Below, piece after piece: positions 1-35,064 of a stretch of DNA of 35,064 bases. How positions within the stretch are numbered: the first letter of the stretch is position 1; every line of letters starts with the position of its first letter. The DNA is from a virus. The translations under genes were made by a program, and so were the position numbers. The stretch covers positions 1-35,064 of the IMG/VR virus record IMGVR_UViG_3300032284_001640; one strand, 5' to 3'. The notes beneath the pieces are model-generated. The model ran no database searches, was not told the origin of the DNA, and saw nothing but the letters and a program-made list of their open reading frames with translations.

Positions 1-123
1 GAGATCTAGATCTAGATCTTACTCTTAACCCCTGATCCATGTTCGAGCGTTCAGAATACAGCCCCCCCTACCCCCCCAACGTATGGGAGAGAGGAAGGCC
101 TGATCCACATCCCGATGCGACGA
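1..123. repeat. Terminal direct repeat, left copy
   Basis: These 123 bases recur without a mismatch at 34942-35064. The identity starts exactly at base 1 and runs to the last base of the window, which is what an assembler leaves when it walks round a circular or circularly permuted phage genome. It could instead be a true short terminal redundancy; the sequence alone cannot separate the two. The unit length is 34,941 bp. Confidence 0.95.
2..19. repeat. 18-bp perfect palindrome of AGATCT units
   Basis: The block is AGATCT three times in a row, which is its own reverse complement over all 18 bases. In the right-hand copy it lies at 34943-34960, only about 17 bases upstream of the first virion-operon start codon (34926, minus strand). 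That places it in the 5' leader or promoter-proximal region of the late transcript. It could act as a protein-binding site or form an RNA hairpin; no family match is recognised. Confidence 0.6.
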
Positions 124-188
124 GATGACTTGCCAGTGCCCAGTTTTACGACCCCACCGGCATTAGCCCAGAGTCGAGAGCTCGCGCT

Positions 189-794
189 CTAAGGAACCGT
201 ATACATCGCCTTCATTGTTGAATCAAACAAATTTTGACGTGATGGCAACGATGGCAACTGTTTTTCAATGTTCGTGAGCAGCAGATGCACGATCAACAGG
301 TGCATTTCCTGAATGCGCGCTGTCGAGCTGCTGGGCACAATGAGGTCCACATCGCAGTGCGCGATGAAGCCTTTCCGGCCGCTGATGCCTAGAGTTCTCA
401 TCCCTAGACGATTAGAAGTCGCCAGCGCCTCGTTGACGTTCTTGCTTGTGCCACTGGTGCTGAACGCTACCAGAACATCACCAGGGCGACCGATGGCCTC
501 CACCTGCCTGCTGAACACCCGGTCGTAGCCGTAATCGTTGCCGGCCGCGGTCAGCGTAACGGCATCTGCAGCCAGAGAAACGGCAGGCAGCGCCCGGCGG
601 TCGTTGATGAACCGAACCGCCAATTCTCCAGCCAGATGACTGGCCTGCGCCGCGCTGCCGCCGTTACCGCACACCAAGATTTTGCAGCCCTCGGCCAGCG
701 TCCTCATGATAGTCTGCACTGCCGGTTCCAGCTGCAGGCCCAGCATCAACTCGGTATCAAGGAGCACGCTGCGGTGTTCGTCAAATTCGCTCAT
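189..794 (-). CDS. gmhA: Phosphoheptose isomerase-like SIS protein (GmhA-like)
   Basis: 201 aa, the usual GmhA length. GmhA converts sedoheptulose 7-phosphate to D-glycero-D-manno-heptose 7-phosphate, the first step of ADP- and GDP-heptose synthesis in the cytoplasm. The SIS-type phosphate-binding segments CGNGGSAAQ (42-50) and FSTSGTS (111-117) are present. The residues aligning with the E. coli zinc and catalytic set are all kept: H53, E57, Q162 and H170. The start at 794 is chosen because its ATG overlaps the stop of the preceding gene as ATGA; an upstream extension would run through that gene. It is last in the repressor-side operon. The genome also carries a heptosyltransferase-type enzyme (20302-21969), so a heptose pathway role is inferred. 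No kinase or phosphatase partner was found here, so the host must supply the later steps. Confidence 0.85.
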   Translation of the reverse strand: MSEFDEHRSVLLDTELMLGLQLEPAVQTIMRTLAEGCKILVCGNGGSAAQASHLAGELAVRFINDRRALPAVSLAADAVTLTAAGNDYGYDRVFSRQVEAIGRPGDVLVAFSTSGTSKNVNEALATSNRLGMRTLGISGRKGFIAHCDVDLIVPSSSTARIQEMHLLIVHLLLTNIEKQLPSLPSRQNLFDSTMKAMYTVP

Positions 795-919
795 GATGCC
801 AACCAATCGCTGAGCATCGAGGCTACGTAGTGAGAGCCCCAGATAGCTAAACCGAAACCGACGTAAATTGCTGTCCACATCCACACGATGCCCCAACTGT
901 ACGGATCGTTAAATCTCAT
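791..919 (-). CDS. Small single-pass membrane protein
   Basis: 42 aa with one hydrophobic helix (about residues 10-30, rich in W, I, V and G). The start at 919 follows a strong GGAGG site about nine bases upstream, better than any upstream start in the frame. It overlaps the end of the rusA gene by 11 bases and its stop overlaps the gmhA-like start (ATGA), so it is part of the same coupled operon. The family is not recognised. Position gives no clear job; it could be a membrane-located accessory or superinfection-type protein, which is speculation. Confidence 0.6.
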   Translation of the reverse strand: MRFNDPYSWGIVWMWTAIYVGFGLAIWGSHYVASMLSDWLAS

Positions 920-1280
920 TTTCAATTTCCTCCACAAACACATCCAATTTGCCGCCCGAGATTTTTCCGCAGCGGTGGATGCTGAGGAAATCAATCTGCG
1001 AGTCGTCCAAAAACACGTGTGCGTGCTGGAGCGAGTCCAGAACACTCTTGAACAGGTTATCAAGGTCTCGCCTGCGAGCGTCGGGAGGATGCGCCCAAAT
1101 GCGAACGCTCAGACGGCCTTCTAGCGGCTTCTGGACGCCCTGCGCCGCGACGACGGCCTGCACTGCCGTCCGATAGTCTCTGCCCTCAAACGACAGCAGG
1201 GTGCGACCAGCGTGAACGCCCTTCGTCAGATGCCGGTAGTACCGATTATTCGACGGAGGCCACGGCAGGCAGAGCATCAT
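909..1280 (-). CDS. rusA: RusA-family Holliday junction resolvase
   Basis: 123 aa, the usual RusA length. RusA is a dimeric nuclease that cuts four-way DNA junctions and resolves recombination and replication intermediates. The signature RRRDLDNLFKSVLDSL (69-84) gives D72, D74 and K78, and LDDSQID (91-97) gives the third acidic position, matching the catalytic D70, D72, K76 and D91 of E. coli RusA. The N-terminal LPWPPSNNRYYRH is also typical. The ATG at 1280 overlaps the preceding stop (ATGA). Its partners are the ERF and YqaJ genes on the other strand, so resolution is split from the annealing genes in this genome. Confidence 0.92.
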   Translation of the reverse strand: MMLCLPWPPSNNRYYRHLTKGVHAGRTLLSFEGRDYRTAVQAVVAAQGVQKPLEGRLSVRIWAHPPDARRRDLDNLFKSVLDSLQHAHVFLDDSQIDFLSIHRCGKISGGKLDVFVEEIENEI

Positions 1281-1876
1281 GCGCCTGCTTTTTCCAGAAT
1301 CATCGCTCGATATTGTTCTTTCTTTTTTCCGCGAACGAATTGAGTTACTAATCCGGTGGTTTTATGTTTCGACCACAACGATGCGTTGGCTTTCCCTTTT
1401 TCTGGCTCAAAGTAAATCGGCTCAAATAAATCCGGGATGAGTTGTTTTTGCCACACGTTGATTCTTCTCATGCGCCTGATTCCGCCATCATGAACAGCGA
1501 CCACGCCATATCCCATCGAGCGCCAGAAATCGTTCGCTTCAATGTCGAATCCGCAGCGAAGCGTCACGGTTGATGCGCGACCTTCTGTTGCGTAAGCCTC
1601 CAACACTTGAATAAGGCCAGCGCCATATAATTTGCGTCGAGCGTCGTATTGAATGCACACCTGATGGCATTTAACGTCCCGGCTTTGCGCTCCTGCGTAA
1701 ACATATCCACAAGGTTCTCCGTTGAGCATAGCTAGAAATAAACGTCCTGCCGTTTGTTCTCTTTCGAACACGGATTTTGGGTAAAACGATAAGGCTTCTG
1801 CGTTTTTTTTCTGAAGCTGATCTATGTAATCAATCATGCTTGGATGCGTTTGAATCACGCAAAAATCATCAGCCAT
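1277..1876 (-). CDS. GNAT-family N-acetyltransferase
   Basis: 199 aa. The middle of the protein shows the GNAT pattern: a strand plus acetyl-CoA loop around DARRKLYGAGL (about 79-89), a helix, then DIEANDFWRSMGYG (about 111-124), the usual 'individual gets position on substrate' end of the fold. The C-terminal 60 residues are basic and unlike GNAT, perhaps substrate- or nucleic-acid-binding. The start at 1876 follows an AAGGA site. The gene overlaps the repressor by 8 bases upstream and rusA by 4 downstream. Its base composition is visibly more AT-rich than gmhA or rusA, suggesting a different origin. The substrate is unknown. Confidence 0.75.
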   Translation of the reverse strand: MADDFCVIQTHPSMIDYIDQLQKKNAEALSFYPKSVFEREQTAGRLFLAMLNGEPCGYVYAGAQSRDVKCHQVCIQYDARRKLYGAGLIQVLEAYATEGRASTVTLRCGFDIEANDFWRSMGYGVVAVHDGGIRRMRRINVWQKQLIPDLFEPIYFEPEKGKANASLWSKHKTTGLVTQFVRGKKKEQYRAMILEKAGA

Positions 1877-2069
1877 TCGTTTTTCCTTTTTTTCTCACGA
1901 TGGTTACTCGTTCAAATCCAAGGTAATCCAACATCTTGGCCGAAATCGTGCGCCGGCCGTTCACCATGTCGGACACCGCCTGTTTGCTCTCGCCGCTGCG
2001 GTTCGCCAATTCGGATTGCGACATCATCGAGAGCCGCGCCGCTAGTTCTGTTTCGGGTGTTTGTTCCAT
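1869..2069 (-). CDS. Small Cro/CI-type HTH repressor
   Basis: 66 aa. A Cro/CI-type helix-turn-helix covers about residues 16-50 (MSQSELANRSGESKQAVSDM, then NGRRTISAKMLDYLG), followed by a short basic tail. There is no LexA-like peptidase or dimerisation domain, so RecA-driven self-cleavage is not expected. The start at 2069 is the natural N terminus of the HTH. No Shine-Dalgarno is visible before it, and a TATACT -10 box lies at 2082-2077, putting the transcript start at about the ATG: a leaderless message, as for lambda cI from PRM. It sits between divergent promoters and probably controls the rightward early promoter. Position and fold make this the lysis/lysogeny or early-timing regulator. 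Confidence 0.85.
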   Translation of the reverse strand: MEQTPETELAARLSMMSQSELANRSGESKQAVSDMVNGRRTISAKMLDYLGFERVTIVRKKGKTNG

Positions 2070-2076
2070 GCCGATT

Positions 2077-2082
2077 AGTATA
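2077..2082 (-). promoter_or_regulatory. Leftward -10 box for the repressor operon
   Basis: TATACT on the minus strand, five of six consensus bases. A -35 is poor: TTGAGT is present but only 14 bases upstream, so activation or autoregulation is likely. The expected start site falls at about 2069-2071, next to the repressor ATG. Confidence 0.5.
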
Positions 2083-2085
2083 GCG

Positions 2086-2095
2086 AAAATATTTT
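2086..2095. promoter_or_regulatory. AT-rich palindrome in the divergent control region
   Basis: AAAATATTTT is a perfect 10-bp palindrome lying just upstream of the leftward -10 box, inside its spacer. It is a candidate binding site for the adjacent HTH protein. It is AT-rich and could also be chance, so confidence is low. Confidence 0.3.
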
Positions 2096-2116
2096 TACTC
2101 AACCGCGCATCAGGTG

Positions 2117-2144
2117 TTGACAGTACCAAGTGACTCGGTAAACT
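2117..2144 (+). promoter_or_regulatory. Rightward early promoter with internal operator-like motif
   Basis: Perfect -35 TTGACA (2117-2122), a 16-base spacer and -10 TAAACT (2139-2144), four of six. It points to the first plus-strand gene (2192). The spacer carries GTACCAA (2123-2129), the same core found twice around the second early promoter at 7178-7224. GGTGTT (2113-2118) and AACACC (2145-2150) form an inverted repeat around the promoter. Binding by the 1869-2069 repressor is inferred. Confidence 0.7.
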
Positions 2145-2191
2145 AACACCCGTAGCAGGCAATTCCGCCTCAATTTGTAAAGGACAGACAG

Positions 2192-2440
2192 ATGAAAATC
2201 CGAATCAGCGACGCAGTAGCGTTTGAACTGGAAGCCAGTGCTTGCGATCACATCCCCGACTGGGCGTCTCACTCCGGCACCCATGAGGCGACTGTCGAAG
2301 AGGTTCGCACGTTGCTTACCGAGGCAAGCTACTACACCGACCCGGCTCAATTCGAGATTGGGCCATACGGACTCCCACTCGGCACGTTCAACGCATTTCG
2401 CGCACTCAAGAAGCAGTGCCAGAAACTCCTGAGCGCTTAA
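2192..2440 (+). CDS. Hypothetical protein, first early gene
   Basis: 82 aa, soluble and slightly acidic, no recognised family. The start follows AAAGGA about seven bases upstream and is the first gene after the rightward promoter. First-position early genes in phages often encode small host-interaction proteins, but nothing in this sequence identifies a role. Its coding reality rests on the good ribosome site, the position and a clear stop before the next start at 2500. Confidence 0.65.
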   Translation: MKIRISDAVAFELEASACDHIPDWASHSGTHEATVEEVRTLLTEASYYTDPAQFEIGPYGLPLGTFNAFRALKKQCQKLLSA

Positions 2441-2499
2441 CAATCCCGGCCAAGGACGGCCACCCGCAGGCACTGCCTCAATCTACTGGAGCATCAACA

Positions 2500-2778
2500 A
2501 TGTCTAAATTCTACATCTCTGTTACTAACGGTTTCGTCAACAGCGCAGACCGTGACAATCTCTGCCACATCATCAAAACCCGGCTGATTGCGCACTACGG
2601 CACCGAGTCCGCTGTGTTGGACGCGTACATGAATCACTGGGATCGCTTGCAAGATGGCGAAACGTCCGCCGAAATCGGAACGGACTTATGGAGCGATGCG
2701 TGGAACGCTGCTCAAGATGGCCTGCTTGATGGCTGGCACAGTGCGCCTGATTGCATGTTCGAACTGGTGGTGTGCTGA
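2500..2778 (+). CDS. Hypothetical acidic early protein
   Basis: 92 aa. The start at 2500 (MSKFYISV) is preferred over an earlier start at 2416, which would overlap the previous gene, because GGAG lies nine bases before it. The protein is acidic with a tryptophan-rich C-terminal half (IGTDLWSDAWNAAQDGLLDG). No family recognised. The stop overlaps the next start as TGATG. Confidence 0.65.
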   Translation: MSKFYISVTNGFVNSADRDNLCHIIKTRLIAHYGTESAVLDAYMNHWDRLQDGETSAEIGTDLWSDAWNAAQDGLLDGWHSAPDCMFELVVC

Positions 2779-2951
2779 TGGAACACTACCAACGCCCTCA
2801 CATACGCCACGCCGTTCGGCGTAAGCCCTACGACCCGGTCATCCGGTCGGGTCTCGACCTCACGCTCTGCCTGCTGTTCCTCGGAGCACTGATGGAGTGC
2901 ACGTGGGTGATGGACGTCATCATCCGCGTCCTGACCTACCTATTCAAATAA
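2778..2951 (+). CDS. Small membrane protein
   Basis: 57 aa: a basic N-terminal 24 residues followed by a hydrophobic stretch (about 25-56, LDLTLCLLFLGALMECTWVM then VIIRVLTYLF) that could form one long or two short membrane helices. The basic N terminus predicts it stays inside. It is coupled to the gene before it (TGATG). It resembles the many unassigned one-helix phage early proteins; function unknown. Confidence 0.55.
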   Translation: MEHYQRPHIRHAVRRKPYDPVIRSGLDLTLCLLFLGALMECTWVMDVIIRVLTYLFK

Positions 2952-2962
2952 CTGGAGGAACT

Positions 2963-3562
2963 ATGGACTTTGAACACGCCACACCCGAACTTTTTGCCGC
3001 TCTCGCCGCCGCGCAGGCCGAAGTTGAGAACGCAAACAAGAACTCGGCCAACCCGCATTTTCGCAGCCGCTATGCGGATCTCGCCGAGGTCCTCAACACC
3101 GTTCGCCCGGTGTTCGCCCAGCACGGCATCGCTATCGTGCAGGCGCCCAGCTTTGACGGCGCATTGGTCACCGTCACCACTGCGCTGGTCCACGCCGGCG
3201 GCGGTCGCATTACGAGCGAGATGTCTTGCGTGCCGGCCAAGTCGGACAGTCAAGGAGTCGGTGCCTGCGCGACGTATTTGCGTCGTTACTCTCTCGCAGC
3301 AATGGCGGGAATTGCGCAAGAGGATTTGGATGGCAACGACTCGGCGCACGCCGGAAAACCCGTACCGATTGCGGCTGCCAAGAACGTCGACCGCTGGTTG
3401 GACGCACGCCAAGCATTGCGCGACGCGTCCACCGTCTCTGAACTCGGCAACGTCTGGCGAGACCTGAGCGCCGACGCCCGCAAGGCACTGGCCGATGAGA
3501 AAGACGCCGCCAAAGCCCGCCTGACGCCCTCAGAAGCGCCCAAGGAGGTGAGCCATGCATAG
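2963..3562 (+). CDS. ERF-family single-strand annealing protein
   Basis: 199 aa, close to P22 Erf length. ERF proteins form rings on single-stranded DNA and promote annealing, which circularises the incoming genome and drives phage recombination. The family core is visible: NPHFRSRYADLAEVLNTV (about 30-47), GIAIVQAP (about 55-62), then VGACATYLRRYSLAAMAGIA (about 99-118) and EDLDGND. The start at 2963 has GGAGGAA directly upstream. It overlaps the YqaJ exonuclease by 8 bases, the classic exonuclease plus annealing-protein pair. The C-terminal 60 residues are charged and variable, as usual. Confidence 0.93.
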   Translation: MDFEHATPELFAALAAAQAEVENANKNSANPHFRSRYADLAEVLNTVRPVFAQHGIAIVQAPSFDGALVTVTTALVHAGGGRITSEMSCVPAKSDSQGVGACATYLRRYSLAAMAGIAQEDLDGNDSAHAGKPVPIAAAKNVDRWLDARQALRDASTVSELGNVWRDLSADARKALADEKDAAKARLTPSEAPKEVSHA

Positions 3563-4187
3563 AACAATCGCTTGCGAACAGGGAACGGCTGGATGGCTTC
3601 GCGCTCGTCTGGGCGTGGCCACAGCTAGCCGCGCGTCTGATGCGCTCTCCGTGCTCAAGTCCGGCGCGCCAAGCAAAGCCCGGATGGACTACGCCATCGA
3701 GCTGGCGTTTGAACGGGTGAGCGGCAGCGTGCTTGAGAAAGTGGTGACGGTGGCCATGAGCCGAGGCTCCGAGCTGGAGCCGGAAGCCCGGGCTGCGTAC
3801 GAAGCCCGCACGGGCGTTTTGGTTGACCAGATGGGGTTCGCTCTGCACCACACCCTGCAGGCCGGCGCCTCGCCAGATGGATTGATTGGTGACGATGGCC
3901 TGCTTGAAATCAAATGCCCATTCGGTCAGGACCGCATCGCCCGCATCTGGGCGACGAACGATATCTCGGACTACGCCCAGCAGGTCGAATGGCAGATGTG
4001 GATTCTCGGCCGGCAGTGGTGCGACGTCGCGATTTACGACCCGCGATTGAGCCACGCCGGGATGGAGCTGCTGATCGTCAGGCATCACCTGACCGCCACG
4101 GCCAGCGCCAATCTGGACGCGCAGGTACCGGAATTCCTCGCACAGGTGGCCGACGTTGAGACGACGTTGCGGGAGCGGCTGGCATGA
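3555..4187 (+). CDS. YqaJ/lambda-type recombination exonuclease
   Basis: 210 aa, typical length. This PD-(D/E)XK exonuclease resects double-stranded ends to feed the annealing protein. Catalytic motifs are intact: RGSELEPEARAAYE (70-83), ASPDGLI with D108 (105-111), LEIKCP with E118 and K120, and the QVEWQMWILG helix (143-152). The start at 3555 has AAGGAGG six bases before it. It overlaps ERF upstream and the next gene downstream (ATGA), so all are translated together. Confidence 0.92.
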   Translation: MHRTIACEQGTAGWLRARLGVATASRASDALSVLKSGAPSKARMDYAIELAFERVSGSVLEKVVTVAMSRGSELEPEARAAYEARTGVLVDQMGFALHHTLQAGASPDGLIGDDGLLEIKCPFGQDRIARIWATNDISDYAQQVEWQMWILGRQWCDVAIYDPRLSHAGMELLIVRHHLTATASANLDAQVPEFLAQVADVETTLRERLA

Positions 4188-4411
4188 CGCTGGAGCGGTG
4201 GACGTCGATCAACTGGGGCCTGCCCACCAATGACGACCTCGTGCTGGTCGTCAATGGCAACGAAACCGTCGTGGGCTACTACGACGCAAAATACTTCGAC
4301 GGGCCGGTTTGGCGCGATTACGAAAACTATCCGCTGAACAAGGTTACGTGGTGGGCACCGATTCCGTGCCCGCCGGATTTATTCAAAAAGGAGGAAAAAA
4401 ATGAGCGATAA
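4184..4411 (+). CDS. DUF551-like small protein
   Basis: 75 aa. The pattern W-TSINWGLPTNDDLVLVV, G-YYDAKY and then VTWWAPIPCPP matches the DUF551 layout, a small beta domain common in phage early regions with no known biochemical role. It overlaps the exonuclease stop (ATGA) and its C terminus overlaps the next gene by 11 bases, where the strong ribosome site of the next gene is embedded in its last codons. Confidence 0.6.
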   Translation: MTLERWTSINWGLPTNDDLVLVVNGNETVVGYYDAKYFDGPVWRDYENYPLNKVTWWAPIPCPPDLFKKEEKNER

Positions 4412-5408
4412 ACATTTGCAAGTTGTTTTACCGGAAGAAACTGTGAACGCTTTGAAACATGCCGCCGTGGATAGTTCTACGACTGCCAGATCTGTTGTTT
4501 TGCACGCATTACAGATGGCTGGTTATCCCGTTCCCAACTTCGAGTTGGGAGACCGTCGAAAAAATTTAGAAAATGCGCCAGAGCAAATGTCTTTGCTCAC
4601 TGAAGTGCCCATGGGTCGAGTCATTTCGATTGATTCTGAATTGGCGTCAAAAATGTTGGCCACCAGCCCGGGAAATCGTTCATTACGTAAAAACACTGTT
4701 TCTCACTACGCTCATGCGATGGCGCGCGGAGAGTGGAGAGTTGGACAAGCCATTGAATTCGATTGCCTTGGGCAATTACGCAACGGACATCACAGGCTAA
4801 ACGCTGTGATTGCATACGGTCATTCGGTTGATTTCATGGTAGTGACTGGGCTTCCTGAAGATGTTTTTGCAACGATGGACATCGGCCTGAACAGAACCAT
4901 GGGTGATTTGTTGCAATTCCCCAAGGAATTGCTCCAAGAAGCATCGTTCATTTATCGAATAATATCTAACGCACAAAAACCGACGCCGAATCAGATTCAA
5001 CTGATCTGCCAAGGCTCTTGGGCTCAAAACAGTGCCGCTTTAGATAAACACTGTCCAACTCGCCGCAAAATTTTTTCCACGACTGCCGTGCGAGTTGCTG
5101 CTCTATACGTGATGGGCAAAAACCCACAGTGGACGCAATATGTTCTTGATCAGTTTCGCGCATTGGTATTGATGGACGTTGATGTTTTGTCTCCGCGATG
5201 CCGATCGTTTATGCGCTATTGCCTGTCAAACAAATGGGAAACCTCTGGCTACAAACTACTTTTTAATTTGGTTCGAAGCATCAGGGCTTTTGATTTTGAC
5301 CAAAAAGATGTTGGAGCCATTCTTATTCAACAACAAACGTTCGATTCCGTGATCGAACAGTTCCGCAAAGACGCAGAAGAGATCTTTAACTGCAAGGGAA
5401 TCAAATGA
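4401..5408 (+). CDS. RHH plus ParB/DGQHR-like protein
   Basis: 335 aa. Residues 5-40 (HLQVVLPEETVNALKHAAVD, then ARSVVLHAL) look like a ribbon-helix-helix DNA-binding motif. The centre (about 90-175) carries the phage ParB/Srx-like pattern: a positioned NTVSHYAHAMARGEW helix, NGHHRLNAV (128-136) in place of the usual DGQHRL, then MDIGLNRTMGDLL (159-171). The C terminus is helical and unassigned. The family is frequent in phages and mobile elements, often linked to DNA binding or single-strand nicking, but no activity can be claimed. The start has AAGGAGG upstream. The gene is clearly more AT-rich than its neighbours, suggesting recent acquisition. Confidence 0.65.
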   Translation: MSDKHLQVVLPEETVNALKHAAVDSSTTARSVVLHALQMAGYPVPNFELGDRRKNLENAPEQMSLLTEVPMGRVISIDSELASKMLATSPGNRSLRKNTVSHYAHAMARGEWRVGQAIEFDCLGQLRNGHHRLNAVIAYGHSVDFMVVTGLPEDVFATMDIGLNRTMGDLLQFPKELLQEASFIYRIISNAQKPTPNQIQLICQGSWAQNSAALDKHCPTRRKIFSTTAVRVAALYVMGKNPQWTQYVLDQFRALVLMDVDVLSPRCRSFMRYCLSNKWETSGYKLLFNLVRSIRAFDFDQKDVGAILIQQQTFDSVIEQFRKDAEEIFNCKGIK

Positions 5409-5779
5409 ACAACGTCCAACTAATCGGCCGTCTCGGCCAAGAGCCGGAGATCCGCCAGACCAACGGTGGAGTGACCGTGGTCAACGCGTCGCTGGCGGTG
5501 TCCAAGCGAGTGAAGGGTCAAGACCAGACGACGTGGGTGCGCCTCGTGTTCTGGGACAAAGTCGCCACCATCGTGTCCCAGTACTGCAAAAAGGGCGACC
5601 AAATCGCCATCGTGGGCGAGTTGCAAACCCGTGAATACATCAAGGACAACCAGAACCGCAGCATTACCGAGGTGCGGGTGCATGGCCTCGACCTCCTCGG
5701 TAAAGGCCCGAGGCAAGAGCGGGAACCCGGCAGCGATGACGACAAGGAGGCATTCCAAGATGACGACCTCCCATTCTGA
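5405..5779 (+). CDS. ssb: Single-stranded DNA-binding protein
   Basis: 124 aa. An OB fold runs over residues 1-105 (MNNVQLIGRLGQEPEIRQTN, TTWVRLVFWDKVA, KKGDQIAIVGELQTREY), followed by a short acidic linker and the DDDLPF tip that binds partner proteins. SSB coats single-stranded DNA during replication and recombination, here beside ERF and the exonuclease. It is shorter than host SSB because the linker is short. The start overlaps the preceding stop (ATGA). Confidence 0.95.
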   Translation: MNNVQLIGRLGQEPEIRQTNGGVTVVNASLAVSKRVKGQDQTTWVRLVFWDKVATIVSQYCKKGDQIAIVGELQTREYIKDNQNRSITEVRVHGLDLLGKGPRQEREPGSDDDKEAFQDDDLPF

Positions 5780-5969
5780 GGTTTACGCCAAAGCGCTTGT
5801 GCTGTCCGAACAGATTGCCGAGGAGTTGCGCACGATTAGCCCAGGCAACGACGATATGGTCTGGGCGCAAATCTACATTGTGAATTCGCGCTTGCTGACA
5901 GAACTGACGAAGGCCACGAAAGCCAGCCCAGTAACGTGGCGCCAAGCGCTAGGAGACGATCCGCAATAA
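5760..5969 (+). CDS. Small helical early protein
   Basis: 69 aa, mostly alpha-helical by composition (SEQIAEELRTISPGND, then AQIYIVNSRLLTELTKATKA). The start at 5760 overlaps the SSB end by 20 bases and uses AAGGAGG located inside the SSB tail codons. No family recognised. It precedes the lysis genes by about 40 bases. Confidence 0.6.
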   Translation: MTTSHSEVYAKALVLSEQIAEELRTISPGNDDMVWAQIYIVNSRLLTELTKATKASPVTWRQALGDDPQ

Positions 5970-6008
5970 CTGCATAATCGCCTCACCATCAACTTTTGGG
6001 GCGAGGCC

Positions 6009-6233
6009 ATGCCGGAACATCCAGAACGACGACAAAACGACATCGAAACCGCACTACTGCGCAGAGATGTCGAAGCGCTGACCGAGAAGGTTGATTTGCT
6101 GAGCCGACAAGTATCAGACCTAGTTCGAGCTTGGGAGACGGCCACCTACATCGTTGCAGTCGTCAAATGGGTAGCCGGCATGGCTTCTGCCTGCACAATC
6201 ATTTGGGCAACCATTAAAGGATTCAAACAGTGA
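6009..6233 (+). CDS. Putative holin or holin-associated membrane protein
   Basis: 74 aa. A charged helical N terminus with heptad character (about 10-40, DIETALLRRDVEALTEKVDL) is followed by one membrane segment (about 47-70). This coiled coil plus single-helix layout, placed directly before an endolysin with a GTGA overlap, fits XhlA-like or other small holin-class proteins, which sit in the inner membrane and release or activate the lysozyme. The exact holin class is not certain. Confidence 0.6.
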   Translation: MPEHPERRQNDIETALLRRDVEALTEKVDLLSRQVSDLVRAWETATYIVAVVKWVAGMASACTIIWATIKGFKQ

Positions 6234-6703
6234 ATTTTGATTTAGCTTTTGAACGACTGATGGGACACGAGGGGCGCTACTCGTTCAACCCGAAGGACCC
6301 CGGCGGCGAAACCAACTGGGGCATCAGCAAGCGCTCTTATCCAAATCTCGACATCCGCAACCTTACCGAAGACGAAGCCAAGGCAATCTACAAAAAAGAT
6401 TATTGGGACGCGATGCGCATCGAGAAACTGCCGCCGATCATCCAGTTCGACGTATTCGACGCATCCGTGAACGCCGGCCGGCAGAAAGCATCTCAGTTGC
6501 TTCAGCGTGCGGTTGGCGTGGTCGAGGATGGATTGCTTGGCATGGCCTCGATGGAGGCTATCAACTCAATGGAACCGGCGCACCTGCTGGCCAGATTCAA
6601 CGCCCACCGTTTGATCCACATGTGCTCGCTGGACACATTCTCGGCGTTTGGGCGAGGATGGACGCGGCGATGTGCCAACAATTTGCTGGAGGCTCTTAAG
6701 TGA
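6230..6703 (+). CDS. Endolysin, GH108-type N-acetylmuramidase
   Basis: 157 aa, beginning with GTG inside the preceding stop (GTGA), with AAAGGA eight bases upstream. The N-terminal motif MGHEGRYSFNPKDPGGETNW (11-30) is the GH108 signature; E14 is the expected catalytic acid. The rest fits the PG_binding_3 region that usually follows. It cleaves peptidoglycan glycan strands during lysis. No signal peptide is visible, so it needs a holin for export. The next gene overlaps its stop. Confidence 0.9.
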   Translation: MNFDLAFERLMGHEGRYSFNPKDPGGETNWGISKRSYPNLDIRNLTEDEAKAIYKKDYWDAMRIEKLPPIIQFDVFDASVNAGRQKASQLLQRAVGVVEDGLLGMASMEAINSMEPAHLLARFNAHRLIHMCSLDTFSAFGRGWTRRCANNLLEALK

Positions 6704-6867
6704 AATACATTTTTGAACGTCTGCAGGAACCGTCTACGTGGCGAGGCCTGGCTCTTTTCTTAGGCGCAATCGGCGTGCATCTTCAACCCGAACTTGTCCC
6801 AGCCATCGGGACTGCGGTGACTGGCGTCCTCGGGGCCATTGAGGTCGTCCGCAAGGAAATCAAATAG
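6700..6867 (+). CDS. Second small holin-like membrane protein
   Basis: 55 aa, starting with GTG overlapping the endolysin stop (GTGA) and preceded by GGAGG in the endolysin's last codons. The sequence opens ERLQEPSTWRGLALFLGAIG, a pattern common in small phage membrane proteins next to lysozymes, and has two hydrophobic segments (about 15-28 and 34-50). It is too short for common gene-length cutoffs. It could be the true holin, with the 6009 gene as accessory or antiholin. No spanin pair was found. Confidence 0.7.
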   Translation: MKYIFERLQEPSTWRGLALFLGAIGVHLQPELVPAIGTAVTGVLGAIEVVRKEIK

Positions 6868-6895
6868 ATTGTTGCGGTTCTGACCGCGCTACATT

Positions 6896-6925
6896 AAAAG
6901 CCTCCAAACCACGGGGGCTTTTTTT
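6896..6925 (+). terminator. Rho-independent terminator after lysis genes
   Basis: A 10-bp stem (6896-6905 pairs with 6913-6922, one G-T pair) with a 7-base loop is followed by a T run to 6925. It closes the early/lysis transcript and separates it from the second block of plus-strand genes. Confidence 0.85.
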
Positions 6926-7013
6926 ATGCCCACTGTTCCGTTAAGCGGTCGGCATCATTCGTTCGAGCACCCAGAGGGCGGCATCGTGTTTTTGCAGGCA
7001 TTGAGGGCGACCC

Positions 7014-7199
7014 ATGACGAACATCATTGATATTCGAGACCGGCTGCGCAGCGACGACGACACCGTCGAAATCTACGTCTGCGATTGCGGGTGCGGGATG
7101 TGGCGTTTGTACGTCGACGGCCGCACGGAGTGCATCAACTGCGCCGGGATGCCATCTGCTTTGAAATGTTTTGTCGCAAGTACCAACGAGGCTGGTTGA
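7014..7199 (+). CDS. Small cysteine-rich zinc-ribbon-like protein
   Basis: 61 aa. Cysteines C23, C25 and C27 (YVCDCGCG) and C40, C43 (ECINC) could bind zinc as a small ribbon. The start at 7014 follows GAGGG. It lies right after the terminator with no obvious promoter of its own, so it may depend on read-through. The family is not recognised. Confidence 0.6.
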   Translation: MTNIIDIRDRLRSDDDTVEIYVCDCGCGMWRLYVDGRTECINCAGMPSALKCFVASTNEAG

Positions 7200-7224
7200 C
7201 CAGCTAAGTACCAACCGCTAATGT
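7178..7224 (+). promoter_or_regulatory. Second early promoter with two operator-like repeats
   Basis: AAGTACCAAC occurs twice exactly, at 7178-7187 and 7206-7215, 28 bases apart. A sigma70-like pair, TTGACC (7196-7201), 17-base spacer, TAATGT (7219-7224), encloses the second copy in its spacer. GGTTG (7194-7198) and CAACC (7212-7216) make an inverted repeat. The rightward promoter at 2117 also holds the GTACCAA core in its spacer, so both may share a repressor. This would drive the 7252-9506 gene block. Confidence 0.6.
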
Positions 7225-7251
7225 AGTGCCGTTCAATCATTGGAGGGCACC

Positions 7252-7443
7252 ATGTCACAAAGAATGCTCACTGCTCGTTCGCAGCGAGAGTTCCGCAGAT
7301 ATTTTCAAACTCGCGAAGAACATCAATGGGCCATGGCCCGCGCTATCGAGCTTGAGCGTAAAGGCTGCCCGCGCCGTGCTTGGCGCATTCGGCTCAATCT
7401 TGATTACATAAAAACAGGAGGACTTAATGAGCAAAATGTCTGA
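7252..7443 (+). CDS. Small basic hypothetical protein
   Basis: 63 aa, strongly basic and rich in arginine (MLTARSQREFRRYFQTREEH, then RKGCPRRAWRIR), probably helical. GGAGG lies five bases before the ATG at 7252. A nucleic-acid-binding role is possible from charge alone. It overlaps the next gene by 17 bases. The family is unknown. Confidence 0.6.
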   Translation: MSQRMLTARSQREFRRYFQTREEHQWAMARAIELERKGCPRRAWRIRLNLDYIKTGGLNEQNV

Positions 7444-7657
7444 ACTTGAATACGAAACCCGCATGGCTGAACCTAAATTTGCCGAGACCTACTGCTCCCA
7501 TGAACCCCATTACAAACTGGTTGAGGCGCGGTGCGAAGAATTGGTGAACTTGTGCAATGAGTTTGAGCACTTGTCAAACAGTTATGAGGTGATGGCTGCT
7601 GAGGCGGCGCTGGAGCGACTGTTCCAAGCCAGAAAGAAAGCGGGAGGAGACAAATGA
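7427..7657 (+). CDS. Hypothetical acidic helical protein
   Basis: 76 aa with a long helical C-terminal half (VEARCEELVNLCNEFEHLSN onwards). A strong AGGAGG precedes the ATG. It is coupled at both ends: 17-base overlap before, ATGA-type overlap after. It looks like many small phage genes of unknown role. Confidence 0.55.
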   Translation: MSKMSELEYETRMAEPKFAETYCSHEPHYKLVEARCEELVNLCNEFEHLSNSYEVMAAEAALERLFQARKKAGGDK

Positions 7658-7827
7658 GTGAGAAATTACGTCAGGCCGCGCAGGCTTTGCTTGACGCCGC
7701 GTTGGAGTACGAGTTCATCGGCACACTTGATGGCACCTATGGCGGGCGGTGGACGTTGACCGTGGAAGACAAAGCGGCGGTATGGCCGGCGGGGACAGCG
7801 GTTTATGTGCGGAGGTCGAAGGAATGA
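7654..7827 (+). CDS. Small hypothetical protein
   Basis: 57 aa. The N-terminal part is helical (MSEKLRQAAQALLDAALEYE) and the C-terminal part beta-like. The ATG overlaps the preceding stop, and the stop overlaps the next ATG (7824), so it is nested in a coupled series. A ribosome site (GGAGG) for the next gene sits in its last codons. No family recognised. Confidence 0.55.
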   Translation: MSEKLRQAAQALLDAALEYEFIGTLDGTYGGRWTLTVEDKAAVWPAGTAVYVRRSKE

Positions 7828-8144
7828 CACGGCTTAAAGGATTTCCAGAAGGCACGACACATGTTTTAGGACTGACTGGATATACCTACGCGGGTGGAAC
7901 TATACGGTTTGACATGCTGTGTTTTAAGTATGTTGAAAGTGTACTTATGTGCTACACCACAGATTCAGATAACGAAAACCCCGGCTGGATAGAAGCGTCA
8001 AGACGGTTTGACAGGACACCAGAAATTGTTCCTCTTGAAGAAACAGCGGTGTTGGTTGAGCGCGAGGCGTGCGCGAAGGTAGCCGAAACAGATCTGATGC
8101 GGCATCAGATTGCTGCCGCAATCCGCGCAAGGGGACAGGAATGA
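7824..8144 (+). CDS. Hypothetical protein
   Basis: 106 aa. The N-terminal two-thirds looks like a compact beta domain (THVLGLTGYTYAGGTIRFDM, VESVLMCYTT), the end is helical (LVEREACAKVAETDLMRHQI). The C-terminal 'ReacAkv...ai..ai.aR' pattern is common at the end of phage proteins of unknown function. The start at 7824 is set by the ATGA overlap and GGAGG. The next gene overlaps its stop. Confidence 0.6.
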   Translation: MTRLKGFPEGTTHVLGLTGYTYAGGTIRFDMLCFKYVESVLMCYTTDSDNENPGWIEASRRFDRTPEIVPLEETAVLVEREACAKVAETDLMRHQIAAAIRARGQE

Positions 8145-8551
8145 AAGGAGCAGAGCACATCCGCCGTGCAAAATCGCTGATGGATTACATCTGCGACCGC
8201 ATTGATGTTTCGGCCAACAGGCGTCACATTTCCGAACTTATTGAATGGGTCATTACCGCCGACGATTTTCGACGTTTACGCAAACACATGTTGCTGAGCG
8301 TGCCGTGCTCCGAGTTGTCAGCGATGAATGCTTTGAGGCTGCTGGTCACCAGCCGCTGGATCGACGAACGCCCGGTTGGCGACAAGCGCTGCGTCTCGTA
8401 CTGGCCAAGCAACAAAATGCTGCAAACAATAACCGAATGGGAGAAAAGAGAAGATGGACTATCCATCATGGTTCGAGGAGTTCTGGTGCCGCTACGGAAG
8501 CGACGACAAGATGGAGCCAACGGCCAAGGGCAGCAAAAGAAAGGCTCTTGA
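8141..8551 (+). CDS. Winged-helix-like replication-region protein
   Basis: 136 aa. Residues 8-85 look like a winged-helix domain (AKSLMDYICDRIDV, SELIEWVITADDFRRLRKHM, ALRLLVTSRWIDERPVGDKR), the kind found at the N terminus of phage O-like initiators. The next gene supplies the matching C-terminal half in another frame and overlaps it by 98 bases. The last 32 residues here are basic and may be only read-through coding. It may bind the replication origin; that is inference from fold-like pattern and context. Confidence 0.55.
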   Translation: MKGAEHIRRAKSLMDYICDRIDVSANRRHISELIEWVITADDFRRLRKHMLLSVPCSELSAMNALRLLVTSRWIDERPVGDKRCVSYWPSNKMLQTITEWEKREDGLSIMVRGVLVPLRKRRQDGANGQGQQKKGS

Positions 8552-9116
8552 GGCTTGGCAGAAGGCACAAACGAAATGGGCGAAGGAAGAGAAAATCACC
8601 GACGACATCGATCGCCGGTTTGCCGAGACTGTGTCGCACGGCTACAGCATCCTCGCGCAGAACCGCAGGACGGCACGCAGGACGCCGAACAAGTTCGTGG
8701 CGCCGTTGCCGCATCTCAGCACCTACCTGAATCAGTTTCGGTTCGAGGCTGAGGTAAGCGAAGGCTCTGGGGAACTCAAGCGGCAGGCCAGCGAGGATTC
8801 TCGCGCCTGTAAGTGCGGTGGCAAGTTCTTTGGCGTTGATTTCTACGGGAAACCGCAGTGCCAGAAATGTCACATTGCTGAGTGGACAGCGGCGATCAGA
8901 ACCAGCACTGATGAGGTCGTGCAGAAATGGCGGCCGTCCAACATGCTGCGCGAATATCCCAAGGACCAAGCCGAGTCTTGGGCGTCGTGGAGTTCTCGCG
9001 TGGCCAAAAAGATTGCGCGAAACGCACCGGCGTCATCTCCGCTCAAATATCAGCCGGCCACTGAGCGTGTCGATGATTTTGAATGGTTCAACACGCCGAG
9101 ACGTTGGCACAGCTGA
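8454..9116 (+). CDS. Phage O/DnaT-like replication protein with zinc motif
   Basis: 220 aa. The N terminus (WFEEFWCRYGS, then KGSKRKALEAWQKA) and PLPHLSTYLNQFRFEAE (84-100) match the C-terminal half of phage replication initiators and DnaT-like helicase loaders, in which 'FW..Y...K..A..AW' is followed by 'HP.TWLN..RWE'. A four-cysteine zinc motif follows (C119, C121, C136, C139). These proteins recruit the host helicase to the phage origin. The usual N-terminal winged helix is missing but is coded by the gene just upstream in another frame. The ribosome site is weak (AGAGAAG). Confidence 0.7.
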   Translation: MDYPSWFEEFWCRYGSDDKMEPTAKGSKRKALEAWQKAQTKWAKEEKITDDIDRRFAETVSHGYSILAQNRRTARRTPNKFVAPLPHLSTYLNQFRFEAEVSEGSGELKRQASEDSRACKCGGKFFGVDFYGKPQCQKCHIAEWTAAIRTSTDEVVQKWRPSNMLREYPKDQAESWASWSSRVAKKIARNAPASSPLKYQPATERVDDFEWFNTPRRWHS

Positions 9117-9232
9117 TGCGAGAATACATTGCTGAAAACTGGACAAACGCCGCGTTGGCGAAACGATTGGGAGTACACCGGCGGACTATTGAGAAAGTCA
9201 TCCACGCAGAAACGCACTTCCATGTCAGATGA
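9116..9232 (+). CDS. Tiny HTH protein
   Basis: 38 aa, starting within the stop of the replication gene (TGATG). Residues 9-30 (WTNAALAKRLGVHRRTIEKV) form a homeodomain-like helix-turn-helix and little else. It may be a small regulator or a remnant of a larger DNA-binding protein. Its stop overlaps the next start by 11 bases. Confidence 0.5.
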   Translation: MREYIAENWTNAALAKRLGVHRRTIEKVIHAETHFHVR

Positions 9233-9506
9233 CGCCAAGCGCAAAACTTGGGAGAGCATCAAGCGCCGGCCTGAGGTGGCGGCGCTTGTTCGCTCTGACC
9301 CCGTGTTTAGCCGTTTTGTGGCAGAGCTGGTTGACCACTTTGGCCCGTTGGAGGCTGTAGAGCCGACAGAGAGTGTTCAACCGACGTTAGACGAGCCTGA
9401 AGCGCCTCGATCACGGTCTGCTGCTCCTGCAGAGCGCAAACAAGCGTCGGCACCAGCTTCGAGAAGTCCACGCCTTGGTAAACCGGCGCGCCTGCCTCGT
9501 CGGTAG
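9222..9506 (+). CDS. Hypothetical protein, overlaps tail fibre gene antisense
   Basis: 94 aa from ATG 9222. The first 48 residues (DDAKRKTWESIKRRPEVAAL, DPVFSRFVAELVDHFGPL) read like a real helical protein; the rest is low complexity, rich in P, S, A and R, and lies opposite the end of the tail-fibre gene (9307-10722, minus). The 200-base convergent overlap is unusual. The true coding end may be real, or the tail may be a by-product of the fibre gene's codons. No clear Shine-Dalgarno. Confidence 0.45.
   Translation: MSDDAKRKTWESIKRRPEVAALVRSDPVFSRFVAELVDHFGPLEAVEPTESVQPTLDEPEAPRSRSAAPAERKQASAPASRSPRLGKPARLPRR
9260..9288. other. Hairpin at the convergent junction
   Basis: An 8-bp perfect stem, CAAGCGCC (9260-9267) with GGCGCTTG (9281-9288), and a 13-base loop. 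It lies 19 bases past the tail-fibre stop on the minus strand. Neither side has a T run, so it is more likely a pause or RNA-stability hairpin than a classic terminator. Confidence 0.35.
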
Positions 9507-10722
9507 CGTCTTTCGCTCCATTCACCGCGCCCGGGAACACGGCCTGCAACTCGTGCGCGATGAAGCCAGAACCCGGGACGCGTCCGTTTATCCACAAATA
9601 AGTGACCGGCCGCATCTGCTGAATCAGCGCTAGTGCACCGGTCATCGGCGCCACATCCATCTTGAGCCGATAGTCTGATGACGTATTGAACGACGTTCCG
9701 GCGCCGGTCACTGAAATCGAACCCACAAACACGCCGCCACGGTAGAAATCAGCCGCAGAGCCATCGGTCGTTAAACGGTTGAGCACCAGCGACGAAGCGC
9801 TGCTTGCGCTGTGCGTGGCGCGCCCTGCGGCCTCGAACGTGTGCCCGACGTTCGCCGCATTGCCGCTGCCAAGGTTCAAAGATGTAGTGTTGATGTAGTA
9901 GTTGCCAGCGCTGGTCCAACGCACGGCTTCAGACAGCGTCGTGCCGCTCGCTGCGGTCAAAAGACGCACATAAGTCTGCGATGCGCTGCCGCTAAAATTG
10001 GATTCGGCCACTGCCTGAAAATAGGCGCCCAAATTAAAAGCGCTGCCGCTGTAGCCGAAAAACTGGATATAACCAAGGGCGTCGCCAGAAAGCACCGCCG
10101 CGGGGCTTCCGCTGGTTCCACGGCCACGACGCAACTGCAGATTGCCGTACGCACTGGTGCTGCTCGTGCTGTCATACGACGTAGCGTACAGGCTGGCGCC
10201 TGAGCCGTTCTGCGTGGTGAAAATGTCGCTACTTGCGTTGACCGTAGTGAACGAACCAGCTGCCGGCGTCGCGCTGCCAATGGGGCCGGTGAAATAGGTG
10301 TTTGCGGTCACCACTTGCCCGGTCACGTTGCCGCCGAACGTGGTGGAACCGCTAACCGTTAGGCTGGAAAAATTGCCAGCGCCCGGCGTGGTGCCGCCGA
10401 TGGTGCCAGGGCTCGCCAGAATCGAACCGATGTCGTTGATGGACGCGATGTTGTCGACCGTGGCCAACGTGTTGCCGGATGAGTCCTTGATGATGATTTT
10501 GAGCACTACGCCTGCGCTCACCCATATGCTCGTTGTGAGCCTTCCGCTGCTGTCCAGTACGATTGGATTAGCATTTGTCACAACCGCCCCTGAATCGGCG
10601 TACGTGGCTTGTGGCGTGGTTGTGCCGGCCACGTAGGTGTAAATCAGGCCACCGCTCAGAATCACGCCCTGATTCGTGAACGATTGCAGCTGAAACGCAA
10701 TAGGGGACTGGTAATAAGCCAT
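9307..10722 (-). CDS. Tail fibre with S74 self-cleaving chaperone domain
   Basis: 471 aa. The N terminus (LSGGLIYTYVAGTTTPQATY, then NPIVLDSSGR, about 22-62) is the widespread virion-attachment domain of phage fibres. The middle is a glycine/serine-rich beta region. The C terminus (about 345-455) is a peptidase S74 intramolecular chaperone: TSSDYRLKMDVAPM with the Ser349/Asp350 cleavage site, FIAHELQAVFP and a terminal coiled coil (VPTLVCALQEQQTVIEALQA). The chaperone drives trimer folding and then cuts itself off. It is last in the virion operon, where P22 has its tailspike, so it is probably the main receptor-binding protein. Confidence 0.88.
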   Translation of the reverse strand: MAYYQSPIAFQLQSFTNQGVILSGGLIYTYVAGTTTPQATYADSGAVVTNANPIVLDSSGRLTTSIWVSAGVVLKIIIKDSSGNTLATVDNIASINDIGSILASPGTIGGTTPGAGNFSSLTVSGSTTFGGNVTGQVVTANTYFTGPIGSATPAAGSFTTVNASSDIFTTQNGSGASLYATSYDSTSSTSAYGNLQLRRGRGTSGSPAAVLSGDALGYIQFFGYSGSAFNLGAYFQAVAESNFSGSASQTYVRLLTAASGTTLSEAVRWTSAGNYYINTTSLNLGSGNAANVGHTFEAAGRATHSASSASSLVLNRLTTDGSAADFYRGGVFVGSISVTGAGTSFNTSSDYRLKMDVAPMTGALALIQQMRPVTYLWINGRVPGSGFIAHELQAVFPGAVNGAKDATDEAGAPVYQGVDFSKLVPTLVCALQEQQTVIEALQARLTSVEHSLSALQPPTGQSGQPALPQNG

Positions 10723-10728
10723 GATGGT

Positions 10729-12051
10729 TTACTCGTATTCGAATTCGGTTGCGTATCCGTGTTCCTGCAACTTCGGCAGTTCGTCGGCAATCTTTTCGCC
10801 GATGTCGTCCCTGTAGATCATGTCGGCGATGTGAAGGTCCTTCACTACCTTGTATGCACGCTCTGACGCCTGCTTGATGCTGCGCCCGGTGCCGGTTACT
10901 ACGCACAGATAATCGCCGGCGGTGGCCCACATCTCGCGTTCAACGAGTTGCTCACCGTCCATGTCCGGCATCGAGGCCATCTTGATTGACTGGGGCGCGA
11001 TAAACCGGCGGTTCTTGGCGGTCACGCCGTACACCGGAATATCGACGACTTCCTTCTGCGTCGCCTTGGAATACGGATAGTCCGGCTGCGCCACGACCAC
11101 GCCAACCGCAATCGCCGTTGATACTTCCAACGTGTCCTCTCCACGGCAAGCGTCGTACATCCATTGCGCCGGGTCTCCTTTCGTGGTCGCCATCATGATA
11201 TTGAACGCCGGCCAGCCCGGGCGAGCAGTGAACTCCAGCGGCCACGCCTTGCCGTCCTCGTCGATGATGCAGTTAACGTCGATGTCGCCGAGGTGGCCCA
11301 GTTCGATCAAAGACTGCTCAAGCGGCTTCAGCACTTCTTCAAACAGCGTGCTGTCGTTGCAGTACTTCATGACTGTCCCGGCCTCGCCGCAGTTGGGGCC
11401 GCAGTTGCCGGAGAGCAGTTTTTTGTGCTCGAAGTTCTCGTTAGGCAGTCCGATGAAACCTTCTGAACCCATCCACGCGCTGACCGCGAACTCGATGCCA
11501 GGAATGAATTTCTGGAGCATGCACGGGCCTTTCAGCTTCATGCCCATTCTCTGCCAGCGCTGGAGCCGCGCCACGAGGTCGGCAGGCGATTTGGCGCAAT
11601 AGGAAAGGCTCTTGTCTTCCTCGCTGCCGAGCGTCTTAAAAACGAACCGCTCGTCGGTCTTGCGTGCGAACTTCTCAGCGTCGGCCAGCGTCTTGAACGT
11701 CTGATGCTCTGGGCACTCAATGCCGTGGTCATCAAGAAACTTCATCCCGAAGGCTCGGTCGATTTCCAGCTTTGCGGATTTCACCGATGGTGCGAACACG
11801 CACACGCCCTGCTTGCGGAAAAACTCCAAACGGTCGATGTAGCGGTCATTCCCGGTACACCACACGAGGTCTGCCCATTTGGCCGAGCCAGTCCAGTTCT
11901 TGATGAACTCCACGCCCTTGAAGCCTTGGCCAATGTGCGGTGACGCGTCTGGGGACAGCCAGTAGCGCACTTGATGACCAGCAGACACGCAGCGGAGAAC
12001 GAAATCCAATCCGCAGCCGGCGTCTTCGTGTTCAAGGACTAGGATTTTCAT
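10729..12051 (-). CDS. PurD-like ATP-grasp ligase
   Basis: 440 aa, the length of phosphoribosylamine-glycine ligase. PurD-type landmarks are seen: an ATP-grasp core (SAKLEIDRAFGMKFLDDHGI, ERFVFKTLG), MLQKFIPGIEFAVSAWM, EHKKLLSGNCGPNCGEAG aligned with the family's DHKR..D.D.GPNTGGMGA, and CIIDEDGKAWPLEFTARPGW with the magnesium-binding acidic pair. Missing are the N-terminal GxGGREHAL loop and the AAGKGV glycine-rich loop, so it may not be a purine enzyme. A related amino-acid or peptide ligation is possible. It overlaps the ejection-protein gene (ATGA) and sits just before the tail-fibre gene. Its place among virion genes is odd for metabolism. Confidence 0.75.
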   Translation of the reverse strand: MKILVLEHEDAGCGLDFVLRCVSAGHQVRYWLSPDASPHIGQGFKGVEFIKNWTGSAKWADLVWCTGNDRYIDRLEFFRKQGVCVFAPSVKSAKLEIDRAFGMKFLDDHGIECPEHQTFKTLADAEKFARKTDERFVFKTLGSEEDKSLSYCAKSPADLVARLQRWQRMGMKLKGPCMLQKFIPGIEFAVSAWMGSEGFIGLPNENFEHKKLLSGNCGPNCGEAGTVMKYCNDSTLFEEVLKPLEQSLIELGHLGDIDVNCIIDEDGKAWPLEFTARPGWPAFNIMMATTKGDPAQWMYDACRGEDTLEVSTAIAVGVVVAQPDYPYSKATQKEVVDIPVYGVTAKNRRFIAPQSIKMASMPDMDGEQLVEREMWATAGDYLCVVTGTGRSIKQASERAYKVVKDLHIADMIYRDDIGEKIADELPKLQEHGYATEFEYE

Positions 12052-14123
12052 TGCTTGCCCTTACGAATGCCCGCCATAGGCTCTAAAGAATCTTTGAGAA
12101 ACTTTCTGTTCGCCAAGGTGCTAATAACACCTCTGCCAAATTTCACAACGGGAGATGGCACACCAGCAGCGCTCAACGCCACATCCGCTGCTTGCGCTCC
12201 TGCCGCTGCCGCTTGCTCACGGAAAACATCCGACGCCGCCGACACAGTGGTTCCAGAATAATTCACATACCCGGCATTACCAGTTCTTTGCGTGTAGCTC
12301 ATCACATCGCCGAGGTTTTGAAGTTGGGCCAATTCTTCAGGCGTAAACACGCTTTCAAGCACCCCAGAATCAGACAGATTGGCAAACGCGTTTCCGTATC
12401 CTTTCGACGTCATGTTAATCGATTGCGAGCGGTCTCCTGGCGCAAACGTCATGGTTCCTGTTTTGTCGTCCAGATGTTTCAGGATTGCCAGTTTGGCCAC
12501 TTGATTGGCATCTGTTCCTTCTAAGGTTTTCAGAAGCCTTGCAACGCCATCACCGCCAGCGTTGATGATGTATTTATCCGCAAATTTGTCTGCCCTAGCC
12601 GTTCCTCGGATCACGGATTTATATGCCGGGTCTTCGTCTATCAAATCAAATCTTGCCTTAGCCAATTTTCTGGCAATGTTAGCCAATTTTTTTATTTCGC
12701 CCACTTCACCAACCAATGGCATGTTGGCAAGTTCACGCAAAACAATTCCTGTCGCAAATGCCTCGTTACCTTGGCCTGAGTTTTCATAACCTTTTATTGC
12801 GCGACCCAAAATTGTTTGGCTTTTTTCTATTTCATCAAATGGTATTTGTCCTTTTGTAGCAAAATCGTCTAACTCTGCCTGCACTTGTTTTGTGACCCAT
12901 TGAGACATACGCGCTGCTTTCAATTTCTCAATAGCGCTTTCCGCTATCGATGAGGAATCCACAAGCATGGGGCGATCGCCGAGAGCCGTTTTTATTGCGT
13001 TGTAAGCGTTACTAATTTCCTGTCTGGAATTTGTGTCGAATGTTTTGTATCGGTTGATGGTTTCTTTTCCCAGCATGTTGTCGGTTGGTCTGCCGTAAAT
13101 ATCTGGCGCAACTTGGTCTCTGATAGCTTCAAAGTTTTGCTGGAATAAGTCTGGATATTGGTTGATTCGTTCCGCCAACGCTGGCAACTTTGCGCGAAGG
13201 TTCTTTTCTTCAGAAAAAAGAGCGGAGTCGGCGGTCGCCATGCCTTTTGTCAAAGGCACTGGAACTGGCAAGGATTGCGCCTTAGCGTGGCGCTCCAGCG
13301 CTGTAGTGTTGACCTCATCAACCGGAACACCAGTCAATGATTGCTTAACCGATGCCGGTGCTTGGTCAATCGACGCCTGCACCATTGCCAATTCTGGCGT
13401 TTCAGCAGCGCCCATGCTCAACCTTGATGCACGAGCCTCTGGCGTCATTTCTGGGGCTATCGGGCCTCGTGGCGTCGGCGTGCCTTCCCCAAAAGAAACA
13501 GGCTGAGACGGCCTGCCAAACCTTGATTCAGCCGCTCTATAAGCACCAGCAGCAGCCTTAGCACCACGCGCCAATCCTTCTACTGGTGCTCTCATTCCTG
13601 TAGCGCCCAACGCCGCCTCAGGAACGCCAGACAAAACCGCGCCGGCCACGCGAGTGGCTTCTGATGGCTTGATGCCCAACGCTGGCACGCCTTGTTCGGC
13701 CACGTAAGAACCTGGCGCACGAGCTGCCTGCACAGCCGGTTCCATTTGCGCGCCCAAACCAGTAACGGCAGCACGACCACCAAGCGTCATCGGTTGCCCG
13801 CCCAACGTCTCTTGCGCCTTGCGCACCCATTCAGCGCCCTGACCTTCTGGCCCCGGCAACAACGTGCCTGCAATGCCATACAAACCAGACCCTATTTGGG
13901 CCCCAGCCTGACGCAACATGCTCCAGCCCACGTCGGCAGGCGCTCCGGGTCTGGTCAATCCACCGGCAAACATGGCCGCCCCAGTCAGCGCCCGCTCTGG
14001 ATAAGACATCGCTGGCGCTTCCTGAGCGGCCTGTGTCTCTTCAACAAGCGGTGCGGATTCCCATGCCGGTTTAGCACCAGATTCAGCCTCGACTAGCGGT
14101 GCGGACTCCCATGCCGCAGGCAT
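12048..14123 (-). CDS. Large ejection (internal virion) protein, P22 gp16 position
   Basis: 691 aa, close to P22 gp16 in size. By position, third after the gp7-like gene and before the tail-fibre end, it is an internal protein injected with DNA to form the trans-envelope channel. The N terminus has a 16-residue repeat with WESAPLVE at 5-12 and 21-28. Then follows an Ala/Gly/Pro-rich region with weakly hydrophobic segments (about 45-200) and a long helical region (about 260-560). Start: ATG 14123 overlapping the previous stop (TAATG). The part coding residues about 260-680 is markedly AT-richer than the start, suggesting a mosaic gene. Sequence identity with P22 is not evident. Confidence 0.65.
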   Translation of the reverse strand: MPAAWESAPLVEAESGAKPAWESAPLVEETQAAQEAPAMSYPERALTGAAMFAGGLTRPGAPADVGWSMLRQAGAQIGSGLYGIAGTLLPGPEGQGAEWVRKAQETLGGQPMTLGGRAAVTGLGAQMEPAVQAARAPGSYVAEQGVPALGIKPSEATRVAGAVLSGVPEAALGATGMRAPVEGLARGAKAAAGAYRAAESRFGRPSQPVSFGEGTPTPRGPIAPEMTPEARASRLSMGAAETPELAMVQASIDQAPASVKQSLTGVPVDEVNTTALERHAKAQSLPVPVPLTKGMATADSALFSEEKNLRAKLPALAERINQYPDLFQQNFEAIRDQVAPDIYGRPTDNMLGKETINRYKTFDTNSRQEISNAYNAIKTALGDRPMLVDSSSIAESAIEKLKAARMSQWVTKQVQAELDDFATKGQIPFDEIEKSQTILGRAIKGYENSGQGNEAFATGIVLRELANMPLVGEVGEIKKLANIARKLAKARFDLIDEDPAYKSVIRGTARADKFADKYIINAGGDGVARLLKTLEGTDANQVAKLAILKHLDDKTGTMTFAPGDRSQSINMTSKGYGNAFANLSDSGVLESVFTPEELAQLQNLGDVMSYTQRTGNAGYVNYSGTTVSAASDVFREQAAAAGAQAADVALSAAGVPSPVVKFGRGVISTLANRKFLKDSLEPMAGIRKGKQ

Positions 14124-15661
14124 TATGGCTTCCTCCGCTGTTTGCCGTTGGGGTCAAGGAAAACCGCGCCGGATGGAAGCGCATTGAATTCCGCGTCACT
14201 GGTGATTTGTTTTGGCGCACCACCGGCAGGCGCAGCGCCCTGCTGTCTAGCTTTGACGCTGGTTTCGTGTTCCGTAAGCAACTGCAACGCTTCCGGTTGG
14301 TCGGCAAGGATTCTGTCATTGAAATCATCAAGCCCTGTAGCCGATTTGTACTGACGTCGAAGACCCAGCATCTGACCGCCCATCAATTCTTTCAGTCGAG
14401 AAATTGCGCTCATCAACGCCTGCGGACTGGATGCCGCACTAATCGTCTTTTGCAATTCTTCGCGGTCTGACACGCCACCAGCGCCGCCCACTACGGCCTT
14501 GAGGACTTCGTCAGCCACAAGTGGTTTGATGGTCGCAAAATCGTTAGGCGCTGTGCTCAACCCAAATTGCTGCTGAATGAAATTTCCCACGCGATTAAGT
14601 GCGGCCACATCGCCGTTGTTGAGCGCCTTTGCGGCTTCTTCCAACGTTGCGAGGTGATCCATCGAAACGCCAATCGAACGCACGGTGTCACCTTGCTTGC
14701 CGGTCGAAAACTTGTTCACCGCGTCGCCGATGACTTTGTACTGATATTCCTTGTACTCAGGATACTGCTTGCGCACCTCAGCCATTACAGCCTGTCCAGC
14801 CGGTGTGTTTCGTTCTCTAACGCTAAGAGGCGGCCTACCGTACGTCCCAATCGATTTGACGAGCCCCGGGTCTATCCCGCCCGCCGGTATGGATCCGAAC
14901 GTGACACCCGCCTCCATGTTCCTTTCCGCAGTGGTCGGCGCAACCCCACCCAATCGAGTCACCGCGCCCGTCACCGGGTTCTGCTGGTACATGCCAGCGC
15001 CTTGCGGGCCGGTCATCGGGAACGGGTGGCCGAATTTCTGTTGCTGAGATTTCAGCAACTCGTAACCCTTGGCATGGGACAGCATGATCCCGTCAAGAAG
15101 TCCTTTGAGGTTGCCGTTTTGCAGTTTCCCGGTCAGTTGTGTGATTTGCTCTTGCGATAGCGCTGGCTTGCCGTTGGGCAACGTCGTTTTGGCTAGCGTC
15201 TGGATGGTCTGCGTGGCGGCAGGCAGCAGCGCCGCATCAATTTCCTGCGGCGTTCTGCCCTGAGCCTGCATCGTGCTGGCCTGCTGCCAGAGCGGGGCGA
15301 CGGCATTGGCCTCTAGCTCAAGCTGTTTGCTCAACACCTCATAGTTGCTTTTGGTTAATTCGTTCTGGCCGGCCTGAGATTCGTTAAACGCTTTTTGTAC
15401 CTTGAGTCCCATCTCAGGATTTACCTTGATGGCTTCTGCGGCGTATTTGGCCTGTCCTTCAGGTGTGCTCACGTCGTATTTGCTTGACAGACTTTTGAGC
15501 GTTTGGATGTCTTGCATTTCCTGCTGAGCACCGGCCATTTTCATTTTGTTCATGGCCTGTTGATCGACAAGGTCTGCCAGTTTGTAACCAGTCGCCATGG
15601 CCTCGATGGGATTGCCGCCGGCAGAGCCGATGCTTGCGATGTCAGAAGGATTAATAGCCAT
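14123..15661 (-). CDS. Ejection (internal virion) protein, P22 gp20 position
   Basis: 512 aa, similar in length to P22 gp20. It is helical and rich in Q, A and K (about 20-200, e.g. MNKMKMAGAQQEMQDIQTLK), the composition of phage injection proteins, with a more ordered C-terminal region (about 300-470). No enzyme motif was found; in particular no lytic transglycosylase signature. The start has a good GGGAGG nine bases upstream. It lies between the gp7-like and gp16-like genes, exactly as in P22. Role inferred: released from the virion into the envelope during DNA entry. Confidence 0.65.
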   Translation of the reverse strand: MAINPSDIASIGSAGGNPIEAMATGYKLADLVDQQAMNKMKMAGAQQEMQDIQTLKSLSSKYDVSTPEGQAKYAAEAIKVNPEMGLKVQKAFNESQAGQNELTKSNYEVLSKQLELEANAVAPLWQQASTMQAQGRTPQEIDAALLPAATQTIQTLAKTTLPNGKPALSQEQITQLTGKLQNGNLKGLLDGIMLSHAKGYELLKSQQQKFGHPFPMTGPQGAGMYQQNPVTGAVTRLGGVAPTTAERNMEAGVTFGSIPAGGIDPGLVKSIGTYGRPPLSVRERNTPAGQAVMAEVRKQYPEYKEYQYKVIGDAVNKFSTGKQGDTVRSIGVSMDHLATLEEAAKALNNGDVAALNRVGNFIQQQFGLSTAPNDFATIKPLVADEVLKAVVGGAGGVSDREELQKTISAASSPQALMSAISRLKELMGGQMLGLRRQYKSATGLDDFNDRILADQPEALQLLTEHETSVKARQQGAAPAGGAPKQITSDAEFNALPSGAVFLDPNGKQRRKP

Positions 15662-15663
15662 TT

Positions 15664-16371
15664 TTAATAGCCTCCCAACGCGTAGGAGTTGAAATCACTA
15701 AAACCGGCAGGGCTGCCAACACCAGTTACCGCACCACCGCCCTGCAAACCACGAAGCGTGTTCATGGTGATGTAATTGTTCATCCCGCCACCGATAGCGT
15801 TCGTGATACCACCGACCATTCCTGTCGCGATGTTTGCCTGATTCTGGCCCTGCGCGCCGTAGATGTTCGCAAGGTTGGTGCCCACCTGACCGACGTTGGC
15901 CGCCTGATTGGCCGCCGATGCTTCGCCGATTTTGATTGGAGACAGAAGGTTCTCCAGCTGCGTTTGGTACGTCTGGCCGGCCAGCCCTTGGCTGTACTGG
16001 TCGAGCGCCTGCAGGGTGTTGCCGCTCAGGCCCAACCCCATCGCGGCTGCTTGACGCTTGGTGGCGTCCAACCCCTGATTGAGCGCGAATTGATAACCTG
16101 GCGTCTGCTGGAGCTGCCCCATCACAGACTGTGGAGACAATCGCTGCCCCTTAGGGCCAATGCCGAGCAACTGCATATACGCCGGAATAGCAGACTCACC
16201 GAGACCTCGGTATGGCGCTGACAAGCGCTCTTGCTGAGCCAGCGTGTCCCGTTGCGTTTGGGCTTGCAGTTTGGCCGCATCTTCCGTAGCCCCGGCCGCT
16301 TCGGAGCCCGCAATCGCACTGCCTGCCGCGCCAGCTACCGCTGATCCAATAATTGCCGCTTCAATCCCCAT
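15664..16371 (-). CDS. DNA-transfer protein, P22 gp7-like
   Basis: 235 aa. It starts with an Ala/Gly-rich hydrophobic stretch (MGIEAAIIGSAVAGAAGSAI), then LSAPYRGLGESAIPAYMQLL and PGYQFALNQGLDATKRQAAA (about 90-110), patterns typical of the gp7-type ejection family. The C terminus is Gly/Asn/Gln-rich. The start has GGGAG upstream. It is the first of three adjacent ejection genes. P22 gp7 is injected through the tail and helps build the conduit. Its N-terminal hydrophobic segment could insert in membrane. Confidence 0.75.
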   Translation of the reverse strand: MGIEAAIIGSAVAGAAGSAIAGSEAAGATEDAAKLQAQTQRDTLAQQERLSAPYRGLGESAIPAYMQLLGIGPKGQRLSPQSVMGQLQQTPGYQFALNQGLDATKRQAAAMGLGLSGNTLQALDQYSQGLAGQTYQTQLENLLSPIKIGEASAANQAANVGQVGTNLANIYGAQGQNQANIATGMVGGITNAIGGGMNNYITMNTLRGLQGGGAVTGVGSPAGFSDFNSYALGGY

Positions 16372-16726
16372 GCGAAAACTCCCATCGGTTGCCGTTCTGA
16401 GTCATGCCCATGCGCCGCAAAATGCTGCCCATTTTCTGCTCATGTCCCTGCGCAATCTGCGTGAATCGCATCATACTGCGCAACTGTCGCACGATCGACT
16501 TCGTAGCCCACCGGCGCCGCCATGGCTTCACGATTGCCGTGTGGCCCTCTCCATCTGGCGACAGGAAAAACGCCCCGATGGTTTCGCCATCGCGTTGTAT
16601 GGCCAGCACCAGCCACGATTCGCAAACTTTTCGATACGTTGGCCAATCAATCGGCATCGTCCATTCGTTGGCTTCGTACCCAACACGCAACGCAGATTCT
16701 CGGTCATCTGCAAAATACGTCGCCAC
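16361..16726 (-). CDS. GNAT-fold-like virion assembly protein, P22 gp14 position
   Basis: 121 aa from a GTG at 16726 that overlaps the previous stop (TAGTG); a TTG at 16768 would give 14 more residues but has a poorly spaced ribosome site. The sequence shows a small GNAT-like core: WLVLAIQRDGETIGAFFLSP then WRRRWATKSIVRQLRSMMRF. This matches the DUF2824/P22 gp14 type of head-assembly protein, and the gene is in the gp14 position, before gp7. A catalytic role is not implied. It overlaps the gp7-like start by 11 bases. Confidence 0.6.
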   Translation of the reverse strand: MATYFADDRESALRVGYEANEWTMPIDWPTYRKVCESWLVLAIQRDGETIGAFFLSPDGEGHTAIVKPWRRRWATKSIVRQLRSMMRFTQIAQGHEQKMGSILRRMGMTQNGNRWEFSHGD

Positions 16727-17904
16727 TACGCATTGACTGCTTTTATGATTGAGAAATTCACCACGCAAGCCTCAGAACGCGAAGTTCCACTATAGTTGGT
16801 AACCCGGAATCGGCAACTGCCAGCGGCGACGGCTTGGCACTGCACTAGGTAGGTCGAGGCAGTCCCGCCAGGCCCCATGTTGCAGATGATGGTGTCAAAA
16901 GCGGCGATAAAGCTGTTGGTCAACACGAACTGAACTGACGCGCCTGCGGCCAGCGCGGCAGCGTTCATGGTGATAGCACCGCAACCCTTGTTAAGCGTCA
17001 CGCCTTGGCTCTTTGATGTGCTCTGAGTGACTGCGCCGCCAGGACTAGGGACAACTCCGCTTACCGGATGAGTTCCATACCCCAAAACACCATTAGTGCA
17101 TAGCGCGCCGGTAAACGCTTTTGAATCACTATTATCTGAAACATAGAATGCAAATGAAAAATTTACGCTACCGGTGTCCGTCCAAAATGCCCACGAATTG
17201 GTGACGGTCGCGTTGACACCAGAGACCATCCCTGACGAAACAAAAAACGTAATGCCATTCGTATATGTGACTGCCGTATTAGTCGATTCAATCGATACCG
17301 CGTAATAGTTATACGAAATTCCATAAGCGTTAATTGCGCCAACAAGACTTACCGTGTCTGTATAGACAAAATTGCCGCCAAGCAAGCACGTTGCATATCC
17401 GGGGTCTGGAACGGGGCCGCTAACGTTAGCCTGATTGGTTATAAATACTCTTGATTGATCAATCGTCAGCGCTGTTGTGGCTGAGCCCACAGACGGCGTG
17501 GTTTGAAACGTCATGCCCGCGTTTGACGCGATGTTTGTGGTTGAAAACGTCAAATTGCCAACAGCACCAGAAGTGAAAGTTCCGGTCGTCCCGCTGATTG
17601 GGCCAGTAAACGATGCGCTAACACCAGAAAGCGTAGAACCAAGTGTCATCGGCCCCGCAAAACTGGCCGTGCTGTTGGCCGTCATCGCCCCGTTAAACGT
17701 CGCCGCTCCGGCCGCTGTAATGGCTCCAGTGACGTTGAGGTTGGCCACCGTGACGTTGCCGCTAAAAACTGGCGTGGCGGTGTTGACCGCACTGGCGTTG
17801 ATGCCGGCGTTGCTGAACACCTGAGAGAAGAAAGCGACCCACGCAGGGGAAAGGTTTCTGCCGTCCTTCGTGATTTCCGTTGATGGAACCGGCGGGAAAC
17901 TCAC
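16726..17904 (-). CDS. Tail needle or fibre protein
   Basis: 392 aa, starting with GTG overlapping the previous stop (GTGA). The N terminus (PVPSTEITKDGRNLSPAWVA) is a virion-attachment type seen in phage fibres. Residues 50-150 are short beta repeats (GAITAAGAATFNGAMTAN, SFAGPMTLGSTLSG). The C-terminal domain (about 285-392: TQSTSKSQGVTLNKGCGAIT, SFIAAFDTIICNMG, VVNFSIIKAV) is a widely shared knob found on tail needles and fibres of phages. It is in the P22 gp26 position, so it may plug the tail tube. The section coding residues about 140-270 is AT-richer. Confidence 0.65.
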   Translation of the reverse strand: MSFPPVPSTEITKDGRNLSPAWVAFFSQVFSNAGINASAVNTATPVFSGNVTVANLNVTGAITAAGAATFNGAMTANSTASFAGPMTLGSTLSGVSASFTGPISGTTGTFTSGAVGNLTFSTTNIASNAGMTFQTTPSVGSATTALTIDQSRVFITNQANVSGPVPDPGYATCLLGGNFVYTDTVSLVGAINAYGISYNYYAVSIESTNTAVTYTNGITFFVSSGMVSGVNATVTNSWAFWTDTGSVNFSFAFYVSDNSDSKAFTGALCTNGVLGYGTHPVSGVVPSPGGAVTQSTSKSQGVTLNKGCGAITMNAAALAAGASVQFVLTNSFIAAFDTIICNMGPGGTASTYLVQCQAVAAGSCRFRVTNYSGTSRSEACVVNFSIIKAVNA

Positions 17905-19325
17905 TGTTGCCGCTCTGCCACCACCGCTGCGCCCTCGGTAATGACGAATTTAACCGGGTCGGTCATGCGGACACGAAACACGAAATCACGCGCCGAACCG
18001 AACCGCCGAGCCACCACCCGGGTTTTGTATTGGCCGATCGCGCCAACCGATAGTTGCCGTGGGTTGCTCCACGTCCTGCCGTTGTCCTTGGACGTTTCCA
18101 GCGTGACCACGGGATTGCTTCCCTGCCCTGATTGCAGGCCCACGCCGGTTTCCATGTCCAAGTAAAACTCAGCGACGGTGATCACGTTGAAATCTTGCGA
18201 GCCGTGGCGCGTAACCAGTTCGCGCACAATCGTCTGGCCGCCGTCCGTAAAGCTGTTTTCGTCGATGACGTAAACGTTGCCGCTGTTGTAGTCGGTAATG
18301 AGCGATTGATTCTGGTACGTCGTGCTGAGTTGCCCGGTGTGGCGCTGAGCGTAACCGGTCGGCACGCCGCTCTGAGTTTCAGACCAAATGCCAGACGACA
18401 GGTCGTACAGAAACGAACGGTTGGCCGTGGGGAACGTCAACTGGTACATCGGATGACCGTTGATGACGTACGTCAGTGCCGTAGCGTCAGAAACCGTCGA
18501 GAACCCAGAGATGATGTCTTCGAGGTCTGGCGTGCTGACCACCGCCACGGTATAGCCGCTGATTTGGCAAACCTGAGAAGTGCCTTGCGGGTTCTGCGCG
18601 AGGAACAACAGCGTGCTGCCGACGTGGCCGCGGCTATACACCGCGTTGATGCCATATTCAGAAGTGACCGACAGGATTGGTGCAAACGGCTGCGGGCTGC
18701 TGCCGACGTTCTGCCAGAACTCGGTGTGGCGCTCGCTGAAAACCACCAGATTGCCGGCCAGCGAATCCACGGCGAGGATGTTGTCCGAATACTGACTAGC
18801 AGCCGCAAATGACAACGCGTTCCACGAGGAACCATCAAACACGCCAGACGCAAAAAAGTTCTGCGTGCCGGGCTGTTCGCACACAAAATATCCGCCAACA
18901 AATGTCACGGTCTTGGCGCCGTTGGGAAATCCTGCGGCCGTGATTTTCGATAGCGTCGTCGTGGTGGTGTTAAACAAGTAACCCTTAGAACCATCGACGA
19001 TCACAATCTGCGTGGGGCTGCGCGCCATCGACACGTTGCCGAATGAACTCGCAATCGTGGCGCTGCTGTACAACGTGCTGCCGGTGCTGCTGAGCGAATA
19101 GAACGTGCCGCCGATGACCGCGTAAAGGTTCGATTCCGTGCCAAGGATTCCGCGCACCACGCCGGCCAAAGTGAACTTTAGCGTGAGCCCTGGCGTGCCA
19201 AATATCGCGACCTTCGACTTGTCGCCGTCTGGCCTGTTCTCCAGATAACAATTCAGTCGACGCTGACGCGTGACCGGAAACGAGTGCCCAGCGATGCCGT
19301 TCCCGAAGAGCGGATAAACTTTCAT
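17901..19325 (-). CDS. Packaged-DNA stabilisation protein, P22 gp10-like
   Basis: 474 aa, essentially the length of P22 gp10 (472 aa). It begins VYPLFGNGIAGHSFPVTRQR with RLNCYLENRPDG, typical of the Phage_stabilise family, and continues as a repeating beta structure with internal GxxxxVYSRGHVG and KDNGRTWSNPRQLSVG segments. It forms the hexameric tail hub that closes the portal after packaging and carries the spikes. It overlaps both neighbours (ATGA at its start; its own stop overlaps the GTG of the next gene), in P22 order. Confidence 0.88.
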   Translation of the reverse strand: MKVYPLFGNGIAGHSFPVTRQRRLNCYLENRPDGDKSKVAIFGTPGLTLKFTLAGVVRGILGTESNLYAVIGGTFYSLSSTGSTLYSSATIASSFGNVSMARSPTQIVIVDGSKGYLFNTTTTTLSKITAAGFPNGAKTVTFVGGYFVCEQPGTQNFFASGVFDGSSWNALSFAAASQYSDNILAVDSLAGNLVVFSERHTEFWQNVGSSPQPFAPILSVTSEYGINAVYSRGHVGSTLLFLAQNPQGTSQVCQISGYTVAVVSTPDLEDIISGFSTVSDATALTYVINGHPMYQLTFPTANRSFLYDLSSGIWSETQSGVPTGYAQRHTGQLSTTYQNQSLITDYNSGNVYVIDENSFTDGGQTIVRELVTRHGSQDFNVITVAEFYLDMETGVGLQSGQGSNPVVTLETSKDNGRTWSNPRQLSVGAIGQYKTRVVARRFGSARDFVFRVRMTDPVKFVITEGAAVVAERQQ

Positions 19326-20305
19326 GGCATGTACTGATTGGCTTGAAAGTAAATTTCGGTCATGTCTGGGTTCGACTCGCGAGCGTATGCCAGCGCCTCG
19401 GTGTAGTTGCTCTGCATCTCAGGCGTCCACACCGCGTTAAACATCGGGCAAATTTGCTTGCTAAGTCCCCAGCACAACGCGTTGAACCACTCCGCTGGAT
19501 ATTCCGGGTTGTCCAACGCCGCGTTGAAATCCTGAATCGGGCGCAGGTAAACGATGTGAATCGTCTTCGTCACGTCCTGCGCGCCGCCGACATCAATGTA
19601 CAGCTGGCCGTTGGTGAGCTGCGCCTCGTAGTAGATGGCCGTGGGGTCGCTTACGTAGCTGCTGGCCGTCTTGGTCGGCAACTGCTCGTAGGTCTGCACG
19701 GTCATCATGTCCAGCGGCGTATCGTTCTGCGTGATGTCGCGCAGGATGGCCGTCACGATTTCTAATGGGCGCTGGCCCTTGGTGGTGTAGTTCCAAACGT
19801 AGTTGCCAGCGGTCGCCGCACTGGGCAGAGCTGTGGCAATCGTGATGCTTGGCGAGCTGATGCTCGATACCGTGGTACTGAAGATGTCGCCGCTTCCGAG
19901 CTGCACCACCACGTAGTCGCCCACCGTAAAGTTTGCGGTGCTGCTGAACGTCAGCGTGGTGGCTGCGGCTGCCGCGTAACTGGCCAGCGTCTGCGTGGCG
20001 TAGTTGGCGCCTGCCACCTTGGTGACACCAGCTGCCCAGTTGTCGCCGGACGGCCCTAATGCGTACTGGTACTTGGTGGACGACAGGAACAGGTCGGCGC
20101 GCTGCCGGGTCCAGATTTTGAGCCCGGGCGCAAAGTCATAACGCCCCATCCACTGCTTCACCATCATGTTGAGCTTGCGCGAGCAGTCCGTGGTTTCCTG
20201 CGCGTCGATGCTGCCGTAGGCATCGAGCTTGCCGATGTTCAGCATGGCTTCCCGGATGATGTCGTCTCGCGTGACAGTGAACGCGTAGGTGCCGCTGGTG
20301 CTCAT
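19322..20305 (-). CDS. Head-to-tail adaptor, P22 gp4-like, with beta insertion
   Basis: 327 aa, about twice P22 gp4 (166 aa). The N terminus (TRDDIIREAMLNIGKLDAYG, LNMMVKQWMGRYDFAPGLKI) and the C terminus (PEYPAEWFNALCWGLSKQI) match the gp4 family, which forms the ring under the portal. The extra length is mostly a Ser/Thr/Ala-rich beta segment at about 105-170, a likely inserted domain. The ATG overlaps the previous stop (ATGA). Unlike P22 gp4, no lysozyme-like role can be argued from the sequence. Confidence 0.82.
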   Translation of the reverse strand: MSTSGTYAFTVTRDDIIREAMLNIGKLDAYGSIDAQETTDCSRKLNMMVKQWMGRYDFAPGLKIWTRQRADLFLSSTKYQYALGPSGDNWAAGVTKVAGANYATQTLASYAAAAATTLTFSSTANFTVGDYVVVQLGSGDIFSTTVSSISSPSITIATALPSAATAGNYVWNYTTKGQRPLEIVTAILRDITQNDTPLDMMTVQTYEQLPTKTASSYVSDPTAIYYEAQLTNGQLYIDVGGAQDVTKTIHIVYLRPIQDFNAALDNPEYPAEWFNALCWGLSKQICPMFNAVWTPEMQSNYTEALAYARESNPDMTEIYFQANQYMP

Positions 20306-21969
20306 GTCTGCAATGCCTTCCTGATGATTGGGGCGATCACATTGTATGCGTCGTCGGCCGTGATTTCAGCTTGACATTGGGCCACGCCCATCAGGTTGCC
20401 CTCGGCATCCTTGGCCTGCTGGCAGTTGCTCCAGTTGTAGTGCAGCTGATGACAGGCTGGCGCTTCGTTGTCGCCTCGTCCCGGACAGTGCGTGGCAAGA
20501 GCGGCCAGCGGTGTGGTGTTGTCCCAGTCTCTGGTGAGGTTCTCCGCGCTGCTGTGACTCAAGAACACCACTTTAGGCATCGGCTCGTGAGACACCGCGT
20601 TGAGCACGCCGGTTTCAGGCCCGACGACCATATCGGCCAGCAGAGTGAATGCCAGCGTTTGACGGATTTTCCATTCTCCGCACATTGGCCAGACGCGTGG
20701 CTCCGTTTTGATTTTCATGCCCTTGATGCGCTTTGGTTGACCAGTGGTTTCATCAGGCACAAACCATCCCTGCTCGAGGAGCACGCCGGCTTCAGAGCCG
20801 ACCATGACGACGTGAACGTCTGGGAACTCAATCATCAGGCGCGCGTAGACTTGGTCGATGTAGGGCCACGTTTTATGCACCGACGAGCCGGCCAGCGCCC
20901 AGACGATAACGAACTTGCCCATTTCTTCGCGCTGTTTCTTGGCCCATAAAGTTTCTTCTGGTAGCGCAAAAAACTTTACGGCAGGCCTGTGCTCAAGCTT
21001 GGCACAATCGTGCTGGAATTCGAGATAGTTCTGGTTGCACATCCGGTGGCGAACGGCCGGCGGTGTCTCGTACATGAACCGCCCAGGAATCGGCAGGAGC
21101 GTGCCTTCCGCGCTTTCGCTCAACTGGACCCACTTGTCAAACTTCTTGCGGTGATGGCCCCAGAACGCACCGAGGTGTTCATTCGGCACTTGGTTGACGT
21201 CCTGATAGTAGAAATCATCCACGTTGGGATCGTGCTTGATGACGTCGCAGCCCGGTGGCGAGCAGAACACCGTGACGTGATAGCCCTGCGTTTTGAGACC
21301 GGCAAACACACTGGAGGCCTGCAGGATGTCGCCATACGCACCGTAGCGCACCACGGCGGCCGTCTTCTCTGGCTTTGGCTTCTGATGGCTGTAGCGCCAC
21401 TGAAACGCCTTGTGCGCGCTCTTGGCGCGTTCTGGCATAGGTAGCTTCTCGAACACCGCGAACAAGCTGTATTCCATGCCTTCGTTGCGCTGCTCAAGCA
21501 CCCGGCAATCCCATGAACCCACTGGTCGCATGTAGGCCAGCAGGCGCTGTTCGTTCACGTTCCACTTATGGTCTGGATTCGCGTGCGGCTCTCCCACTTT
21601 GGGATACAAATCCTCATGCGGCAGGTAGAGCACCAGATAGCCGCCAACCTTCAGCACTCGCCACCACTCGCGCAAGGTTTCCTCTACCTTTTCCGGCGCG
21701 ATGTGTTCGAGCAGATGCGATGAGTAGACAGCGTCGTAGGCTTCTGAGCCGAACAGCCGCAGATTGCTGGCGTCCTCAATCCAAATGTCGGGCTTCATCT
21801 GGATTCCGAATAACTGCGAATCAACGCCGGAATCCAAGCCTATGAAATGGGGGAATCCTTTGTTAGGCCCGCAGCCGACATCGAGGACTCGGCCACGCGT
21901 CCAGCGTGGCAGTTCCCACACAATTTTCCCTGATTCGTTACCCTGCGGGTCTTCTGCTCTCCAAACCAT
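20302..21969 (-). CDS. Methyltransferase fused to heptosyltransferase-type GT9
   Basis: 555 aa, two enzymes in one chain. Residues 1-180: SAM-dependent methyltransferase with VLDVGCGPNKG (28-38), YDAVYSSHLLEHI (78-90) and VLKVGGYLVLYLP. Residues about 203-550: a GT-B glycosyltransferase like ADP-heptose:LPS heptosyltransferases, with RYGAYGDILQASSVFAGLKT (208-227), ALAGSSVHKTWPY (358-370) and VVGPETGVLNAVS (448-460, the nucleotide-sugar site). It probably transfers and methylates a sugar on an unknown acceptor: LPS, virion protein or DNA. A strong AGAGGAA site and a terminator precede it, so it may start a sub-operon. The gmhA-like gene could raise the sugar precursor supply. Confidence 0.85.
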   Translation of the reverse strand: MVWRAEDPQGNESGKIVWELPRWTRGRVLDVGCGPNKGFPHFIGLDSGVDSQLFGIQMKPDIWIEDASNLRLFGSEAYDAVYSSHLLEHIAPEKVEETLREWWRVLKVGGYLVLYLPHEDLYPKVGEPHANPDHKWNVNEQRLLAYMRPVGSWDCRVLEQRNEGMEYSLFAVFEKLPMPERAKSAHKAFQWRYSHQKPKPEKTAAVVRYGAYGDILQASSVFAGLKTQGYHVTVFCSPPGCDVIKHDPNVDDFYYQDVNQVPNEHLGAFWGHHRKKFDKWVQLSESAEGTLLPIPGRFMYETPPAVRHRMCNQNYLEFQHDCAKLEHRPAVKFFALPEETLWAKKQREEMGKFVIVWALAGSSVHKTWPYIDQVYARLMIEFPDVHVVMVGSEAGVLLEQGWFVPDETTGQPKRIKGMKIKTEPRVWPMCGEWKIRQTLAFTLLADMVVGPETGVLNAVSHEPMPKVVFLSHSSAENLTRDWDNTTPLAALATHCPGRGDNEAPACHQLHYNWSNCQQAKDAEGNLMGVAQCQAEITADDAYNVIAPIIRKALQT

Positions 21970-22061
21970 CGTTTATTCCTCTTCTTTGAATCCGTCCATG
22001 ATACAAAAAAGAACCCCGGGCGACCGGGGCAGAGAAGAGAGCTTGGAGGGCTCTGGAGGAA
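21970..22061 (-). other. Gap between late sub-operons
   Basis: Ninety-two bases between the 61-aa protein and the methyltransferase-glycosyltransferase. It holds the terminator at 22005-22029 and, below it, an eight-codon ORF (21999-21973, MDGFKEEE) whose stop lies three bases before the enzyme's ATG and whose last codons include its ribosome site. No clear promoter was seen, though TATCAT occurs near 22000. Confidence 0.5.
22005..22029 (-). terminator. Rho-independent terminator inside the virion operon
   Basis: Read on the minus strand: CCCCGG, four-base loop, CCGGGG (22029-22014), then TTC and six T (22010-22005). A short but all-GC stem with a T run. It would reduce transcription from the head genes into the tail and enzyme genes. 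Confidence 0.8.
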
Positions 22062-22247
22062 TCAGGTTTTAGACTTTCTCCGCTCCGGCGGTGCGTCTGG
22101 TGATGAGTCAAGCGATGTGTCAACCGGTGGGTCAAGTGGTTCGCCATTGGCTTTGAATATCACGCCGTCCTGCTCGTACCGGCCCTCGTATTGGCCGCCC
22201 GAATAAATGATGCCGTGCGGGCGGTCAGGGTCGAACTTTAATCCCAT
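22062..22247 (-). CDS. Small hypothetical virion-region protein
   Basis: 61 aa. A compact start (KFDPDRPHGIIYSGGQYEGR, YEQDGVIFKANGE) is followed by a Pro/Asp/Ser-rich charged tail. The start at 22247 has GGAA nearby and overlaps the previous gene by 10 bases. It is last before the internal terminator. The family is unknown; 'phage protein with Y-x-Q-D-G-x-x-F' patterns occur next to coat genes. Confidence 0.65.
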   Translation of the reverse strand: MGLKFDPDRPHGIIYSGGQYEGRYEQDGVIFKANGEPLDPPVDTSLDSSPDAPPERRKSKT

Positions 22248-22615
22248 AGCACGTTCCAAATTCCCGGCGTGCCGGACGTGACGACAGTCAATGCCCCAAT
22301 AAACTGAACGCCTGTACCGCCCGGCCCCGGGTTCGCTTGAAACCCGGTAGATGCTGCAGTCTGCGTGGCGTTCAGCGTGCTGGTTGTGGTTGTGGTGCCA
22401 GTGACTTTGATGTCGTACGGAGTCAAAGTCCACGTCGTTCCCGTGCTGATGCAATTAATGCCGTAGAAGACGCCAGGGCCGCCGTCAATGGTCGTCGTGC
22501 CGGCGGTGTTGACCACGGTGTAGTTTGCGCAACCCGGTGAGTAAACCAATCCGGTCGTCGGATCGATACCGCACATCCCAACGGGGACCGCATTTCCTGG
22601 AGGTGTTAATGGCAT
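22238..22615 (-). CDS. Hypothetical beta-rich virion-region protein
   Basis: 125 aa, rich in T, G, N and V (DPTTGLVYSPGCANYTVVNT, then IKVTGTTTTTSTLNATQT), probably all-beta, consistent with a minor structural or decoration protein. ATG at 22615 with AGG about ten bases upstream, three bases after the stop of the previous gene. The family is not recognised. Confidence 0.65.
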   Translation of the reverse strand: MPLTPPGNAVPVGMCGIDPTTGLVYSPGCANYTVVNTAGTTTIDGGPGVFYGINCISTGTTWTLTPYDIKVTGTTTTTSTLNATQTAASTGFQANPGPGGTGVQFIGALTVVTSGTPGIWNVLWD

Positions 22616-22618
22616 GGC

Positions 22619-23068
22619 TTACAACCTGTCCAAATAATTGTTGCGCTCAACGAAGCCACCGACATCGTCGTAAAACGCATCGTTGTGCTCACGGGTGTAT
22701 TCGTCGTCGGTTTGGAGCAACGATTTCTTGTGGAAACCGTGACGCAATGATTCGGCGCTCAACTCAAAGTTGGTCACGTCGCCCTGCGCTAAGTCGGTCG
22801 GAAAGTTGCCAGCAGTGTTCACGCCCATCTGGCGGATGTCGGCGTATTCCTGATCTTCAATATCCATCCCGGGCGGCAACGAATTAAAGAGCGCAGCGTT
22901 GTTCATTGCTTTGCTGTCGTTGTCACCGCCCGGCCTTCCTTCGCGACCAAGAGCGCCTTTCTTTGCGCGCATTTCGTAATCAGTTACCCAGCCATGTTCG
23001 TTCTCGGCTTTCGAGTTGTAGTCTTCACCAAAGGTGACCTGAAACTTTTCCTGAACGACTTTTGGCAT
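22619..23068 (-). CDS. Virion-region protein, duplicated family copy B
   Basis: 149 aa, polar and charged. It shares with the next gene upstream (23084-23566) the order MPK at the start and a conserved block in the middle: NSLPPGMDIEDQE (63-75), then DIRQM. Outside that block the two differ, with this copy ending in an acidic, aromatic tail (HNDAFYDDVGGFVERNNYLD). GGAG lies nine bases before the start. It is placed between coat/decoration and tail genes; a structural or assembly role is likely but unproven. Confidence 0.7.
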   Translation of the reverse strand: MPKVVQEKFQVTFGEDYNSKAENEHGWVTDYEMRAKKGALGREGRPGGDNDSKAMNNAALFNSLPPGMDIEDQEYADIRQMGVNTAGNFPTDLAQGDVTNFELSAESLRHGFHKKSLLQTDDEYTREHNDAFYDDVGGFVERNNYLDRL

Positions 23069-23083
23069 GGCTGGGGTCTCCGA

Positions 23084-23566
23084 TTAGATTTTCGCGTTGC
23101 CCTTCTTGTTCGTCATTTCCTGACGGCCCATGTCGAGCGTATCAGGCATCTGCGAACCCTCAGAGCGAACCACCCAACCATCGCCAGGAAACGACAGGCC
23201 GCCTTCGTAGGCCACCATCTTCATTTCGCGAATGTCGGAGATTTCTTGATCTTCAATATCCATCCCCGGAGGCAGGCTGTTGTACAGCGCATTGACGCCG
23301 TACACCAAACCTTTCTTCGCGAGATAGCCATTGTCTTTCACGCCCACCATTTCGTTGCGCGCCATGAAAGCAGAGTCAGGCAGCACATCCACGTCAGCAA
23401 CTTCGGTATTCTTCATTTCGTGACGAGACTGGCCGCGAGCATTCGCAGACTTAATGACATCCTCCATATTCGGAGCCATGTCACCGTACATCTTCGTCGC
23501 GAGCTGGTCCGCAGTCACCTGCGGCGTCTCGTATTGTTTGCGGCCCTGCTGATTTATTTTCGGCAT
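23084..23566 (-). CDS. Virion-region protein, duplicated family copy A
   Basis: 160 aa, polar. It carries NSLPPGMDIEDQE (97-109) and DIREM, matching copy B, and internal repeats of the form R-x-E-M near 'RHEMKNTEVADVD', 'ARNEMVGVKD' and 'GRQEMTNKKG', suggesting a small repeated unit. GGAG precedes the start. It lies next to the putative decoration and coat genes. No database family is recognised by eye. Confidence 0.7.
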   Translation of the reverse strand: MPKINQQGRKQYETPQVTADQLATKMYGDMAPNMEDVIKSANARGQSRHEMKNTEVADVDVLPDSAFMARNEMVGVKDNGYLAKKGLVYGVNALYNSLPPGMDIEDQEISDIREMKMVAYEGGLSFPGDGWVVRSEGSQMPDTLDMGRQEMTNKKGNAKI

Positions 23567-23580
23567 TTCAATTACTCCGA

Positions 23581-24123
23581 TTAGGCGGTGAGGTTAGCGA
23601 GCGGCTGAACCTGCCAGTCCACAGTCAACACAGCGGCAGCGGTTGCATCCGTACCGCCCGTGATGGTGATGACGTCGCCCGGGTTGATGGCGGTTCCGTA
23701 CAGGCCGGCGGTGCCAGTCGAGCTGTTCAGCGCCTGCGTGTACCACGAACCCACCACGCCAGTGCTCGTGCCAGAGTTCACCGTCGAATAAATGTCCGGC
23801 GAGAATTGAGCCAGAGTGGCCGTGGCGAACGACGCAGCAGCACCAGCGGCAGCGGTGTTATAAACACGCGTCACGGTGTACTGGTTGTTGTTCGCGTGGA
23901 CGGTCAGCGTGTTAGAGCCGTTGTTGTAATACTGGGTCTTCGTGTATGTGGAGGTGCCGGCAGCCGTAAGGCCAACCGTCACCGCCATCAGCTGTAGCGT
24001 TGAGTGCGCCACAAACTTGGTGGTGCTGTTCGCGCCAGCGGCGACCGTAGCGATCCAAGTGCCACGAGCCAGATAGCTGGCGTGGTCGTAACCAAAGTTG
24101 GTTTGCGTGTTGTTAAGTGCCAT
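23581..24123 (-). CDS. Putative head decoration or structural protein
   Basis: 180 aa, rich in T, A, S, N and V, beta-type (e.g. LTAAGTSTYTKTQYYNNGSN, INPGDVITITGGTDATAA). It is the gene directly after the coat gene with only 12 bases between, a usual place for decoration proteins. GGAG lies ahead of the start. No motif confirms the assignment. Confidence 0.5.
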   Translation of the reverse strand: MALNNTQTNFGYDHASYLARGTWIATVAAGANSTTKFVAHSTLQLMAVTVGLTAAGTSTYTKTQYYNNGSNTLTVHANNNQYTVTRVYNTAAAGAAASFATATLAQFSPDIYSTVNSGTSTGVVGSWYTQALNSSTGTAGLYGTAINPGDVITITGGTDATAAAVLTVDWQVQPLANLTA

Positions 24124-24135
24124 GTGTGCTGCTCC

Positions 24136-25107
24136 TTAAGCCGCCGAGTCCCACTTCACGATACGAACGTTCGTAGCGAGAGTGTGGACGATGCCAAAAC
24201 CGCCGAGGTAGTACCACGCGATGCCTTTGCTTCTTCCGTAATCCGTGGGGATTTTCCCGCGCATTTCTTCAGGCACCGCGATGGCTTCCGCCACCGTGTC
24301 GTTGCCGAAGAAGAAGCACCAATCGCTCGCGCCAGCAGACCACGCAGTCGTGGTGATACCGTCCGTACCCGTGCCTTTTGCTACGGAAGTTTGCTCAATG
24401 AACCGTACGTTCTCGTAGCGCCCTATCTCACCGTTCATGATCAACGCGAAACCAGTGTCAGAATACTGATGGATGGTTTCAAGGTTGTTCTTAAGCGTGC
24501 GCAGCGTGGTCGGCCATGCAAGGCTGTAATAGTCGTCAGCGATGTAGGCCGGAATATTGCGTTCCTTCATCGTGTCAACAATGGCCTTGACGTGGCCGTT
24601 GTTGAGCGCCACCGAGTTGGTCAGCGTCGCCGTGCCGTTTGTGGTCAGCGTGACCGCCGTGGTGCTGGTGCCGGCAGTCGGAACCACGCGAAGCAGGGTC
24701 TGGTTAAACTGAGTCCAAGCAGCACGGTCAAGCCATTTGACGCAGTCGTTCTTCAAAACCTTTTTGATAACGTCTTCGATCGGGAACTTCGACAGGTTGT
24801 CGAGCTTGCCCGAGTACGGAATCGAGTTGCCGGCCTCGGTGATCGTCAACGTGCCCTGAACAATCGTAAAATTAGTTTCGGGCATCGTGTTGGTTTCAGT
24901 CAGCACCGAACCAGCGGTGGCGACGTCAGAGAACACGTCCCAAGTGAAAAGGTCGCCCTTCTTTTTGCCCTGCTGACTGATGTCATGCACGTCGGCAAAC
25001 TGACGGAACTTGACGAGCGGCTGCACGTTGGCGCGCAGCACGTTGGAAAGCTGGCGGCTGTACATATAGCCACCCAGCGAGTTAACAGCCCAAACCTGAC
25101 CAGCCAT
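24136..25107 (-). CDS. Major capsid protein
   Basis: 323 aa. Position after the scaffold gene, a perfect AGGAGG ribosome site and pattern all support a HK97-fold coat: an N-terminal arm (NSLGGYMYSRQLSNVLRANV), an E-loop-like stretch (about 45-95, KKGDLFTWDVFSDVATAGSV), a spine helix (FPIEDVIKKVLKNDCVKWLD), and a C-terminal PEEMRGKIPTDYGRSKGIAW then GIVHTLATNVRIVKWDS. This last block resembles N4-gp56-type and related podophage coats more than P22 gp5, which is 430 aa. It builds the icosahedral shell around the scaffold. Confidence 0.82.
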   Translation of the reverse strand: MAGQVWAVNSLGGYMYSRQLSNVLRANVQPLVKFRQFADVHDISQQGKKKGDLFTWDVFSDVATAGSVLTETNTMPETNFTIVQGTLTITEAGNSIPYSGKLDNLSKFPIEDVIKKVLKNDCVKWLDRAAWTQFNQTLLRVVPTAGTSTTAVTLTTNGTATLTNSVALNNGHVKAIVDTMKERNIPAYIADDYYSLAWPTTLRTLKNNLETIHQYSDTGFALIMNGEIGRYENVRFIEQTSVAKGTGTDGITTTAWSAGASDWCFFFGNDTVAEAIAVPEEMRGKIPTDYGRSKGIAWYYLGGFGIVHTLATNVRIVKWDSAA

Positions 25108-25116
25108 GACGGCCTC

Positions 25117-26058
25117 CTATGAACGTTTGTGAATGATCGGCCGACCCTGACCCCGAGCACTAGCCATCTTGCTGATGGTCGTCTCGTAGGTCTCGTCGTC
25201 TCCCTCGTCGCCGTCTACCGCCTGCCGTCCTCCAGCTGCCGGTAAACTGCGAACCGACGCTTTGCGAGCCTCTTTCTGGCTTCGAGCCAAATCCGTCGTC
25301 ACGCCGAGTTGATTCCGCAGTTGTCCCAGATAGCTGCGAGCATCATCGCCAACCATCTTGAGCCGCGCTTTGAAATCCATCTCTGGATTCTGCTGCGCGA
25401 GTTCTGCGTCCACCTGCACGGCCCTCTGCCGTACCGGGTCAATCTTCAGCACGTCGGCGTATTCGGATTCAAACCAGTCCACGGCCTGCCGAAACGTCAA
25501 CCGACCATCTATGCGTCCGTCCACAGCGCGCAACACGTCCGTTTCGGATGGTGTTCGCTCCAAGCGCCGTGCCAACTCGTCAATGGCTTCCTGCTCACCC
25601 ATCAAAGCCCGCGTGAGCATATCGCGGACGCCGGTCTCCCGGCTTTGAGGCTCGTCCGTAGATGGAACCCCGGAGATATTCTGCGCCGCCTGCTTGGCGT
25701 TGCGCAAGTACTCATCAGCGGCTGTGACCTTGCTGCTCGTCTCCCGGAGCTGCTGGAGCGTCAACCACTTTTCTTGCCCGTTCACGATGATTCGGTAATA
25801 GGTCTCGCCGTTGGTTTCCCGCACATCGTCAGCACCGTGGCTGCGCGCTTCGGTGACGTCTTCAGGCTCTGCGTCCGGTACTTCGTCGCCCGGCTCTTCG
25901 CGGTCCTGCCACGTCTCCTCTTCAACGTCCTCGATGTCGCGCTCTTCGTCGCCCTGATTCGCAATCGCGTTCAGGCGCTCGAGGCGCTCGTTGTTGCGCT
26001 GCTCGTTAGCCCTCGTGGCCTCAGCCATGCGCTTGGCTTCTTCTTCCGTCATGCTCAT
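25117..26058 (-). CDS. Capsid scaffolding protein
   Basis: 313 aa, near P22 scaffold size (303 aa), directly before the coat gene. It is highly charged, with an acidic N-terminal third (NQGDEERDIEDVEEETWQDR and DEVPDAEPEDV), helices in the middle, and a basic C terminus (ARGQGRPIIHKRS) that would contact coat protein. The start at 26058 has GGAGG and overlaps the previous stop (ATGA); a second ATG is two codons in. Scaffold directs prohead assembly and is then removed. Confidence 0.82.
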   Translation of the reverse strand: MSMTEEEAKRMAEATRANEQRNNERLERLNAIANQGDEERDIEDVEEETWQDREEPGDEVPDAEPEDVTEARSHGADDVRETNGETYYRIIVNGQEKWLTLQQLRETSSKVTAADEYLRNAKQAAQNISGVPSTDEPQSRETGVRDMLTRALMGEQEAIDELARRLERTPSETDVLRAVDGRIDGRLTFRQAVDWFESEYADVLKIDPVRQRAVQVDAELAQQNPEMDFKARLKMVGDDARSYLGQLRNQLGVTTDLARSQKEARKASVRSLPAAGGRQAVDGDEGDDETYETTISKMASARGQGRPIIHKRS

Positions 26059-26339
26059 TGTTGTTCCTCCAACATCTGCAGGGCTTGTAGCCCGTCTTGA
26101 ATGGCGTATGCCAGCCAGTCGCGGAAATTTCGCGCCCGGGTAATCGTGGCCTGCTCGGCCAGAATGTCTTTGATGGCGAGCGTGTGCGCGTTGTTGATCA
26201 AACGCTCGGTCGCCTGCTCCTCTTCTTCCTGCGTTTTCGATAGCAGATAAACGCCGATATCCGATTCAAGGAAGGCTTCCACCTGCTTGCCGAACACCGC
26301 TACGTTAACTACCGGGTCTTTATCATTCAGGCGCTTCAT
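26055..26339 (-). CDS. Hypothetical helical protein before the scaffold gene
   Basis: 94 aa, mainly helical and acidic (LESDIGVYLLSKTQEEEEQA, then DWLAYAIQDGLQALQMLEEQ). Coupled by ATGA overlaps to both neighbours. Similar small helical proteins sit between portal and scaffold in aquatic podophages; role unknown, perhaps an assembly factor. Confidence 0.65.
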   Translation of the reverse strand: MKRLNDKDPVVNVAVFGKQVEAFLESDIGVYLLSKTQEEEEQATERLINNAHTLAIKDILAEQATITRARNFRDWLAYAIQDGLQALQMLEEQQ

Positions 26340-27226
26340 TTTTCACGCTCAACTTTGTTCAATTTCACTCCCGGCACCATTAAGTAACTTGTCCCATGTT
26401 CGTCAGACATTTCTACAGCATGAAATCCCAATTCTTTGGCGATTCTTCCTCTTAGCTTTTGAGCAATTAAAGCAGGGTCATCCAGTTTGGCATCCGAAAG
26501 ATTGGCCGATTCGGCATATTCGTTGCCTGATTCTTCAATAATTGCTTTCCAAGCGTCGTCAAAATTATCGTCGTTTTCTGTTATTCCGGTAATTTTCTGG
26601 AATGCTTTTTTGGTTTTTTCATAGGGGATTTCATAGTTCAAATCGTAGTGCGTCAAAATTTTGTGTTCTGGAATGTCGGCGTAATAATTGAATCCAGACC
26701 CATGAGACTTTGCGGATTGCAAATCTGCGGAACCAAAAAAACCATCGAAAGAACCTCCTTTCGGAACTTCAGAAAACTCACCATGACCGCCATGGTACAA
26801 ACGAACCATGCTGGGAACTTTCTTTTCTGTTGCCAAAACGGCAGACCCAATTCCTTTTACGGCGCCGGCCGCTTTGGATGCTGCACCAGCTCCTTTTGCT
26901 ACGACGCCTAAAGGCAATGCACCTGCCATATCCAGCGCTGCAGGCTTTATTAATTGTCTTCCTGCTCGAGTATCTGCAAGCACATAAGGCTCCCCTTCCG
27001 CCATGCGTTGCGCGGCTTCTGGTGCCTGACCCAATAAGAAATGGCTTACCGCCTGACCATATGGGTTGCTGGCGGGGAACAGATTTTTAACCGCTTGCAA
27101 ATACGGGGACACAGCTTGCCCGAATTGCATGGATAACGTTGGCGGAACGCTGGATGCGTAACCGTCAGCTTGGCTTTGTTGGGCCCACGCGTTTTTTAAC
27201 GTTAATCCGTTTTGCTCGTCCGTCAC
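26336..27226 (-). CDS. ADP-ribosyltransferase-like protein in the head gene cluster
   Basis: 296 aa, beginning with GTG inside the portal stop (GTGA). The N-terminal half has an Ala/Gly-rich, mildly hydrophobic stretch (about 96-132), like other injected proteins. The C-terminal half (about 140-292) shows the phage polyvalent-type ART layout: VRLYHGGHGEFSEV (141-154, H145), DGFFGSADLQSA (161-172) and LGFHAVEMSDEHGTSYLMVP (266-285) with an acidic residue before the final strand. If active, it would transfer ADP-ribose from NAD to a target protein. The 3' half is distinctly AT-rich compared with portal and scaffold. Packaged and injected use is inferred; an inactive structural role is possible. 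Confidence 0.6.
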   Translation of the reverse strand: MTDEQNGLTLKNAWAQQSQADGYASSVPPTLSMQFGQAVSPYLQAVKNLFPASNPYGQAVSHFLLGQAPEAAQRMAEGEPYVLADTRAGRQLIKPAALDMAGALPLGVVAKGAGAASKAAGAVKGIGSAVLATEKKVPSMVRLYHGGHGEFSEVPKGGSFDGFFGSADLQSAKSHGSGFNYYADIPEHKILTHYDLNYEIPYEKTKKAFQKITGITENDDNFDDAWKAIIEESGNEYAESANLSDAKLDDPALIAQKLRGRIAKELGFHAVEMSDEHGTSYLMVPGVKLNKVEREK

Positions 27227-29403
27227 CGTTGCATGGCTCCAAGCTGTTCAGCACCCGGCAAACCTTGCCCTGGCATTGCCTGCGCCGGAGTCTGCGGACG
27301 TGGCACCGGACCAGCGGGTGCAGCGCCCGGTTGCTGCTGCATCGCCTTCTGCGCCGCCGACGATTCGAGCATGTCTTTCTGCGCAAGATGCTTGGCGTAG
27401 AGTTGAAGGTTCTGGTGCGTGTCTTCCTTGTCGGCCAGCAGGAGTTTGACGATGTTGTCCTGCCGGTTGGTTTCCAGTTTGACTTGATTGGCTTCGCTCT
27501 TGTCCTTGCGCTCCTGCATCAGTTTCTGAATGGCCTGCATCAGTTGCTGATTCTGCTGCTGGAGTTTGATGACCTCGGGGTCATTGCCGATGGTGAACCT
27601 CTCGCCATCCTGATAACCAGACAGCGCCGCAATTTCTTTCCAGACTTCCGACAAATTCATGCCCGGCGGTGGTCGGGAGGCGACGGCCGCGAACGAGTTG
27701 ATGCCGGCGAGGAACTTTTGCATCTTGGTCACCGGGTCGGTGTTGCCCATGCCGACGTTCACGTTGACGACCATTTCCTTTTCAAGCAGGTCGTCCGTCA
27801 CTTTGTCCATGCCAGCCTTCTGGAATTGCTTCGATTTCTGGCCAGCCAGATTCAAAATGTTCTGGTCGGTTTCGTAGTGCTGCTCGAGTAGAACCAACTG
27901 GCGCAGGATGGGCACTACAAAGGTTTCTGAGTACGTCATCAGTGCGTACTCGGTCAGCATGTTGGCCGGTGCCTGAAGCAGCGTCATGGCTCTGGCAGGC
28001 TCACGTGGTGACCTTGCGGTTTGCACGCTCGCGCTGCTGAAGTTCCCAACCAGCTCGTCGAAGTTTGCGGTATTGCGGTCTTCCTCGAGGTACGCACTCT
28101 GCGTCACGTCCTGCCACTGATTCTCGACCACGTCGGCAGTCGGGTCGTCCATGAGAACAACGCGCCCGGGAACGTTGCGCACCAGTGCCGGTAGGTCAAC
28201 ATTCTTCCCGCGCTTGGCGAAGTAGCCCTTATTGAGCACGAACTTCACGTTATCCAACCGCTGGTTTTTGATTTCGTTTATCTCTTCCTGCAGGTCCTTC
28301 ACAAGATTGGGCAGCGGCTGCGCCATTGGCTTGTGCGTCTCGATCATCATCGAGCCCATCACGTACGGCCGGCGCCCATGAAACACCGTCATTTCCAGCG
28401 GCTCTGGGTCGGTCAACATTCGTTCGCTGCGCAGAGTGAGGAACTCGTAGTCGGTGCCGTCCCAGCGATGGATGTGCCGATGCACGAACACGATGTCGTA
28501 ATCCGACACAGATCGCCGCTCAAGCGCTGGGTCCTGCTGATTGCCCACGCGCGTGCGTCGCGTCGAGTCGTCTGCACCGTCGGCCACCAGCGCGCTGTCT
28601 GGATAGGATTTCCACTGCCGGCCCTTGGGGTCTGGGCGTGCCATGCGGGCCTTCACGTCAACCGCAAACATCGGAATGACGTGAATCAGGTAGGGCGAGG
28701 AATTGATGGGGTCTGTCCAGTTGGCAGACGGGTCGAACCTGAAATTTTCGATGGGCACCAAGTCCACGCACGGTTTGTCTTCGTGGCGAACCAACTTACC
28801 TTTGGCGTCTCGTTTCATCGAATAACGCCAGTAAACATGCGCCACGGATGCGCCCTGAATCTGCGCATCCTGCATACCGCCCAGGACAATCTGAAACCAC
28901 GGAATAGACTTCGTGAGCCGGTATTGCAGAAGCTGCTGCATCACGTCTGCCGACACACGCTCCTGCTGGTCGTTCTGGTTCTGCGCACTGACGCTGATGC
29001 GGTCGAGATTGGAGAAGAACGCCGCGGCCGCAGCGGCCTCATTCTTGCGCACGATGGCCCGGGTCTTCGGGACGAACAGGTGCGAGCGCTTCTTGAAGAT
29101 TTCCGAATTGTACTTGCTGTCGCCCGGATGCTGGTTGTTGAACGCCCGAATGGAATCGTCCCATAGCCGGCGATAGTTCGAATCGACGAACGACGTTGAG
29201 AACCGCCACGCGTCTTTGGCTCTGCGCGTCCAGTTGGGCTGGTCGGTCTCGTATTCGAACTCTTCTTCTTCGGTGTCGTACTGCTCAGGCTCGGCACCGC
29301 CGTCGTCCATGTTCTCGCTGCCGAGCAACCACAGCGGTGCGTCGCCAGATTTCGGGTCTTGGATGCTGGGCGGCTGCGGACGGGACTGCGTGCTCTCGCT
29401 CAT
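27223..29403 (-). CDS. Portal protein, P22 type
   Basis: 726 aa, the same size as P22 gp1 (725 aa). It forms the dodecameric ring through which DNA enters and leaves. The core is seen from about 55 (NWTRRAKDAWRFSTSFVDSN) to 620, with the stem/clip region PNLVKDLQEEINEIKNQRLD (about 360-380) and a wing region before it. The C terminus (about 625-726) is a long Gln/Lys-rich helix then Pro/Gln-rich tail, matching the barrel helix of P22-type portals. ATG at 29403 overlaps the preceding stop (ATGA). Confidence 0.9.
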   Translation of the reverse strand: MSESTQSRPQPPSIQDPKSGDAPLWLLGSENMDDGGAEPEQYDTEEEEFEYETDQPNWTRRAKDAWRFSTSFVDSNYRRLWDDSIRAFNNQHPGDSKYNSEIFKKRSHLFVPKTRAIVRKNEAAAAAAFFSNLDRISVSAQNQNDQQERVSADVMQQLLQYRLTKSIPWFQIVLGGMQDAQIQGASVAHVYWRYSMKRDAKGKLVRHEDKPCVDLVPIENFRFDPSANWTDPINSSPYLIHVIPMFAVDVKARMARPDPKGRQWKSYPDSALVADGADDSTRRTRVGNQQDPALERRSVSDYDIVFVHRHIHRWDGTDYEFLTLRSERMLTDPEPLEMTVFHGRRPYVMGSMMIETHKPMAQPLPNLVKDLQEEINEIKNQRLDNVKFVLNKGYFAKRGKNVDLPALVRNVPGRVVLMDDPTADVVENQWQDVTQSAYLEEDRNTANFDELVGNFSSASVQTARSPREPARAMTLLQAPANMLTEYALMTYSETFVVPILRQLVLLEQHYETDQNILNLAGQKSKQFQKAGMDKVTDDLLEKEMVVNVNVGMGNTDPVTKMQKFLAGINSFAAVASRPPPGMNLSEVWKEIAALSGYQDGERFTIGNDPEVIKLQQQNQQLMQAIQKLMQERKDKSEANQVKLETNRQDNIVKLLLADKEDTHQNLQLYAKHLAQKDMLESSAAQKAMQQQPGAAPAGPVPRPQTPAQAMPGQGLPGAEQLGAMQR

Positions 29404-29759
29404 CGGAAACTCTCCTGCTTAAACCGCCACGACATCGGCACGATGGCCGGCTCACCAGTCCATGCACCACGCTTGAGACCAAACGCCTCCAGCAGCTGCC
29501 CGCCGAACTCAACCGCCGAGCGCTGAATTTCTCTCGGCGTGCCCAGCTTGTTGCGTGGCAGAAGTGACGCGAAACCTTCCCGGCCCAGCTCTTCGGCCAC
29601 CGCGCCTGCAATCAACAGATGGCGAACCACGATGCCGCCGCCCTGAAATCCAACAATCCACGGATGGTTTGGGTAGTGCTGGTTCAGCGCCTTGCCGACC
29701 TCGAGGGCCAGTTCCATCTGACTCCGCTCCTCGGGGTCGCCTTGTTCCATGATGTGCAT
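29400..29759 (-). CDS. Hypothetical protein next to the portal gene
   Basis: 119 aa from ATG 29759, which lies one base after the previous stop; upstream starts would overlap that gene. The centre has NHPWIVGFQGGGIVVRHLLI and REGFASLLPRNKLGTPREIQ, a compact conserved-looking domain with one semi-hydrophobic helix. The family is not recognised. Its coupling to portal (ATGA) suggests a head-related or assembly role. Confidence 0.65.
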   Translation of the reverse strand: MHIMEQGDPEERSQMELALEVGKALNQHYPNHPWIVGFQGGGIVVRHLLIAGAVAEELGREGFASLLPRNKLGTPREIQRSAVEFGGQLLEAFGLKRGAWTGEPAIVPMSWRFKQESFR

Positions 29760-29760
29760 G

Positions 29761-30132
29761 TTAGGTACTCGGTGGTTCGTAGAAGCCAGTATTGCCACGG
29801 TCGGTCGAGTCGAAGCCTCGGCCATTGCTGAACTCGTAAACTCGGTGGTCTGGCGCTGAGAACTCGCTGCCCCACGCCCGGCGGACCATCTCGTTCCAGC
29901 TGAACTGGCGAGTCGTCACGGGCAGGCCAAGGTCTGGTGGAACGCCGCGCCGCTGGTCTTGTGCCGGATACAGATACAGCGAGTAGTAGCCATCGGCTGA
30001 CCACTGCGCGTATTGCCCGCCTGATGATGGAGTGCTCGGGCTTGACGCATAACCTGGCGAACCGCTGGCGTTGATTAAGACGCTATCAGCAGTGAACGCA
30101 AGCGAGTTTTGCCATGCGTTGCTATCCGCCAT
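29761..30132 (-). CDS. Hypothetical virion-region protein
   Basis: 123 aa from ATG 30132 with GAGG about seven bases upstream. Rich in Y, S, G and P (SGSPGYASSPSTPSSGGQYA), soluble, no helices obvious, ending EFSNGRGFDSTDRGNTGFYE. It could be a small structural protein. The family is unknown. The start overlaps the stop of the 39-aa gene. Confidence 0.6.
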   Translation of the reverse strand: MADSNAWQNSLAFTADSVLINASGSPGYASSPSTPSSGGQYAQWSADGYYSLYLYPAQDQRRGVPPDLGLPVTTRQFSWNEMVRRAWGSEFSAPDHRVYEFSNGRGFDSTDRGNTGFYEPPST

Positions 30133-30241
30133 AACGTGCCTCATACCATGCCGAGAAAACTTCGTCGCGCATGACTTCCGCAATCTGCTGCGCGGACAGT
30201 TGGCCGGAACGGATGCAATCAGCTAGGAGTTGGTAGGTCAT
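30122..30241 (-). CDS. Very small conserved-looking phage protein
   Basis: 39 aa: a single helical unit (YQLLADCIRSGQLSAQQIAE) then VFSAWYEARYGG. It is below common length cutoffs but overlaps genes at both ends (23 bases before, 11 after), which supports translation. The pattern 'LLADCIRSGQLSAQQIAEV' looks like a conserved small phage family. Function unknown. Confidence 0.55.
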   Translation of the reverse strand: MTYQLLADCIRSGQLSAQQIAEVMRDEVFSAWYEARYGG

Positions 30242-30371
30242 GGCGTTGTTCGACAACTTGTTGCTGGATTTTCTGGAAAACGGCTACCGATAATTTAAGT
30301 GGCATTTGCCCAAGCGCCTCAATTACGATGGCTAATTCTTGATCGGTCAATTTCAGGGTGATGTTGTTCAT
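30219..30371 (-). CDS. Very small helical protein
   Basis: 50 aa, beginning MNNITLKLTDQELAIVIEAL and reading QMPLKLSVAVFQKIQQQVVE. The ATG overlaps the fibre gene stop (ATGA), with no separate ribosome site, so translation is probably coupled. This 'LTDQELAIVIEALGQMPLK' form is a familiar small protein beside phage tail-fibre and portal genes, with no known function. Confidence 0.6.
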   Translation of the reverse strand: MNNITLKLTDQELAIVIEALGQMPLKLSVAVFQKIQQQVVEQRHDLPTPS

Positions 30372-31948
30372 GTCGTCGAATCCGTAACCAATCCAAGATT
30401 TGAAAGCGCCGTCATTAAAGATGTTAAGGCTGCGTTTGCTCCTTTAGACCCGGTGACCGTTGGCTTGCCAGTTACCGCCGCGCCAAAAAATCCTAGCTGC
30501 GGCGCGCTACCACTGGACGACCAGCGTAAAGCCAGTTGAGCATAGTTGTTGCAGTAAAGCCCGCCTTCGCCAGTGCCCGTGCCTGTCGATGCTGACCACG
30601 TTGTCGCAGTGCCGCTTATGACCGACCCGCCCCAACTGACTTGTTGACTGGCTGCAAACAAAATTGCTTGACTCGAAATGGTGGCGTTATTGAAATCTAA
30701 CCCACGGACAAAATAACCATTTGCCTTGATCAATGCGCCCGTGGCGTTTGGTGCGGTGCTGCCGCCATTGACCTGATATGCAATTCCATTCGGCACGATC
30801 GTGTCCGTCCTCACTAGGCTCCCGACCCACCATTTATGACCCGTGATCGACGGGGCAATTAGGATGCCAAAACTGCCGGGATAAATGGCGGCAGTTGAGC
30901 CGTCACTTGCGGGCAACACATCTGGAACCACTTGCAATCCAACGGTGTACCGCGTGCCACCGATGTCCGATTGCAAACCGAAATCCGCCCAGCGGTTTCC
31001 GACGTTAATCTCACAACCGATTGCCGCCCCGCCCGTGAAGGTTTGCGACAGGGATGACGATGGAGTGTTAGCGCCAAACCAAGCACCAAAAATTTGCGCT
31101 CCAGATGCGGAAAAGTTTTGAGCAGTAACCCATGAGGTAACACCAACATCGAATTGCGTTGCCGGTATTGCAGCCGAAATCAAATAGTCAGTGAGACTCA
31201 GCCCATAGCTTCCGTATCCTCCTGTACGCTTAACGTTGATGGAGCTTGCGCCGTTGTAGAGCGACCCTTGTACCGATGCCCATTTAGAAGGCTGCAAGTC
31301 TTGGTTATAAACGCGCAGATTCGCCGTGTCGTTGTTGACGTATGGAGCAATCGAAATCTGCACTTGAGTGCCGCTTACCTTAACAACACCGGGGCCATAT
31401 AGCAGTTTCTGCTGCGCGCTGGTCAGCGCTGTTAAGCTGTAAAACGAGGTGCTTTGCGGCACATAGATTGGTTGGGCCGTGGCCGTTGCGGCGGTGAACG
31501 CCGCCGTGTCGTCCGTCACTCCGTCTCCTGCTGCGCCAAAGTCGGTGACGCTGACCACCGGATTTATTTTTGACGGTATCAACTGGAAACGCGTGCCATC
31601 GTAGGTGGCCATCACAATCTGACCAGATTTGATGTCTCCTTGGGTCAAAGCCGTGCTGCCCTGCTTTGTGATGGCTTTAGCGCCAAGTCCGTTAATGTTT
31701 AATGTCACCGCGCCGGTGTTCGCACCAGATGCTACAAATGCGATTGTGCTGCCGGCAAAATACGAGCTGTAAGTCGTCGACGTCGCTGTGATTGTGTTGG
31801 TGCCAGAAACGCTGGATAACAGCACTGAACCGCCGATGCCGTTATACAGCTCGGAAAAGTTGCTGTTAATTTTTTGGAACGCAGTTCGCCCAGGATCTCC
31901 GGTGTTGTCTCCGGCCACTGTGCCCACGTTGATTGTCTGTTGCGTCAT
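30368..31948 (-). CDS. Tailspike/fibre with pectate-lyase-type start motif
   Basis: 526 aa. The N-terminal 35 residues (VGTVAGDNTGDPGRTAFQKI, NSNFSELYNGIG) form a virion-attachment motif seen in many fibres. VSVTDFGAAGDGVTDDTAAF (132-151) is the classic opening of right-handed beta-helix tailspikes of the pectate-lyase fold. The rest is beta-rich and ends in LTSLMTALSNLGLVTDST, a small C-terminal helix often found in fibre proteins. It may recognise or degrade a surface polysaccharide. Its place, between the large terminase and the portal, is unusual: P22-type phages keep spikes at the far end of the operon. Confidence 0.8.
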   Translation of the reverse strand: MTQQTINVGTVAGDNTGDPGRTAFQKINSNFSELYNGIGGSVLLSSVSGTNTITATSTTYSSYFAGSTIAFVASGANTGAVTLNINGLGAKAITKQGSTALTQGDIKSGQIVMATYDGTRFQLIPSKINPVVSVTDFGAAGDGVTDDTAAFTAATATAQPIYVPQSTSFYSLTALTSAQQKLLYGPGVVKVSGTQVQISIAPYVNNDTANLRVYNQDLQPSKWASVQGSLYNGASSINVKRTGGYGSYGLSLTDYLISAAIPATQFDVGVTSWVTAQNFSASGAQIFGAWFGANTPSSSLSQTFTGGAAIGCEINVGNRWADFGLQSDIGGTRYTVGLQVVPDVLPASDGSTAAIYPGSFGILIAPSITGHKWWVGSLVRTDTIVPNGIAYQVNGGSTAPNATGALIKANGYFVRGLDFNNATISSQAILFAASQQVSWGGSVISGTATTWSASTGTGTGEGGLYCNNYAQLALRWSSSGSAPQLGFFGAAVTGKPTVTGSKGANAALTSLMTALSNLGLVTDSTT

Positions 31949-31949
31949 C

Positions 31950-33578
31950 TCAACTGTACTCCGGTTCCATGATGTCGCTGTCGATGTACTCAGGCGCTCG
32001 AGGATCCATGTCGTAAATTCGGCTGACCGCGTCGATCAAGTCCTTGAGCCCGCAAAATGGATAATACGCCACCTGCATCTTGAAACGCTCACTGAGGTTG
32101 TACAACTGGCCGTTTTCGTCCCGGTACACGATTGGCCGCGCCAACCGGTAATCGTAACCCTGCGCAATCATCCGCTGCTGTTGAGCGCTCATGTCGGGCT
32201 CGTCGTCTGCCGGCTCTCTTGGCAGATGGAACGCATGATTTCGGATGTCCGGCAGCAACCGCTGCACTCGGTCATCTTTTGACCCCGGGCTGTCGTGAGG
32301 CCATTCTAGCGGGTCTATGCTCAGTCCTTGGACGTTCTCCGTGCGGATGCGCTCCTCGAAATAGTCCATATCGGCAATCGCGCCGAACCGCTCGTATCCG
32401 ACCTTTATGCCGATGATGCCCGGCGCCACGCGCCATTTGCGCCACAGGTCTCGCATGTGCGTCCAGCGCTCAAGCAAATCCATCTTGTGATCGTAGCCAT
32501 CGAGAAGGTATTTGTTGCCTTGGAAGTCAATTCCCACCACGGCCATGGCGGTGTTGGCCGAGCCCTTTTTCTTGCTGCGTGCCGGGTCGACCATCAGGTA
32601 GCACATCAACGTCTCAGGCCGAGCCTCGTACGTCTGCAGGTCATCCGGGTTGAACCAGCGCTGCGTCCCTGCCAGCGGGTTCTGCAGCATCTGGCAAGCA
32701 ATCGTGGCCTCCAGCTGCGTGCGCAGACGACGCTCCCATTCTTCCTCGTTGAACAGTACCGGCCGACCGTCCTTGGTGCCGTCGTCCGTGGCTGGATGGA
32801 TTCTCGGCTTGATGCCGGTGGACATGATGTGAGCATAGGTGTCGGCGAAGTTGTACCGGGTGCCGATGTGCCAGAAGCGACCGCCGGCCACGCCCAGGTT
32901 GTCGGACATACTCCAGGCTTCCGTGGTCTTCTGAATCTGTTCTGGCGTGCTCACCGATTCCATGGTGACGACGTCGTCGTACACGCGCAGCTGGAAGTGC
33001 CTCGATGTCGGCTGGCCATCCACCAGCCCGTGCGCCTCGATGGTCATTTCTTTTGGGTTGCTCTGGCGCTTGACCACGATGCCAGAGTCCAGCGACCACA
33101 CTGGCGCCTCTTTCTGCGGGTTCGCCCAGAGGACATCAGGGAAGAGGGTTTTAAGAAGTTCGTTGCCTTCGAACTCGCGCTTGATTTGAGCCAAGAAGGC
33201 TTTGGCGATGGGCTTGGTGTGCGAGAACAGGCCCACCGTAATTTCCGGGTCTTTCAGGATTTCCTGAACGATGCCGCCGAACGTGATGATGCTGGATTTA
33301 TAGTGCTCACGCGCCCAGAGGTCTAGGTAGCCATCCGGGTGGGCCTCGACTTCGCGGCAGCGGGCGAACAGCCACGGGTGCCAGACGTCAGTGCGGCCGA
33401 GGAGTTTGACCAGAAGATAGTAACGGTCAACGGTCGCCAGCCAGCGCATTGCGGCATGGTCTTGGCCTTTGCCGTCCAGTGCATCCCAGACGGCAAGCAG
33501 GCTACTGAATGGTGCGCTCTGTAACTGGTGCTCGACCTGCAAGAGCGCCGGCGAGTTTGTCTGCGAGTTGCTCTGCAT
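31950..33578 (-). CDS. terL: Terminase large subunit
   Basis: 542 aa. ATPase half: Walker A-like AREHYKSS (89-96), Walker B LRVYDD (197-202). Nuclease half (RNase H fold): MVDPARSKKKGSANTAM (329-345, D331), a second acidic region near GIKVGYERFG (390-399, E396) and LKDLIDAVSR (511-520, D513 and D516). It drives DNA into the prohead through the portal and cuts it. The start at 33578 overlaps the previous gene by 77 bases, which is long; a shorter N terminus without an ATG cannot be excluded. One base separates its stop from the next start. Confidence 0.93.
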   Translation of the reverse strand: MQSNSQTNSPALLQVEHQLQSAPFSSLLAVWDALDGKGQDHAAMRWLATVDRYYLLVKLLGRTDVWHPWLFARCREVEAHPDGYLDLWAREHYKSSIITFGGIVQEILKDPEITVGLFSHTKPIAKAFLAQIKREFEGNELLKTLFPDVLWANPQKEAPVWSLDSGIVVKRQSNPKEMTIEAHGLVDGQPTSRHFQLRVYDDVVTMESVSTPEQIQKTTEAWSMSDNLGVAGGRFWHIGTRYNFADTYAHIMSTGIKPRIHPATDDGTKDGRPVLFNEEEWERRLRTQLEATIACQMLQNPLAGTQRWFNPDDLQTYEARPETLMCYLMVDPARSKKKGSANTAMAVVGIDFQGNKYLLDGYDHKMDLLERWTHMRDLWRKWRVAPGIIGIKVGYERFGAIADMDYFEERIRTENVQGLSIDPLEWPHDSPGSKDDRVQRLLPDIRNHAFHLPREPADDEPDMSAQQQRMIAQGYDYRLARPIVYRDENGQLYNLSERFKMQVAYYPFCGLKDLIDAVSRIYDMDPRAPEYIDSDIMEPEYS

Positions 33579-33831
33579 TGAGTGCCGTTGGCCTCTCGTC
33601 TGTTACTGCCATTTCAATCGTGGTGTGGGGTTTGCCGTCGAGTCGGTCGGCAATCATCGTGCAGGCCCACTGCTCTCCCTCTACAGCCAACCCAATTATC
33701 TGGTCTGCAACGCGGTCTAATCCCTTGTCGACCGTTCCGCCGAGCCTCGCCAGCGCTCTCTCCAACGACTGTCGAACGCGTGCACCACGTGCTGCATTGT
33801 CGTTACCTTTCTGTCCGCCTTTTGTCGCCAT
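33502..33831 (-). CDS. Putative terminase small subunit
   Basis: 109 aa, basic N terminus (KGGQKGNDNAARGARVRQSL), helical centre (LDRVADQIIGLAVEGEQWAC), then MIADRLDGKP. This 'GGQKGN..A..G' start with 'MIADRLDGKP' is common in small proteins encoded just before phage large terminases, and some are annotated as small terminase or DNA-binding helpers. Position directly before terL supports recognition of the packaging site. It overlaps terL by 77 bases. Its identity is inferred from context. Confidence 0.6.
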   Translation of the reverse strand: MATKGGQKGNDNAARGARVRQSLERALARLGGTVDKGLDRVADQIIGLAVEGEQWACTMIADRLDGKPHTTIEMAVTDERPTALNAEQLADKLAGALAGRAPVTERTIQ

Positions 33832-33843
33832 TCGAAACGAACG

Positions 33844-33981
33844 TCAACCGTTTGACACCGGAGCGGTATCCGGGTTGTCTTTCTGCGCTTTTACGCCGGC
33901 CTCGTAAACCGCCACGAGACCCTCCAAATGGCTGATTTCCGCAGCCTCGCGATAGATTCTCTCAATGTCTTCAATGGTCAT
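33844..33981 (-). CDS. Very small helical protein, late-operon leader
   Basis: 45 aa (IEDIERIYREAAEISHLEGL then VAVYEAGVKAQKD). GGTGGAA lies upstream, and its ATG overlaps the 83-aa gene's stop (ATGA). Its EGLVAVYEAGVKA stretch resembles EGLRSVYEQGRAD in the protein coded at 34229-34408, so the two look like diverged copies flanking the DUF6321-like gene. No function known. Confidence 0.6.
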   Translation of the reverse strand: MTIEDIERIYREAAEISHLEGLVAVYEAGVKAQKDNPDTAPVSNG

Positions 33982-34229
33982 TTGCAGTTCCACCGTTTCA
34001 GACTGGCTTTGGCCCGTGGCGCGTCGCCCTTTGCGTGCTTAACCACTCCCTCCATCCGTGCGCAGAAACTGGCCTTCCGGCCGGCATCCTTCTCCGTCTT
34101 CGGGTGTGGCGCTGGTGCCTTGAGATGGCTGCCTTCCTCTCGGTTGTACTTAGCCCGGCCCTTGGCGGTCAGGCCAGCACCGGACTTCGTCGGGAGTTTT
34201 TCACCACGGCCTACGGAAAGATTAGCCAT
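33978..34229 (-). CDS. DUF6321-like small basic protein
   Basis: 83 aa, basic. GAGLTAKGRAKYNREEGSHL (17-36), GRKASFCARMEGV (50-62) and LKRWNC at the end match a small basic protein family (DUF6321 type) common at the start of late operons in podophages and often near terminase genes. No biochemical role is established; nucleic-acid contact is plausible from charge. TAATG coupling before and ATGA after. Confidence 0.8.
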   Translation of the reverse strand: MANLSVGRGEKLPTKSGAGLTAKGRAKYNREEGSHLKAPAPHPKTEKDAGRKASFCARMEGVVKHAKGDAPRAKASLKRWNCK

Positions 34230-34408
34230 TATTTCGCGTTCGTCTTTTTGGCGGTCACAGGATCAATCGGTGTCTCGTCGTCATCAACAACAATCTCAAG
34301 CACATCGGCCCGACCCTGCTCATAAACCGAACGCAGGCCTTCCGCCTCGTTGTGGGCATGTCCAATTTTGTACAGGGCCAGCAACTCGTCATCAGTTCTG
34401 TTCTGCAT
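34229..34408 (-). CDS. Small acidic protein, paralogue of the 45-aa protein
   Basis: 59 aa. DELLALYKIGHAHNEAEGLR then SVYEQGRADV, followed by an acidic stretch (VVDDDETPIDP). GAAGG lies six bases before the ATG. Its ALYKIGHAHNEAEGLRSVYE section lines up with IYREAAEISHLEGLVAVYEA of 33844-33981. It overlaps the next ATG (TAATG). Function unknown. Confidence 0.65.
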   Translation of the reverse strand: MQNRTDDELLALYKIGHAHNEAEGLRSVYEQGRADVLEIVVDDDETPIDPVTAKKTNAK

Positions 34409-34409
34409 G

Positions 34410-34544
34410 TCAGGCCTTCGATTTCGGTTTACCAGCAGTGCGCAACGCGATGGCCACAGCCTGCTTCTGGGGTTTGCCGTGCGCCATCTCGGTTTTGATG
34501 TTCGCCGAGATGGTTTTCTTAGACTTGCCTTTCTTGAGCGGCAT
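34410..34544 (-). CDS. Small basic DUF6496-like protein
   Basis: 44 aa, strongly basic. KGKSKKTISANIKTEMAHGK and PQKQAVAIALRTAGK match a very widespread small phage protein type (DUF6496-like), usually encoded near packaging genes. A likely DNA- or RNA-binding helper, role unproven. The ATG overlaps the previous stop (TAATG). Confidence 0.75.
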   Translation of the reverse strand: MPLKKGKSKKTISANIKTEMAHGKPQKQAVAIALRTAGKPKSKA

Positions 34545-34696
34545 TAGCTGCGCGTCTTCTTGCTAGAGCCTTTTTCGTACATCGCCGCTTTTTTCATTTG
34601 CGGAGTGCTGGTGTCCCCTTTTTTTTCTTTTATCTTGGTAGCGTGAGGACCTTCTTCTTTGTCGGTCATTTTGTAACCGGCCTTCTTTTTCATCAT
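34544..34696 (-). CDS. Small lysine-rich protein
   Basis: 50 aa, about one third lysine (MKKKAGYKMTDKEEGPHATK, then TPQMKKAAMYEKGSSKK). The ATG at 34696 overlaps the previous stop (TAATG); a second ATG is next to it, and GGAG lies seven bases upstream. It resembles other 'KKKMK' phage leader proteins. Function unknown. Confidence 0.65.
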   Translation of the reverse strand: MMKKKAGYKMTDKEEGPHATKIKEKKGDTSTPQMKKAAMYEKGSSKKTRS

Positions 34697-34926
34697 TACT
34701 CGTCTCCTGCTTGCCCGTGATAGGCATTGTAACTGCTGTTATAGCCATATGACGCCCGCTTTGGGCGCACGTAGAGTTCAAGTCGACCAATCATGTCCTT
34801 GTTCTTGCGATGCAAAATGGTAGCGTCCAAATCGTAATCACCAGAGATGATTGGGACGTTTCGCCAATCCCTCGGCGCGCACTGGTGACAAGGATAACCA
34901 TCGGGCCGTTTTTTCTGGATAACCAT
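34696..34926 (-). CDS. First late gene: small cysteine-containing protein
   Basis: 76 aa, the first gene of the virion operon. PCHQCAPRDWRNVPIISGDY (12-31) carries a Cys-x-x-Cys pair that might be half of a zinc site, followed by LHRKNKDMIGRLELYVRPKR and a Tyr/Ser/Asn-rich C terminus. GAGGAA precedes the ATG. No family recognised. The AGATCT palindrome lies just upstream. Confidence 0.6.
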   Translation of the reverse strand: MVIQKKRPDGYPCHQCAPRDWRNVPIISGDYDLDATILHRKNKDMIGRLELYVRPKRASYGYNSSYNAYHGQAGDE

Positions 34927-34941
34927 TCTGAGTTCCTCAAA

Positions 34942-35064
34942 GAGATCTAGATCTAGATCTTACTCTTAACCCCTGATCCATGTTCGAGCGTTCAGAATAC
35001 AGCCCCCCCTACCCCCCCAACGTATGGGAGAGAGGAAGGCCTGATCCACATCCCGATGCGACGA
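34942..35064. repeat. Terminal direct repeat, right copy
   Basis: Exact second copy of bases 1-123. The base before it (34941) is A. When the map is closed here, the leftward operon ending with the gmhA-like gene (189) is followed by a 262-base non-coding stretch (34927-34941 joined to 1-188, about 203 bases counting the shared segment once) and then by the first gene of the virion operon, which starts at 34926. Confidence 0.95.

Follow-up and report, generated by a model that had tools for sequence, protein, structure and literature searches.

Phage glycosyltransferases, the glycosylation of virions and viral heptose enzymes are each already known (PMC12619734, PMC11461863). In mycobacteriophages, phage-encoded glycosyltransferases modify virion proteins (Freeman et al. 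2023, as cited in PMC12619734). An isomerase, a kinase and a nucleotidyltransferase of the ADP-heptose pathway have been reported from viruses (Tang et al. 2024, as reviewed in PMC11461863); that review describes the phosphatase of the pathway as absent in viruses, and asks what purpose the viral nucleotide-heptose product serves. The autotransporter heptosyltransferases (BAHT) TibC and Aah place heptose on protein (PMC4358343). Heptose-pathway genes are also found as the HldE-like genes of large cyanophages and as the phosphoheptose isomerase gene of Caulobacter phage Cr30; these differ from the case described here in belonging to large genomes, and no relative of the fusion protein described below was found in INPHARED.

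The stretch of viral DNA analysed here (the window, 35,064 nucleotides) bears two identical copies of a 123-bp terminal direct repeat, at 1-123 and 34942-35064, and the genome, of 34,941 bp, is circularly complete. On its reverse strand a single open reading frame exactly fills positions 20302-21969 and encodes a protein of 555 amino acids; it begins with ATG, preceded by the ribosome site AGAGGA, and ends in the tetranucleotide ATGA, where its stop codon overlaps the start codon of the following gene, which encodes a probable head-completion adaptor. The sequence-only reading of the window held that a GT9 heptosyltransferase-type domain and a SAM methyltransferase are joined in this one chain, that the gene lies inside the virion operon, and that the same genome carries a heptose isomerase. 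All three statements are borne out, the first by the agreement of profile, fold and conserved residues, the others by the gene order and the isomerase gene set out below.

The class I SAM methyltransferase domain occupies residues ~7-178 (21436-21951, reverse strand) and matches PF08241 (Methyltransf_11) with E = 3e-9; the same family was found in the N-terminal half of all 15 members tested. The GT9 domain, of GT-B fold, occupies residues ~199-555 (20305-21375, reverse strand). The window protein on its own gave no GT9 match in Pfam, PHROGs or NCBIfam, and a sequence-profile search of the PDB returned methyltransferases only and no glycosyltransferase structure, so that the GT9 assignment relied on the family alignment and the predicted structure. 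Glyco_transf_9 (PF01075) matches five of 15 relatives (best 2e-4), and hhalign comparison of the fusion family with ten cellular GT9s, taken from three bacterial genomes that carry fusion relatives, gave a probability of 98.8 and E = 1e-16 over residues 200-550. In an AlphaFold2 model of mean pLDDT 77.6, with low values at residues 34-61, the GT9 half matched 3tov (Z 24.1), WaaF (22.9), TibC (20.2) and WaaC (19.8), while GT-B folds outside GT9 reached only Z ~14, well below the GT9 structures. The methyltransferase half matched 3dli (Z 13.3) and RebM (Z 12.7), and the latter is a sugar O-methyltransferase, a match that is not decisive for a sugar as methyl acceptor. By sequence and model, the C-terminal half is likely to have GT9 activity.

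An alignment of 122 complete fusion rows, representing 91 distinct sequences in all of which both halves lie in one frame, shows the two active sites to be conserved. In the methyltransferase, motif I (DxGxG) retains D30 in 119 of the 122 rows and G32 and G34 in every one, and the acidic residue D46 is invariant. In the GT9 half the catalytic D214, which aligns with the Asp of the cellular GT9 IGD motif, and the phosphate-site K366 are both invariant in 122/122; of the four C-lobe cysteines (495, 506, 516 and 532), three are invariant and the fourth is missing from a single row. The ratio dN/dS against the closest relatives is ~0.08 across the gene as a whole and is low in the two halves taken separately, and both domains are under purifying selection. 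This conservation argues against the reading to which we give the least credence, that the gene is a mobile moron without glycan function or encodes an inactive virion component; it has in its favour only that viable isolated relatives go without the fusion, which is therefore not needed for assembly in general.

The GT9 half shares with the LPS heptosyltransferases WaaC and WaaF the GT9 fold, the domain order, a catalytic Asp in the first loop, the phosphate-site Lys and a C-terminal Cys cluster; it is unlike them in its N-terminal methyltransferase, in a Glu for Asp in the D[TS]G motif, and in being encoded in a phage head operon. With TibC and Aah (PMC4358343) it shares a GT-B/GT9-like fold (Z 20), the catalytic Asp and four conserved C-lobe cysteines, but a methyltransferase stands where those enzymes have an N-terminal beta-barrel, and the Cys spacing differs. 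A TibC-like iron finger was considered, but identity as a BAHT is not claimed, since ordinary GT9s share the CxPC...C...C cluster. The Cys 495/506/516/532 region of the model is of low pLDDT and has a spacing other than that of the BAHT iron finger. The substitution in the D[TS]G motif is the one marked departure, with E452 present in 122/122 fusions where cellular GT9s have a near-invariant Asp. The change is conservative, and this Asp is usual in GT9 without strictly defining it, so that the assignment to the fold family is untouched; its invariance does mean that donor specificity may differ, and it weighs against specificity for heptose.

The heptose isomerase gene lies on the reverse strand at 189-896, with a probable ATG start at 794, and encodes a gmhA-like sedoheptulose-7-phosphate isomerase (SIS_2). 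In NCBIfam its product matches GmhA at 1e-53 against 3e-35 for DiaA, the GmhA match of 182 bits lying under the NCBI curated cut-off of 276 bits. In alignments to 1tk9 and 2x3y it keeps the GmhA metal and catalytic residues, which we take to be His, Glu, Gln and His. Across the circular junction, which a relative (L246) spans, the gene lies upstream of that for the terminase large subunit (31950-33578, reverse strand; phrog_38, 9e-38), and it is ~14 kb from the fusion gene, on the same strand. No hldA, gmhB or hldC was found in the window, where gmhA is the only ADP-heptose gene; given the terminal repeat and the relative that reads over the junction, the genome is complete and the absence of the other genes is real. 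Beside gmhA and rusA there is also a GNAT acetyltransferase gene (1277-1876), the product of which could be a further sugar-tailoring enzyme.

Co-occurrence of gmhA and GT9 genes across related phages had been suggested as a check on the heptose proposal. Among 52 records of the lineage, sampled by similarity and related to one another, 40 carry the fusion or the glycosyltransferase, and ADP-heptose genes occur in 15 of these 40 and in none of the 12 that lack the glycosyltransferase (Fisher p 0.011, a value that ignores kinship and sampling). Two records, G071 and G072 (L243, L244), have genes for GmhA, HldA kinase, GmhB-type phosphatase and HldC nucleotidyltransferase side by side; six have three ADP-heptose genes each (G007, G008, G016, G026, G031 and G074), five have two each (G004, G015, G022, G024 and G025), and in the window and G001 gmhA stands alone. 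In several records the heptose genes are found close upstream of the terminase gene, on the same strand and in operon-like order. The STT motif region of the phage HldC proteins is mixed for the fifth-position Arg and was not used as evidence. These genomes resemble those described in PMC11461863 in that isomerase, kinase and nucleotidyltransferase of the pathway are virus-encoded; they differ in the GmhB-type phosphatase gene of two records, and in the presence of a GT9 as likely consumer in the same genomes.

The association is partial, since 25 of the 40 glycosyltransferase-bearing records, some of them 47-62 kb in length, have no heptose gene, and gmhA is thus accessory to the fusion and not its obligate partner. 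Together with E452, these 25 records favour a reading in which a GT9-fold enzyme modifies virion proteins with a sugar drawn from some other nucleotide sugar, the heptose genes having another purpose or a role in some members only. Against this, heptose genes are confined to records with the glycosyltransferase and lie near the terminase in operon-like order, and we judge it decidedly unlikely that the sugar is something other than heptose. Heptose as the donor is supported, though not proven.

DNA can serve as a substrate of phage GT-B enzymes, and it might be supposed that this one glycosylates and methylates the bases of phage DNA as a defence against restriction. G071 and G072 do have a thymidylate-synthase-like gene, a candidate source of a modified base, close to their heptose genes, but such a gene is present in only four of the 40 glycosyltransferase-bearing records and is lacking from the complete genome of the window, and a place in the head operon does not point to DNA. 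This reading appears very improbable.

The head operon itself runs on the reverse strand. After the terminase gene come a gene in the portal position (27223-29403), a match to the head-tail adaptor family phrog_332 that occupies the portal position in relatives; the major capsid protein gene (24136-25107; phrog_1357, 2e-21; PF13252, 4e-6); a gene for a Thr-rich head-module protein of 180 amino acids (23581-24123; 18.3% Thr); and two tandem paralogous head-module genes (22619-23068 and 23084-23566), which are kept across the lineage and belong to no known family. A second Thr-rich protein (22238-22615; 125 amino acids, 21.6% Thr), apparently a small beta-sandwich, gave only weak beta-sandwich matches in a fold search, phage cement proteins among them, and is a candidate surface protein and acceptor. 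Just upstream of the fusion lies a conserved gene for 61 amino acids (FDPDRPHGIIYSGG...YEQDGVIF...GEPLD; 22062-22247), look-alikes of which also occur in phages without the fusion. Downstream, the probable head-completion adaptor (19322-20305; phrog_12985, 7e-20, with a weak match to phrog_637 Ad3) stands where Vibrio phage 1.232.O has its annotated Ad3 gene, and is followed by a head-closure Hc3 / P22 gp10-like protein (17901-19325; phrog_578, 3e-96).

This location, with capsid-side genes before the fusion and the adaptor and Hc3 genes after it, is kept across the podophage loci that cover the site (~100, all uncultured). The divergence of the fusion tracks that of the capsid protein (Mantel r 0.74, p 0.001) and of Hc3 (r 0.86), from which it follows that, for the most part, fusion and head module have been passed on together. 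The stretch that separates the fusion from the head genes in relatives also encodes TylF-type O-methyltransferases (E as low as 1e-16), GT2 glycosyltransferases (E as low as 4e-22) and an FkbM methyltransferase, as well as large fibre-like proteins that belong to no known family. Judged by these family matches, the stretch is a glycan site at which putative sugar-tailoring enzymes gather amid head genes; the variation of GT2 and TylF enzymes here would also suit a sugar other than heptose. Large variable proteins encoded among the head genes of two contigs (L014:6980-9679 and L015:8078-9703) show, by eye, SGNH-hydrolase-like stretches; the first has no Pfam or PHROG match and the second no PHROG match, and it is possible that they are head fibres.

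Gene position bears on the main rival to a virion target, namely that late in infection methylated heptose is placed on the inner-core LPS of the host and so keeps progeny from re-adsorbing or blocks superinfection. The characterised GT9 enzymes are for the most part LPS heptosyltransferases, and both WaaC and WaaF rank high among the structure matches of the GT9 half. The related isolate HelliStehle requires O-antigen as its receptor (PMC11990801), so that LPS matters to this lineage. However, the gene is not part of an early or lysogenic module: it is embedded in the head operon, where its stop codon overlaps the head gene that follows, two unrelated types of phage have it next to the capsid gene, and the site that it occupies collects sugar-tailoring enzymes amid head genes. 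Modification of LPS is accordingly considered unlikely, if less so than a change of sugar. Of the three targets that the sequence-only reading had listed, then, a virion protein is favoured by position, LPS is possible and DNA is weakly disfavoured; its broader notion of a heptose glycosylation system holds as far as ADP-heptose genes accompany the glycosyltransferase, twice as a full pathway, and is weakened by the records without them and by E452.

We put at about an even chance the proposal that the fusion is a late-expressed bifunctional enzyme that attaches heptose to a phage head protein and O-methylates that sugar. Late in infection, the GT9 half would take the sugar from ADP-heptose and transfer it to the head protein, and the methyltransferase half would use SAM to O-methylate the transferred heptose. 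ADP-heptose would come from the host, which would supply those steps of the pathway that the window genome does not encode, and the phage GmhA would boost the supply by committing sedoheptulose-7-phosphate to the pathway. From the location of the gene, the acceptor may be the capsid protein or one of the Thr-rich proteins encoded at 22238-22615 and 23581-24123. Virions that carried methylated heptose might be shielded, or their adsorption altered. The likeness to the mycobacteriophage system, as far as PMC12619734 presents it, lies in the phage-encoded glycosyltransferases and in virion acceptors, shown there and proposed here; the present case differs in that relatives of the fusion occur in Gram-negative bacteria, and in its proposed GT9/heptose chemistry and one-chain methyltransferase.

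Genomes that encode ADP-heptose pathway enzymes, two of them all four, thus also hold a conserved candidate consumer in the head operon. A literature search found no description of a methyltransferase-GT9 fusion or of its constant position in the head operon across a large uncultured lineage, nor of such a fusion meeting a full ADP-heptose set or of a GmhB-type phosphatase gene in phages. If heptosylation of the virion is correct, it would provide a function for viral heptose-biosynthesis genes, and would add phages of Gram-negative bacteria to those with glycosylated virions, along with a new sugar and a new enzyme architecture. The animal immune protein ALPK1 detects ADP-heptose, and it may be speculated that phage heptose chemistry could affect the recognition of particles or of infected bacteria.

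Relatives of the fusion are encoded in 384 IMG/VR stretches, while tblastn searches of INPHARED with the fusion and with a form consisting of the glycosyltransferase only gave no match. The isolated cousins PTXU04, HelliStehle Bas95 and Vibrio phages 1.232.O and 219E41, with ~50% capsid identity, have the same gene order without the fusion, which is therefore accessory to assembly. Bacterial assemblies with relatives include Paraburkholderia rhynchosiae, Polaromonas, Gallionellaceae, Sulfuricaulis and Geobacteraceae; the locus L032, from Paraburkholderia rhynchosiae WSM 3937, resembles a provirus. Two loci from bacterial assemblies, L035 and L036, belong to an unrelated long-tailed lineage with lambda-type portal and terminase (and, in L036, a tape measure), and in both the fusion comes immediately after the protease-capsid gene (phrog_617, E ~1e-110). 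It is tempting to suggest that capsid heptosylation by a one-chain enzyme is common to the podophage lineage and, by transfer, to this long-tailed one, with some members making their own ADP-heptose; to this wider proposal we would assign somewhat less than an even chance.

The glycosyltransferase occurs alone, without the methyltransferase half, in contigs L132, L155, L158, L178 and L180. These forms make up one clade nested among the fusions in a tree whose root is unsure, and a history in which an original glycosyltransferase later gained the methyltransferase was for these reasons not adopted. In G071 the two enzymes are encoded by separate neighbouring reading frames ~0.6 kb apart; an intron was considered and dismissed, as the gap gave no Rfam match and holds small reading frames. 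The adjacency of the separated halves fits two enzymes acting in one process. At L203:4813-7035 the fusion is split into two reading frames, with ~0.6 kb of small reading frames between them.
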